Assembly (NCBI GenBank): GCA_015487555.1
Contig: WFPK01000015.1
Span: 1-54,464, forward strand
DNA length: 54,464 nt
Source: Phycisphaerales bacterium
GTDB lineage: Bacteria; Planctomycetota; Phycisphaerae; Phycisphaerales; UBA1924
Direction of reading: 5' to 3'
Shown: in pieces, positions 1 through 54,464 of the stretch
Numbering within the stretch: position 1 is the stretch's first letter
How the letters are laid out: every line of letters starts with the position of its first letter
Notes under the pieces: model-generated
Seen by the model: the letters and a program-made list of their open reading frames with translations, nothing else
Told to the model about the DNA's origin: nothing
Databases searched by the model: none
Position numbers and translations under genes: made by a program

Positions 1-660
1 CGAGGCCCATTCCGATGGTGCGCCTTGTCGGGCGATCCGATGGACATCTACAAAACCGACTACGCCCTCTTGCAACTCTTCCCCAAAGGCGACGGCGGGT
101 ACAACGACCGACTCCACAACTGGCTCCTGGGGTGCCATGCCAATCCGGAAGCATTGCTCGCAGGTGATTTCAGAAACTGTAAACCCAAGTTCGCCTTCCA
201 AGGCTTGCCGTGTCGAATCTGCTGGTTCGGGCTCGGCGAACGCGACAAGGCCGGGCTGCTCTTCAACAACATGGTCCAAGCCAACGCCGTCTCCGCCCCA
301 ATCGTCATCGGACGCGACCACCTCGACTGCGGCTCGGTCGCTTCGCCCAACCGCGAAACCGAATCCATGAAAGACGGCACCGATGCGGTTTCCGATTGGC
401 CTTTGCTCAACTTCGCGGTCAATATCGCCTCAGGCGCGAGCTGGGTCAGCTTCCACCACGGCGGCGGCGTCGGGATCGGATTCTCCCAACACGCCGGGCA
501 AGTCATCGTCGCCGACGGCACACCCGAAGCGGCCAAACGCCTTGAACGCGTCCTCAAGAACGACCCGATGATGGGCATCTTCCGCCACGCCGATGCTGGC
601 TACGAAGAAGCGATCCAATGCGGCAAGGATCAAGGCGTCGATATCCCGATGAGCAAATAA
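1..660 (+). CDS. hutU: Urocanate hydratase, C-terminal part (cut by window start)
   Basis: Urocanate hydratase converts urocanate to imidazolone propionate in cytosolic histidine breakdown. The reading frame is open from base 1, where it reads [13 protein letters not shown], matching the interior of the family, so the true start lies upstream. About 219 residues are visible. Family signatures are GLPCRICW (its Cys is believed to be the essential one, by family knowledge), [26 protein letters not shown] and the NAD-site loop [15 protein letters not shown]. The stretch between QLFP and FQGLP is about 37 residues, longer than the roughly 20 I expect for the family. hutG follows 7 bases after the stop. 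Confidence 0.96.
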
Positions 661-667
661 AAATCCC

Positions 668-1543
668 ATGACCAACAACTCCCTCAACCCGGTTTCTTGG
701 GGCACCATCCCATCCTCCAAGTTCGCATCGCTGATCCGATCCGAACCCGCCGGCTGCCAGATCGCGCTCATCGGGCTCCCCGACGACACCGGCGTGCAAC
801 TCAACAACGGCAGACCCGGCGCCAAAGAAGGACCGGCAGCCTTTCGCAAAGCACTCGCCAAATACGGCGTCGCCAAGCCCAGCGGGTGGGATTGGCCAAC
901 GGTTTTCGATGCCGGCGATGTCGATGTCGTCCCCGGGGATCTCCACGAAACCCATCGCCGCGTCACGCAAGCGGTCAAATCATTGCTCGACCTCGGGCTC
1001 TTCCCCATCGCCATCGGCGGCGGGCACGATCTCACCTTCCCCTTCGTCCGAGCACTCGCTGAGCACTTTGGCCCACTGGCCGGGGTCTACTTCGACGCCC
1101 ACCTCGATGTCCGCGAAACCGACGGCTCAGGAATGCCCTTTCGCAAACTCCTCGAAACCGGAGCTGCCAAGTCCATGCGGCTTCACGGATTCGACCCCAA
1201 CGCCAACTCGACCGAGCATGTCCAATGGTTCCAAGCCCACGGCGGGCACATCGCTGACAACCTCGATCACGACGATCCCTGGCCCACCGATCCCACCTTC
1301 GTCTCGCTCGATCTTGATGTCATCGACCAAGCCCACGCCCCGGGTGTCAGCGCCCACAATGCCTGCGGGTGGTCAAGCGCGCAGGCCGAGTCATGGGTGC
1401 TTCAGGCCGGGCGAAATCCATTGGTCCGATGCTTTGATATCATGGAACTCTCGCCGCCCTATGACCGCGACGATCGAACCGCTCGGCTCGCAGCTCGTAT
1501 GCTTCTTACCTTCTTGCGTGGCTACTCGGAGCGTTCAGCATGA
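668..1543 (+). CDS. hutG: Formimidoylglutamase (arginase family)
   Basis: This 291-residue enzyme belongs to the ureohydrolase (arginase/agmatinase) fold. Its place between hutU and hutI points to hydrolysis of N-formimidoyl-glutamate to glutamate and formamide. The two-metal ligands expected for the family are all visible: His120 in GGGHDLT, Asp143/His145/Asp147 in DAHLD, and Asp215/Asp217 in SLDLDVID. Length is normal for HutG. The start ATG sits 7 bases after the hutU stop, and the stop overlaps the hutI start by 4 bases (ATGA), so translation is probably coupled. Function is inferred from the fold and the operon. Confidence 0.93.
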   Translation: MTNNSLNPVSWGTIPSSKFASLIRSEPAGCQIALIGLPDDTGVQLNNGRPGAKEGPAAFRKALAKYGVAKPSGWDWPTVFDAGDVDVVPGDLHETHRRVTQAVKSLLDLGLFPIAIGGGHDLTFPFVRALAEHFGPLAGVYFDAHLDVRETDGSGMPFRKLLETGAAKSMRLHGFDPNANSTEHVQWFQAHGGHIADNLDHDDPWPTDPTFVSLDLDVIDQAHAPGVSAHNACGWSSAQAESWVLQAGRNPLVRCFDIMELSPPYDRDDRTARLAARMLLTFLRGYSERSA

Positions 1544-2763
1544 GCCAGACCGATCACCCCATCGCCATCATCAACGCCCGCCTGCTCACCATGAGCGATG
1601 GCGATCGCCCGCGCCGAGGCGAGCAGATGCGCAATCTCGCCCCGATCGACGCCGCGACCGTCCTCATCGAGGCGGGCACGATCTCCCAGCTCGGCACCGA
1701 GGTCGATGTCCCCGATGATGCCGAGATGATCGACGCTTCGGGTCGCGTGGTGATGCCCGGGTTTGTTGATTGCCATACCCACGCCTGCTGGGCTGGCGAT
1801 CGGCTCGATGAGTGGGAACAAAAGCAACGCGGGGCAACCTATCTCGAAATCCTCAAAGCCGGCGGCGGGATCATGTCCACCGTCAACGCCGTCCGCAACG
1901 CATCCATCGCCCAGCTCGCCGAGTCCTTGCTCGTCCGGCTCAACTGGATGCTCCGCGAAGGCACCACAACCTGCGAGGTCAAATCCGGGTACGGCTTATC
2001 GACCGCTGACGAACTCAAAATGCTCGACGCCATTGCACTGGCAAGCGAAACCTGGCCCGGACAAATCTCCCCCACCGCCTGCATCGGGCACGCCAAAGAC
2101 TCCAGCGTCGCCGACTTCGTGAAACAAACCATCGAAGAAACCCTCCCCGCAGTCCACGAGAAATACCAGGGCATCACCATCGACGCCTACACCGAAGACG
2201 GCGCGTGGTCGGTTGATGAAACCGTCGAACTATTCCAAGCTGCCAAAGCACTCGGGCACCCGCTGCGCATCCATGCCGACCAGTTCAACGCGCTGGGCAT
2301 GGTCGAAGCCGCGATCGAACTTGGCGCACTGAGCGTCGATCACCTCGAAGCCACCAAACCCGAATCACTCGCCCGGCTCGCCCAATCAAGCACGATGGGC
2401 GTGATGCTCCCGTGTTCGGGGTTCCATGTCGATGGACGCTACGCCGACGGGCGATCATTCATCGACGCGGGTGGCGCGCTGGCCATCGCAACGAATATCA
2501 ACCCCGGCTCCGCGCCCTGCGGCTCAATGCCCATGAGCATCGCCCTCGCTGTCCGTAACCTCGGCATCACCGCCAGCGAAGCGATCACCGCCTCGACCAT
2601 CAACGGAGCGCATTTGTTGGGGTTCACCGACATCGGCGCCATCGAAATCGGCAAACGCGCCGACCTCATCATGCTCCGCCACACCGACGAACGCCAACTC
2701 GGCTACACCTTCGGCGGCAACCCCGTCGATGCCGTCATCTGCAACGGCCAGATTGTGAACTAA
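1540..2763 (+). CDS. hutI: Imidazolonepropionase
   Basis: Amidohydrolase of 407 residues that opens the imidazolone ring to give N-formimidoyl-glutamate, the substrate of HutG. The metal-binding motif HTH is at residues 79-81 (GFVDCHTHACW), and the later ligands His245 (HADQFN) and His268 (VDHLE) are present. One oddity: the position normally written TD.NPGS in this family reads TNINPGS here, so the expected metal/catalytic Asp appears as Asn319. The start overlaps the hutG stop in ATGA. It is the last gene of the hut operon seen here and is followed by a palindromic repeat rather than a classical terminator. Confidence 0.93.
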   Translation: MSQTDHPIAIINARLLTMSDGDRPRRGEQMRNLAPIDAATVLIEAGTISQLGTEVDVPDDAEMIDASGRVVMPGFVDCHTHACWAGDRLDEWEQKQRGATYLEILKAGGGIMSTVNAVRNASIAQLAESLLVRLNWMLREGTTTCEVKSGYGLSTADELKMLDAIALASETWPGQISPTACIGHAKDSSVADFVKQTIEETLPAVHEKYQGITIDAYTEDGAWSVDETVELFQAAKALGHPLRIHADQFNALGMVEAAIELGALSVDHLEATKPESLARLAQSSTMGVMLPCSGFHVDGRYADGRSFIDAGGALAIATNINPGSAPCGSMPMSIALAVRNLGITASEAITASTINGAHLLGFTDIGAIEIGKRADLIMLRHTDERQLGYTFGGNPVDAVICNGQIVN

Positions 2764-2764
2764 C

Positions 2765-2854
2765 GGGTGCCGTGGCTTGACCGTCTTCGGCAAGCCATGT
2801 CTTGGATACTCGGCAAGAGCACTGCTTGCTGAAGACGGTCAAGCAGTGGCACCC
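2765..2854. repeat. REP-like inverted repeat, family B copy 1
   Basis: The gap between the convergent hutI and elbB genes is filled by two inverted arms: 2765-2794 begins GGGTGCCGTGGCTTGACC, and 2825-2854 ends in CAGTGGCACCC. They match over about 30 bases with 4 mismatches and are separated by about 30 bases. The same arm sequence recurs at 48519-48607. The repeat could act as a bidirectional 3' stem-loop for both genes. Confidence 0.85.
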
Positions 2855-2861
2855 AGATCAA

Positions 2862-3515
2862 TCATCCAATCCGCTCGGCAATGTTCTCCACCAATGCGCT
2901 GATCCCCGCGAACACCTGCGCCGGGTTCTTCGCTTCCATATACGCCGGCGTCGAGACGATATTGAGCGCATCATCGACAACGATCTCTTGAGCATCAGCC
3001 TCGACATGCGTTGCGCCCGTTGCGTTGATGGCCAAGGCTGTTCCCGCATCATGCCCGATCGTCACCTTGACCTGCTTGTCGCCAAAGACCTTGGCCCCCA
3101 GCGCAGGGGCGATGCACATCAACCCGATCGGCTTGCCCGCATCGTTGGCCTCTTTGAGCACCCGCTCGACTTGCGGATCGACCGAGCAATCCGCACCATC
3201 AAAGGCAAAGGTACACAAGTTCTTCGCTGCTCCGAATCCGCCGGGCAGGAAGAAGGCGTCGTAGTCGGTACCTTTGACATCCTTGAGATTGACAATCTCG
3301 CCTCGCGCAATCCGGGCGGACTCAACAAGCACATTGCGTTTTTCACCCGTCGGCTCGCCGGTGCAATGATCGATCACCGTAAGCTCGCAATCGGGAGCCA
3401 TGCACTGATATTCGATCCCTCGCTGCGCCAGCGCGATCAGCGTCGCCGAGGCTTCTTGGATCTCTGAACCGTCAAACACACCACATCCGGAAAGAATGAC
3501 ACCAACCTTGCTCAT
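2862..3515 (-). CDS. elbB: ElbB/YhbL-type glyoxalase (DJ-1/PfpI superfamily)
   Basis: The 217-residue protein resembles E. coli ElbB along its whole length: KVGVILSGCGVFDGSEIQE at the N-terminus, LPGGFGAAKNL in the middle, and the nucleophile-elbow cysteine in MCIAPA (about residue 134). The family is a class I glutamine amidotransferase-like fold. E. coli ElbB was named for isoprenoid biosynthesis and shows glyoxalase III-like activity, so detoxification of reactive aldehydes is the best guess. The ATG at 3515 is preferred because AAGGAG lies 6 bases upstream; a GTG codon directly before it is also in frame. An FMN reductase gene lies 28 bases upstream on the same strand and is probably co-transcribed. 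Confidence 0.93.
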   Translation of the reverse strand: MSKVGVILSGCGVFDGSEIQEASATLIALAQRGIEYQCMAPDCELTVIDHCTGEPTGEKRNVLVESARIARGEIVNLKDVKGTDYDAFFLPGGFGAAKNLCTFAFDGADCSVDPQVERVLKEANDAGKPIGLMCIAPALGAKVFGDKQVKVTIGHDAGTALAINATGATHVEADAQEIVVDDALNIVSTPAYMEAKNPAQVFAGISALVENIAERIG

Positions 3516-3543
3516 CACACGCTCCTTTCAAGAGTGCATGATT

Positions 3544-4149
3544 CTACCCCTCGTTCTGGCCCGCATTCTTGATCGCGTTGGTCATCTCGAACACCGCCAG
3601 CCCAACCCCCTTGGCCATCGTCGCAGCCCGCTCATCCTTGAGGTTCCCGTCATCATCAAACGCCTCATGCGCCACGCCAAGGGCATATTCTGTCGGCACA
3701 ACGACCATCTGCAGCCGAGTCAAAATCTGGCGGACATGACTCAGCCCGGTCAGCCCACCCATCGCGCCCGGCGAAGCAGAAAGCAATCCGCACACCTTCC
3801 CCCTAAAGCACGCCAAAGGCTTCTCACCCTCCGCGGGGCTCGATGCCCAATCAATCGCATTCTTGAGTGCCCCCGAGAGTGAGCCGTTGTATTCGGGCGA
3901 TGCGACCAATACCGCATCCGCTGCGCTCAGCCGCTTTTTCAACTCAACTGCACCCGCAGGAAAACCATCCGCTGCGATCACATCTTCACAGAACAAAGGC
4001 AGGTTCAACTCACGCAATACAATTTCATCAATCTCGATGTCCCCGATGCCCGCCATGTACGAACCGACAAACCGCACGAGCGAAGTGTTCAATGAATCCT
4101 GACGCAAGCTCCCTGAGAGCATCGCAACGCGAAGAATCGGATCTGCCAT
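3544..4149 (-). CDS. NADPH-dependent FMN reductase family protein
   Basis: A flavodoxin-fold protein of 201 residues. The N-terminal strand and phosphate loop read VAMLSGSLRQDSLN, and the family motif SPEYNGSLSGALKNAIDW lies near residue 85, as in azoreductase/ChrR/ArsH-like quinone and chromate reductases. It should bind FMN and reduce quinones or similar acceptors with NAD(P)H; the physiological substrate cannot be read from sequence. GAGGAG upstream of the ATG supports the start. It precedes elbB on the same strand, and the pairing of a flavin reductase with a glyoxalase-like protein suggests an electrophile or oxidative stress role (inference). Confidence 0.9.
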   Translation of the reverse strand: MADPILRVAMLSGSLRQDSLNTSLVRFVGSYMAGIGDIEIDEIVLRELNLPLFCEDVIAADGFPAGAVELKKRLSAADAVLVASPEYNGSLSGALKNAIDWASSPAEGEKPLACFRGKVCGLLSASPGAMGGLTGLSHVRQILTRLQMVVVPTEYALGVAHEAFDDDGNLKDERAATMAKGVGLAVFEMTNAIKNAGQNEG

Positions 4150-4223
4150 ACGGAAAAACTCCTCGAGCCTGGTTCACAGTGAGCCAAACTCTACGCCCAT
4201 GCCACACCTGTTTTGGGCCCAAA

Positions 4224-4249
4224 GAAAAAAACCCAGCCCAAGGCCGGGT
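4224..4249 (-). terminator. Rho-independent terminator
   Basis: Read on the minus strand, ACCCGGCC-TTG-GGCTGGGT forms an 8-bp stem with one G-U pair and is followed at once by six T. It lies about 30 bases after the stop of the small secreted protein gene (4277-4756) and would end that transcript. Confidence 0.85.
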
Positions 4250-4276
4250 CGATTGCAAACGATACAACCGGATGTT

Positions 4277-4756
4277 TTAGTCGTAATACCCCCATCCGAT
4301 CGCGCGCCGGACCCCATGAATGCCTTTGCCTCGTCCGTGAGGATATGCGTTGTAACCATGTGACCTGCGAAGCGAGATCGAAAGCTCGCCATAGTAGTCG
4401 TCCCAATCAAACCGGGCACGATACCGTCCTTGGCCCCACCGCACATGAGGCCGATAGTGCCCGTAATCTACACGAAGGCATCCATTGCTGACCCATGCGT
4501 CATACCCCGCTTTGCGAAATGCCCTTGCGATCTGGCGAAGCATCGGGCGATCAGAGCGGATCCGGGTGGAATACCCATCAATCGTTATACGCCCAGCGTA
4601 TCGGGATTCATTGTGATCGCACGAAGCGGTGTGCCGATGACGGCTTCGATCATACCCACGATCACTCGATGCACTGGCGATTGATGAGGTGCCTCCGATC
4701 ACGATCAGGGCACTGATCAAGGCAGCTTTGACGATTTGATTGGATTGGCGTGTCAT
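4277..4756 (-). CDS. Small secreted protein, unknown function
   Basis: I do not recognise this protein. From the ATG at 4756 it has 159 residues. That start is preferred over an in-frame ATG 15 bases upstream because AAGGAG sits 6-7 bases before it. Residues 1 to about 30 form a Sec signal peptide (basic start, KAALISALIVIGG core, ASA end). The mature part is rich in Arg, His and Tyr, has two Cys, and contains a compact middle segment (ITIDGYSTRIRSDRP then QIARAFRKAGYDAWV) that could be a small alpha/beta fold. A good terminator follows. It stands alone as a transcription unit and is divergent from the TPR gene at 5005. Confidence 0.75.
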   Translation of the reverse strand: MTRQSNQIVKAALISALIVIGGTSSIASASSDRGYDRSRHRHTASCDHNESRYAGRITIDGYSTRIRSDRPMLRQIARAFRKAGYDAWVSNGCLRVDYGHYRPHVRWGQGRYRARFDWDDYYGELSISLRRSHGYNAYPHGRGKGIHGVRRAIGWGYYD

Positions 4757-4907
4757 GATGGTCTCCTTCATATCTGTATGGGCTGAATCACCTGCTCAGC
4801 CTGCTGCGAAGAAACCCCATATGTTTGTGACAACTGACTTCGTGCCAGAAGAATTTTCTTTCCAACCCCCTCTCAGGCTCTAAAATCGCCCATCAAAAAG
4901 AAATATG

Positions 4908-4936
4908 CCTGTATTTCAGGGTTTTCTGTCAGAAAA
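4908..4936. promoter_or_regulatory. Adjacent palindromes, candidate operator
   Basis: Two palindromes lie side by side in the AT-rich divergent region upstream of the TPR/sigma-like pair: CCTG-TATTT-CAGG at 4908-4920 and the perfect TTTTCTG-T-CAGAAAA at 4922-4936. Their position between divergent genes suggests a protein-binding site. No regulator is identified. Confidence 0.4.
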
Positions 4937-5004
4937 TGGGGCACAAATCGGTTGAACGAGAAGAAGGTATGGTGCGAAGAGGACATCAACCCGCCGGAGG
5001 TCAT

Positions 5005-5718
5005 ATGAGCCAGTCATCATTCAAAGATCAGTTCACCGGGCAATCCAACGACCAGATCACCACCACGATCGTCACCAGCTCTTCTCATGACGAGCTTTCC
5101 CCGATCGAATCGGCCATCATGGATTGCTGCAATACGCTCCACGAAGCCCACGATCGGCGTGACCAACTCACCATCCGCGAGGTCAACGCCCAGCTTGAAA
5201 AACTCCTCGACCGCTACGACCAAACCGATGGCGAGCACCACCCCAACCCCGCATGGGCACGGGCAAATCAACGCGCCCTGGCCTTGAGCGCGATGGGCAA
5301 GATCGACCAGGCCATCCGATTAGAACTCACCGCCCTCAAATACGCCGATACCCCACGCCGACAAGAAATCTCGTATGGCAACCTCGCCGACCGATGCCTG
5401 CGTCTGGGCGAAGCCGACCGCGCGGTCGAGTTCTTCCTCGATGCGATCAATGCGAACCCTGAATCCGTCCCCGTACTCATCACCGGCGCCCATTCGCTCT
5501 TTGAAGCCGGGTACATCGAGCAGGCCGACACGATCTTCAAGACCTTCCTCGACAACCCCAAACTGCTTACTCCAAGCTCCGAACTTGGCGCCTATCTCGA
5601 TTGCGATGTCCGCACCCGCAACCTATGCGAATATCTCCCATCGTTGGCTGCGTTGTACAACCGCTGGATCTCCATGAATGCCCACTCGTTCAAGTCGTCG
5701 AAGGGAGATCAGCAATGA
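5005..5718 (+). CDS. TPR-repeat protein, cytosolic
   Basis: This 237-residue protein has no signal peptide or membrane segment. Residues about 83-185 contain helix pairs of TPR type (WARANQRALALSAMGKIDQA, NLADRCLRLGEADRAVEFFL, AHSLFEAGYIEQADTIFKTF). TPR domains bind peptides or partner proteins. The ATG at 5005 is chosen because GGAGG lies 4 bases before it; in-frame starts at 4936 and 4969 would add 23 or 12 residues and overlap an upstream palindrome. Its stop overlaps the next start (ATGA at 5715-5718), so it is probably the partner or regulator of the sigma-like membrane protein that follows. The exact role is unknown. Confidence 0.8.
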   Translation: MSQSSFKDQFTGQSNDQITTTIVTSSSHDELSPIESAIMDCCNTLHEAHDRRDQLTIREVNAQLEKLLDRYDQTDGEHHPNPAWARANQRALALSAMGKIDQAIRLELTALKYADTPRRQEISYGNLADRCLRLGEADRAVEFFLDAINANPESVPVLITGAHSLFEAGYIEQADTIFKTFLDNPKLLTPSSELGAYLDCDVRTRNLCEYLPSLAALYNRWISMNAHSFKSSKGDQQ

Positions 5719-6521
5719 GCCCCCAAGACCACGACCAGTTCTGGCAGCTCTACGAGCGCAAAGCCCGCCAACCCATCGAACGCGCCTGCCTCTACGCATC
5801 GCGCACCAAGACCGACTCGACGATGGACATCGCCGACATGGTGGCGTGGATCGACACCCGAATCTGGACGATGCTCGAAAAATCGGCCTGGCCGACCTTC
5901 CACGATGATCCGACCCCAGAGCAGGCGATCGACCGCATCATCAAGCACAGCTCGACGCTCGCCCGGTGGGCGTATCTGGGCTTGTGCCGATCGCACTTCC
6001 GTCGGCTTGAGAACCGCGCCAACTACATGGGAGGCATGTCGCGCGCCCAACGCCTCTCGATGGCCTGCTCCGTCGATGCCAAGATCGAAAAGCGCGAAGA
6101 ACTCGATTCCGCCATCGCCTTGTTGCGTAAGTCCTTGACAGCCAACGAGAAGCAGAAACTCGCTGCCTCATGGATCGACAAGGCCGACCGCTCTCGCGTG
6201 GCCCTTGTCCTGGGGGCGACCCGCAAGGAAGACGATCGGCTCATCACCAAGGTTTCAGGGCAAGCCATGAACGAGAATGCAGTCCAGCAGATGCGTTCTC
6301 GCGCCCGCAGGCGCGCTCAGGAGGTCCTCAACGCTGCGAGCAAACTCCCTGTCTTCCTGTTTGCCGGGATATTGATCGTGGCTGTCGGACTCAGTTCTGC
6401 GCCAGTTGAAGCTGGCGAACAATCCGGTGGACGACGCGGCATGACGAGTCCCGCCGTGCAGGACGCCGTTGTTCAATCTGCCATCATCCCAGGCGAGCAA
6501 TCCGGTGGGCGAAAGCCATAG
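5715..6521 (+). CDS. Divergent sigma-70-like protein with C-terminal membrane anchor
   Basis: The 268-residue product has no clear named family, but its layout resembles an ECF sigma factor. Residues 8-53 look like region 2 (FWQLYERKA, then DIADMVAWIDTRIW, comparable to the usual DAEDLVQE.FLRLW). Residues 82-103 (LARWAYLGLCRSHFRRLENR) resemble region 2.4. Residues 125-205 resemble region 4, ending in the recognition-helix-like NENAVQQMRSRARRRAQEVL. A hydrophobic helix follows at 211-229, then a short tail with GEQSGGR twice (234-240 and 260-266). AAGGGAG precedes the ATG by 7 bases. A membrane-tethered transcription factor is my inference; a non-DNA-binding relative is possible. Confidence 0.7.
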   Translation: MSPQDHDQFWQLYERKARQPIERACLYASRTKTDSTMDIADMVAWIDTRIWTMLEKSAWPTFHDDPTPEQAIDRIIKHSSTLARWAYLGLCRSHFRRLENRANYMGGMSRAQRLSMACSVDAKIEKREELDSAIALLRKSLTANEKQKLAASWIDKADRSRVALVLGATRKEDDRLITKVSGQAMNENAVQQMRSRARRRAQEVLNAASKLPVFLFAGILIVAVGLSSAPVEAGEQSGGRRGMTSPAVQDAVVQSAIIPGEQSGGRKP

Positions 6522-6621
6522 GGTTTTCCTCAATACATAAAAGTTGGACACCTTTTTGTATCGACGCGGAATACTTCACGCATCAAGCATGTATACCTCC
6601 ATATACATTGCCCCCCTCTTC

Positions 6622-6663
6622 GGCGGGTGTAGCGCCTTGTGGTCTGCACCCGCCTTCTTTTTT
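6622..6663 (+). terminator. Rho-independent terminator
   Basis: GGCGGGTGTAG (6622-6632) pairs with CTGCACCCGCC (6644-6654) through an 11-bp stem with one G-U pair, followed by a T-rich run to 6663. It ends the TPR/sigma-like transcript about 100 bases after its stop codon. Confidence 0.9.
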
Positions 6664-6686
6664 GGCCCGACTCAAATCGACACCCA

Positions 6687-9600
6687 TCAGGCATGAATGA
6701 TTTTATCGAGTTGTTCGCGCAGCCGCTTCTCTGAGACTTGCACCGAAGTCCGAAGCTCTTGGGCAAAGGTCGCCACGCGGAACTCCTCGACCATCCACCG
6801 CAGTGTCCAGAACTCGTCAGCCACCTCCGCGGTATGCGCCCCTTGGGCCATCAACTCATGGAGACACTTGGTCCAGGCATACACCCGCTCCGCCATCTTC
6901 GCATCGCGATCGGGTCCAATCGAGCGGAGCTTGTTGAGCCGAATATCCATCGCCCGTAGATACCGTGCATAACACCACAGCCAACGCGTCGGCGTGATCA
7001 CCAGGGCGTTGTTGTCGAGGAGCATGTCGAGCTGGGCGTGCATATCGGCAATCGCCGATCGCCAGGTGTCGGGGTGGGGTTCATCGAGCCGACCTTCGAT
7101 GCGCATCAGGCTGTCGAATATCTGCGTCAGATTCGAGATCACCCGATTGGTCTCATCGACCCCATGATCCCACGATCCGAGCAACCCAAGCTCGAACTCT
7201 TCCTTGCTTCTTGGCGTCTCTTGATTGTCCGCACAGCACACCAGTCCCACGCGCGTCCAGACGATGGTTTCGAGTTGCGCCGACATCCCGCACGCGGCGG
7301 CGAGCATGCTGAGCTTGGTGTACCCGGGCAGGTTCTTGAGTCGCAACCGAAGCTCGCGCCGGATCGCCAACCCATAGAGCAACCCGAGCCCAGCGTGCGT
7401 GTGCAGATCGGCTTCCCACCGTGTCGCAAGCACCTTGAGCGAAACCGTGTCGGCTTCAACCATCAGCGACGGGAATCCGACGATTTTGGGTGATCCCTTG
7501 CGTGAAAACTCGATCGTCTCGGGGAGCTCATCGAACTCCCACCCGATCATCCCGGTGCGTTCGATATCCCCGCCAGCCTCTTGGATCACCTGCGTCGCTT
7601 GCTGGGCAAACTTGCCTTGGAGCTCGCCCAGATCGCGCGATGCGCCCAGTGTCTTGCCATGGTCGTCGATGACTTCGATGCGTGCGAACAAGAACGGATC
7701 GAGTTGATCGGTTCGGAAATCTTTGGGTTTGATGGTAATCCCGGTGCGCTTGGTGAGCACACTTGCCAGCTGTGCCTCGATCGACCCGCCTGAGGATTCG
7801 ATCACAGGCGTAAGCTCGGCTGCGATCTGATTCGCATCGAACTGACGACGCAATCCCTTGGGCAGTGATCGCACCAATGCTTCGATCCGTTTGGGGATCA
7901 GCCCGGGCACTGCCCAATCGACCTGCTGGCGGGTGAGCTGATGGAGCGCTGCGATCGAGACGCGGATCGTCGCGCCGTCGATGTCTTGACCGGGTTCGAA
8001 GGCATACTTGAGCTTGGAGTGCGCCCCCGAAACCTCGATGGCATCTGGATAGGTTTCAGGCGTGATCTCCGCGGGTGCAAACTCGAGCACATCGGCTTGC
8101 GTCATCTTGAGCAACCCCGGATTCACCGACTCCATCTTCTTCGCCCACCGATCGAAAGCTTTGCCCGAGAAAATATCCTTGGGGAGCTTGGCATCGTAAA
8201 ACGCAAAGAGCGTGTGGTGGTCGGCGATCAGGTCATCTCGCCGGGCTTTGGCTTGGAGCGTGCCCAGATTGGCGATGAGCTTGCGGTTGTGCTTGAGGGC
8301 TTTGGACGACGATCGCATCTGGTCATCGACGAGGGCGTGGTGGATGAAGATTTCTCGCGCCATCACGGGGTCGATCGAGCCATACTGGATCGTTCTTCGT
8401 GGAACAATGTCAAGCCCGAAGAGCGTCACCTTTTCGTCGGCGATGACTCTTCCAGATTCTTCGTCCCAGTGCGGATCAGAATGGGTCTTCTTGATGAGGT
8501 GTGCCCCGGCTTCTTCGATCCATTTGGGATCAATCGACGCGAGCGTGCGCGCATAGACCTTGCTTGTGCGCACAATCTCGGCACACATCACCCACTTGGG
8601 CTTGGCGCGAAACAACGCCGACCCGGGCGAGATCGAGAATGCTGAGTTGCGTGCGCCCTTGAACTCGTGCTTTTCGCCTTTGGTGCCGATGTTGGCGAGC
8701 AGGCCCGTCAATAGCGCACGATGCACCGCGTCTGGATCATCGTGCCCCTTCTTGGGGTTGTATCCCAGCTCGATGCACAACCCGCGCAGCTGACGGTAGA
8801 CCTCTCGCCATTCGTCGAATCGACGGGCGGAGATATACACTTTTTCGCACGCCCGCCAGAGTTTTCGGCGGGTGAGATTCTTGTGCTGATCGTGGTACCA
8901 GTCCCAGAGCTTGATGTACCCGAGGAAATCTGAGCCTGCGACTTGGAACTGGGCGTGCGCTTCATCCGCAGCATCGCGTTTTTCGTGCGGACGAACGCGG
9001 GGGTCTTGCGATGACAAGGCCGATGCGATGATGAGCACATCATGGAGGCATCCTTCGTCGTTGGCTGCGATGACCATGCGAGCGATGCGGGGATCGACGG
9101 GCAGGCGGGCCATGGCCTTGCCGAGCTTGGTGAGTTGCTCTTTCTCATCAAGTGCGCCCAGTTCGTGAAGCGTGTCGCGCCCGTCTCGCCATTGGCGGTT
9201 CTCTGGGCGATCGAGAAATGGGAACTGCTCAGGATCGCCGAGCTTGAGATCGGCCATCTGCAAGATCACCGATGCCAAGTTCGATCGCAGCAGCTCGGGC
9301 TGGGTGAACTCATCGCGGGCGTCGTAGTCGGCTTCATCAAAGAGCCGAACACACACACCCGAAGCGGTCCGCCCGCATCGCCCCGCCCGCTGATTCGCGC
9401 TCGCCTGCGAGATTGGCTCGACCATCAGCCCATGAATTTTGGTGCGTGGGTTGTAGCGTTTCATCCGCGCCATGCCGGGATCAACGACGGATTTGATATT
9501 GGGCACCGTCAGCGAGGTTTCGGCCACATTCGTCGCGATGACAATCCGGGGTCTTCCCGAAGGCTTGAACACCCGCTGCTGCTCGGCTGCGCTCAATCGG

Positions 9601-10571
9601 GCATAGAGCGGAATGATCTCGGTGCCCTCGGGGAGGTGCTCGCGCTTGCGAAGCTCATGGGCGGTCTGGCGAATCTCGCGTTCGCCTGGCATGAAGATGA
9701 GCACATCGTCGTGGCGTTCGTTGACCAGTTGGGCAGCTGCATATGACGCCGCCTCATCGATCCGCATCCCGGTGTTGACATGCTCGGTCTCGTAGCGCAT
9801 CTCAACGGGATAGGTCCGCCCAGAGACTTCGATGATCGGCGCGGGGGCATTGACAGTCCCAAAGTGCTCGGCAAACCGATCCGCATCAATCGTCGCCGAG
9901 GTAACAATGAGCTTCAAATCCCGCCGAGTTTGCAAAAGTCGATGCATATAGCCAAGGAGGAAATCAATGTTGAGCGATCGCTCGTGCGCCTCGTCGATGA
10001 TGATCGCGTCGTACTGGCGGAGTTTGGGATCGCGCCGGGTTTCAGCGAGGAGGATGCCGTCGGTCATCACTTTGATGAGTGTTTGGTCACTCGTCGAATC
10101 AGAGAACCGAATCTTGGTGCCGACCTGCTCGCCGCCTTTGACATTGAGCTCGTCAGCGATGCGCGAGGCGACCGATCTTGCTGCGATTCGACGCGGCTGG
10201 GTGTGCCCGATCAATGCGCCAACGCCCAGCCCGATCTCCAGGCACATCTTGGGAAGCTGGGTCGTTTTTCCTGATCCAGTTTCGCCACAGACGATCGTCA
10301 CTTGATTGTTGCGGATCGTCTCGATGATCTCTTCACGCCGAGCGCTGACGGGGAGTTCTTCAGGATACGAAATCGCAGGCATCGCCCGCTTGCGCATCTC
10401 GTAGCTGGCGATCGCCTCTTCGAGATCGCGTTTGATCGCCGCTTCGACTTTGGTGCGCTGCTCGGGACTCTTCGACCGATCCAACCCACGCAATCGACTG
10501 ATATAGAGCCCCCGCATCCCCGGCGGACAGGCTTGGATCAACGCATCAAAGTTGGTTCTGGTATCAGTCAC
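6687..10571 (-). CDS. hrpA: ATP-dependent RNA helicase HrpA (DEAH box)
   Basis: At 1294 residues this matches the length of proteobacterial HrpA (about 1300). Visible helicase motifs are Walker A GETGSGKT at 96-103, DEAH at 193-196, SAT at 225-227 and the arginine-finger motif QRAGRCGRT. Downstream come the helicase-associated and OB-like regions and a long C-terminal part typical of HrpA (DUF3418-like). It unwinds RNA; in E. coli HrpA acts on stalled ribosomes and fimbrial mRNA processing. The start codon is GTG at 10571. The gene begins 3 bases after the stop of the BtpA-family gene, so the two form an operon. Confidence 0.96.
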   Translation of the reverse strand: MTDTRTNFDALIQACPPGMRGLYISRLRGLDRSKSPEQRTKVEAAIKRDLEEAIASYEMRKRAMPAISYPEELPVSARREEIIETIRNNQVTIVCGETGSGKTTQLPKMCLEIGLGVGALIGHTQPRRIAARSVASRIADELNVKGGEQVGTKIRFSDSTSDQTLIKVMTDGILLAETRRDPKLRQYDAIIIDEAHERSLNIDFLLGYMHRLLQTRRDLKLIVTSATIDADRFAEHFGTVNAPAPIIEVSGRTYPVEMRYETEHVNTGMRIDEAASYAAAQLVNERHDDVLIFMPGEREIRQTAHELRKREHLPEGTEIIPLYARLSAAEQQRVFKPSGRPRIVIATNVAETSLTVPNIKSVVDPGMARMKRYNPRTKIHGLMVEPISQASANQRAGRCGRTASGVCVRLFDEADYDARDEFTQPELLRSNLASVILQMADLKLGDPEQFPFLDRPENRQWRDGRDTLHELGALDEKEQLTKLGKAMARLPVDPRIARMVIAANDEGCLHDVLIIASALSSQDPRVRPHEKRDAADEAHAQFQVAGSDFLGYIKLWDWYHDQHKNLTRRKLWRACEKVYISARRFDEWREVYRQLRGLCIELGYNPKKGHDDPDAVHRALLTGLLANIGTKGEKHEFKGARNSAFSISPGSALFRAKPKWVMCAEIVRTSKVYARTLASIDPKWIEEAGAHLIKKTHSDPHWDEESGRVIADEKVTLFGLDIVPRRTIQYGSIDPVMAREIFIHHALVDDQMRSSSKALKHNRKLIANLGTLQAKARRDDLIADHHTLFAFYDAKLPKDIFSGKAFDRWAKKMESVNPGLLKMTQADVLEFAPAEITPETYPDAIEVSGAHSKLKYAFEPGQDIDGATIRVSIAALHQLTRQQVDWAVPGLIPKRIEALVRSLPKGLRRQFDANQIAAELTPVIESSGGSIEAQLASVLTKRTGITIKPKDFRTDQLDPFLFARIEVIDDHGKTLGASRDLGELQGKFAQQATQVIQEAGGDIERTGMIGWEFDELPETIEFSRKGSPKIVGFPSLMVEADTVSLKVLATRWEADLHTHAGLGLLYGLAIRRELRLRLKNLPGYTKLSMLAAACGMSAQLETIVWTRVGLVCCADNQETPRSKEEFELGLLGSWDHGVDETNRVISNLTQIFDSLMRIEGRLDEPHPDTWRSAIADMHAQLDMLLDNNALVITPTRWLWCYARYLRAMDIRLNKLRSIGPDRDAKMAERVYAWTKCLHELMAQGAHTAEVADEFWTLRWMVEEFRVATFAQELRTSVQVSEKRLREQLDKIIHA

Positions 10572-10574
10572 ACT

Positions 10575-11387
10575 TTACCCACGAAACGCATCGGCCATCT
10601 GCTTGGCTCGATCCGCATCCACCGCATTTTTCCAGAACCCGTCGGCCTTGATCCACGACCCGACAATCAACGCGTCGGCATAGCTGCTCAATGCGCCCGC
10701 ATTCTCAGGCGTCACGCCCGAACCCACCAAGACCGGCAGCTTCGTCGCGCTCCGCACAGCTTTGACATCATCGAGCTCCGTTGGCTTGCCCGTCGAGAGG
10801 CCCGTCACGACAAACCCGTCGGCTCCGAAGAACTCGCCCGCATGGGCAAACTCGGCGATGTCAATATCGCCCGTGATCGCATGCGAAGCGTGCTTCTTTT
10901 TGATGTCGCAGAATATTTTCACACCCTCCGCGCCGATCGACTTGCGATAGCGCAACAAGCCCCCCGCTTCGGCCTTGGCCAAGAGCCCCTCGTCCGCGAC
11001 ATGCGCAAACACAAAGTTTTCGCATCGGATGAACGAGCTGCCGGTTGAGTGGGATACCGCGAGGGCGTGCTTGTTGCCGCCTGATAAAATCTGCACACCG
11101 ACCGGGATCGACACCGCTGCCTTGACCGCATGCACCACCCGCGTCATCGCGGCGATGATCTCCGGGCCCAGCTCGTCGCCATGGACATAGGGCGCATCGT
11201 GCATGTTCTCAACAATGATCGCATCGAACCCTGCGTCCTCGATCTGCCTGGCTTCGAGGGCCGCTTGGTCAGCGAGCGCATCGACTGATTGGGAGCTGTA
11301 GGGCGTGCCGGGGAGGGCACCGACATGGACCATCCCGATGAGTGCGGTGGTGGTATTGGGGATGATCTGGGCAAGGTTTGCGTGCAT
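10575..11387 (-). CDS. BtpA/SgcQ family protein
   Basis: A TIM-barrel protein of 270 residues from the ATG at 11387; another in-frame ATG 30 bases upstream is possible. Family features are ALIGMVHVGALPGTP near the N-terminus, DAIIVENMHDAPY, PVGVQILSGGNKHALAVS, and the phosphate-binding-like end PVLVGSGVTPENAG. Members include cyanobacterial BtpA, needed for photosystem I stability, and SgcQ, a presumed sugar-metabolism enzyme. This organism shows no sign of photosynthesis, so the role here is unknown. It sits 3 bases upstream of hrpA on the same strand. Confidence 0.9.
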   Translation of the reverse strand: MHANLAQIIPNTTTALIGMVHVGALPGTPYSSQSVDALADQAALEARQIEDAGFDAIIVENMHDAPYVHGDELGPEIIAAMTRVVHAVKAAVSIPVGVQILSGGNKHALAVSHSTGSSFIRCENFVFAHVADEGLLAKAEAGGLLRYRKSIGAEGVKIFCDIKKKHASHAITGDIDIAEFAHAGEFFGADGFVVTGLSTGKPTELDDVKAVRSATKLPVLVGSGVTPENAGALSSYADALIVGSWIKADGFWKNAVDADRAKQMADAFRG

Positions 11388-11545
11388 GGGTGTGTTCTCG
11401 TGCGATCTGATGCCCAATCATGGTTCAAATCGTTGTTTTCGGCGATGATGGGTTGTGCCGGGGTCGGCTTTGGCATAGGTTATGTGTCCAATCTTAGAGC
11501 CGCCAGCCCGTCCGAACCTGGGCTTACAAAGGATATCCGAACCCG

Positions 11546-13114
11546 ATGGCTGAAAAACAATACCTCACCGCACCCGATCCCAAAGAAACCAAGTTCCCCA
11601 AAGGCGTACCTTTCATCATTGGGAATGAACTGGCGGAACGGTTTAGCTTTTATGGGATGAATGCCATTCTCGCCATATTTTTGACCAAATATCTGCTTGA
11701 TGCAAACGGCAATGCTGCGTACATGAATGATGAGCAGGCGACGGAGATTGTCCATTTGTTTAAAGCGAGCGCCTACTTCTTTCCCATTCTGGGCGCAATG
11801 CTTGCGGATATTTTCTGGGGAAAATACAAGACAATCTTGCTTATCAGTTTGATGTACTGCCTCGGGCACGGCTCGCTTGCTTTGATGGACCTTGGTCCTG
11901 CAACGGGCATGTGGGATATGAAACCATTCCTGTATGCGGGGCTCATACTGATCGCGATTGGTGCGGGGGGGATCAAACCTTGTGTTTCTGCACATGTTGG
12001 CGACCAGTTTGGTGAGGCGAATAAAGATCGGCTTGCTCAAATATTTAACTGGTTTTACTTTTCGATCAATACCGGTGCCGCGACCAGCATGATTGCCACT
12101 CCTTGGCTTCTTGAACATCACGGGCCTGGGTTGGCCTTCGGTATTCCTGGCATCCTGATGGGACTTGCAACCTTTGTTTTCTGGCTCGGCCGCAACAAGT
12201 TTGTCCATGTCCCCGCTTCAGGATGGGCAAAGTTCAAGAAAGAAACTTTCAGCCCTGATGGGCTGCGGGCCCTCAAGAATCTTGCTCCCCTTTTCTTGAT
12301 CTTTGTTGCATCATTCTGGGCAATATTTGACCAGACCGCCTCAACTTGGGTCCTCCAGGCCGAGGAAATGGATAGATGGATCGGTAACTTCGAAGTGCTT
12401 TCTTCACAACTCCAATCGGTGAATGCGTTCCTCATCATGGCCCTTATCCCTGTATTCGCCTTTGTCATCTATCCGGCTATCAACAGGTTTTATAAACTGA
12501 CTCCTCTTCGGAAAATTGGAATTGGGCTCTCACTCGGGCTTCTCGCAGCCATAATTTCTGCACTTATTCAAGTCGCCATTGACAACAAATCGCCCGAAGC
12601 CTCGGCAGCACTGCTTCAAGCACTTACAGATGCCGGCGTTCAGGCTCAAGGGGGTCTTTCAGATCTTACGCTTGCAGCGCGAGATGCAGGATGGACAAAT
12701 GAAGAGATTCGCCCATACTTAGCGGATATGCCACACATGATTTGGCAAATCCTTGCGTATGTTGTGCTCACCAGCTCCGAGATTATGGTATCTATCGTCT
12801 GCCTTGAGTTCGCCTATACACAGAGCCCTTTGAAAATGAAAAGTTTTATCATGGGGGTTTATTTCCTCGGCGTGTCCTTTGGTAATGTGTTCGTCGCATT
12901 GCTGAACAAAGGGCTTGATTCATTCCGCGACGACCAAGGGAATACTCTGCTCGAAGGAGCCAGCTACAACTGGTTCTTTGCTGGCATCATGGGTCTCTCC
13001 GCAGTTGGATTTGTGCTCTGGGCGAAGTCTTACAAAGGGCAGACATATATCCAAGGTACCGCGAGTGAGGCACTCAAGATCGAGAGCGAAGCGGAAGGAA
13101 CCGAACCACGATAG
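11546..13114 (+). CDS. POT/PTR family proton-coupled peptide transporter
   Basis: A 522-residue inner-membrane transporter with about a dozen or more hydrophobic segments. The proton-coupling motif ExxER is present as E28-L-A-E31-R32 (GNELAERFSFYGM), followed by the family pattern FFPILGAMLADIFWGKYKTI and IGAGGIKPCVSAHVGDQF. It should import di- or tripeptides with protons. The coding sequence is visibly more AT-rich and uses more T- and A-ending codons than its neighbours, which may mean a separate origin. It is flanked by opposite-strand genes, so it is a single-gene unit, and it ends at a good bidirectional terminator. Confidence 0.94.
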   Translation: MAEKQYLTAPDPKETKFPKGVPFIIGNELAERFSFYGMNAILAIFLTKYLLDANGNAAYMNDEQATEIVHLFKASAYFFPILGAMLADIFWGKYKTILLISLMYCLGHGSLALMDLGPATGMWDMKPFLYAGLILIAIGAGGIKPCVSAHVGDQFGEANKDRLAQIFNWFYFSINTGAATSMIATPWLLEHHGPGLAFGIPGILMGLATFVFWLGRNKFVHVPASGWAKFKKETFSPDGLRALKNLAPLFLIFVASFWAIFDQTASTWVLQAEEMDRWIGNFEVLSSQLQSVNAFLIMALIPVFAFVIYPAINRFYKLTPLRKIGIGLSLGLLAAIISALIQVAIDNKSPEASAALLQALTDAGVQAQGGLSDLTLAARDAGWTNEEIRPYLADMPHMIWQILAYVVLTSSEIMVSIVCLEFAYTQSPLKMKSFIMGVYFLGVSFGNVFVALLNKGLDSFRDDQGNTLLEGASYNWFFAGIMGLSAVGFVLWAKSYKGQTYIQGTASEALKIESEAEGTEPR

Positions 13115-13144
13115 GAAGCTATCCGCCCTCATCATCGTAAAACA

Positions 13145-13170
13145 CCCCGTGCAGCATCACGGGGCGTTTT
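13145..13170. terminator. Bidirectional terminator
   Basis: CCCCGTG-CAGCAT-CACGGGG forms a perfect 7-bp stem. It is flanked by an A-run on the left and CGTTTT on the right, so it has a T-tract on both strands. It serves the convergent peptide transporter and M50 protease genes. Confidence 0.88.
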
Positions 13171-13190
13171 GTATATCTATCAATGGTTCG

Positions 13191-13898
13191 TCAGGTGTCC
13201 ATATTCGGAAAGAAGATCGCCCAGAAGATATCGGTGATCGCTTCGATCGAAATGCGTGCCCAGTCAAAGATAATCAGCCCGCCGAAGATGAAGAAGATAA
13301 TCAAGACACCCAACCCGATCCACCGCCCGTTCTCTGAGAGCATCATTCTCCGATAGCTGGGCATCACATCCATCAGAATCCGCCCGCCATCGAGCGGCGG
13401 CACCGGCAACAAATTAAACAACATCAACACAATGTTGAGCATCGCGCCCAGATGGAGAAAAGTCTTCATATTCGTCGCCAGCGGGTCGGCGATCGTCACC
13501 GACGAAATCAGCTGCCCCTCACACAACGGCACCCAGAACATCAACCCCACCAATGCGATCGTGGCCAATGCAAGATTCATCAATGGGCCCGCCAACGAAA
13601 CAATCGCATCGGCGTATCGCCCGTGAAGTTTCGATGGGTTGACAGGCATCATGCCCCAGGCGATGCCGATGAACACGAACATCAAGAGCGAATATGGGCC
13701 CATATGCACCAGCGGATTCCAAGTCATGTGCCCGGTGATTCTGGGGGTGTCGTCGCCGAGCTTGATCGCGGTCCATCCGTGGGCGAGTTCATGGAGGCAG
13801 ATGGAGAGGACCACCCAGACAGTCCATGAAACAACCCACACCTGGCCGTTGATGTCGGGATTGTTGAGCAAGCTCGTAATCCACCATCCACCACCCAT
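13191..13898 (-). CDS. M50 (site-2) family membrane metalloprotease
   Basis: A polytopic membrane protein of 235 residues. The zinc motif HELAH is at 36-40 inside the first hydrophobic region, and the third ligand lies in NLLPVPPLDGGR (Asp170), as in short S2P/Rip-type intramembrane proteases. It has no PDZ or CBS domain, so it belongs to the compact group sometimes called SpoIVFB-like or YwhC-like. The substrate is unknown; anti-sigma factors or membrane proteins are the usual targets of this family. It lies upstream of no obvious partner and is followed by a shared terminator with the peptide transporter. Confidence 0.92.
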   Translation of the reverse strand: MGGGWWITSLLNNPDINGQVWVVSWTVWVVLSICLHELAHGWTAIKLGDDTPRITGHMTWNPLVHMGPYSLLMFVFIGIAWGMMPVNPSKLHGRYADAIVSLAGPLMNLALATIALVGLMFWVPLCEGQLISSVTIADPLATNMKTFLHLGAMLNIVLMLFNLLPVPPLDGGRILMDVMPSYRRMMLSENGRWIGLGVLIIFFIFGGLIIFDWARISIEAITDIFWAIFFPNMDT

Positions 13899-13938
13899 GT
13901 GTGGGCTCCTTGTGCGTATTGCGTTGTGCGTTCAGCGA

Positions 13939-14313
13939 TCAGGCTTTGGCGGGCACAGCCGAGGTTGCTGCGGTTGCCTGCTCGACGAGCTTGTCGAAGA
14001 GCTTTGGATCCTCGATCGCGATCTGCGAGAGCATCTTGCGGTTGAGGTTGTTGCCGCTGAGCTTGAGCCCGTTGATGAACAGCGAATAGCGTGTGCCTCG
14101 CATCTTGCAAGCAGCGGTGATCCGAGTGATCCAGAGCTTGCGCATCTCGCGTTTGAGTGTGCGCCGGTCACGGAATGCATAGCACCCAGCGCGACGGACT
14201 GCGATCTTGGCCTGGTACTTATGCCGGCTCTTGGAACCGAAGTAGCCTCTGGCCTGACGGAGAATCTTTTTACGGGCTTTGGTGCGTGCTGCACCTTTAC
14301 GGACGCGTGGCAT
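13939..14313 (-). CDS. rplT: 50S ribosomal protein L20
   Basis: A 124-residue protein with the L20 signature throughout: MPRVRKGAARTKARKKIL at the start, ARGYFGSKSRHKYQA, and WITRITAACKMRGTRYSLFI. L20 binds 23S rRNA early in large-subunit assembly and in several bacteria represses its own operon. The C-terminal tail after DKLVEQA is slightly long. It lies downstream of rpmI; the 135-base gap between them holds alternative hairpins that may carry regulation. Confidence 0.98.
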   Translation of the reverse strand: MPRVRKGAARTKARKKILRQARGYFGSKSRHKYQAKIAVRRAGCYAFRDRRTLKREMRKLWITRITAACKMRGTRYSLFINGLKLSGNNLNRKMLSQIAIEDPKLFDKLVEQATAATSAVPAKA

Positions 14314-14390
14314 GGTTCATGCTCTCCAAGTTTGTCTGACGGAGCCGACTCGCAGTCGATCTTGGTCCCGGCAAACGGGGATGGTTGACC

Positions 14391-14430
14391 CGAGCCAACA
14401 CGCTGTTGACTCGAAAAAACAGTTGGCTCG
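14391..14430 (-). promoter_or_regulatory. rplT: Alternative hairpins in the rpmI-rplT spacer
   Basis: On the minus-strand transcript, CGAGCCAAC (14430-14422) can pair perfectly with GTTGGCTCG (14399-14391). An inner copy, CGAGTCAACA (14413-14404), can pair with the same downstream arm through one G-U pair. Two mutually exclusive stems about 80-110 bases before the rplT start would suit L20 autoregulation, which is known in other bacteria. That regulatory role is inference. Confidence 0.45.
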
Positions 14431-14448
14431 AAAAATCAAGCCGTTGAT

Positions 14449-14748
14449 TTAGCTCTCAGCCGCTGCTGCCTTGGCAGCGGCACGCATTTCTCGCTTCTGC
14501 TCGGGCGATGGGTTACGACGCATCGAAGTGCGAGGCTGATTGCGCCCACGCAAACGACGGAAGAGCAGCTTCTCGAAGCGCTTGGCTTCGGAGGCGACCA
14601 CATGGCGATCCTTGCGAAGCTGACGCAGACGCTTGGCGGTCTTGCGTGAAGAGAGATGCTTGTGATACGCAGCCCGATGACGGACCTTGCCGGTCTTCGA
14701 GACGCGGACGCGCTTGGACAAACCTTTATGACTCTTATTCTTTGGCAT
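14449..14748 (-). CDS. rpmI: 50S ribosomal protein L35, with C-terminal extension
   Basis: The first 65 or so residues are canonical L35: MPKNKSHKGLSKRVRVSKTG, then KVRHRAAYHKHL and the basic KTAKRLRQLRKD. The protein is 99 residues, about a third longer than usual, because of a basic and then Ala/Glu-rich tail (RNPSPEQKREMRAAAKAAAAES). It precedes rplT as in most bacteria, but infC, which normally starts this operon, is absent; the upstream neighbour is an anti-sigma-like gene. Confidence 0.95.
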   Translation of the reverse strand: MPKNKSHKGLSKRVRVSKTGKVRHRAAYHKHLSSRKTAKRLRQLRKDRHVVASEAKRFEKLLFRRLRGRNQPRTSMRRNPSPEQKREMRAAAKAAAAES

Positions 14749-14796
14749 CGCACTCGCTCCGGGCGGTTGATGGACGGATATCTTACAAATTCACGC

Positions 14797-14811
14797 CTGC
14801 ATCGATTGCAG
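14797..14811. promoter_or_regulatory. Palindrome upstream of rpmI
   Basis: CTGCA-TCGAT-TGCAG is a 15-bp palindrome about 50 bases upstream of the rpmI start. A possible -10-like TAAGAT (minus strand, near 14779) lies just downstream. It could be part of the rpmI-rplT promoter or an operator; no regulator is identified. The rest of the 157-base gap shows nothing else. Confidence 0.25.
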
Positions 14812-14905
14812 ACAGGAGGAGAGGGTAGGCGCCGTGCGCCAGATCGACCACCTCTTCATCGCCCTGAACCTGGATTCTGGACGGATTCTGATCGAAAAAG
14901 CCCGA

Positions 14906-16138
14906 TTATGGCCCAACAAACGCATCCGTCGGGCCATCAGGGAGCTCCGAGCCCTTGATAATGCCCAGTTTCGATCGGACCTGGTGGATGACCTGCTCGA
15001 TCGGGCGGGGGAGCCAGATATTGTCCTGATCGTTGATGATCGGCGATGTTGCCCACTTGGCCCCGCCATCGAGCATCAGCATGTGCTGACCCTTGCCCTG
15101 GTGATTAGGCGAGTTTTCTTCAGGGATGACAGGCTGACGATTGGCAACCCGAAGCACCACCGGCGAACGATCCGCCAACAACACCACACCCACTGGCTGG
15201 GCAATCGCACTGGCCCGCATCCCCCCCGGAGGCATGATCCGATACGAATACGAAACCTCCGCAAGTGAGTTCCAGTCCCATGCACCCGGTTCCATATCCC
15301 CGGTCGCTGCATTGGGATTCGATGGGCACGCCAGGTCATCAAGATCCGCATTGTCCGTCCGAACCAGTGTAAAAAGATTCGACGAGTTGGATCGCTCAGG
15401 GGTCGATCCGACATCCATCCAGGTGGGCCCAAACCCCGCTGTCGCCATCGGGAGCATGTCCCGATTGGCCCCTGCGTAAAGCCCGAAAGCGTTGGCAGCA
15501 GTGTGCATGTTCTCGAAGCATAAACTTTTCTGAGCTTTCGAGCGAACCAATGACATCCCCGGAATCGCCACCGATGCGACGAGCAGAAGGGTCGCGGCGA
15601 TCGAGATCAGATCAGACCATCGGATCGGGAACGAGCCTCGCCCTGAGCTCGCTGCCGTCGCCATTGCTGCCTCTTCTTGGTCGATATGGGTCTGGATGGC
15701 AGCCAGGGTTTTATTCACCAAATCAGCGCTCGCGCCCTGCGTCGAGTTGGTAATGGCCTCGCCGATCTGGTCGCACTTGATCGCGCGAGGTTGAAACGCA
15801 GGATCAACCTGCCCAGCATCGTACCCGTTGTCGATGTATTCATCGAGCGCCCGCTGATCGGCAGGCGAGAGCTGGGGCTCGTGGGTATTGGGTGCCGATT
15901 CGAGCCGGGCAGCGAGGAGCTGGATCAGATCGAGGCGTGTGGGCTTCTGGAGCTCAGATGCAACCGGAGAATCGAGGAGATTCAGGAGGTCGAGTGCTGC
16001 ATGATCCCGGTCGGACTCGGCGATGAAGGATTCCGGGTCCGTCCCGAAGATCCGGTCAATGGTTTCCCGGTCTGCCTGGGAGAGCTCGAAGCCCTGCCCG
16101 TTGCTGGTGTTGCTTGAAGATTGATCGTCACTAGGCAT
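14906..16138 (-). CDS. Anti-sigma-like membrane protein with pseudopilin-like exported domain
   Basis: The 410-residue product has a soluble N-terminal part (1 to about 172), a single membrane helix at 176-195 (LISIAATLLLVASVAIPGM), and a large exported domain. The helix is followed by RSKAQKSLCFENMHTAANAF, which resembles the start of planctomycete type II secretion pseudopilin-like proteins. Near the C-terminus, SPNHQGKGQHMLMLDGG resembles the H-x9-DG motif of that group. It starts 23 bases after the ECF sigma gene stop, so the N-terminal part is probably the anti-sigma domain and the exported part a sensor. No zinc-binding anti-sigma motif is seen. The assignment is by context and layout. 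Confidence 0.7.
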   Translation of the reverse strand: MPSDDQSSSNTSNGQGFELSQADRETIDRIFGTDPESFIAESDRDHAALDLLNLLDSPVASELQKPTRLDLIQLLAARLESAPNTHEPQLSPADQRALDEYIDNGYDAGQVDPAFQPRAIKCDQIGEAITNSTQGASADLVNKTLAAIQTHIDQEEAAMATAASSGRGSFPIRWSDLISIAATLLLVASVAIPGMSLVRSKAQKSLCFENMHTAANAFGLYAGANRDMLPMATAGFGPTWMDVGSTPERSNSSNLFTLVRTDNADLDDLACPSNPNAATGDMEPGAWDWNSLAEVSYSYRIMPPGGMRASAIAQPVGVVLLADRSPVVLRVANRQPVIPEENSPNHQGKGQHMLMLDGGAKWATSPIINDQDNIWLPRPIEQVIHQVRSKLGIIKGSELPDGPTDAFVGP

Positions 16139-16161
16139 TGATCGTCCTCGAAAAACTTGGG

Positions 16162-16833
16162 CTATGCCGACTTGTCATTATCCTTCGAGACCACCTGCCA
16201 GCTTCGAGCAAAGGCTGCCACCGCCGAGTGCATCCGTGACTTCACGGTTCCCAATGGGATGCCGAGGTCTTCTGCAATCTGTGCATAGCTCATTCGTTGG
16301 AAGTAGGCCAAGAGAAGCACCTCACGAAGGGCAGGGCCGAGTTGGTCAAGTGCTTGCTGCACCTGCTCGTCTCGCTGGGCAAGGTCCATCGCCTCGTCTG
16401 GAGCTGGGACATCCACCTCCAAGAGATCAATAAACGAAGCACCGGGTTCTGACTTGCGGATCGGGGCCGAGAGTTCGACCGTCTTCCGTCTGTTCCTCTT
16501 ACGAAGCATGTCCCGTGCTTTGTTCGCAGCAATTGTAAAAAGCCAAGGTCTAAATCGTCTCGAGGTGTCAAATGTGGCTGCCGAGATGTGAATCTGGAGG
16601 AAGGTCTCCTGAAAAATGTCCTCGGCTGCTGCCCGATCGCCCACCATCCGCGTGAGAAATCGCAGCAGATCATCATGATGCCGCTCGATCAACTCCCGAT
16701 AAGCATCGGGATCATCGTTGCGGAAGGCCTCGAAGACCTCTTCGTCAGATTTTGATTGCCAATCGCCCACAAAGCCCTCTCGGTTCTGGTTCATACGCCC
16801 ATCCATACCCCGTCTGTTCACTAGGCGATGCAC
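16162..16833 (-). CDS. ECF RNA polymerase sigma factor
   Basis: A 223-residue ECF sigma factor. Region 2 reads DPDAYRELIERHHDDLLRFL, AAEDIFQETFLQI and RRFRPWLFTIAANKARDML. Region 4 reads LGPALREVLLLAYFQRMSYA, then QIAEDLGIPLGTVKSRMHSA. The 5' end is uncertain: ATG codons at 16833, 16806 and 16794 are all possible and none has a strong ribosome-binding site. It forms a unit with the anti-sigma-like gene 23 bases downstream and is divergent from a second sigma gene. The signal it answers to is unknown. Confidence 0.93.
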   Translation of the reverse strand: MHRLVNRRGMDGRMNQNREGFVGDWQSKSDEEVFEAFRNDDPDAYRELIERHHDDLLRFLTRMVGDRAAAEDIFQETFLQIHISAATFDTSRRFRPWLFTIAANKARDMLRKRNRRKTVELSAPIRKSEPGASFIDLLEVDVPAPDEAMDLAQRDEQVQQALDQLGPALREVLLLAYFQRMSYAQIAEDLGIPLGTVKSRMHSAVAAFARSWQVVSKDNDKSA

Positions 16834-16846
16834 GAATGATGCTGGT

Positions 16847-16878
16847 TTATCGGCTTATTGCCTCCACTCTACCGATAA
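16847..16878. promoter_or_regulatory. Inverted repeat between divergent sigma genes
   Basis: TTATCGG (16847-16853) and CCGATAA (16872-16878) form a 7-bp inverted repeat in the 187-base region between the two ECF sigma genes. It could be a shared operator or a leader hairpin for the minus-strand gene. Nothing else stands out in this gap. Confidence 0.3.
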
Positions 16879-17020
16879 GCGGTGCGGGAAGTCGCACAAA
16901 CCCAAACATTCCTCTATCAACAGCCCAAATGGGCATTCTTGGCACAGTTCTTGGTACAGTATAGATGCTTGAACCCCGCCAGAGGCAATACCGCATTGGT
17001 GCGTGCGTTGAACGAGAAGG

Positions 17021-17665
17021 ATGGTATTGACATTGAGTATGCAACCAAGTCGCCCCAGCGCAGAGCCCGAGGAGCTAAGCAACATTGTTGCCCAGGCTGC
17101 CAATGGCGATGAATCTGCCTGGGAGCAGCTTGTCGGGCTCTATGCCCGGCGGGTCTTCGCGATGGCGCGGAGCAGGTTGCACGATGAAGACCTTGCTGAG
17201 GAGATTACCCAATCCGTGTTTGTCACCATTTCGACCAAACTCAACCAGTCGGCGTACACCGAGCAAGGGCGATTCGAGCCCTGGTTGTTCCGGATCACGA
17301 TGAATCGGGTGCGGGATTACTGCCGAAAGCGCTCGCGCCATGCCAAACCGATGGCTCCCGAACATTTCGCAAGTGTCGAAGGACAACCCGAACCCGACAT
17401 CCACGCCAGGGACGACAATCAGCACCAACTCAACACCCTGCGATCGGCGATGGAGCAGCTCTCCGAGACCGATCGCGAGATGATCGCCCTGCGTCATCAT
17501 GGTCAGCTCAGCTTCAAGCAGATCGCCGAGATGACCGGCGATCCCATCGGCACCCTGCTGGCAAGGCACCATCGGGCACTCAAAAAGCTCCGCACCATCA
17601 TCGAACAACAAACAGACCAACCCCGCCTGGCCTCGCCTGATTCCAATCCCGGAGATGAATCATGA
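17021..17665 (+). CDS. ECF RNA polymerase sigma factor (second)
   Basis: A 214-residue ECF sigma factor, divergent from the one at 16162. Region 2 is seen in DESAWEQLVGLYARRVFAMA, DLAEEITQSVFVTISTKL and GRFEPWLFRITMNRVRDYCR; region 4 in LSETDREMIALRHHGQLSFK, then QIAEMTGDPIGTLLARHHRA. The start is uncertain: ATG at 17021 lies directly against GAGAAGG with no spacing, so TTG at 17027 (6 bases from it) or ATG at 17039 could be used instead. The stop overlaps the next start by 4 bases. It heads a three-gene operon. Confidence 0.92.
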   Translation: MVLTLSMQPSRPSAEPEELSNIVAQAANGDESAWEQLVGLYARRVFAMARSRLHDEDLAEEITQSVFVTISTKLNQSAYTEQGRFEPWLFRITMNRVRDYCRKRSRHAKPMAPEHFASVEGQPEPDIHARDDNQHQLNTLRSAMEQLSETDREMIALRHHGQLSFKQIAEMTGDPIGTLLARHHRALKKLRTIIEQQTDQPRLASPDSNPGDES

Positions 17666-18174
17666 CACACGATCACACCCCTTCCAACCCAGAGCTCCAT
17701 CTCCACAACGACCCTGAGCTGGCGCAGACCGAGTCGCTCCTCGACCAGCTCGCCAGGCAGGATGCCCAGGCGATGCCCGCTGGGCTTGAGTCTCGTGTGC
17801 TCGATTCGATCTCTCGTACCATCGCCCCATCGCCGATCGCCATTGCCGAGATTGATCAGCCAAAGAGCTTCAATCGAATCTGGTCGATCCGAGTCGCAGC
17901 AGCAGCCATCCTGGCAACAGGCACCACGCTTTTGATTGTCGCCGCCCAGCCTTGGTCATCGACATCGCCAGAGATAACCGCCCAGAGTATGGCCTTGGTT
18001 TCCTTCGAACAGAACATGGATGATTTCTTTGCCCTTGAATCGCTCGATGATGGTCAGCTCGCCGAGGCGGTCACGGATTGGGAAATCTGGGCCCAATCGG
18101 TCGGTACCGACCTGGACTCAACACTTACCGACTTCGACTGGTACGAATCCACCCCGGATGATGGAGCACTGTGA
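17662..18174 (+). CDS. Single-pass membrane protein, probable anti-sigma factor
   Basis: A 170-residue protein with a cytosolic N-terminal part (1-73), one membrane helix at about 74-95 (IRVAAAAILATGTTLLIVAA) and an acidic exported tail (DDFFALESLDDGQLAEAVTD). I see no zinc anti-sigma motif. The call rests on its ATGA overlap with the sigma gene and on the usual sigma/anti-sigma pairing. Its stop overlaps the ATG of the next gene by one base. Confidence 0.68.
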   Translation: MTHDHTPSNPELHLHNDPELAQTESLLDQLARQDAQAMPAGLESRVLDSISRTIAPSPIAIAEIDQPKSFNRIWSIRVAAAAILATGTTLLIVAAQPWSSTSPEITAQSMALVSFEQNMDDFFALESLDDGQLAEAVTDWEIWAQSVGTDLDSTLTDFDWYESTPDDGAL

Positions 18175-19139
18175 TGAAACCTCAGCCATTCAAAGTAATT
18201 GGTGTCTCTGCTTGCACGATGGTGGTCATCGGGGCAATGGCCGGGCTGACGCTGCCTATGGATCCGCCTCAAGATCAACCCAATAACCAACGCGTTCACG
18301 ACCAGGATCGTGGTGCTTATGATTCGGGCCCAAAGCCCGACGAGCGTGCCGATCGCCCTCGCGAGCCGCGGAAGAAAATCCTTGATATCCGAATCAATGC
18401 CAAATCGCTCCGCGCCCGGCTCAACCGTTCGATCCTCCGGGCCGAGGAAACCCTCGAGCTCCATCGGGCAGCCTTGGCCAAACTTGACGAGGGTGCCTCG
18501 GCGAGCGAGGTGCTCGCTGCGATGAAGCGCCAGGACTTTGCCCGCAACCCAAGACCCGAACAACGCCCCGCCGAGCGTTCGCGTCCGGCCCCGGCTTGGC
18601 TCAGCCCCCAAGAGCGTCAGGTGATGCACCAGTTTCTTCGCCAGAACTTCCCCAAGCTCGCAGACAACCTTCAGCAAATCGTTGAGTACGATGCCCGAAG
18701 CGCCGACCGCTTGCTTGCACGGATGGCGCCTCAGATTCGTGAGATACTGCTCCTCACCGAAACCCAACCCGAACTGGCCCAGCTCAAGATCGCCGAGATG
18801 CGTGCGGGACTGATGCTCGTCGAGGCGTCGAGCGACTACCGCGCTGCGATGAACAATCCATCAGCATCCCAGTCCGACCAGGCCGACGCGATCGCCAAGG
18901 TACGCCAAGCTGCAGGCGAGCGATTTGATGCCCAGCTCGAAGCGAGGAAACTCGAAATCGCCAAGCTCGAAGCTCGGCTCAATGAACTCAAAGCATCGGT
19001 CGATACGATTGCTCAGCGTCGGGACATCGAAATCGAACGCGAAGTCGAAACAACCAAACGCAACGCCCGACGACACATGAGCAAACAAAGCGACAAGGAC
19101 GCGGGGCATGCCCATCGAAAATCATCAGGAAACGACTGA
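18174..19139 (+). CDS. Exported, helical/coiled-coil protein of the sigma operon
   Basis: From the ATG at 18174 the protein has 321 residues; a GTG one codon earlier is less likely. An N-terminal hydrophobic segment ([20 protein letters not shown]) acts as signal peptide or anchor. Next comes a charged, Pro/Arg-rich linker, then long helices ([20 protein letters not shown] and [20 protein letters not shown]) that look like coiled coil. The layout is reminiscent of periplasmic helical chaperone or metal-sensor proteins of the CpxP/Spy/heavy-metal resistance type, but I see no family motif. As third gene in the operon it probably senses or handles the envelope signal. Its last 15 bases overlap the opposite-strand gene. 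Confidence 0.7.
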
Positions 19140-19523
19140 ACCCGGTTCGATCTCGCTCATCGGGGTCATCACGACGACACTTCGTTCATCGTCGCCTTTG
19201 TCGGCATTGCTCGCTGCCAGAAGCATCCCGCGCGATTCCTCGCCTCGGATATTGCGTGGCGCAAGATTGGCAACAATCACGATCGACTTGCCCACCAGGT
19301 CTTGGGGCCCATAGTGCTCGCGGATGCCTGCGCAGATCTGGCGAGGCTTGCCCGATCCGTCATCGAGCTCAAGCTTGATGAGCCGATCCGCATTGGGGTG
19401 AGGCTCGGCGTGGACGACTTTGGCGATCCGAAGATCAACCTTGGCAAAGTCATCAAAGGTAATCTCAGGCTTGCCCGTAGGTTCGCTGGAAGCAGTCTCT
19501 TGCGATGGGGATTGGGTCGTCAT
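19125..19523 (-). CDS. tRNA-binding-fold protein (MetRS C-terminal / CsaA-like)
   Basis: A 132-residue protein made mostly of one OB-fold tRNA-binding domain. Characteristic segments are [20 protein letters not shown], then [25 protein letters not shown] and [20 protein letters not shown]. The same domain is found as the C-terminal dimerisation/tRNA module of methionyl-tRNA synthetase, and as free-standing CsaA and Trbp111. A free-standing RNA-binding or chaperone-like role is likely. An acidic Ser/Thr-rich N-terminal extension of about 20 residues precedes the domain. Its 3' end overlaps the convergent sigma-operon gene by 15 bases. Confidence 0.9.
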
Positions 19524-19593
19524 GGTGATCTCCTGGTTTGTGCTGGATTGATGCCAAGAGTGTAGACACGCCCATGGGAAAGAATCGAGCAGC

Positions 19594-20499
19594 TCAAGGC
19601 GATGATGCCCACCGATCCCCCCGCCAGTAAGGCCTGGTCAAATCCACCCGGTAGTGCTCTACAATCTGAGGCACAGACACATCCCGCGCAGGCGCATCTG
19701 TCTGCAAATACGCATTGACCTCCCAGGCATCTCGGTTCGCTGGCGATGCAAGCTGCCCCAAAAGCACCAGCTCGAGCTTGATGAGCTGACGCAAAGACTC
19801 ATCATCCGGGCCTGTCCCGATCGGGCGGCGGTGATCGCTGCACACCATCCGACGCACCTCCCCATCATTGCGCTGGGTCACAAACACCCGCCCCCGGCAA
19901 TCATCCCCCGAAGCATCCGCGATCATCTCCGAGAGCAAACGATCCATCCCAACGGGATCCAACCCCGCCCGGCGAGAAGCTTGACGAATCGTCTCGCGGA
20001 TCGCCTTCTTTCCAAGCAGTTCAGTCGCCAGCTGAGGATCATGGAACCGCGCAGCATACACAGACCGAGCAGCATCCTGGCGAAGCTGAGCAGACTCCCG
20101 CGCCCGTGCATCACGATGCTCAATCCAAGCACCACGCCGATCCGAATCCATCGAATAGGCCAAATCCCACAACGACGACGCCATCGCTGGCTCGGGCTCG
20201 ACCGATGCCAAAGCGATACACATGCTCGCAGCAAGCTTGGAGTTCCCCGCGCGATGAGCAAGCCCAATCCCAACAGCAAGTGTTTGCATCGCAAGGTCAC
20301 GCTCTTGCACACCCTGGGCATTCGCGCCCATCGACTCGCCTGCGCGAAGATACCCATCGAGATTCCCCGGCTCAAGGCGTGCGAGCTGGCGCACGATTGA
20401 AGTGCTCGGCTGCCCGATCCGCACCGAGGATGCACCACCCAAGGCGAGCACTGCCCCCAGACACAAGCTGACCAAGAGAACTCTTTGATGCCTGCTCAT
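19594..20499 (-). CDS. Exported protein, last gene of the vWA/ExbBD cluster
   Basis: I do not recognise a family. From the ATG at 20499 it has 301 residues. GGGGAG lies 4-5 bases upstream and the start overlaps the previous stop in ATGA, so this start is preferred to one 45 bases further up. The N-terminus is a signal peptide ([20 protein letters not shown]). The body is alpha-helical and Ala/Arg-rich, with a helical-repeat look ([20 protein letters not shown], then [20 protein letters not shown]). It probably works in the periplasm with the TPR proteins encoded just upstream. Confidence 0.72.
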
Positions 20500-23186
20500 G
20501 GACTCCCCCCTTCCAAACGCACAATCCAAAGCTCGGCGATGCACCGCTCGACTTGGGCGATCTGTTCAATCGCTGTGTCGGACTGGTCAAGCCGAGACTC
20601 AAGCTCTGCGAGCAGATCACCCACACGCAACGACGACCCCGCCACCTCGCGTCGGGTCAACAGCGCGAGGAGTTCGCAAACCCCACGCTGGTAGGCAAGA
20701 AACTCATGGAGCGAACTCATCGCCCGAGCAAGACGGATATCAATCGCCGACTCAATCTGCCCGGCCTCACGCCAATCGACCGCGTTCGAGCTTTCGCCTT
20801 GCCGAGCTTCAAGAATCATGCGCTGAGCGAGCTGTTCCACGCGAGCAATCGCCCCCCCACCAGCGGGCTGAGCTGCAGGCGATGCATTGGCAACTCGATC
20901 CGCATAAGCCAACTCGAGCTCATGCTCGAGCACCGAAAGTTCAGTTTCAGCACCCCGGGCCAACGATCGCGCCAGGCGAGACAACAATGCGTTGTGAGCA
21001 TAAAGATACCACGAATCCGCAACACGCGACGGGAGCACATCGCCAACCACCGCAACCACGAGCTGTTCGAGCCGAACACTCACACGCTTGTTGGCGACCA
21101 CATGATCGAGCGCCAAGAGCACCGAAGGGTGATCCTTATACCGGATGATCTGGGTGCTGGCGCTGCTTCGGATTTGGGAGTCGGCGTGGAGCGTTGCCAG
21201 GAAAACCAACGCATGGGCCGAGTTGACCCCAGGCCCATCGTTGGTCACAAGCTCGGCGAACAAGGCGCTGAGCTCGCTGGCGCTCTGCGCATTGATCGCT
21301 TGCTGGGCCCATTGCAAATCACGCTGGCTCGTCGTCAGCACAACAACTTCAGGCTCGGGCACGGTACTCGGCGAGGCCCGCGCCCCCGCGAGTGTATCGG
21401 CTGCGATCGCATCTTCGCCTCGGGCAAACTGCCAAGCTCCAGTGTTGAGCCGAGCGAGCTCGACGATTGCCTCGATCGCCTGGCGCTGATCCATCTGCAC
21501 CGGCGTAATTGAAGTGCGCAGGCGAAGCTCATTGATCAACTCCGGGAACTGATCCACCTTGACCGACTTTGGAGTTGGTGTCGACCAGGCCCGGCGATAG
21601 GTCTCGGCGAGTTCAAGCCGTTGGGGAAGTGTCGAGCGGGGATTGAGCACCATCTGGGCATTGACATACTGAGCACCCGAATGGGTTGCGATCGCTTCGG
21701 TAAGTGCTGCGAGCCTGGGCGTACGCACTGCTTGATCCGCAAACTGGCCAAGCAACCAATATCGCGCAGGCGAATCCTCCCGCCAGGAAACGGCGCTGAC
21801 CAGTTCGACCGCTGCTTGTTTCCATGATTCGCTCGAAGCCTCAGCGTCGCGCAGGCGCGACGACATCGCCGAGAGTACAAACCGAGTGCGCTGTGGTTCA
21901 TCTTCCCGCGTCGCTGCCCGAACACCTTGAATCCAATCCTTCCACCACGACGGATCATCCCTGCGCGCATCAACACCCAAGAGCCCCGAGATCGGCACAA
22001 GTGCATCGAGAACACTCGATGTTTCGATCGAATCATTCCCCGAACACCGTTGGCGGATCTGACCAAACACCTCCCGCACCTCTGGGCCAATCCCCGGCTC
22101 AGAAAGCACTACATCAATCACCGCCGACTGAATCATCACCTTGGAAGGCTCGTCTGCAAATCCATCACACGAAAAAACAGAAACCAACGCATCCAACGAA
22201 GGCCCCGTCTCCGATACACCACGGACAAACTCAGCAATGTGCAGCCCGGCACGATCGAGCGCCGCTGCGGGAAAGGCCCTCCAGTCTTCAACAAATTGGG
22301 GATACACCTCCGCAAAGCGTTCAACACTGAGCTCCATATCTGACTGGGCCCTGCGGGCGAGTTGATCGAGCTCGTGGGCAATCGCGGTATAGTGTGCCAA
22401 CTCTTTCCGATCGTTGATCGGTTGTTGCCCAATCCCGCCGGGAGATGCCACCCCCGCGCCAACCCCATCGCCACTCCCATCGGCATCGGCTTGGACGGGA
22501 AATCCTCCATCGCCACCAGCTTGCATCGAACCCAACCGCGTCGGTGATATCACAACCGCAAACACAACCGCCATCGCCATGACCAACAACAACCCATACG
22601 CAGCGAGCCAATGAAACGACCGGGCAGGTGGCGGCTCAATCAGATACACCCGCTCATTGAATCCAGGCAGTGTCTCTGTTGGCAAAGCAACCCGACGCGC
22701 AGAATCGTGCGGCACGCGAGGGCTCAACGCCCCAATAAGCTCGAGGGCCCCCACCCGGTTGACCCGGGCAAAGTGGGCCAGTCGTTTGCGGGCAACCGCG
22801 TTCCATCCGCCGCTGGCGCCGATGAGCATCTTCGCGCTCCGAATAAACCCCGGCGTCAGACGCGAGGATTGGGGAGATGGCTTCCATGCTTTGGGCACCG
22901 TGACCGGCGTCCCCGCGGGCCAGCGACGCGCAAGCTCGATGCGAAGCTTGGGATCGAGCAGCTGCGAAGCGGCAGCATGAACCGCAAGCCGAACCTCGCT
23001 CGCATCAGGCGTCGATCGATGCCGATGCCGATCAATCTGGTGCAGCCTGCGATGGCACGCCCGGATGATCTGAGCGTCCGAAACAATCTCATGAGGCAAA
23101 CCCAGAAGCGCAAATGGACCGCCCGCCCCGGCGTCTTCGCCAAGAAACTCCACGATCGGCGACCGAGATGACCGCGAAGCAATCAA
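20496..23186 (-). CDS. Large single-pass membrane protein with degenerate J-like N-terminus
   Basis: The 896-residue product begins with a segment that reads like a DnaJ domain (FALLGLPHEIVSDAQIIRAC, then a long Arg/His-rich helix and SQLLDPKLRIELA), but the HPD motif is missing: the loop reads IDRHRHRST. One membrane helix lies at about 192-213 (HWLAAYGLLLVMAMAVVFAV), followed by a Gly/Asp-rich linker and about 650 residues of helical, TPR-like exported sequence. The start is a TTG at 23186 that overlaps the preceding stop (TTGA), consistent with coupled translation; a GTG 33 bases downstream is an alternative. The function is unknown; a membrane scaffold for the cluster is a guess. Confidence 0.72.
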   Translation of the reverse strand: MIASRSSRSPIVEFLGEDAGAGGPFALLGLPHEIVSDAQIIRACHRRLHQIDRHRHRSTPDASEVRLAVHAAASQLLDPKLRIELARRWPAGTPVTVPKAWKPSPQSSRLTPGFIRSAKMLIGASGGWNAVARKRLAHFARVNRVGALELIGALSPRVPHDSARRVALPTETLPGFNERVYLIEPPPARSFHWLAAYGLLLVMAMAVVFAVVISPTRLGSMQAGGDGGFPVQADADGSGDGVGAGVASPGGIGQQPINDRKELAHYTAIAHELDQLARRAQSDMELSVERFAEVYPQFVEDWRAFPAAALDRAGLHIAEFVRGVSETGPSLDALVSVFSCDGFADEPSKVMIQSAVIDVVLSEPGIGPEVREVFGQIRQRCSGNDSIETSSVLDALVPISGLLGVDARRDDPSWWKDWIQGVRAATREDEPQRTRFVLSAMSSRLRDAEASSESWKQAAVELVSAVSWREDSPARYWLLGQFADQAVRTPRLAALTEAIATHSGAQYVNAQMVLNPRSTLPQRLELAETYRRAWSTPTPKSVKVDQFPELINELRLRTSITPVQMDQRQAIEAIVELARLNTGAWQFARGEDAIAADTLAGARASPSTVPEPEVVVLTTSQRDLQWAQQAINAQSASELSALFAELVTNDGPGVNSAHALVFLATLHADSQIRSSASTQIIRYKDHPSVLLALDHVVANKRVSVRLEQLVVAVVGDVLPSRVADSWYLYAHNALLSRLARSLARGAETELSVLEHELELAYADRVANASPAAQPAGGGAIARVEQLAQRMILEARQGESSNAVDWREAGQIESAIDIRLARAMSSLHEFLAYQRGVCELLALLTRREVAGSSLRVGDLLAELESRLDQSDTAIEQIAQVERCIAELWIVRLEGGSP

Positions 23187-25837
23187 GGCACTTCTCCATC
23201 AGCAGATCCATCATCGGGTCTATCAACAGCCCCGCCTGCGGGTGTGGCCGAGCCCGGTGCCTGATCCCCGAAAAGGGCTGCGATCTTTTCGTTCCAAGGC
23301 GCAGGCCCAAGGTTGGGATACAGCACCCGGTACTGGTCATAGGCTGCCAAAGCCCGCGAAAAATCAACATGCTTCATCACACGCAACGACTCGTACCGCG
23401 CTTCATACCATCGCTCATCCCCGGGCGTTTGCGCTGCCAAGAGCATCGACCATGCTTCGAGCTCATGGGGATAGTCCTTGACCACGCCAGCGAGTTTGGC
23501 AGTTCGGCGAAGTCCGGGCTCGGAAGGCTGCCCGCGATCAAGCACCAGAAGCGAAACACGCAGCGCCAGGTCACGCGACTCGACATCGCTTCTGGACTCC
23601 CAAAGATACCCCGACACCTCGGCGATCATCTCGGCAATACTTGAAACCTGCAACCCCAAAGGCTCGGGATACGCCGGCATCTGGTCGGCGAGCAACACTG
23701 TCCCCAGATCGACCACCCGCCTTGCTGCCCGCTCATCTTTCCCTGCTCGCCATTGCCCAATCGAATCATTGAAGATCAGAATACGCGCGCTCTGCGCCCT
23801 GCCCGGATCGAGCAAAACAAGCTCTGCGAGCAGGTCCATCGAATCATTGTGCCTCTGGGTCAGCACCGCGAGCTCAAGCTGACGATAGACAAACTCCGAT
23901 CGGTAAACACCAAGCGAAGCATCAAAGCTCATCATCCGCATCCCATGCGCGATGAGCTCATCAGCGAACTCGATATCCGCAGGCGATGCCCGCAGCGCCA
24001 GATCGAGCCCGATCCGAATCGTCCCCATCCGCATACGCGCATCGGCAAGCTCAACCACTTCATCGGGCTGTGCATCCTCGATCCACCGCACCATCGCGAG
24101 CACCTGGCCAAGGAGCACAGTATCGGCAAACCCCAAAGCCCGGAGCTGCTGATACTCAAGCCCGACGAGCGCCCGGCGGGCGGGGAGCACAATCGGATCA
24201 TCATCAGCAATCGACCAGAGCGTATCAATCGCAACCTGCGAATCAATCGTTCCGCGCATCGCATGGCGAAGGACAAGCTGGGCCGAGCGAGGCGTCGATG
24301 GATACGCTGCGATGTATTCACGAACCGCCTCGTCAAGCTCATCGGATGTCGCGCGCCCTGCATTGGTGTTGATCGAATCCATCGCGGCGATCCGCATCCA
24401 CCGCGCCTCTTCGATCACCTGCGCATTGACCGATTCCTTGATGAGCTGATCGCATACCTTGATCGCCTCGACCGCCCGTCGGCTTCGGATTTCCGCATAC
24501 GCCAGCTTGAGCAAACAATCATCGCGCTCGTCGGGAAACCGGTCCGCATCGGGCGACTTGAGCGCCTGAGCGAAGATCGCTGCCACCGAGGCGTACATCC
24601 CCGAATCCCCCGCCTGCTCTGCCTTGTTCAACGCGGCGAGCGCGCTGGCATAGTTGGTAACAAAGCTGTCAGCCACCAAAGGGAGCGAGTCGAACCGCCG
24701 ATACAAATCGAGCACATGCCCGATCTCCCTTTGTTCGATAAGCTGCTCGATTGCATACCGGGCAACCTTGCTCGCCTCGCCGATCCCCCCGCGCCCGACA
24801 TGCCCCAACTGCATCGCTTCGAGTGATCGCAATGCAAGAAACCGGGCATCAGCAACACGCATCGGCGTCTCCTCGCCCCGCTGCTTTTCAAGAAACAACG
24901 CAAACCGATACACATCGATCCAATCTCGGTCCGCTGCCATAATCTGCAAGAGCCGATCCTGAGCGGCTGCCTGAACATCGGATGTAACATACGCCGAATC
25001 TGCTACAAACTTCGCCCACGCTCGCCCCGTCAGAGAATCATCCGATTGTGTATACGCCAGCGCCACACCGATCGCCGCCCGCGCGACATGCTCGAACTCG
25101 AGCGTTGTCTCATTGAGCACCGAAAACTGAGGCATATTGCCTTCGGCCCCCAACAACCAACCGAACGAAGAAAAAACATCCGAAGGCACATGCTGATCCT
25201 TGAGCACCGCCAACGAATACCCCGTCCACGCATGATAATAGTGCCCAAGCGAACGGAACCGACGCAGATCCGCCAGCTCGATCCGAGTCTCAGGCGTGCT
25301 CATCCGCGCCGAACGCAATCGCAATCGCTCAAGCTGAGCCACCTGGGGATCAAGCTTGGAAACAAGAATCCCCAGCTCCCGATTGAGCCCCGAGAGCTGC
25401 TCGATCGCATCGGCACGCTGGGCCGAATCAAGCAGCTCTAACTTGGCCAACTCAACACTGGACTCCACACCAAGATACCCCTCGATCGCCAGCTCAATCC
25501 TCAGCTCGTACATCGGCGCCGAACTCATCCTCGCAACCAACGAACGCGCCCGATTGAGCACGATCTGCCGATACGGATCATCCTGATCGAATGAGCGGAG
25601 CTGATCGAGGTACAAATCCGAAAGCTCCTCAATGAGCGCGGATTGCTCAGCTTCATCTTTTGATGCACGGATGCGGTCTTCGAGCTGCACCTCGAGCAAG
25701 GAAATCATCTTGTGCGCCTTGAGATACGCTGCGACCTGCTCATCGGCGGGCGTCGCCAATGCAGCAGCGGCGCCCAGGCACAGGCACACGATTGAGCCCA
25801 GAATGATTGCTCGCTTAGGTACCATCGGAAGGAACAT
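23183..25837 (-). CDS. Exported TPR-rich protein
   Basis: About 884 residues from the ATG at 25837, which has GGAG 2 bases upstream; an ATG at 25825 is also possible. An N-terminal signal peptide (KRAIILGSIVCLCLGAAAAL ending ATPA) is followed by long helical repeats, for example RYAIEQLIEQREIGHVLDLY and CLLKLAYAEIRSRRAVEAIK, of TPR type. The start overlaps the end of the ExbD-like gene by about 23 bases, and the stop overlaps the next start. A periplasmic protein-binding scaffold working with ExbB/ExbD is the likely role, by analogy with TolA/Pal-linked YbgF-type TPR proteins; the substrate is unknown. Confidence 0.78.
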   Translation of the reverse strand: MFLPMVPKRAIILGSIVCLCLGAAAALATPADEQVAAYLKAHKMISLLEVQLEDRIRASKDEAEQSALIEELSDLYLDQLRSFDQDDPYRQIVLNRARSLVARMSSAPMYELRIELAIEGYLGVESSVELAKLELLDSAQRADAIEQLSGLNRELGILVSKLDPQVAQLERLRLRSARMSTPETRIELADLRRFRSLGHYYHAWTGYSLAVLKDQHVPSDVFSSFGWLLGAEGNMPQFSVLNETTLEFEHVARAAIGVALAYTQSDDSLTGRAWAKFVADSAYVTSDVQAAAQDRLLQIMAADRDWIDVYRFALFLEKQRGEETPMRVADARFLALRSLEAMQLGHVGRGGIGEASKVARYAIEQLIEQREIGHVLDLYRRFDSLPLVADSFVTNYASALAALNKAEQAGDSGMYASVAAIFAQALKSPDADRFPDERDDCLLKLAYAEIRSRRAVEAIKVCDQLIKESVNAQVIEEARWMRIAAMDSINTNAGRATSDELDEAVREYIAAYPSTPRSAQLVLRHAMRGTIDSQVAIDTLWSIADDDPIVLPARRALVGLEYQQLRALGFADTVLLGQVLAMVRWIEDAQPDEVVELADARMRMGTIRIGLDLALRASPADIEFADELIAHGMRMMSFDASLGVYRSEFVYRQLELAVLTQRHNDSMDLLAELVLLDPGRAQSARILIFNDSIGQWRAGKDERAARRVVDLGTVLLADQMPAYPEPLGLQVSSIAEMIAEVSGYLWESRSDVESRDLALRVSLLVLDRGQPSEPGLRRTAKLAGVVKDYPHELEAWSMLLAAQTPGDERWYEARYESLRVMKHVDFSRALAAYDQYRVLYPNLGPAPWNEKIAALFGDQAPGSATPAGGAVDRPDDGSADGEVP

Positions 25838-26243
25838 AGCTCCGTTTCTGGAACCCCGCATTGCGTGCCGCCTGAAGGGCTGCTGCGATCGCCGAGATCG
25901 GCACATCAGGATCGGACTTGATCGCAATGCCGGGTTCTTTGGGCAGGTTTTTGAGCAATGCTTCGAGCGATTGCCGATCACGCACCGCAACCTCACCGAT
26001 CACAAAGATCGGCTCGTTCCCCTGCAACCGAATCTGCACAATCTGAGGCTGAAGATCACTCGATCGAACCCCGCCACCCTCGGTCTGCAAGGTCGCCGGG
26101 AGTTTGTGCTCATCTTGCGCAAAGTTCGCGGTAACCAGAAAAAAGATCAACAACAAAAACACCACATCAATCATGGAGGTCAGAGGCAACGCCCCAAGCC
26201 GAGCCGATCGACGCGGTGATTTCAAAGCACGCGCCCGAGTCAT
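25815..26243 (-). CDS. ExbD/TolR family protein (copy 2)
   Basis: A 142-residue inner-membrane protein with the ExbD layout: short basic cytosolic N-terminus, one membrane helix containing the proton-relay aspartate (LTSMIDVVFLLLIFFLV, Asp26), and a periplasmic domain ending in a segment like DPDVPISAIAAALQAARNAG. With ExbB it forms a proton-driven motor. The ATG at 26243 overlaps the preceding stop in ATGA. It differs clearly from the neighbouring ExbD, so the complex may be hetero-oligomeric. Confidence 0.93.
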   Translation of the reverse strand: MTRARALKSPRRSARLGALPLTSMIDVVFLLLIFFLVTANFAQDEHKLPATLQTEGGGVRSSDLQPQIVQIRLQGNEPIFVIGEVAVRDRQSLEALLKNLPKEPGIAIKSDPDVPISAIAAALQAARNAGFQKRSYVPSDGT

Positions 26244-26668
26244 GATCCACCCCCCGGATTCACCGTCGCCAGCTTCCACCGCTGCACCCCGGTGTTCGAC
26301 AGACGAAGCAAAAGCCGATCAAGGTGCACCGCCGAGGCATGGCGATCCGGGCGGATGAGCACATCGAACGGATCCGAAGCATCCTGCCCGAGCACCCCCG
26401 CCCGCGCCAGCCGTTCGATCTCGATCAGGCTCGTCTGGGCCGACTCGACAAGATAAGTCCCGTCATTGGTCAGGTCAATAATCATCGCAGGCTCATGGCG
26501 AACCTCGGCCTCATCGCCGGGCTGATGGGGCAGATCAATCTCCGTCCGTCGGAGCTCACCAAACTGCGAGGTGAACATGAAGAAAATAATCAGCTGAAAA
26601 ACCACATCGATCATCGAAGTGAGATCAACCGAAATCATGTGCCGAGATTGATTCGCCCGCCTGCTCAC
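26240..26668 (-). CDS. ExbD/TolR family protein (copy 1)
   Basis: A 142-residue ExbD-type protein with the membrane helix VDLTSMIDVVFQLIIFFMF holding the conserved Asp21, followed by a periplasmic domain. It starts with GTG at 26668, which overlaps the ExbB stop (GTGA), and its stop overlaps the second ExbD start. Sequence identity to the second copy is low outside the membrane helix. It is expected to form the proton channel together with ExbB. Confidence 0.92.
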   Translation of the reverse strand: MSRRANQSRHMISVDLTSMIDVVFQLIIFFMFTSQFGELRRTEIDLPHQPGDEAEVRHEPAMIIDLTNDGTYLVESAQTSLIEIERLARAGVLGQDASDPFDVLIRPDRHASAVHLDRLLLRLSNTGVQRWKLATVNPGGGS

Positions 26669-27432
26669 GCCTTGGATACCCCCTGCGATGCCCCCTGCGC
26701 CGGCTTGGGCGACTCGGCAGATGTGCTCTGGGTCGATTCGAGCGGCGCGATCATCTCGTCGATCACCTCGTCGATCTCGGTCGTGAGATGGTCGATGCGA
26801 TTGCGCAGATAGGTATACATCGCCGTCGAGGGGATCGCAACGACCAACCCGAGCACGGTGGTAATCAGCGCCTGCGAGATATTCCCCGCCAGCGCATCGG
26901 GGCGCGCGGGCCCATCGGAGAGCGTGATCGTATCGAATGCCCCCACCATCCCCACAACCGTGCCCAAGAGCCCGAGCATCGGCGCAACCGATGCGATAAG
27001 TCCGATCCCATCGGTCAGCCGATACAGCCGATCGACCTCCAACTGACCGATCTCATCGACCGACGAACGCAGCTCAAGCATCCCAAAGGCCGAGCGCGAA
27101 GCCCGGACCAGCCCGCTTCCCACCACACGCGAAAGATAACTCGTCGATGCTTCATCCTCGCACCGCTTGATCGAACGATCAATATCCCCATCGGCCAGCA
27201 GCGCCCGCAGATCATCAACAAGCTCAGGCGGCGCTAGGCGCTCACGCCGAATCCGAAAGAGCTGGGCCCCGATCATCCCGATCGCAACGAACGAGATCAG
27301 GATAATAATCATCCCGATCGGTCCGCCTTGGGCGATGTATTCGAGCAACGATCGGCGAACATGAGCCGATTCTTGCGCAAGGGTCAACGACGCGGGCTGA
27401 GCAAAGACTGGCAACTGAAAAATCTCATTCAT
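26665..27432 (-). CDS. ExbB/TolQ/MotA family proton-channel protein
   Basis: A 255-residue protein with three membrane helices in the ExbB/TolQ order: GGPIGMIIILISFVAIGMIG near residue 36, then the conserved pair IGLIASVAPMLGLLGTVVGM and ALITTVLGLVVAIPSTAMYT. It should pair with the two downstream ExbD proteins to convert proton flow into mechanical work on an energy transducer. No TonB or TolA gene is next to it; the first gene of the operon, encoding a vWA protein with a TonB-like anchor, may take that role. The gene overlaps the preceding one by 8 bases. Confidence 0.94.
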   Translation of the reverse strand: MNEIFQLPVFAQPASLTLAQESAHVRRSLLEYIAQGGPIGMIIILISFVAIGMIGAQLFRIRRERLAPPELVDDLRALLADGDIDRSIKRCEDEASTSYLSRVVGSGLVRASRSAFGMLELRSSVDEIGQLEVDRLYRLTDGIGLIASVAPMLGLLGTVVGMVGAFDTITLSDGPARPDALAGNISQALITTVLGLVVAIPSTAMYTYLRNRIDHLTTEIDEVIDEMIAPLESTQSTSAESPKPAQGASQGVSKA

Positions 27433-28543
27433 GAGCGGAATGCTCCTTGGAGAAGGACTGAAATAGTAAAATCTCGGATTGCCCGCCCAACCCGGCCCTA
27501 CGGGCCCAACGCATCAGCTCCGCCCCCCACGGCGACCGGTCGGTTCGGACAAGGTATTCATTGGCAATCTGCGACGCCAACACAACAAGGGAATGGCTGA
27601 TATGATCGAAACGCACGATCACATGGATCAACTCGATCACCCCTCGCTCGTTGGATTCTGTATCTGCTTCGCCCAAAAGTGACACCCCGATCGCCAAACG
27701 GGCCCAGAGCTCGATCCATGTGTCTGGATCAGTCCGGATTCGACGCTTGAGCGCCACGCGCGCAGCCAATCGCTTCTGGGCATCCTGATGCACCTGGGCA
27801 ATCACCATCTCCTCGAAGAGCCTGATCCCCGGATCGCGCCCTTCACGCCCGCGCGTCATCGCGCTGAGCTTCTCGAGCAGCTCCAAAGCTTCGGGCGTGC
27901 GGTGCGCCGAAGTGTCGAGCGCGAGCTGATAATATCCAAAGATCGCACGCTGACGCTCAGTGATGCGATCACCATCAGGAATCGACCCGACACTTTGCCC
28001 ACGCTCACGCGGGCCAAACACCGGCGGCAACTCAATAAACAGACCAAAATCCGCGTCAAATCCAGAAACCAACCGCGAACCAAACCCGCCACCCGATGCC
28101 CCAAGCCAGCTGACCAAAGGCTCCACCGCACCAACCCGGTGCTGCCGATCAAGCCGACACCGCACCAACCCAATGCTCACATCCGCCGATTGCAATCCAA
28201 CCCGCCAAAGGTACTGCCCTTCGAGCTTGGTGTAGAGTGCCTCAGCGCCGAAGTAATCCCCTCGCATCAGCCTTGCATGCGCCCGCCAGGCATCGTCTGC
28301 AATCTGCTCATACGCTTTATACTCTGCTGTCGCCGGGCTCAGCCCACGAACATCATACCAAGGCACAACCACCGGAATAATCGCCTCACCCACCTTGATC
28401 CCAACCCCCTGCGCACCAATCCCATCGACACGCCCAACACTCGGCTCAGCGGCTGACCACCGGGTAAGCTTCGAAAGAGCAGGGGGCTCACTGGCAACAC
28501 CAACAATCATCACCAAACAAAGCGCCCAAGCAGAAAAAATCAT
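27425..28543 (-). CDS. Exported helical-repeat protein of the vWA/ExbBD cluster
   Basis: No named family recognised. The 372 residues start with a signal peptide (MIFSAWALCLVMIVGVAS). A beta-rich segment follows (VDGIGAQGVGIKVGEAIIPV, VPWYDVRGL). The rest is helical and TPR-like (WRAHARLMRGDYFGAEALYT, and later YYQLALDTSAHRTPEALELL). Its start overlaps the vWA stop in ATGA and its end overlaps exbB by 8 bases, so it is an integral part of the operon. It is most likely a periplasmic partner of the vWA protein. Confidence 0.74.
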   Translation of the reverse strand: MIFSAWALCLVMIVGVASEPPALSKLTRWSAAEPSVGRVDGIGAQGVGIKVGEAIIPVVVPWYDVRGLSPATAEYKAYEQIADDAWRAHARLMRGDYFGAEALYTKLEGQYLWRVGLQSADVSIGLVRCRLDRQHRVGAVEPLVSWLGASGGGFGSRLVSGFDADFGLFIELPPVFGPRERGQSVGSIPDGDRITERQRAIFGYYQLALDTSAHRTPEALELLEKLSAMTRGREGRDPGIRLFEEMVIAQVHQDAQKRLAARVALKRRIRTDPDTWIELWARLAIGVSLLGEADTESNERGVIELIHVIVRFDHISHSLVVLASQIANEYLVRTDRSPWGAELMRWARRAGLGGQSEILLFQSFSKEHSAHE

Positions 28544-29616
28544 GGCCTGCCCTCCTTGATGTGCGTGAACTTCCCGCCCGATCGCTTGGCGATATTACGG
28601 AGCATATTCTCCGCTGCCTTGGCATCGTGCGTATTGGCCAGCTGCCCAAAGAGAATGCTATGGATCGGGATACGCTCGCGCCGATTCATCTGCCGAATCA
28701 ACGCAGGCACATCGGTCTCGACCAACCCATCGGTCATGAAATAAATCGCATCGGGCTCGGGATCGAGCGCAAAGACCTCGCTAAACGCAGCGATCGGCTT
28801 CGTCCCACCAGTGGGCGAGATCCCAAAGAGCCCCGTCCCCGCCAGGCGCTTGCTCTTGGGCTCTGCCCGAATCCACTCTGTATTGCCAAAGAGCAGGATC
28901 GGATCGTTTGAGTAGAGCACCACAAAGAAATCTGCATTCCCATCGAGCCCGGAGATTGATCGCAAGAGCTCCGCCCGGGTCAGCTCCCACCGCGTCATAT
29001 CACCTTGCCCTGAGAGTGCATTCATCGACCCCGACACATCCACAATGTAGGCAAACCGCCGACCCTGAGCTTCGAGCCCGAAGAAGCTCGCCCCATCGCC
29101 AGCACCTGCCCCTGCGCTGCCGGTGGTCGCGTCGATACTCGTCAGCGACCCGCCCCCCGGGTTCAGGCTCGGCGCGATCGAGTCGGCGAGCTCATTGACC
29201 GACTGCTCCGAACCGGCATCGGCGAGCAGATCAATCTCCACAACCATCTCGTTAGGGGTCACCGCGACCTCAAAGCTCTCGAACTCAATCCTCGGCGACG
29301 ACATCTGAGCAAGATCCGCCGAGGTGATGACCGCAAAGTCAACCTCCCCAACATCTCCGCCTCCAGCATCGCCAAATCCGAAATCAATGGTAATCAAAGA
29401 AGCGATCAACAAAATCACCAGATGGATCAACACCGAAATACCGATGCCCATGATGGTGGCCCGCTCAATCAAACGCCTGCGGGCGGACTTCTCCCCTGCC
29501 TTGGCTGCTCCCTGCTGGGCACTCGAAATGGCTCGTTGGTGATCCAAGTGGGTCGTCGTCCCTTGCGTCCTTGCCCGTGCACTGCCTGCCAAAGCCAAAG
29601 CCAAAGTTAAAGCCAA
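28540..29616 (-). CDS. vWA-domain protein with TonB-like membrane anchor
   Basis: The first gene of the cluster encodes up to 358 residues. A membrane helix at about 55-77 carries S61-V-L-I-H65, the SxxxH pattern by which TonB contacts ExbB/ExbD. A Gly/Ser/Ala-rich linker leads to a von Willebrand A domain from about 185, with an intact MIDAS start DVSGSMN (Asp193, Ser195, Ser197) and a later MTDG. It is therefore a candidate energy transducer with a protein-binding head in place of the TonB C-terminal domain. The start is uncertain: TTG at 29616 lies in a hexamer repeat; a TTG at residue 24 or the ATG at residue 56 are alternatives. Confidence 0.88.
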   Translation of the reverse strand: MALTLALALAGSARARTQGTTTHLDHQRAISSAQQGAAKAGEKSARRRLIERATIMGIGISVLIHLVILLIASLITIDFGFGDAGGGDVGEVDFAVITSADLAQMSSPRIEFESFEVAVTPNEMVVEIDLLADAGSEQSVNELADSIAPSLNPGGGSLTSIDATTGSAGAGAGDGASFFGLEAQGRRFAYIVDVSGSMNALSGQGDMTRWELTRAELLRSISGLDGNADFFVVLYSNDPILLFGNTEWIRAEPKSKRLAGTGLFGISPTGGTKPIAAFSEVFALDPEPDAIYFMTDGLVETDVPALIRQMNRRERIPIHSILFGQLANTHDAKAAENMLRNIAKRSGGKFTHIKEGRP

Positions 29617-29620
29617 AGCC
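29591..29620. repeat. Five tandem hexamers AAAGCC
   Basis: Five consecutive copies of AAAGCC, the third being AAAGTT. They lie at the presumed 5' end of the vWA gene, where on the minus strand they would encode alternating Leu and Ala. Unit length is a multiple of three, so copy-number change would not shift the frame. Confidence 0.8.
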
Positions 29621-29809
29621 TGTTACAGCCCCCAAAAAAGCCCCCATCTATCTATCGGATCACCCCGGACCCAAGCATCATCCTGAGCCGCCAGTTCTCG
29701 GTTCGCGTAGGGTACCACATCGGTTCGGTCAGGTTCTATCATTGGGGTGTGTTTTGCACCCGCCAAAGGCTATTGTGCATCACCCACGCACCCAATCTCT
29801 GGAGACACC

Positions 29810-30556
29810 ATGCCCAAACCCGCTTCAACCACCAAACGCACCCCGCCCAAGCGCGTCCTGCTCAAACTCAGTGGCGAGTCCTTCTGCGCCCCCGACGGAT
29901 TCGGAATCGATACCAAAGAACTGGACATCATCGCCAACGAAGTCCTCGACGCGACCAAGGCCGGGGCCCAGATCGCCATCGTCGTCGGCGGGGGCAATAT
30001 CATCCGCGGGGCCGAGCTCGCCAAATCAGGTGATATCCACCAGGCGACCGCCGACTATATGGGCATGCTCGGCACCGTCATGAACGCCGCTGCCCTCAAA
30101 GAAAAACTCGACTCCATCGGCGTCGACTCCCGTGTCCTCTCCGCACTCGACATCCGAGCAATCTCCGAACCATTCATCCGCAACCGCGCCATCCGCCACC
30201 TCAACAAAGGACGCATCGTCATCCTCGCAGCTGGCACCGGCAACCCATTCTGCACCACCGACACCTGCGCCGCCCTTCGCGCCACCGAACTCGATTGCGA
30301 TATCCTCCTCAAAGCCACCAAAGTCGATGGCGTCTACTCCGCCGATCCCAACAAAGACCCCAACGCCATTCGGTACACCAACCTGACCTTCCACCAAGCC
30401 ATCGAAAAAGAACTCGGCGTCATGGACATGACCGCCCTGACCATGTGCAAAGAGCACAACATCCCGGTCCTTGTCTTCGATTTCAAAACCCTAGGCAACA
30501 TCCGCCGAGTCATCGAAGGCGAGGAAATCGGCACCCTCATGAGCGCACAATCCTAA
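29810..30556 (+). CDS. pyrH: UMP kinase
   Basis: A 248-residue amino-acid-kinase-fold enzyme that phosphorylates UMP to UDP in pyrimidine synthesis. Signature parts are RVLLKLSGESF at the N-terminus, IAIVVGGGNIIRG, ADYMGMLGTVMNA, and DILLKATKVDGVYSADPNKD. The ATG at 29810 is preferred because GGAG lies 8 bases before it and it gives the normal family N-terminus. frr follows after 91 bases, the usual pyrH-frr order; rpsB and tsf are not upstream. It is divergent from the vWA operon, and the 190-base gap between them holds both promoters but no motif I can assign. Confidence 0.97.
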   Translation: MPKPASTTKRTPPKRVLLKLSGESFCAPDGFGIDTKELDIIANEVLDATKAGAQIAIVVGGGNIIRGAELAKSGDIHQATADYMGMLGTVMNAAALKEKLDSIGVDSRVLSALDIRAISEPFIRNRAIRHLNKGRIVILAAGTGNPFCTTDTCAALRATELDCDILLKATKVDGVYSADPNKDPNAIRYTNLTFHQAIEKELGVMDMTALTMCKEHNIPVLVFDFKTLGNIRRVIEGEEIGTLMSAQS

Positions 30557-30647
30557 AAACTTCCCGCCTCCACACCCCCCAATCCATCGCCGATTCCCAT
30601 CTCGAAGGATATGATTCACCCGACGATAACCTCCTTGGAGACACACG

Positions 30648-31220
30648 ATGAGTACCGATCCAGACACCATCCTTCTCGAAGCTGAAGAAGCCATGACCAA
30701 AGCGGTCGAATACCTCGCGAGCGAACTCTCGGGCATCCGCGCCGGGCGTGCATCGCCTGCCATGGTCGAGTTCGTCAAGGTCGAATGCTATGGCTCAGAA
30801 ACCGATCTCAAGAGTATCGCTGCCATCTCGATCCCCGAGCCCACCCAAATCCTCATCAAACCCTTCGATCCCTCCCTCGCCGGTGCCATCCGCCATGCGA
30901 TCGAAATCGCCAATCTGGGTGTAAACCCACAGGTTGAGGACAAACAGGTCAGGCTCTCGCTGCCAATGCTCACCACTGACCGGCGCAAGCAACTCGTCGC
31001 TCAGGCGAAAAAAGTCGGCGAAGAGCAAAAAATCGTCTTCCGCAATGCCCGGCGCGAAGCCAACAGGCACGCCGACTCACTCGCCAAACAAGATGGCACC
31101 CACTATTCTGAAGACGAGATCAAAACGCTCCATACCGAAATCCAAGACCTGCTCAAAAAATACGAAGCCAAGGTCGATGCGATGCTCGCCAAAAAGACCA
31201 CCGAAATCACCACAGTCTGA
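30648..31220 (+). CDS. frr: Ribosome recycling factor
   Basis: A 190-residue protein with the normal RRF length and signatures: VEYLASELSGIRAGRASPAM near the N-terminus, ISIPEPTQILIKPFDP in the head domain, and VRLSLPMLTTDRRKQLVAQA. With EF-G it splits post-termination ribosomes. GGAG precedes the ATG by 9 bases. It follows pyrH and ends at a strong bidirectional terminator. Confidence 0.98.
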   Translation: MSTDPDTILLEAEEAMTKAVEYLASELSGIRAGRASPAMVEFVKVECYGSETDLKSIAAISIPEPTQILIKPFDPSLAGAIRHAIEIANLGVNPQVEDKQVRLSLPMLTTDRRKQLVAQAKKVGEEQKIVFRNARREANRHADSLAKQDGTHYSEDEIKTLHTEIQDLLKKYEAKVDAMLAKKTTEITTV

Positions 31221-31251
31221 TCATCACAGCCTAAGCCGCTTCCAAACCGCC

Positions 31252-31296
31252 CACACGATAAAAAGCCCGGCCATCACCCGGGCTTTTTATCGTGTG
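31252..31296. terminator. Bidirectional terminator with perfect 19-bp stem
   Basis: Arms 31252-31270 and 31278-31296 are perfect inverted copies (CACACGATAAAAAGCCCGG and its complement) around the loop CCATCAC. The GC core CCCGG is flanked by A5/T5 tracts on both sides, so it terminates both frr and the convergent sppA. Confidence 0.95.
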
Positions 31297-31329
31297 TTAT
31301 CCACAATGCCAGAACACAATACTGGCAAG

Positions 31330-33129
31330 CTACTTGATATAGATCGCCCGAGGATTCACCAAAAGCACCTTCTCATCTCGGAGCAACGAGAGTGCATTGA
31401 GTGTATCGACCACCGACAAGTACCGCTGATCGCCCAGAAGTGACCGCAGCATCATCTCGAGCTGCGATATCCCGACCGAGGCCCCAGGCGATTGAATAAA
31501 CTGCCCGAACGATTGAAGGATCATGTCTTCAAAGCTCGGAGGCTGGGGATAATGAATCACATCAAAGTCACCCATCTCCATCTCACCAGCCAACGCATTG
31601 ATCGCATCATCAAGCCCACCAACCTCATCGGCCATCTTGAGCTCAACCGCATCAACCCCAACAAACAAGCGCCCCTCCGCTGTCGCATCGAGATCAATCC
31701 CCTCGCGACCGGCTTCGACGCGCGAGATGAACAAGTCATAAGTCTCATTCATCTCTTCGCGCATAATCTTGAGCTGACTCGCATCCCAAGGCTTCGATGC
31801 CGAGAACAAATCACCCATCGGCCCACGCGATCGCTCAACAACATGCACCTTTGCCTTCTCGTAGAGTTCGCCCATCGCATACTTGCCACCGACCACACCG
31901 ATCGACCCGACGATACTCGATGGATTCACAAAAACCTTGTCGCCCGCCGAGAGCACATAGTACCCGCCCGATGCCGCCATATTCCCAACACTGACCCAAA
32001 CGGGTTTCTCGGTTTTGAGCCGTTCGATTCCTTGCCACATCACCTCTGATGCGATCGCCGATCCGCCCGGCGAGTTGACTCGCACGATGACACCCTCGAT
32101 CAGGTCCTCCTTGAGGATCGTCTCGATCGCATTGCGCACGGTGCGCGATCCAACGGATGCCCCCCCGCCGAACATCCCGCCGGAAGATGAATCGCCGTCG
32201 ATGATGGTGCCTTCGATGTGCAGCACGGCAATGGTCGGGTGGTCAATATGGACCGGTCCGGATTCGGCCATGAACGCGCCGAACACCGCCAAAGGCGAGG
32301 AAAAATCCACACTTCCCTCAGCAACTGCATAAGGGTCTGACACCCAGCTGACCTCCGCATCATACACCTCCGCCAGGTGCGCCTTGAGCTCGGGCAAGTC
32401 TACGACAACATCAATAATCCCCGCCTCGACTGCTTCGTCTCCCGATGCCGCCCAGACGACCTTCATGGCTTCGTCGAGTTCACGATCACTCAGATCGCGT
32501 CCATTCATGATGATGCTCCGGATGTTGCCGTACATCCCATCGAGTAGTCCTGAAATATTCTCGTCCCACGCAGGCGACGGAGCGGTCCGTGTCATGGTCT
32601 CATTGGCGCCCTTGAAATCCCCCACCTGCACAAGCTGCGCCTGCACACCAACCCATGCGAGTGTGTCAGCGAGGTACATCTCCTCCATGTGCAACCCTGG
32701 GAACGAAACATACCCACCCGCTTGCAGAATAATCTCATCCGCGAACGACGCCAGAAGCAGATCGCTCGTCGAGTACCCCTCGGCAAACACATGCACCTGC
32801 TTGCCCGTTTCGCGATATCGTTCGATTGCCTGCCCGATCTCTTCAACCTGGGTGATCCCCAGTGCAGAATCTTTCAGCCGAAGGACGAGCCCATCGAACT
32901 CCTTGTCGTAGGCGAGCGTGTCGATGGTGTTGACCATGCCCAAGAGCGTCTCTGATCCATCACCAAGCCAAGTAAATCCGATCTCGGCCTCGGCAGGTGT
33001 GCCCGAAATCTCGATCACCGCAAGGCTCACCTCATCGCTGGGCAACGCCAACGAGCATGTCCCAGCCAAAGCAAGCAACGCACCCGCCATGCGTGTTCGG
33101 TAAATGTATGAAGTCCCTTGATGAGCCAT
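31330..33129 (-). CDS. sppA: Signal peptide peptidase SppA, long (67K) type
   Basis: From the ATG at 33129 (GGAGGAC 5 bases upstream) the protein has 599 residues, the size of E. coli SppA with two tandem S49 domains. A signal peptide or anchor lies at 12-30 (TRMAGALLALAGTCSLALP). The catalytic lysine is in GDFKGANE (Lys173) and the serine in VNSPGGSAIASE (Ser357), matching the split Lys/Ser dyad of the long SppA family. It degrades cleaved signal peptides in the membrane. It follows the zinc-ribbon membrane gene by 76 bases on the same strand. Confidence 0.94.
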   Translation of the reverse strand: MAHQGTSYIYRTRMAGALLALAGTCSLALPSDEVSLAVIEISGTPAEAEIGFTWLGDGSETLLGMVNTIDTLAYDKEFDGLVLRLKDSALGITQVEEIGQAIERYRETGKQVHVFAEGYSTSDLLLASFADEIILQAGGYVSFPGLHMEEMYLADTLAWVGVQAQLVQVGDFKGANETMTRTAPSPAWDENISGLLDGMYGNIRSIIMNGRDLSDRELDEAMKVVWAASGDEAVEAGIIDVVVDLPELKAHLAEVYDAEVSWVSDPYAVAEGSVDFSSPLAVFGAFMAESGPVHIDHPTIAVLHIEGTIIDGDSSSGGMFGGGASVGSRTVRNAIETILKEDLIEGVIVRVNSPGGSAIASEVMWQGIERLKTEKPVWVSVGNMAASGGYYVLSAGDKVFVNPSSIVGSIGVVGGKYAMGELYEKAKVHVVERSRGPMGDLFSASKPWDASQLKIMREEMNETYDLFISRVEAGREGIDLDATAEGRLFVGVDAVELKMADEVGGLDDAINALAGEMEMGDFDVIHYPQPPSFEDMILQSFGQFIQSPGASVGISQLEMMLRSLLGDQRYLSVVDTLNALSLLRDEKVLLVNPRAIYIK

Positions 33130-33205
33130 GCTGTCCTCCGTATCAGCGAAAAAATCGTGTTCCGTACTTCCAATACGAGTGTATCGGATGGATGGATTCA
33201 GAGAT

Positions 33206-34171
33206 TCATATTTCACCAGTTCGCTTGGATTTCTGTCGATTCGTCTCGAAAATATCGCTGAGCCCAACCCCAGGGCGAACAAGAATCGGATACAGCCGAA
33301 GGGTGTCGATGCAGATATTGACCAGCCCAACACTAAAAAGCACCGACCCCAGCGCGATCACCACCACCGAGATGATCGAGAGCACATCCTCAAATCCAAA
33401 GGCGATGAAGGTGCTCGCAATATGAATCAAATCGCCCAATGCAGCAATCCCCAACGACGCCAGCACCGCCATAAGCGATTGGCGGTCAACCCGCCCAGTC
33501 CGCACCACAACAGAACGCACCGCCAAGCCCACCGCTTGTTTCCGAAGCCCCCACACAATCCCCGCAACACACAAAAATAACATCACCCGCAAAATCGATC
33601 GGCTCAGACTCGACTCGCCGGGATCAAGCAAAGGCGAAGGCACCGCCCCATCATACCAAAGATAAATAGCGCTATAGATATAGATCAACGGTGCATAAAG
33701 CGACACCGCCAGCGCAGAACGGATCACCTCAACCCGAGGCACCTTGCGATGAGGACGAATCATCGTCGCCGATCCAAGCATCGACACCACCAACCCACCA
33801 ATACCAATCCAAGGCACAAAGCTCAACGGCCACACAGTGCCCAGCATGTCGTTGAGCACCTCCGAGCCACGAAGCACCCAGACCATCGCCGCTGCAACAA
33901 TCGCCCCGAAACTCCACGCATTGAGCCCGATGGCGACAACCCGAGGTGCACTCAACGGCACCAACTCATCAGCGCAAGGATCGACAATCCCCAGAATCGT
34001 CGCCCGGACCGGAACCCCGCATTCAGAACAGTTCGACCGAATAGAGAGCCCGCGCAAGTTGTACCCACAGTTGATACAATACAGCTCGCCCGTGAGCTGG
34101 CGTGCGATCGCCTTGCCATCGTCTGATGGTGCAACTTGTGGAGCCTTCTCACTTGAAGTTGATTGATCCAT
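33206..34171 (-). CDS. Zinc-ribbon polytopic membrane protein
   Basis: A 321-residue protein with an N-terminal four-cysteine ribbon (C32-x2-C35 and C48-x2-C51, in CINCGYNLRGLSIRSNCSEC) and then several hydrophobic helices (WSFGAIVAAAMVWVL, FVPWIGIGGLVVSMLGSATM, ILRVMLFLCVAGIVWGL, VLSIISVVVIALGSVLFSVG). The ribbon sequence CxxCGYNLRGL is very common in planctomycete membrane proteins; its function is not known to me. No transport or enzyme motif is seen. It is divergent from moxR. Confidence 0.8.
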   Translation of the reverse strand: MDQSTSSEKAPQVAPSDDGKAIARQLTGELYCINCGYNLRGLSIRSNCSECGVPVRATILGIVDPCADELVPLSAPRVVAIGLNAWSFGAIVAAAMVWVLRGSEVLNDMLGTVWPLSFVPWIGIGGLVVSMLGSATMIRPHRKVPRVEVIRSALAVSLYAPLIYIYSAIYLWYDGAVPSPLLDPGESSLSRSILRVMLFLCVAGIVWGLRKQAVGLAVRSVVVRTGRVDRQSLMAVLASLGIAALGDLIHIASTFIAFGFEDVLSIISVVVIALGSVLFSVGLVNICIDTLRLYPILVRPGVGLSDIFETNRQKSKRTGEI

Positions 34172-34275
34172 ATCGTCGTCCCGAGACCAAGAAACGAAGA
34201 ATCATCAGCATACCACATGGAACCGCCCGACACATCGCCCGAATGACTCTTTGATCGGTTCGATGCGATAGACTG

Positions 34276-35268
34276 ATGAGCCATACAATACGCAACAAGA
34301 TGACGAAGGAACCCGAGCACCCACGAATGAATACACAAAGCAACGAACAGATCAACACACTGCGTACCCAAATATCCAAGGTTTTCCTCGGCGACTCCCC
34401 CGCCATCGACTGGCTCATCTGCTGCCTGCTCGCCCGTGGGCATGTCCTGCTCGAAGATGTCCCAGGTGTCGGCAAGACACTCCTGGCATCAACACTCGCC
34501 CGATCCATTGACTGCCCGTTTGCACGCGTCCAGCTCACCCCCGATATGCTCCCGGCCGATCTCCTGGGGGTGTCGATCTTCTCACGCGATGGCGCAGAGC
34601 TCAAGTTTCAGCCCGGCCCGATCTTCACCAACATCCTCCTCGCAGACGAAATCAACCGAACCACCCCGCGGACACAATCCGCCCTGCTCGAAGCGATGAG
34701 CGACGCCCAGGTCTCCATCGACGGCATCACCCACCCGCTCAACAAACCCTTCATGGTCGTCGCCACCCAGAACCCCGCCGAGTTCGAAGGAACCTACCCG
34801 CTCCCCGAGAACCAGCTCGATCGGTTTCTCATGCGAATCAGCTTGGGATATCCCAACGCCGATGCCGAGGCTCAACTGCTCGATCTACGCCCGGCATCGA
34901 CCGTCCTCGAACACATCACCCCCGTGCTCCACAGCGATGATGTGATCGAGATGCAGAACCAGGTCGATACGATTCATCTGAGCGAACCGATCCGGAAATA
35001 CATTGTCGAGATCGCCCGCGCCTCGCGCGAGTCTGATGAAACCCAGGTCGGGCTCTCGCCGCGTGGATCGCTCGCCCTCGCCCAGGCAGCACGCGCATGG
35101 GCATGGATGGATGGGCGGGCATTTGTTGAGCCCGATGACATCCAGGCGATGCTTGTCCCGGTCTGCGCCCATCGGATCATGATTGATGGGGCTGCGACTG
35201 GAGCGCACTGGCTCCAGGCTGCCGAGCTCATCGAATCCATCGCCCGGCTCATCCCCAGCCCGGCGTAG
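34276..35268 (+). CDS. MoxR-family AAA+ ATPase
   Basis: Up to 330 residues; starts at 34300 and 34327 are also possible and none has a clear ribosome-binding site. Walker A is DVPGVGKT (61-68), Walker B LLADEINR (about 121-128), with the arginine-finger region QNPAEFEGTYPLPENQLDRF, typical of MoxR. These ATPases insert cofactors or mature other proteins and usually sit beside DUF58 and vWA genes. No such partner lies downstream here; the next gene is on the opposite strand. Its target is therefore unknown. Confidence 0.93.
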   Translation: MSHTIRNKMTKEPEHPRMNTQSNEQINTLRTQISKVFLGDSPAIDWLICCLLARGHVLLEDVPGVGKTLLASTLARSIDCPFARVQLTPDMLPADLLGVSIFSRDGAELKFQPGPIFTNILLADEINRTTPRTQSALLEAMSDAQVSIDGITHPLNKPFMVVATQNPAEFEGTYPLPENQLDRFLMRISLGYPNADAEAQLLDLRPASTVLEHITPVLHSDDVIEMQNQVDTIHLSEPIRKYIVEIARASRESDETQVGLSPRGSLALAQAARAWAWMDGRAFVEPDDIQAMLVPVCAHRIMIDGAATGAHWLQAAELIESIARLIPSPA

Positions 35269-35300
35269 ACTCGTCTGCAATCTGGTTGTCATCTGGTTGC

Positions 35301-35351
35301 AATCAGCTGTGCCTTATAATCAGCTGCGCCTTATAATCAGCTGCGCCAATG
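35301..35351. repeat. Three tandem copies of a 17-bp unit
   Basis: The unit AATCAGCTGCGCCTTAT occurs at 35301-35317 (one mismatch), 35318-35334 and, with a changed end, at 35335-35351. It covers the stop codon and last codons of the FAD/Fe-S dehydrogenase gene (minus strand). Because 17 is not a multiple of 3, changes in copy number would alter that protein's C-terminus. Confidence 0.9.
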
Positions 35352-38256
35352 CCTCGATCGGATGGAGCGTCGCGCGCTGTGTGCCGTCGAGAATCTGATG
35401 CCGACATGATGCCCCCGGCGCGATGATGATGTCCTGGGCCCCGGCCGATCGCACCGCAGGAAAAAGCACCTGCTCGCCGATCTTCATCGACAACCCATAC
35501 CGATGGGCCCCATACCCAAACGACCCCGCCATCCCGCAGCATCCCGTTGCGAGCACCTCGACCTGCCCCGGGTAGAGCCGATCGAAAATCGCTGACGAAC
35601 TCGCATCGCCCCACAGCGCCTTCTGATGACAATGCCCATGGAGCACAATCCGCCCGGCGAAGTCTCGGAATCGTGGGCGAGCCGGGTGCTGATCCCACAT
35701 CGCTTCGATGAACGCTTCGGGCAGGGCCGCTTTGGCTTTGAACCGTTTGATGAGCTCGGGATCTCGATCAATCTTGAGATCGACCCAGTCGTCAGCGATC
35801 GCCGACAAGCACGAAGGCTCAGGGACGATCAGCGCCTTGATCGTGTCATCTTCGATCAGGTGGGCGAGCTGATCGAGCGTGCGCTGGGCATCTTTGATCG
35901 CATGATCGAGATACCCCAACGAGATGGCTGCGCGTCCAAAGTCGGACACCGTTTCGATCCCGACTGCATATCCAAAGCCCTCGAGCACATGACAGGCTTT
36001 GTGCGCAATCTGCGGGTCATTGTGTGTCGTAAAAGTCTCGCTGAGCACCACCACTTTGTGATCCGCGGACTTGGTTCCACGAGGAACATCTCGGCGTTTG
36101 ATCGGCCGGTGCGCTCTGGGCAATGAACGATCCGGGTGGATATGGAGCGCGTGGTTGATGATCGACCGGATCGGCCCGGCAGCATTGAGCGCGTTGGTCA
36201 GCCAAGGCGCGACCGCACCGATCCGGTTGAGCGCATGGATATTGGACATGATCCGGACCGACATCGGCACGCGCCCGGATTGGCGATATCCCTGGGCGAG
36301 GTATTCCGATTTGAGCTTGGCGATATCGACCGAGCTGGGGCACTCGGCTTTACATCCCTTGCAGCTCAGGCACAGGTCGAGTGTCTCCTTCGTCGCCGAG
36401 TCATTGAAGGCTGCCTGATTCGCATGGCCTAGATCAATCTGCCCGGTGATCGCCAGCCGAAGTGCGTTGCCTCGCCCTCGGGTAGAATGGCGCTCGTCGA
36501 GGGTGGCCTGATAGGACGGGCACATCACCCCGCCTTGCTTGCGTCGGCACACGCCCGCCCCGTTGCAGAGCTCGACCGCATGCCCGAACCCATGCTCGGA
36601 TTCGTACCGATAGTAAGTCTCCACCTCGGGCACGCGGACGAGCTCCCCATCGGGTTTGATCCGTGTGTGTTCGCTGATGGATTCGATCGGCATCGGCTCG
36701 ACGATATTGCCCGGGTTCATCAGGTTATCTGGATCAAAGATCGCTTTGATCTCGCGGAAGGCGCTCAGCAGCTCCGAGCCGAAGAATGATTCGATGAACG
36801 GGCCTCGCGCTCGCCCGTCGCCGTGCTCTCCTGAGGGTACGCCTCCGAGCTCTTGGGCAAGATCCGCGACCTTGCGCGCGATCCGGTGCATCGCCTGTTC
36901 ATCTTTGGGATCACGCAGATTCAACAACGGGCGCACATGCAGCACCCCCACCGACGCATGGGCATAATACGACGCGATCGTGCCCTCCTGCTCGACGATC
37001 TGCCGGAACCGCCGAACGAACTGACCGAGGTGCTCGACAGGGACCGCGTTGTCCTCGACAAAGCCCAAAGGCTTGCGATCGCCTTGAATCGCATGCAACA
37101 ACGGCTCGCCGGCTTTGCGCAGCTTCCATGCCTCGTCCATCTCGATCGGATCGGTGCTCAGCGTCATCGAAGCAGTGGGCATGATGGCTTTGAGCGCATC
37201 GAACGATGCCTCGATCGACTCTGCATCATCGCCGAAGAACTCGACAAAGAGTACCGCCTTGGCGCTCGCATCAGGCAAGAGCTCGACATACCGAGCGCAT
37301 TGGGTGTTGTTTCGGGCAAGGTCCATGATGAGATCGTCGAGCAGCTCGATGCCAGCCGGGGCAAGCTTCAAGATCGGCTCGACCGCAGCGATTGCCTCGT
37401 CGAGATTGCCGAAGCTGATCACCGCGAGCCCTTTGCATCTGGGAATCGGGCAGAGTTTGAGGGTCGCGCCAAGTGTCATCGCCAGCGTGCCCTCCGAGCT
37501 GCACAAGAGCGGGGCGAGGTTGATCTGATCGGGATCCCAGTTGCACGCTTCGAGTTGATCGAGGATCACATCGAGCTGATACCCGCTCGATCGGCGCATG
37601 GTCTTGGGGAATCGCTGACGGATCAGCTCGGCATGACGCCCAATCACATCCACCACCGCGAGCGTGATTCGACGGGCAACAGGATCGCGCGAGGCTGCTC
37701 CTTGGTTGAACTCGACGCATGAACCATCAGCGAGGCAGGCGTTGATCGCAAGGACATTGTCCGAGGTGCGCCCGTAGAGCACCGAATGCACACCGGCTGC
37801 GTTGTTGCCGATGCACCCGCCGATATTCGCCTGACGGGCGGTCGATGGATCGGGCGCAAAGAACAACCCGTGCGCCCTGACCTGGTCGTTGAGCTCGTCG
37901 ATGGTGAGCCCGGGTTCGACAACGCATCGGCGGGCGTCGATCTCCATCGAGCGCACCGCATGGCAGTTCGGCGAAAGATCAATCACCAGCGCCTGGTTCA
38001 CACATTGCCCCGCCAGGCTTGTCCCCCCGCCTCTGGGCAACACCGGAACCCCGAATCGCGTGCAGAGCCTGAGAATCTCGGAGAGCTGCTCGACCCGCTC
38101 GGGGATCAGCACGCCAATCGGAGTCACTTGATAGATCGACGCATCGGTCGCGTATAACCCGAGTGTGTGCGCATCGGTCAATACATCGAGCCCACACCTG
38201 CCCTGAATTTCTTGGACAAATCGCTCATCGAGTTTGGGTATGCGTATCAGACTCAT
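35320..38256 (-). CDS. Fused FAD-linked oxidase / Fe-S dehydrogenase (YdiJ-like)
   Basis: A 978-residue fusion. The N-terminal half is a PCMH-type FAD domain (VLPRGGGTSLAGQ near 73-84, DPSTARQANIGGCIGNNAAG) with the C-terminal FAD oxidase cap. At about 560-650 come two iron-sulfur motifs: CNGAGVCRRKQGGVMCPSY and CLSCKGCKAECP. The end carries GlpC/CCG-type heterodisulfide-reductase motifs, including GCCGMAGSFGYGAHRYG. Length and order match E. coli YdiJ (D-2-hydroxyglutarate dehydrogenase) and D-lactate dehydrogenases of this type, so oxidation of a 2-hydroxy acid with electrons passed to the membrane is likely. The last codons are made by a 17-bp tandem repeat. Confidence 0.92.
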   Translation of the reverse strand: MSLIRIPKLDERFVQEIQGRCGLDVLTDAHTLGLYATDASIYQVTPIGVLIPERVEQLSEILRLCTRFGVPVLPRGGGTSLAGQCVNQALVIDLSPNCHAVRSMEIDARRCVVEPGLTIDELNDQVRAHGLFFAPDPSTARQANIGGCIGNNAAGVHSVLYGRTSDNVLAINACLADGSCVEFNQGAASRDPVARRITLAVVDVIGRHAELIRQRFPKTMRRSSGYQLDVILDQLEACNWDPDQINLAPLLCSSEGTLAMTLGATLKLCPIPRCKGLAVISFGNLDEAIAAVEPILKLAPAGIELLDDLIMDLARNNTQCARYVELLPDASAKAVLFVEFFGDDAESIEASFDALKAIMPTASMTLSTDPIEMDEAWKLRKAGEPLLHAIQGDRKPLGFVEDNAVPVEHLGQFVRRFRQIVEQEGTIASYYAHASVGVLHVRPLLNLRDPKDEQAMHRIARKVADLAQELGGVPSGEHGDGRARGPFIESFFGSELLSAFREIKAIFDPDNLMNPGNIVEPMPIESISEHTRIKPDGELVRVPEVETYYRYESEHGFGHAVELCNGAGVCRRKQGGVMCPSYQATLDERHSTRGRGNALRLAITGQIDLGHANQAAFNDSATKETLDLCLSCKGCKAECPSSVDIAKLKSEYLAQGYRQSGRVPMSVRIMSNIHALNRIGAVAPWLTNALNAAGPIRSIINHALHIHPDRSLPRAHRPIKRRDVPRGTKSADHKVVVLSETFTTHNDPQIAHKACHVLEGFGYAVGIETVSDFGRAAISLGYLDHAIKDAQRTLDQLAHLIEDDTIKALIVPEPSCLSAIADDWVDLKIDRDPELIKRFKAKAALPEAFIEAMWDQHPARPRFRDFAGRIVLHGHCHQKALWGDASSSAIFDRLYPGQVEVLATGCCGMAGSFGYGAHRYGLSMKIGEQVLFPAVRSAGAQDIIIAPGASCRHQILDGTQRATLHPIEALAQLIIRRS

Positions 38257-38316
38257 CGTGGGACAACACCCTATCCGATCTTCCCCAGCTCGGTGCGCTC
38301 GATCCCAAAATCATAC

Positions 38317-38344
38317 AAAAAACCCGCAGCGGAGAAGCTGCGGG
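38317..38344 (-). terminator. Rho-independent terminator
   Basis: On the minus strand CCCGCAGC-TTCTCC-GCTGCGGG forms a perfect 8-bp stem followed by six T. It lies about 60 bases past the stop of the pseudopilin-like gene and ends its transcript. Confidence 0.92.
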
Positions 38345-38401
38345 CTTTGAAAACTCAAGTTGCTTACGGGAAGCATCCCGAAAATATATCAGAGACTGAC
38401 C

Positions 38402-39469
<1,068 letters not shown>

Positions 39470-39845
39470 TTCCTTGACTCCTTAAGTCAATACCGAATCA
39501 GTACTACACCACTGATCGGCGGTCGCCTGAAGCATCAAGAGCCAACTGAACGCTCAGCTACAGCCCCGATGCACACATCGCCCGCACATTTGCCCGGCGG
39601 ACACAAAGGCCGAAATGTCGGCATGTGTGATTCGGCTGAATCAAGGAAAACGGGTTTCTCCCAAACGGGGACCCAATAAGGACGCATATTTCGTCTTTGC
39701 CGATTCACAAATACCAGTTGGCACCAAGGGCACCGACTTGCTGGGCAAGCATATCATCAACATATTCGGACTGCAACCCGAAGTGTTCCATTTCTGCCCC
39801 ATCGGCATCAAAAAATGCCCCAAATTACCACGAATAAGGCCCCCA
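39470..39845. other. Non-coding gap of 376 bases
   Basis: This is the divergent region between the pseudopilin-like gene and ridA, so it must hold both promoters. An open frame upstream of ridA continues into it, but it lacks coding character and would give RidA an atypical 77-residue extension. I see no tRNA, terminator or strong palindrome; the only structure noticed is a weak 5-bp GCCGA/TCGGC stem near 39610-39640. Confidence 0.5.
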
Positions 39846-40316
39846 ATGACCAACCTGAACCCAAACGAATCACTCAAAGCACTCAATATCACCCTCCCCG
39901 ATGCCCCCAAGCCCGTCGCGTCCTATGTCCCAGCCCGTCAGAGCGAGAAACTAGTGTATATCTCCGGGCAGATTCCATTGGCCGATGGATCACTCCTGGC
40001 GACCGGGGCGGTGCCTTCGAAGGTTTCAGTCGAGCAGGCGATCGAGTGCGCTCGCCAATGCACACTCAACTGCCTGGCCAATCTCCAGACCCATCTTGGC
40101 GATCTTGCCAGGGTCACCAAGATCGTTCGCGTTGGGGTCTTTGTTGCTTCTGATCCTGGGTTTGGATCGCAGCCTCAGATCGCCAACGGGTGTTCGGATC
40201 TGCTCGTCGAAATCTTTGGCGAATCCATCGGGCAGCACGCCCGGGCCGCGGTTGGTGTCTCGGCCTTGCCGCTCAATGTGCCCGTCGAGATCGAGTTTCT
40301 CTTCGAGGTCCAGTGA
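39846..40316 (+). CDS. RidA family (YjgF/YER057c) protein
   Basis: A 156-residue protein of the long-RidA group. Family features are LVYISGQIPLADGSLLATG, VSVEQAIECARQCTLNCLAN, and the C-terminal RAAVGVSALPLNVPVEIEFL. RidA hydrolyses reactive enamine/imine intermediates made by PLP enzymes. In the short RidA group a conserved Arg near residue 105 is catalytic; here the VGVFVASDPGF region lacks an obvious match, so catalytic activity is uncertain. The ATG at 39846 gives the normal family N-terminus. It stands alone and is followed by a small palindrome. Confidence 0.9.
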   Translation: MTNLNPNESLKALNITLPDAPKPVASYVPARQSEKLVYISGQIPLADGSLLATGAVPSKVSVEQAIECARQCTLNCLANLQTHLGDLARVTKIVRVGVFVASDPGFGSQPQIANGCSDLLVEIFGESIGQHARAAVGVSALPLNVPVEIEFLFEVQ

Positions 40317-40358
40317 GCGGATACCACGACCACGAGGACGAGGACACCGAAACGAAAA

Positions 40359-40399
40359 GGGTGCCACTATTCGCCCAAAGGGCGCAGTAGTGGCATCCC
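40359..40399. repeat. REP-like palindrome, family B copy 3 (divergent)
   Basis: GGGTGCCACTA and TAGTGGCATCCC flank an inner GCCC-AAA-GGGC hairpin. The outer ends match the GGGTGCCAC/GTGGCACCC ends of the family B repeats at 2765 and 48519, but the interior differs. It lies between the convergent ridA and transaldolase genes. Confidence 0.7.
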
Positions 40400-40420
40400 G
40401 AAACCATGTTCGATGCGCGA

Positions 40421-41068
40421 CTACTTCCCAAACGCACCGGCGTAGTCGGCGAGGAATCGTTCGATGCCCGAATCGGTCAGCGGGTGCTTGGCGAGTTGCT
40501 TGATGACATTGAGCGGCACGGTCGCCACATCAGCGCCGATCAACGCGCATTCGAGCATGTGCTTGGGATGACGGATCGACGCGGCAAGGATTTTGGTCTC
40601 GAACCCATAGTTGTCGTAGATGGTGCGGATCTGCGAGATCAGTTCGGTGCCGTCTTGGGAGATGTCATCGAGCCGACCAATGAACGGCGACACCAGATAC
40701 GCCCCTGCCTTGGCAACGAGCATCGCCTGCATCGCCTGAAAACACAGTGTCATGTTGGTCTTGATCCCCTCGTCGGAGAGTGCTTTGCAGGCCTTGATGC
40801 CGTCGATTGTGCTGGGGAGTTTGACGACGATATTGGGCGCGACCTCCATGCAGACCTTGCCCTCAGCGATCATCGCATTGGCTTCGACCGCGAGGACTTC
40901 CATCGAGACGGGGCCTTTGACGATCTTGCAGATTTCTGCGAGTCGATCGGTGTAGGGGACGCCTTCTTTGGCGATCAGCGATGGGTTGGTGGTGACGCCA
41001 TCGAGGATGCCCAGGTCATGGGCTTCTTTGATTTCGTCGAGATTGGCGGTGTCAATATAGAGTTCCAC
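40421..41068 (-). CDS. Transaldolase / fructose-6-phosphate aldolase-like (TalC type)
   Basis: A 215-residue protein of the short transaldolase subfamily. Visible features are [33 protein letters not shown], and the Schiff-base lysine in [15 protein letters not shown] (Lys83), then [20 protein letters not shown] and [10 protein letters not shown]. It transfers or releases three-carbon units in the pentose phosphate pathway. The start is GTG at 41068, supported by GGAG 6 bases upstream. The frame is open for 480 bases further upstream, but that part is low-complexity, crosses palindromic repeats and is not coding. Confidence 0.94.
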
Positions 41069-41143
41069 AGCAGGCTCCGGATTGGGTGATTTGAGGGTAT
41101 GGTGATGGGTGAAGAGTCTAGCCAAGTAGGCAGCATTGTTCCC

Positions 41144-41259
41144 GGTGGGCCGACTCGCCGAGCCGGGTTTTCCCATGCGGTGGCCCGGCTCGCCGAGCCG
41201 GGTCTTTCTGTGATTCCATACCAGAATATGAAGAACCCGGCTCGGCGAGCCGGGCCACC
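41144..41259. repeat. REP-like repeats, family A (three elements)
   Basis: Three 24-bp elements lie between the acyl-CoA ligase and transaldolase genes. 41179-41202 reads GGTGG then the hairpin CCCGGCTCG-C-CGAGCCGGG. 41236-41259 is its exact inverse complement, 33 bases away. 41144-41167 is a degenerate direct copy. The same unit recurs at 46348-46416 and 48079-48167. The long arms could fold in the tal mRNA leader. Confidence 0.93.
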
Positions 41260-41270
41260 GGGGGAGGGGG

Positions 41271-42737
41271 CTATGCGGTGGTTGGTTTGAGTGCCCGGCG
41301 CATGATCTTGCCGGTGCCGTTTCTTGGAAGGGCGTCAATAATCTCGATCCGCTTGGGCACCTTGTAGCCTGGGAGTTTGTCCCGGCACCATTGTTTGATT
41401 TCATCGGGCTCGGCAGCCTGATTCTCTTCGAGTTCGACAAACCCGATGGGGACTTCGCCTCGCATGGGATCGGTCTGCCCGATGACTCCCGAGTCGTGGA
41501 CAGCGGGGTGGGCGTTGAGGATTTCTTCGATTTCTCGGGGGAAGACATTTTCGCCGCCGACGATCATCATCTCTTTGATGCGCCCGGTGATCTTGAGGAA
41601 TCCGTCTTGGTCGATCTGGGCCATATCGCCGGTCTTGAAGAACCCGTGTTCGTCAAAGGCTTCGTTGGTCTCGGCTTCGAGCCCGAGGTACCCCTGCATG
41701 ACATTGGGCCCTTTGATGCGCAGCTCGCCATCGGTTGAATGAGGGAGGATTTCGCCCGTTGCCGGGTTGATGATCCGCTGGGTGATTCTAGGCAGCGATC
41801 GCCCCACTGTTCCCGGGCGGTTCTCCTCAGGCAAGAGCACATTGGTCCCCGGCGCGGTTTCGGTAAGCCCGTAGGCTTCGACGATGGGCTGATTGAATCG
41901 GTCGGCGAACCGGGCGCGAACGGTTTCGGGGAGGGGCTCGCCGCCGCTGAGCATGATGCGGAAGGAAGTAAAGTCGTCGGCGGTCGCATCCTTGACGGTG
42001 AGCATCGCGTTGTACATCGAGGGGATGGCGAGGTAGATCGACGGGCGGTGCTCTTTGATGAGCTCGATGATTTTCTTGGGCACAAACCGCGCGGTATAGA
42101 CGGCTTTGCACCCAAAGAGCATGGGCATGAGTGTCAACCCGGTGAGCCCGAAGCTGTGGAACTGAGGCAAGACGCCGAGGAAGATGTCCGATCGCTGCAC
42201 ACCGATGTGCTCGTGGAGCTGCGAAGCATTGGCCAGCAGGTTGGCGTGCGAGAGCATCACGCCCTTGGGCTTGCCCGAAGTGCCCGAGGTATAGAGCACG
42301 ACCGCGAGATCATTGGCCGAGGTCCACTTGGGGAGTCTCGGCAAGGGCAGTGATTTGAAGTTCATGTCTTCGAGGTAGACGATCGTCTTGACCTTGGGGA
42401 CAAATCCGATGTGCTCGATGAGCTTGCGCGAGGCAATGATGAGATCGCATCCACAATCTTCGATGATGTAGTTGAGGGTCGATTCGTCGAGGAGGTAGTT
42501 CATCGGGACCGCGGTGCGCCCGGAGCTCCAGATGCCATAGGTCGCTGCGGCGAAGATGCCCGAGGTCGGGATCAACATCCCGACGCGAGGCTTGGCGGTC
42601 TTGGCATCGACCTGATCGGCGATGTGCATCCCGGCGACCAGCAGATCAATCCCGCGATAGCTCCGCGTGTCATCGACCATAAAGGTATGCGCAGGCCTGC
42701 TGAGAAAACGCTTTGTCAGTGTGATACCAAGGTTCAT
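41271..42737 (-). CDS. AMP-binding acyl-CoA synthetase
   Basis: A 488-residue adenylate-forming enzyme. The phosphate loop [16 protein letters not shown], the YGLTETAPG motif, the hinge-side [16 protein letters not shown] and [20 protein letters not shown], and the catalytic lysine in [11 protein letters not shown] near the C-terminus are all present. It should activate a medium- or long-chain carboxylic acid as acyl-AMP and then acyl-CoA. It is a little shorter than FadD (about 560) because the N-terminal domain is compact. It starts 21 bases after the stop of the propeller-like gene on the same strand, in a run that also includes acpS. Confidence 0.93.
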
Positions 42738-42758
42738 TCCAGAGTCCGTCCGTGTGCT

Positions 42759-43712
42759 TCAGTAAGGCCAAATCTCTAACCCGTGGGGCGCGTTGCGCAG
42801 GTCGTTGGAAACCTGCACCGTCGCGACCATCTCCTCGGATTGTACCGCAAAGGCGCTCACTGTCCCCGGCGAAGACCCGGCGATAATCAGTCGATTCGCC
42901 GTATCCACGCACAACCCGCGTCCAAACGCCTGGCGGGCATAGTCGCCAGGGATCTCCGTGTTGGTCAGATCGGCCATGTCGTATCTTGGATAATCGAACC
43001 GCTTGACCATCCGGGCTTGTCGATCGCACATCATCACCGCATCTTGTCCTGTCGAGTTCATCACCACGCCCTTGCCCAGAGGCTGACAGTTGTGCGTCGT
43101 CGGACCGACGAGTGCGAATGGTTTAGGCTCGCCGTTTTGGATGGCCACCAGCAGATTCATCGCCAGCCCCGAAAACAACGGCACCTTACCCGCAACACAC
43201 ACATTATTGATATGCAGCGTATCGCCCTCCTGGGCGCCGCCGGGCTCGCTAGGGTCGTACACAATCGCATCGAGCGCCTGGACTGTTTTTCCATCGTGTA
43301 CCTGCTCGACCTTGCGCATCCACCATCCCTGATCGAACCGCTGGGCGCGGACATCGAACCGGAGCACCGAGTCGTAGCTCGTGGCGCTGAGGTAGATATA
43401 CTGATCGCCATCGAATGCGATCTCGTGGCAGTGATGGAGATACTCGCACCGGAAGGATCGCAAGATATTGAACTGCTGATCGAACACGAAGAGCTCGTCC
43501 GATGCGGCGATGTAGATTTCGTCGCCAACGAAACAGATGCCTCGCAATCCGCGTCCTTGCCCGCGTCCTTCCCAGTTGATATCAACGCGGTTCCAGTCGA
43601 GGACTTGTTCATATGATTTGGTTTCGAGGTTGATGAGGTACGCGCCGCCGTGGGAATCGCCTTGTTTGGAGGAACGCACGACATCGGTCATCAGAACGGT
43701 TGGTAATGGCAT
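42759..43712 (-). CDS. Unknown protein, possibly a beta-propeller
   Basis: I do not recognise a family. The 317 residues have no signal peptide and consist of repeating beta-strand units of about 45 residues: GRGLRGICFVGDEIYIAASD, HHCHEIAFDGDQYIYLSATS, and AFGRGLCVDTANRLIIAGSS. This suggests an NHL- or YVTN-like propeller. Several His and Asp residues (ECEYLHHCHEIAFD region, HINNVC, THNCQPLG) could bind a metal or substrate. It lies 6 bases from acpS and 21 bases from an acyl-CoA ligase, so a link to acyl or natural-product metabolism is possible but unproven. Confidence 0.65.
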   Translation of the reverse strand: MPLPTVLMTDVVRSSKQGDSHGGAYLINLETKSYEQVLDWNRVDINWEGRGQGRGLRGICFVGDEIYIAASDELFVFDQQFNILRSFRCEYLHHCHEIAFDGDQYIYLSATSYDSVLRFDVRAQRFDQGWWMRKVEQVHDGKTVQALDAIVYDPSEPGGAQEGDTLHINNVCVAGKVPLFSGLAMNLLVAIQNGEPKPFALVGPTTHNCQPLGKGVVMNSTGQDAVMMCDRQARMVKRFDYPRYDMADLTNTEIPGDYARQAFGRGLCVDTANRLIIAGSSPGTVSAFAVQSEEMVATVQVSNDLRNAPHGLEIWPY

Positions 43713-43718
43713 GGACGA

Positions 43719-44102
43719 TCATTCGCTCTCTGCGATGACCGAGGCAACCGCGTGGGTGGAAATATGGGATAATGACAGATGCCATTTGGCAATGCCGAGT
43801 TCGTCAGCGACCTCTTTGGCTCTGCCGGTGATGTTCAATATTGGTTTGCCCGATGGTTCTTTGACGACTTCGATGTCGGTCCATCCGATCCCTTGCGCCC
43901 ACCCGGTGCCCAGCGCTTTGAGGGCGGCTTCTTTGGCAGCGAATCGGGCAGCGAGGTGCTCGAGCTGGCGCTTGGTGCTCTTGGAATCTTTCTGCTCGCC
44001 GGGCGTGAAACAGCGTTCGAGGAATCGTTCGGGGTGGTTGCCCAGAAGGTCGGCGATGCGTGCTGTTTCGACGATATCGACGCCGAGCCCGATGATCGGC
44101 AT
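43719..44102 (-). CDS. acpS: Holo-[acyl-carrier-protein] synthase
   Basis: A 127-residue phosphopantetheinyl transferase that activates acyl carrier protein. The AcpS motifs are intact: GLGVDIVE (Asp9) at the N-terminus and RFAAKEAALKALGTG with the magnesium-binding Glu, followed by HLSLSHISTHAVASVIAE at the C-terminus. The gene is packed between fmdB (2 bases) and the propeller-like gene (6 bases), so it is co-transcribed with the chaperone genes upstream. Confidence 0.96.
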   Translation of the reverse strand: MPIIGLGVDIVETARIADLLGNHPERFLERCFTPGEQKDSKSTKRQLEHLAARFAAKEAALKALGTGWAQGIGWTDIEVVKEPSGKPILNITGRAKEVADELGIAKWHLSLSHISTHAVASVIAESE

Positions 44103-44104
44103 GG

Positions 44105-44434
44105 TTATTCTTTCTTGGCTTTCGCCTTGTCTTTGGCAGGCTTGGGTTCGGCTTTTTTCTCGAGCTTGTTCTCGGTTTTCTTCTCCGATTTGGATTCCGT
44201 TGATTCCTTGGCCGCCTTCTTGTCCGCCTCTTTATCGCTTGAGTACGACTTCGATCGGTAGTCCGTCTCGTAAAATCCCGAGCCCTTGAAAATCACCGCT
44301 GCGCCGGTGCCGATGAGTCGTTCGAGGGTCATCTTGCTGCATTTGGGGCATTTCTTTTTGACGCCTGCGGACATGGACTGAAAAAGCTCGAACGCATGAT
44401 CGCAGTTCTTGCAATGGTAGTCATAGGTCGGCAT
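44105..44434 (-). CDS. FmdB-family zinc-ribbon protein with charged tail
   Basis: A 109-residue protein. The first 60 residues form the FmdB regulatory-protein ribbon: MPTYDYHCKNCDHAFE with C8/C11, then KKCPKCSK with C29/C32. The remaining half is a Lys/Glu/Ala-rich low-complexity tail. FmdB-like proteins are widespread; the founding member is linked to formamidase regulation, but most have no known job. It sits 2 bases from both grpE and acpS. Confidence 0.9.
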   Translation of the reverse strand: MPTYDYHCKNCDHAFELFQSMSAGVKKKCPKCSKMTLERLIGTGAAVIFKGSGFYETDYRSKSYSSDKEADKKAAKESTESKSEKKTENKLEKKAEPKPAKDKAKAKKE

Positions 44435-44436
44435 GC

Positions 44437-45126
44437 TCAGTCCTCCGCCTCTTCGTTCGTTTCGCCGGGTTGCCGATCTTCCGTTGCCGGCACGACCGCG
44501 ACCTTCGCCGGGCGGACAACGCGATCGCCGAGCTTGTATCCGATGCCCATGTTCTGCGAGATGTGCCCCGGCTCGATGCCCTCGGCTGCCTGCTGCATCA
44601 TCGCCGAGTGCTCCATCGGGTTGAACTCATCGCCGACTTTGGGGTCGATCGAAGTGACGCCATAGCCCGAGAGCATCCGGAGAAACTCGTCACGGATCAT
44701 CTTCACGCCGTCGATCACCTGCTGGGCGGACACCTTCTGGGCATCTTGCAGCAGCGCCATCTCGAAGGTATCCAAAAGCGGGATCAATGATTGGACGACG
44801 CCTTGGGTTGCGCCGGTGCGTGCTTCGCGTTCGTTGCCTGATGCTCGGCGTTGGAAGTTCTGATGATCCGCGACCGCACGGAGAAGTTTTTCTTGCAACT
44901 CATCGCGCTGGTTGATCGTGTCGAGCAGGGCCTCGACAATCTCGGCCTGCTCAGGAAGCACTTCGAGCTCGCCCGCCTGGGCGAGTTGACGGATGGATTC
45001 CATCCGCGCCGCATGCTCTTCGCGCTGGGCCTGCTCTTGCTCAGCCGCCTCGTTGGGCGCATCAGCACCCGAATCGACAGCTTCGGGATTGATGGTTTCG
45101 TCTGCTTGGTCGTGTGTATCGTTCAT
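44437..45126 (-). CDS. grpE: Nucleotide exchange factor GrpE
   Basis: A 229-residue GrpE, the exchange factor for DnaK. After an acidic N-terminus and a long helix (LQEKLLRAVADHQNFQRRAS), the C-terminal beta domain shows FNPMEHSAMMQQAAEGIEPG and IGYKLGDRVVRPAKVAV. The gene lies 23 bases after dnaJ, but dnaK itself is not in this window, so the set works with a DnaK encoded elsewhere. Confidence 0.96.
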   Translation of the reverse strand: MNDTHDQADETINPEAVDSGADAPNEAAEQEQAQREEHAARMESIRQLAQAGELEVLPEQAEIVEALLDTINQRDELQEKLLRAVADHQNFQRRASGNEREARTGATQGVVQSLIPLLDTFEMALLQDAQKVSAQQVIDGVKMIRDEFLRMLSGYGVTSIDPKVGDEFNPMEHSAMMQQAAEGIEPGHISQNMGIGYKLGDRVVRPAKVAVVPATEDRQPGETNEEAED

Positions 45127-45149
45127 TGGAAAATCTCAATCAAAACCAC

Positions 45150-46304
45150 TTACCCACCGATGATATCGGTGATCTTCTTCCAGAATCCGTGCGATTCAGG
45201 ATTCACATGCTTGTCTTCGGTCTTGGCAAACTCACGCAAGAGCTCTTCCTGTTTCTTCGTGAGTTTCTTAGGCGTCTCGATCTTCGTCACGACGATCAGA
45301 TCGCCCATATGCCCGTTGCGCAAGTTCGGCAATCCTGCGTCGTGAATACGGAACAGATCGCCATACTGTGTGCCCTTCTTGATGTTGAGCGTCGTCTTGC
45401 CATCGAGCGTCGGGACCTCAACCTCGGCTCCGAGTGTCGCCTGGGTAAACGAGATCGGCATCTCCATCAACAAATGATCGCCATCACGCTCGAACAAATC
45501 GTGCTGTTTCACCCGCACCACAACATGCAAGTCCCCGCGCATCCCCTGCCCATCGGGTGATTGCTCGGGCGCTGGCGGCTCGCCCTCGCCGGGCACACGC
45601 ACAGCCTGCCCGTCGTGAATCCCCGCAGGAATCTTGACACTCAGCGATCGCTTCTTGCCCACGCGACCTTTGCCATGGCACTTGTCGCATTTATCCTTAA
45701 TCATCTTCCCGCGTCCGCGGCATGTCGGACACGCCACGACCATACGGAACATCCCTCCGAGCCCGGCCTGCTGAACCTTGCCTTGCCCTTGACAAGTCTC
45801 GCAGGTAATCGGCTCGGTCCCGGGCTTGGCCCCGGTGCCGGTGCAGTTTTCGCAGATATCCATCCGTGTAAACTCGACATCTTTATTCACGCCAGTGAGC
45901 ACATCCTTGAGTTCGAGCACCACCTCGGTTTCAAGGTCATACCCGCGTGCAGGTCCTCGGCGTTGGGCTCTTCCACCACCAAATCCACCACCGCCGCCGC
46001 CAAAGATATCGTTGAACATCGAGAAGATATCATCGACATTCATCCGGTTGAAGTCATGGGCTGCCGCCCCGTGTCCGCGCAATCCCTCATGCCCGTATTG
46101 GTCATAAATCTTGCGTTTGGACTCATCCGAGAGCACCTCATACGCCTCGGCGCATTCCTTGAACCGCCGCTCGGCTTCTTTGTCGTCCGGATTGCGATCC
46201 GGATGATACTTCATCGCCAAGCGTCGGTATGAGCGTTTGATCTCATCGCCGTCGGCTGAGCGTTCAACGCTGAGCACTTCGTAATAGTCGCGGGTTGCTG
46301 TCAT
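45150..46304 (-). CDS. dnaJ: Chaperone DnaJ
   Basis: A 384-residue type I Hsp40. The J-domain carries KYHPDRNP (His34-Pro35-Asp36), followed by a Gly-rich linker ([20 protein letters not shown]). The zinc domain has four CxxCxGxG repeats ([32 protein letters not shown]). It delivers substrates to DnaK and stimulates its ATPase. The ATG at 46304 gives the family N-terminus; the frame is open further upstream but crosses a palindromic repeat. A repeat-filled 126-base gap separates it from groEL. Confidence 0.97.
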
Positions 46305-46347
46305 AATCAACCCCCCACCGTTTCCGATGAGGGATTGGCTTTGTCTT

Positions 46348-46416
46348 GGTGGCCCGGCTCGCCGAGCCGGGGCTCTTGAAACTGCAGGAAGACACGGTTC
46401 GGCGAACCGTGCCACC
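46348..46416. repeat. REP-like repeat pair, family A, in groEL-dnaJ spacer
   Basis: 46348-46371 is the standard element (GGTGG plus the CCCGGCTCG-C-CGAGCCGGG hairpin). Its partner at 46393-46416 reads CACGGTTCG-G-CGAACCGTG plus CCACC. Relative to the standard, two bases differ in each arm at matching positions, so the 9-bp stem is kept. Confidence 0.92.
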
Positions 46417-46430
46417 GGGGAGAATCAAGA

Positions 46431-48044
46431 TCAGCTTACCGCGCCAACAACTGGCTCAGTGTCTTCCTTGAGATCGGTCAGCATCACATCGGTTGTGAGC
46501 ATCAAGCCCGAGACCGAAGCCGCGTTGATGATCGCGCTCTTGGCGACCAAGGCGGGATCAATGATGCCAGCCTTGACGAGATCGGTGTAATCGCCCGTCG
46601 CGGCGTTGAGTCCGAAGTTGCCCTCTTCTTCAAGCACGGTATCGACCGCCAGATCGCCATCGAAACCCGCGTTGGTAGCGATCTGGAATGCTGGAGCAGT
46701 CAGAGCGCGAGCGAGGATATCGAACCCGAACTTTTCGTCGCCCTTGACCTTCTTGGCGCCTGCTTCGACGGTTTCGATCGCACGGAGCATCGCGACGCCG
46801 CCGCCGGGGATGTAGCCTTCTTTGGCAGCTGCGCGAGTCGCGTGGAGCGCGTCATCGACGAGGTCCTTGGTGGCTTTCATTTCAGTCTCGGACATGCCGC
46901 CGACGGAGATGATCGCGACGCCGCCGGTGAGCTTGGCGTGGCGTTCCATGAGCTTCTCGCGATCGTAGTCCGAAGTGGACTTCTCGTGCATCGCCATGAT
47001 CTGGTCGGCCCGGGCCTTGATGTCCGCCTTCTTGCCGCCGCCTTGGACGATGGTCGTGTTGTTCTTGTCGATCACGATCCGCTTGGCGGTGCCGAGTTCT
47101 TTGAGCTCGATGCTCTCCAAACTCCGCCCCAAATCCTCGGAGAAATAAGTACCCTTCGTCAACACCGCGATATCTTCGAGCATCGCCTTGCGACGATCGC
47201 CGAACCCGGGGGCTTTGACAGCTGCGATATTGAGCATCCCGCGCAAACGGTTGACAACGAGAGCCGCGAGGGCTTCGCTCTCGACATCTTCCGCGATAAT
47301 CAACAACGGCTTGCTCGAAGTCGCCACCTTGTTGAGCAACGGCAGCAGGTCCGCCAGATTACTGATCTTCTTCTCGTGAATCAGAATCAACGCATCTTCA
47401 AGCACGCACTCGCCGGTCTTGGGATCGGTCATGAAGTAGGGCGACAGATACCCCTTGTCGAACTGCATGCCTTCGACATAATCGAGCGTCGTTTCGGAAC
47501 CCTTGCCGTCCTCGACTTCGACGACGCCGTCGGCGCCGACCTTCGAGATGGCCTCGGCGATGAACTCGCCGACCTCGGCGTTGTGATTCGCCGAAACGGT
47601 CGCGACCTTCTTATAGTCCGCCTTGCCCTTGCATGGAACCGCCAACTCGTCGATCGCCTCGGCTGCAACTTGGGCAGCCTTGTTGATCCCGCGTTGGACA
47701 TGCACCGGGTTCGCACCAGCCGCCACAACCTTGAGCCCTTCGGTGAAGATCGCCTGAGCGAGCACGGTTGCGCAAGTCGTGCCATCGCCAGCCTTGTCAG
47801 CGGTCTTCTTGGCGACCTGATACAGCATCTTCGCGCCCATGGATTCGAACTGCTCTGGGAGCTCGATTTCCTTGGCGACCGAGACGCCGTCCTTGGTGAC
47901 ATGCGGGCCGCCGTAGGCTTTCTCGATCACCACATGCTTGCCCGCCGGGCCCATCGTGCACTTGACCGCATCGGCGATCTTGTCCACACCTTTTTTCATT
48001 TCGAGAAGCGCTTTGTCCTCGAACATTATTTGTTTCGTGCTCAT
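46431..48044 (-). CDS. groL: Chaperonin GroEL, divergent copy without GGM tail
   Basis: A 537-residue 60-kDa chaperonin. Nucleotide-site motifs are present: [43 protein letters not shown] (usual GDGTTTAT) and [11 protein letters not shown]. The apical segment [12 protein letters not shown] is like E. coli. The protein ends at [10 protein letters not shown] without the Gly-Gly-Met tail normally found in the main GroEL, and many positions differ from the second copy at 48623. It lies downstream of groES. A specialised or accessory ring, or a mixed ring, is possible. Confidence 0.95.
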
Positions 48045-48078
48045 TGAAAACTCCTTTGGAGTGTTTGATTCTCATCCC

Positions 48079-48167
48079 GGTGGCCCGGCTCGCCGAGCCG
48101 GGTTTCTTCATCTTCATCACCGCAGGCAATCTCTCGGCAAGAACCCGGCTCGGCGAGCCGGGCCACC
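48079..48167. repeat. REP-like repeat pair, family A, in groES-groEL spacer
   Basis: Element 48079-48102 and its exact inverse complement 48144-48167 are 24 bp each and 41 bases apart. They are identical to the elements at 41179-41202 and 41236-41259. They fill the 130-base spacer between groES and the divergent groEL. Confidence 0.93.
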
Positions 48168-48174
48168 GAAGAAA

Positions 48175-48465
48175 TCAGCCCTGCACAACGCCGAGAAGTT
48201 CCGACTCTCTCAGAATCAGATGCTCGACACCTTTGACCTCAACTTCGGTGCCGCCGTAGGTTGAGTAGACGACGGTGTCGCCCTTGCTCACGCTCATGGC
48301 GGCCCGTGTGCCATTGTCAAGCCGTTTGCCCGGGCCGACCGCCACGACGACGCCGTGGATTGGTTTTTCCTTGCTCGACTCGGGGAGGTAAAGCCCCGAA
48401 GCGGTGACGGATTCCTGCTCAACTGGCTTGACCAGTACGCGATCTTCAAGTGGTTTAACTGCCAT
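48175..48465 (-). CDS. groS: Co-chaperonin GroES
   Basis: A 96-residue GroES with the expected start (KPLEDRVLVKPVEQES), mobile-loop region (ESVTASGLYLPESSKEKP), GVVVAVGPGK and the C-terminal YSTYGGTEVEVKGVEHLILR. It caps GroEL rings. The ATG at 48465 is supported by GGAG 8 bases upstream and gives normal length. It is the only groES here and lies between two different groEL genes. Confidence 0.97.
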   Translation of the reverse strand: MAVKPLEDRVLVKPVEQESVTASGLYLPESSKEKPIHGVVVAVGPGKRLDNGTRAAMSVSKGDTVVYSTYGGTEVEVKGVEHLILRESELLGVVQG

Positions 48466-48518
48466 TGTATATTCTCCGGTTTCTGCACAGATATTCATTC
48501 TGTGATGTGTTCATTTCT

Positions 48519-48607
48519 GGGTGCCACGGCTTGACCGTCTTCGGCAAGCCGTGCTCTTGAGTCGTTCATGGGACACGGCTTGCCCTTCGGGTCAAGCCGT
48601 GGCACCC
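48519..48607. repeat. REP-like inverted repeat, family B copy 2, in groEL-groES spacer
   Basis: Arms 48519-48553 and 48574-48607 both have the outer end GGGTGC (or its complement) and an internal hairpin with stem CACGGCTTG/CAAGCCGTG. The left arm loop is ACCGTCTTCGG and the right arm reads CCC-TTCG-GGT. The left arm is nearly the same as the copy at 2765. Confidence 0.9.
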
Positions 48608-48622
48608 ATGCCGTTGGTCTTC

Positions 48623-50380
48623 TTAGAATCCCATCCCGCCCATACCAGGCATTCCGCCCATGCCACCCATGCCCGGCATGCCGCCGCCCATACCACCCAT
48701 GCCACCCATCGGGTCAGCACCAGCACCAGCCGCGGCCGGCTCGGCTTTCTCAGGTTTGTTCGTCACGATGCAATCCGCTGCCAGCAGCATCGTCGCGACT
48801 GAACCGGCGTTGATGAGTGCGGAGCGATCGACCTTGGCGGGGGTGATGACGCCAGCCTTGATGAGATCTTCGTAGGTGTCGGTCAGGGCGTTGTACCCGT
48901 TGGAGCCTTCCGCCTCGGCGACCTTGGCGACGACGACCGAGCCCTTGGCACCGGCGTTCTCGGCGATGGTGCGCAACGGCACGCTCAGGGCGCGGTACAC
49001 GACATTGACGCCGGCTGCGAAGTCGAACTTGTTGACCCCGACATCATCGCTCGTCACTTCCTTGGCCTTACCAAAGACGGCCTTCCACTCACGATTCTTC
49101 TCGATCGCGTTCTGTGCCCGGATAAACGACACGCCGCCGCCGGGGACGATGCCCTCGTCGAGCGCAGCCCGCGTCGCATGCAACGCATCCTCAACGCGTG
49201 CCTTCTTCTCTTTGAGTTCTGCTTCGGATGCTGCACCAACATTGACTTGTGCCACGCCGCCCGACAGCTTGGCGAGGCGTTCTTGGAGCTTCTCACGGTC
49301 ATAGTCCGAAGTCGAGTTCTCGATCTCGCGTCGGATCTGCCCGATACGATCCTGGATATCTTTGGTTGACCCGGCGCCTTCGATAATCACGGTGTTATCT
49401 GCGGTGACTTCGATCTTCTTGGCCATCCCGAGTTGGGAGAGTTCGATCTTATCAAGGTCGGTGGCGAGGTCTTTCATAAACGCCTCGCCGCCGGTGAGGA
49501 CCGCGATGTCTTGAAGCATCGCCTTGCGCCGATCGCCGTACCCCGGTGCCTTGACCGCAGCGACTTGAAGCGTGCCTCGGAGTTTGTTGATGACGAGTGT
49601 CGAAAGTGCTTCGCCGGTGATGTCCTCAGCGATAATGAGCAAAGGCTTCTTCGCACCCATCACTTTCTCGAGCAATGGGACGAGCTTGGTCAGGTTATCA
49701 ATCTTGTCTTCGTGGACCAGCACAAGAGCCTTCTCGAAATCGACCCTCATGCCCTCAGCGTCGGTGACAAAATTGGGCGAGAGGAACCCGCGATCGAACT
49801 GCATGCCTTCGACGACCGTCACTTCGGTCTCGAAGCCTTTGCCTTCTTCAACGGTGATGACGCCATCCTTGCCGACCTTCTCGAACGCGTCAGCCATGAT
49901 CTTGCCGGTCTCTGGATCGTTGTTGGCCGAGATGGAAGCGACATTCTGGATGTCCTTCTTGCCTTTGATCGGGGTGGCCATGTCGTTGATGGCTTCGGTC
50001 CCAATCTCGATGCCCATCTTCATGCCTCGGACGAGCGAGTTGGCATCGACCCCGGCTGCAATGTATCGCAGGCCTTCCTTGAACAACGCTTCCGCGAGCA
50101 CCGTCGCGGTGGTGGTGCCATCGCCGGCGTCGTCGGAGGTCTTGGATGACGCCTCTTTGACGAGCATCGCGCCCATATTCTCGGCTTTGTCGCTCAGTTC
50201 GATCTCCTCGGCGACCGAGACGCCGTCTTTGGTGACGGTCGGGCCGCCCCAGGATTTGTCGATGACGGCGTTGCGTCCACGAGGTCCAAGGGTCACTTTG
50301 ACAGCTGCAGCGAGTTTTTCAACCCCGGCGAGCAATGCTTTGCGTGCTTCGATGTCGAATGTCAGTTCTTTCGATGCCAT
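48623..50380 (-). CDS. groL: Chaperonin GroEL, main copy with GGM tail
   Basis: A 585-residue chaperonin from the ATG at 50380 (GGAGAA upstream). Motifs are [50 protein letters not shown] and [15 protein letters not shown]. The C-terminus is a long Gly/Met tail ([19 protein letters not shown] and more). It is longer than E. coli GroEL because of that tail and an insert of about 12-15 residues ([18 protein letters not shown]). In the apical substrate groove it reads FLSPNF where E. coli has YLSPYF. It is the first gene of the chaperone run; no CIRCE operator is seen upstream. Confidence 0.96.
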
Positions 50381-50591
50381 GATCTGATTCTCCATGCAAC
50401 GGGCTCCATGCCCGGATTGTGTCGTGTGTGTGGATGCGAAAGCGCACCGTCTGCCCCGTTCCCGTGGCAATCCCTGTGCCAACCCGGATCGCGTCCACCC
50501 CCCAATCGATGCCAATTGCCCTCCGTTTGGCCTCAAATACCCTGCCTTGGGTGTCACGCGACGGATTTCCCATGCCAATCTGGCAGTCCCC

Positions 50592-50668
50592 AACGAGCCG
50601 CGACCGTCAGGGAGCGGTCTTCAGGAATCACACGCACCAAGACCGCTCCCTGACGGTCGCGGCTCGTT
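50592..50668. repeat. Perfect 30-bp inverted repeat, family C
   Basis: Arms 50592-50621 (starting AACGAGCCGCGACCGTCAGG) and 50639-50668 are perfect inverted copies separated by 17 bases. They lie in the 381-base gap between the divergent groEL and nuoA genes, which otherwise holds only the two promoter regions; no promoter motif could be assigned with confidence. Confidence 0.95.
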
Positions 50669-50761
50669 CAAATCGCTACAAACCCGGTTTGGGGATGCTA
50701 TCATTACGCTCGATCCGCCAGGAGGGCGATCGGACTCGTTTATGCCATTGAATGGATACCC

Positions 50762-51160
50762 ATGCAGACACTTGCCTCATCAAACGAAATCAGTGCCTAC
50801 CTCCCGATTCTGCTGATGGTCATCGGTGCTGCCGGTTTCGGCGCAATGAACCTGATGGCCTCGTTCATGCTCGGCCCACGCCGAGCGGGGAAACGCAAGG
50901 GCGACACCTACGAATCGGGTATGGACTATGTCGGCACCGCCCGCAAACGATTCAATATCCGGTTCTACCTCATCGCGATGGTCTTTCTCGTCTTCGATGT
51001 CGAAGTGATCTTCCTCTATCCTTGGGCACAGACCTTCACAAGCCTCGACCCGATGAGCGAATCCTCGCGAATCTGGCTCTTGCGCATCCTCTTCTTCCTC
51101 TTCACCACCCTCGTCGCCTACATCTATGGGTACCGCAAAGGCGTGTTCAAGTTCGATTGA
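50762..51160 (+). CDS. nuoA: NADH-quinone oxidoreductase subunit A
   Basis: A 132-residue membrane subunit of respiratory complex I with three membrane helices. It has the NuoA/ND3 loop YESGMDYVGTARKRFNIRFY and the conserved helix YLIAMVFLVFDVEVIFLYPW with its acidic residues. The usual loop cysteine of NuoA (ESG.xP, YECG in others) is Ser here, as in many bacteria. nuoB, which normally follows, is absent; the next gene is a DUF2752 protein 68 bases on. The rest of complex I must be elsewhere. Confidence 0.94.
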   Translation: MQTLASSNEISAYLPILLMVIGAAGFGAMNLMASFMLGPRRAGKRKGDTYESGMDYVGTARKRFNIRFYLIAMVFLVFDVEVIFLYPWAQTFTSLDPMSESSRIWLLRILFFLFTTLVAYIYGYRKGVFKFD

Positions 51161-51228
51161 ACATCGAACCCAAACCAAGAATCGACGCATAAACAGGGAT
51201 CAGATGGGCATTTGAGGCGTACATCCAT

Positions 51229-51693
51229 ATGCAGATGAACCAATCAAGCCCAAGAGTGACAGAGCGCACGACCCCGCTAAGAGCAACACTGGGCGATCGG
51301 ATCGGCGCAGGGGCGATTGCACTCATGTCCCTCGCGGTGCTCTCGATCGCGGCATGGCTCGCCCCGGCATCCCAAGGACACGGCACACACACACAACTCG
51401 GACTCTCGCCCTGCATGTGGGCCACAGCCCTCGACAGACCCTGCCCGACCTGTGGCATGACCACCTCGTTCTCATACGCCGGGCAAGGATCATGGATCCA
51501 ATCCGCCAAGACCCAGCCGATGGGAACACTCCTCACACTCATGACCGCGACAGTCTTCTGGGGAGCATTGATCCAGACCACCACGGGTGCCCGATTCAAC
51601 TCGGTCATCGAACCCGCACTCCGTCCTCGGACTTTCCTCATTCTCGGAATCCTGCTCCTTGGCGCATGGTTCTACAAAATCACAACATGGTAA
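51229..51693 (+). CDS. DUF2752 membrane protein
   Basis: A 154-residue protein with two or three hydrophobic helices (AGAIALMSLAVLSIAAWLAP near 27-46, TLLTLMTATVFWGALIQT, FLILGILLLGAWFYKI). The DUF2752 core is PCMWATALDRPCPTCGMTTS, with Cys72 and Cys75 spaced as in the family CPxCGxTR motif, although the following Arg is replaced by Thr-Ser. The function of the family is unknown. An alternative ATG lies two codons downstream. The next gene starts 8 bases after the stop, or overlaps it if ATG 51687 is used. Confidence 0.85.
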   Translation: MQMNQSSPRVTERTTPLRATLGDRIGAGAIALMSLAVLSIAAWLAPASQGHGTHTQLGLSPCMWATALDRPCPTCGMTTSFSYAGQGSWIQSAKTQPMGTLLTLMTATVFWGALIQTTTGARFNSVIEPALRPRTFLILGILLLGAWFYKITTW

Positions 51694-51701
51694 ACACCCC
51701 A

Positions 51702-52373
51702 ATGAATAGACGACGCATCACAAACCGAATCATCTTCACCGTATGCACGCTGTTGATCGGTTCGCAGCTCTCCGGGTGCATCATCGGCGCCGCCATCGGT
51801 GGCATGGCCGAATCGGCACATCGCACCGGCAAGCATGAGGTCGAGGCCGAGTACACCGGAATCAGTGGCCATTCGTTCGCCGTCGTCGTCAGCGCCAATC
51901 GACTCATCGAAGCCAACAACCCAGGCATCACCGCCAGACTTACCATGCGGATCAACGACCGGCTCATCCAGAACGCCAACCCCTCCTACGCCATCCCAAG
52001 CGCAGACCTGCTCACCGTACTCTACAACACGCCCCAATGGGTCGCCCTGCCCCGAGGCGAAGTCGCCGAGATGCTCGGGGTCGAACGGTTGATCGTCTTT
52101 GAACTCACCGAATACACCCTCCATGAGCCAGGCAATCAGTATGTCTGGGATGGCTCGGGCTCGGGTATTGTGACTGTGTACGAATCCGACTCGGGGTTCC
52201 CCGACGATCCCGTCTTTGAAAAAGCTATCCGTGTCAAGTTCCCGGATTCTCGCGGATTTATGCGAGCCGACATCCCCGAAGCTGCTGTCACAACCGAGCT
52301 CTCCAACCGCCTGATCAACCGCGTCGCCTGGCTCTTCTATACACACGAAGAATCGAATATCATCCCCTATTGA
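51702..52373 (+). CDS. Lipoprotein, unknown function
   Basis: From the ATG at 51702 the protein has 223 residues; an in-frame ATG at 51687 is possible. A lipoprotein signal peptide ends in the lipobox LSGC (Cys26) after FTVCTLLIGSQ, followed by a Gly-rich stretch (IIGAAIGGM). The mature domain is alpha/beta with segments such as PSYAIPSADLLTVLYNTPQW and LGVERLIVFELTEYTLHEPG, recalling periplasmic GNA1162/LptE-like or CsgG-neighbour lipoproteins that assemble from small alpha/beta domains. I cannot name a family. It is similar in size and layout to the next lipoprotein, 7 bases downstream. Confidence 0.78.
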   Translation: MNRRRITNRIIFTVCTLLIGSQLSGCIIGAAIGGMAESAHRTGKHEVEAEYTGISGHSFAVVVSANRLIEANNPGITARLTMRINDRLIQNANPSYAIPSADLLTVLYNTPQWVALPRGEVAEMLGVERLIVFELTEYTLHEPGNQYVWDGSGSGIVTVYESDSGFPDDPVFEKAIRVKFPDSRGFMRADIPEAAVTTELSNRLINRVAWLFYTHEESNIIPY

Positions 52374-52380
52374 GCGCAAC

Positions 52381-53055
52381 ATGAACACACACACATTCAC
52401 AAACCCAATACGCAGACGCGCAGGCATACTTGCGTGCCTGATCGCATACTTCATCATGATCCCCGGGTGCAATGTCATCACCCCGATCGCCTATGCGATC
52501 CACGGGCCCGAGAAGATCATGCCCGCCTACACACTCGACAAAGAACTCAAGACCGTCGTCTTTGTCGATGACCCATCGAGCCGGATCACCCAGCGCAGAC
52601 TTCGATACGCCATCGCCGACCGAGCAACCAAAGAGCTCCTCGCCAAACGCATCCTCGTCGACATGCTCGACCCCCGAGGCATCCTCACCGCAGCGAGCAA
52701 CGAACGCTATGGCGAGCAGATGAGCATCTCCGAGCTGGGCAAATCCGTCGGCGCCGATATCGTCATCTACGCGGTCGTCACTGAGTTCTCGCTCACGCCT
52801 GAAACCGGTGCCTATATCCCCCGCGCCACCATGCGCGTCAAGGTCATTGATGTGGCCCAGGGCAAACGAATCTGGCCCAGCGACGAGATGGGGGCGGTCG
52901 CCAATATCCAAATCCCACAAAAACCGGGCTCAACCCCAAGATCCTCAGGCGAGCGCCTCGAAGTCGAACAGACACTCGCCAATCGCGCCGGGATCGGTTT
53001 GGCTCAGCTTTTCTACAAACATGAGATCACCGAGACGGTATTATTCCGCCGGTGA
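52381..53055 (+). CDS. Lipoprotein, unknown function (second)
   Basis: A 224-residue protein with a lipoprotein signal peptide (RAGILACLIAYFIMIPGC, lipobox Cys30). The mature part has strands and helices such as KTVVFVDDPSSRITQRRLRY, ELGKSVGADIVIYAVVTEFS and RATMRVKVIDVAQGKRIWPS. The pattern GADIVIYAVV...MRVKVIDVAQGKRIWP is typical of TolB-N/CsgG-like lipoproteins that build an alpha/beta sandwich in the periplasm. It probably acts with the preceding lipoprotein. Its stop overlaps the GTG start of the next gene (GTGA). Confidence 0.78.
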   Translation: MNTHTFTNPIRRRAGILACLIAYFIMIPGCNVITPIAYAIHGPEKIMPAYTLDKELKTVVFVDDPSSRITQRRLRYAIADRATKELLAKRILVDMLDPRGILTAASNERYGEQMSISELGKSVGADIVIYAVVTEFSLTPETGAYIPRATMRVKVIDVAQGKRIWPSDEMGAVANIQIPQKPGSTPRSSGERLEVEQTLANRAGIGLAQLFYKHEITETVLFRR

Positions 53056-54044
53056 ATGAATCAGCTGTCCAACACGATGTTGTCCACCTCGTCGCTGCCC
53101 CGAGCGCGACCCCCGAGATTCACACGCGCGGGCGCACGATCCCGACGCTGCTGTGCGCCCAGGCGATCGAGCAAGGACTCACCCCCCCGGGACACATCAT
53201 CCTCATCGGCGACACCTCGTGCGAATCCCAGGCGCGCCTGCTCGGGCTCGACTGGCACACCCGGCTCACCCCACCCCTCGGCGATCCCGAGATGCTCAAA
53301 AGACGCATCAAGCGCCTGACCAAGGGCGCTTCGCGCATCATCTGCTGGAACGACGAACTCGCCGTCTTGCTCCGAGGCATCCCCGCCGAGCTCGACCTGA
53401 TCTCCACCTCGCCAACAAACGCCCCCGCCTATGTCTCCAAACGCGTTTCGATCCGGTGCTTTGAACAAACCGATTGCGACTACTGGACTGACCGAGCCAA
53501 CAACGCAACGCTCGATGCGCTCCTCCCCCCAACGCTCGACAACCTTGCTGACACCAACCGCCCGATTACCCGCGCCTCGGTTGGCATCGACGACAACGCC
53601 ATGTGCATCGGCGTGCTCGCCGATCGTCCCTCCGACATCGACGCTCGCGAGCTCACCTTCCTCCTCGGGCTCCTCAACGCATCGGGCTATTGCCTCACCG
53701 GGATCGTCCCTTCCACCGCCAATCACCTCGCTGCAGCCCGCCGTCACCATCGCGGGCTCGGGGCTCGGTTCCAATTCCTCGTCGCGACCGATCCCATCAC
53801 CTCACTCCTGCCCGTCTTTGACGCACTGATCCATCCCTGCTTCGATGGCTCGGGTTCATCCATGCTCATCGAACGCATGTGCGAGAACGCCGATGTCCCC
53901 GTGCTTCGCCTCAAACACTCGGGCAGAGCCGGGCTCTCAAGAGCACCCGGCGTCGCCGGCCCGATCATCGAACACCTCGACGAGTTGATCCAATCCAACC
54001 AAGCATCCCAACCCACTTCCCAATCAGAGCCGACCCATGCCTGA
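53052..54044 (+). CDS. Unknown protein, possibly glycosyltransferase-like
   Basis: The start is GTG at 53052, overlapping the lipoprotein stop. The 330-residue protein is soluble, without signal peptide. Parts such as AIEQGLTPPGHIILIGDTSC and a late segment DALIHPCFDGSGSSMLIERM followed by ENADVPVLRLKHSGR resemble the two halves of a GT-B glycosyltransferase (the late one like the donor-site ExxP..EAMA region), but the first Gly-rich loop is not convincing. I treat the function as unknown. It overlaps the phosphatase gene by 8 bases. Confidence 0.65.
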   Translation: MNESAVQHDVVHLVAAPSATPEIHTRGRTIPTLLCAQAIEQGLTPPGHIILIGDTSCESQARLLGLDWHTRLTPPLGDPEMLKRRIKRLTKGASRIICWNDELAVLLRGIPAELDLISTSPTNAPAYVSKRVSIRCFEQTDCDYWTDRANNATLDALLPPTLDNLADTNRPITRASVGIDDNAMCIGVLADRPSDIDARELTFLLGLLNASGYCLTGIVPSTANHLAAARRHHRGLGARFQFLVATDPITSLLPVFDALIHPCFDGSGSSMLIERMCENADVPVLRLKHSGRAGLSRAPGVAGPIIEHLDELIQSNQASQPTSQSEPTHA

Positions 54045-54464
54045 TCCAGATTCCAAGACCAGCGTCCTCTTCGTCTGCCTGGGCAACATCTGCCGATCCC
54101 CCCTCGCCGACGGCATCTTCACCCACCTCGTCAATCAACAAAACCTCAGCGATCAGTTCCACATCGACTCCTGCGGCACAGGCTCTTGGCATGTCGGCAA
54201 CCCACCCGACCCCCGCTCGATCCTCACCGCTTCCAAAAACAACATCGACCTGACCGACCTTCGCGCCCGCCAATTCGATGCCGACCGTGATCCCGTTGAG
54301 TTCGACTGGATCATCCCAATGGACGCATCAAACCGCCGCGAACTCATCACCCAAGGCACACCCAAAGCCAAAGTTCACCTGATGCGCTCCTTCGACCCCA
54401 CCATCACCACCAAAAAAGTCCCCGATGTCCCCGACCCCTACTACGGCGGCGACGACGGCTTCGA
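54037..54464 (+). CDS. Low-molecular-weight protein-tyrosine phosphatase (cut by window end)
   Basis: 142 residues are visible and the frame runs off the window end. The P-loop is CLGNICRS with Cys14 and Arg20 (CX5R), and the general-acid loop is visible as PDPYYGG near the end, so little is missing. LMW-PTPs often regulate polysaccharide export kinases or arsenate reduction. The ATG at 54037 overlaps the upstream stop by 8 bases, so it belongs to the same operon as the possible glycosyltransferase and the two lipoproteins, which favours a cell-surface role (inference). Confidence 0.94.
   Translation, partial: MPDPDSKTSVLFVCLGNICRSPLADGIFTHLVNQQNLSDQFHIDSCGTGSWHVGNPPDPRSILTASKNNIDLTDLRARQFDADRDPVEFDWIIPMDASNRRELITQGTPKAKVHLMRSFDPTITTKKVPDVPDPYYGGDDGF

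Follow-up and report, generated by a model that had tools for sequence, protein, structure and literature searches.

The eight overlapping minus-strand genes at 19594–29616 of the window (the whole 54,464-nucleotide stretch analyzed here, contig C15 of a draft genome of 2.64 Mb and 93% completeness) probably encode a proton-driven force machine of the Ton/Tol type that crosses the envelope and carries a vWA domain at the far end of its pulling arm. The idea of a single proton-driven envelope machine, put forward in the initial annotation, is supported by the conservation of the operon, by the residues of the motor, and by an SxxxH helix and a D-box-like strand in the vWA protein; from these we infer its assembly, its coupling to protons, and the role of F as the partner of the arm.

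The features of the operon, with genes named A to H, are collected in Table 1. A reading-frame check recovered all of the frames and end-to-end overlaps previously described: ATGA at A/B, D/E, and G/H, GTGA at C/D, TTGA at F/G, 8 bases at B/C, and 23 bases at E/F (from the first ATG). The length claimed for F also stands, counting from the ATG given in the table, and the true start of E is likely the ATG that overlaps the stop codon of D. Pfam searches of the operon proteins matched MotA_ExbB in C (1e-26), ExbD in both D and E (6e-18 and 2e-17), VWA_3 in A (6e-5, just under the cut-off), and, weakly, only TPR in F; B, G, and H matched no Pfam family in this search.

Table 1. Positions in the window of the operon genes and of the residue features of protein A.
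Feature	Position	Strand	Basis or remarks
A: vWA force transducer (proposed role)	28540..29616	-	probable start TTG 29547; N-terminal membrane helix, ~100-residue linker, C-terminal vWA
Ser61-x3-His65 in A membrane helix (TonB/TolA-type motor contact)	29422..29436	-	residue conservation across loci
D-box/motor-box-like strand VDFAVITSADL in A	29311..29343	-	27 residues after His65; pattern count and TonB peptide
vWA metal site (MIDAS) of A: D193-x-S195-x-S197, T272, D296	28729..29040	-	invariant
B: exported protein, small beta domain (residues 24-69) and TPR-like helices	27425..28543	-	AlphaFold2; weak TPR matches in relatives
C: ExbB/TolQ channel subunit	26665..27432	-	Pfam, fold match, residues
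D: first ExbD/TolR, channel Asp21	26240..26668	-	Pfam, residues
E: second ExbD/TolR, channel Asp38 (numbered from first start)	25815..26279	-	Pfam, residues
F: 884-aa exported TPR-type protein, A's most constant partner	23183..25837	-	start ATG 25837
G: cytoplasmic J-like domain (~16-90), membrane helix 191-212, disordered linker, large all-helical solenoid	20496..23186	-	AlphaFold2, profile comparison
H: exported helical protein	19594..20499	-	start ATG 20499, 301 aa

Judged by its sequence, the vWA protein A is itself a transducer of the TonB/TolA type, carrying the motor-coupling end of those proteins. It probably starts at TTG 29547 and not at 29616, because relatives begin M-[DN]-[HQ] at that column. 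Residue conservation was counted over 80 loci that have both A and F, a few contigs being counted twice because they were reached by two routes. The single membrane helix of A contains a Ser-x3-His motif, described as the motor contact of TonB and TolA (PMC12204202), in which Ser61 is conserved in 77 and His65 in 76 of the 78 loci with a residue at that position. The Leu position of the TonB/TolA SHLS motif is not conserved in A, as counted, nor is the second Ser, as judged by eye. Beyond the helix, the segment VDFAVITSADL resembles ISVTMVTPADL of TonB, the ExbD-binding D-box; the TonB D-box peptide QPISVTMVTPAD binds the periplasmic dimer of ExbD as an added strand (PMC10907165). The D-box-like pattern was present in 51 of 88 A proteins versus 1.6 expected after shuffling, a count that measures conservation within the family and not an independent discovery, because the pattern was written after the window protein had been seen. 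Where present, the strand sits 24–31 residues past the His (mostly 25–28); by our own count the corresponding spacing in E. coli TonB is 25. As worded, the pattern was absent from the A proteins of f68, which belongs to another class. About 100 residues along the sequence separate the helix from the vWA domain, for which VWA_3 matched 19 of 22 A family members (best 2.6e-18) and a fold search matched A to solved vWA chains. Wherever a locus has a residue at the metal-site positions, that residue is invariant.

The nearest solved chain to C is TolQ (1.5e-10), and Thr158 and Thr192 of C are each invariant in the 71 loci with adjacent C-D-E. The channel Asp is intact in both D and E and equally invariant (71/71 in each), which confirms the earlier description of two different ExbDs with this residue retained. 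Gln187 of C occupies what we take to be the position of Glu176 in E. coli ExbB; unlike in the ExbB of the Ton system, the residue at this position is mostly Gln, Leu, or Lys, can be Val or Ile, and is Glu only twice. In the ExbB tree, C falls in a clade of its own, apart from the other ExbBs encoded in the genomes that carry it. Other ExbB/MotA proteins in the window genome are a flagellar MotA beside flagellar genes, an ExbB on contig C107, and an ExbB-ExbD-ExbD set on contig C75. The last of these (locus L062, G000:C75, ExbB at 9719-10387) is a paralogous set with no recognized vWA gene adjoining, and its ExbB clade was found in several of the examined genomes of the family, including those in which C-D-E do not adjoin A and which have no C-clade ExbB.

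Among the partner proteins, AlphaFold2 predicts B to consist of a small beta domain and TPR-like helices (mean pLDDT 89), and relatives of B give weak TPR matches. The predicted model of G (pLDDT 78) shows a J-like domain and one membrane helix, followed by a disordered linker and then a long solenoid of helices. When B and G were compared by fold with structures already solved, no match reached E≤0.001, and what did appear were generic repeats of the TPR and HEAT type. The degenerate J-like domain reported in G proved real by profile comparison, reaching a probability of 92% (pairwise E 6e-7) against the J domains of relatives, whereas four control segments of G gave 0.1–0.7%. HRH stands in place of the HPD motif in the G of the window, and most relatives have lost HPD too; hence we describe G as J-like and not as a proven Hsp70 partner. 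An ARC6/Ftn2-like topology for G (J-like domain, membrane helix, helical domain) was discarded, as no match supported it. In 45 loci, of which 44 are convincing, H comes directly after G, usually overlapping it by at least 4 bases. The sequence CPxC...CxxCxGxPG in several H homologues (L120, L042, L109, L059, L104, and others) resembles a zinc ribbon, here within an exported protein; the motif is degenerate in the H of the window. For F, three loci of family f30 (L085, L086, and L089) encode proteins of ~890–1000 aa that match only its last 100 residues and are possible distant relatives; no ExbB was found nearby within the stretch examined.

Gene order and strand recur in relatives at 19–68% protein identity. 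The order A-B-C-D-E-F-G is common to the genus, the family, other families of the order, and f68; most of the better matches among the loci retrieved by name, themselves largely Phycisphaerales MAGs of Planctomycetota, have it too. This recurrence, as compared at the protein level, exceeds chance, and the conserved neighborhood in other Planctomycetota on which the initial annotation had staked its proposal is present across families and in a second class. The profile of F matched 81 of 392 genomes of the phylum, many by short, weak C-terminal matches, while full-length or near-full matches occur in family f1 (15 of 15 sampled genomes), f2, f4, and f68. Next to A lie the divergently oriented genes frr (40 loci) and pyrH (31 loci). 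Smaller sets exist: A-C-D-D-F in genome G308 and in a Sedimentisphaerales MAG, and A-F-G together, without B or motor, in G042. Thus, A and F are the most constant pair. The literature on planctomycete gene essentiality yielded no paper naming the operon genes. Near the operon of the window lie two divergent genes for ECF-type sigma factors, as assigned by sequence (16162-16833, minus strand; 17021-17665, plus strand), each of which adjoins a gene for an anchored or exported protein.

The C-D-E trio is kept in place in 71 of the 80 loci; the other nine retain A and F, and most also B and G, with C-D-E not adjacent. Four of these nine motorless genomes (G032, G042, G435, and G437) carry the trio elsewhere, and their trio ExbBs group together (99/93) inside the C clade of the ExbB tree. 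In the remaining five (G024, G035, G433, G434, and G436) we found only paralogous ExbBs and none of the C clade. On the simplest reading, the trio moved once and was later lost in some genomes, in which A may have come to rely on the paralogous ExbB-ExbD-ExbD set; the five genomes may instead have gaps in their drafts, or an A that works without a motor. The nine loci, and the five genomes in which no C-clade motor was found, would suit a view in which the vWA protein, the TPR protein, and G make up a scaffold or adhesion complex of their own, with the ExbB/ExbD motor an optional neighbor that its function does not require. We regard this as rather unlikely, given that the A proteins of motorless loci retain the TonB/TolA-type membrane Ser and His wherever their N-terminus is present, and that the trio adjoins A in 71 of the 80 loci and is found at another site in four genomes.

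The core of this arrangement has a published counterpart. Williams-Jones et al. 2025 (PMC12204202) predicted vWA force transducers with a TolA/TonB-like helix, a motor box, and a vWA end domain, whose genes adjoin those for TolQ, two TolRs, and a TPR protein in the PVC group, and for which that text gives no known phenotype. The same text states that the SHLS motif occurs in “many” vWA transducers and describes AF3 docking of the transducer helix through its conserved His, an independent prediction. The window operon, also from the PVC group, shows each feature of this class that can be tested by sequence. The Ser and His of the SHLS helix are conserved in nearly all A proteins; the disordered linker with a motor-box strand, a domain II of ~100 residues in the published class, has its counterpart in the strand-like sequence motif and in the ~100 residues between helix and vWA; the C-terminal vWA is unrelated to the end domains of TonB and TolA; and TolQ-like, two unlike TolR-like, and TPR genes adjoin. 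In contrast to the class as that text describes it, the vWA gene comes first here, B, the J-like G, and H are conserved, and variants exist with the trio elsewhere. The system had been put forward as a candidate new one, which does not hold for its core; as far as the text of PMC12204202 shows, the additions are the constant partners B, G, and H, the distribution, and the nine motorless loci, four of them with a detached motor. Some examples in that paper may be close relatives of the window operon.

In the trans-envelope machine that we propose, C would form the ExbB/TolQ ring, with D and E as an ExbD-type axle. Through Ser61 and His65, the membrane helix of A would dock on the side of the ring, and the D-box-like strand of A would dock on the domains of ExbD in the periplasm. 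As protons pass through the ring, A would be pulled or remodeled, and its vWA domain would transmit this to a partner in the periplasm, most likely F, which it would bind in a metal-dependent manner. The remaining parts of the assembly would be B, H, and the G solenoid, with the J-like arm of G on the cytoplasmic side. As to output, we lean, at somewhat under even confidence, toward envelope housekeeping (Tol-like linking or remodeling) rather than nutrient uptake, because the operon is near-universal in the family, adjoins housekeeping genes, and comes without a recognizable receptor. Gliding or surface adhesion, with the vWA as an adhesin-like coupling, has been suggested for the class (PMC12204202) and would draw on a vWA with an intact metal site, TPR and solenoid partners, and a TolQR-type motor. 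That the present operon serves such a role is nevertheless unlikely: an adhesin for the surface or outer membrane is missing from it, the anchor of A lies in the inner membrane, the genome also encodes a flagellar cluster equipped with a MotAB of its own, and housekeeping better explains why nearly every genome of the family has the operon.

Compared with the Ton system, the operon has the ExbB/ExbD motor, the SxxxH helix, and the D-box-like strand in common, but A ends in a vWA in place of the TonB C-terminal domain, there is no TonB-dependent receptor, and two ExbDs are present. In the 93%-complete genome, TonB_C and TonB_2 had no match and the TonB-dependent receptor (PF00593) was absent, and no outer-membrane partner is encoded within the operon. 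The reported lack of TonB, TolA, and receptor therefore holds for the C-terminal domains and the receptor, but not for the motor-binding end, which A carries; a separate TonB system using these ExbB/ExbD proteins finds no support in this genome. Across the phylum, TonB_C was found in 269 of 392 sampled genomes; in family f1 it matched in 2 of 15, both weakly. The notion that the operon replaces TonB was dropped, since TonB_C coexists with F in f2, f4, and f68. Given the missing TonB_C and receptor here and the coexistence elsewhere, the operon is neither part of a recognizable Ton system in this genome nor a general Ton replacement. The TonB-like motor end of A, and the absence of TonB_C from most sampled genomes of the family, where another system may thus serve uptake, would both accord with an importer that energizes outer-membrane polymer uptake through a receptor type that Pfam models miss. 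Such an importer is, however, quite improbable, as the genome has no TonB-dependent receptor barrel, no barrel or substrate-binding gene was recognized in or beside the operon, and the operon and TonB coexist in other families. A ZorAB-like anti-phage system with an ExbB/MotA motor, to which a weak ZorA match of C pointed (E 8e-4, 16 bits), was rejected as having practically no likelihood: the match is to the generic channel domain, there is no Zor effector (ZorC/D or ZorE), no other gene matches PADLOC, and the pyrH/frr neighborhood is stable in many relatives, unlike that of a defense island.

Tol-Pal resembles the operon in that C is nearest to TolQ among solved structures and that the genes form a chromosomal operon with a TPR protein (compare CpoB). 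The vWA nevertheless replaces the TolA end domain, and the operon contains no TolB or Pal, neither of which was recognized beside it; three OmpA-domain proteins are encoded elsewhere in the genome, one of them by a MotB-like gene. The Bat aerotolerance operon combines a MoxR ATPase, several vWA Bat proteins, and TPR proteins. The present operon likewise joins vWA and TPR proteins, but has ExbB/ExbD, a single vWA with a TonB-like anchor, and no MoxR among its eight genes.

TonB and TolA are the two well-understood transducers; the phylum in which the present one is conserved is unusual in its envelopes and its division. If this transducer is a third, with an unrelated end domain, the ExbB/ExbD motor would be a general power unit with interchangeable arms. 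A bolder and more doubtful possibility is that Planctomycetota, in addition to Ton and Tol, possess a third permanent machine that spans the envelope, one of eight parts, with a periplasmic vWA arm and a cytoplasmic J-like arm, that performs core envelope work in TonB-less cells and whose relocatable motor still serves it. His65, the D-box-like strand, the MIDAS, and the ExbD Asp constitute a directly testable residue set, and B, F, G, and H are the first candidates for what the arm pulls on.

A second arrangement, found at loci L143, L146, L150, L155, L158, L159, L160, and L163, consists of a vWA with an SxxxH helix, followed after ~1-1.5 kb (one gene) by ExbB and two ExbDs, and appears to be a parallel system of vWA transducers in Phycisphaerae. 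Its ExbBs form a separate branch (L143, L150, L160, and L163 in the tree). The L150 record is titled Alphaproteobacteria and has a planctomycete-like vWA/ExbB/ExbD/ExbD locus, which likely reflects a misbinned or mislabeled MAG.
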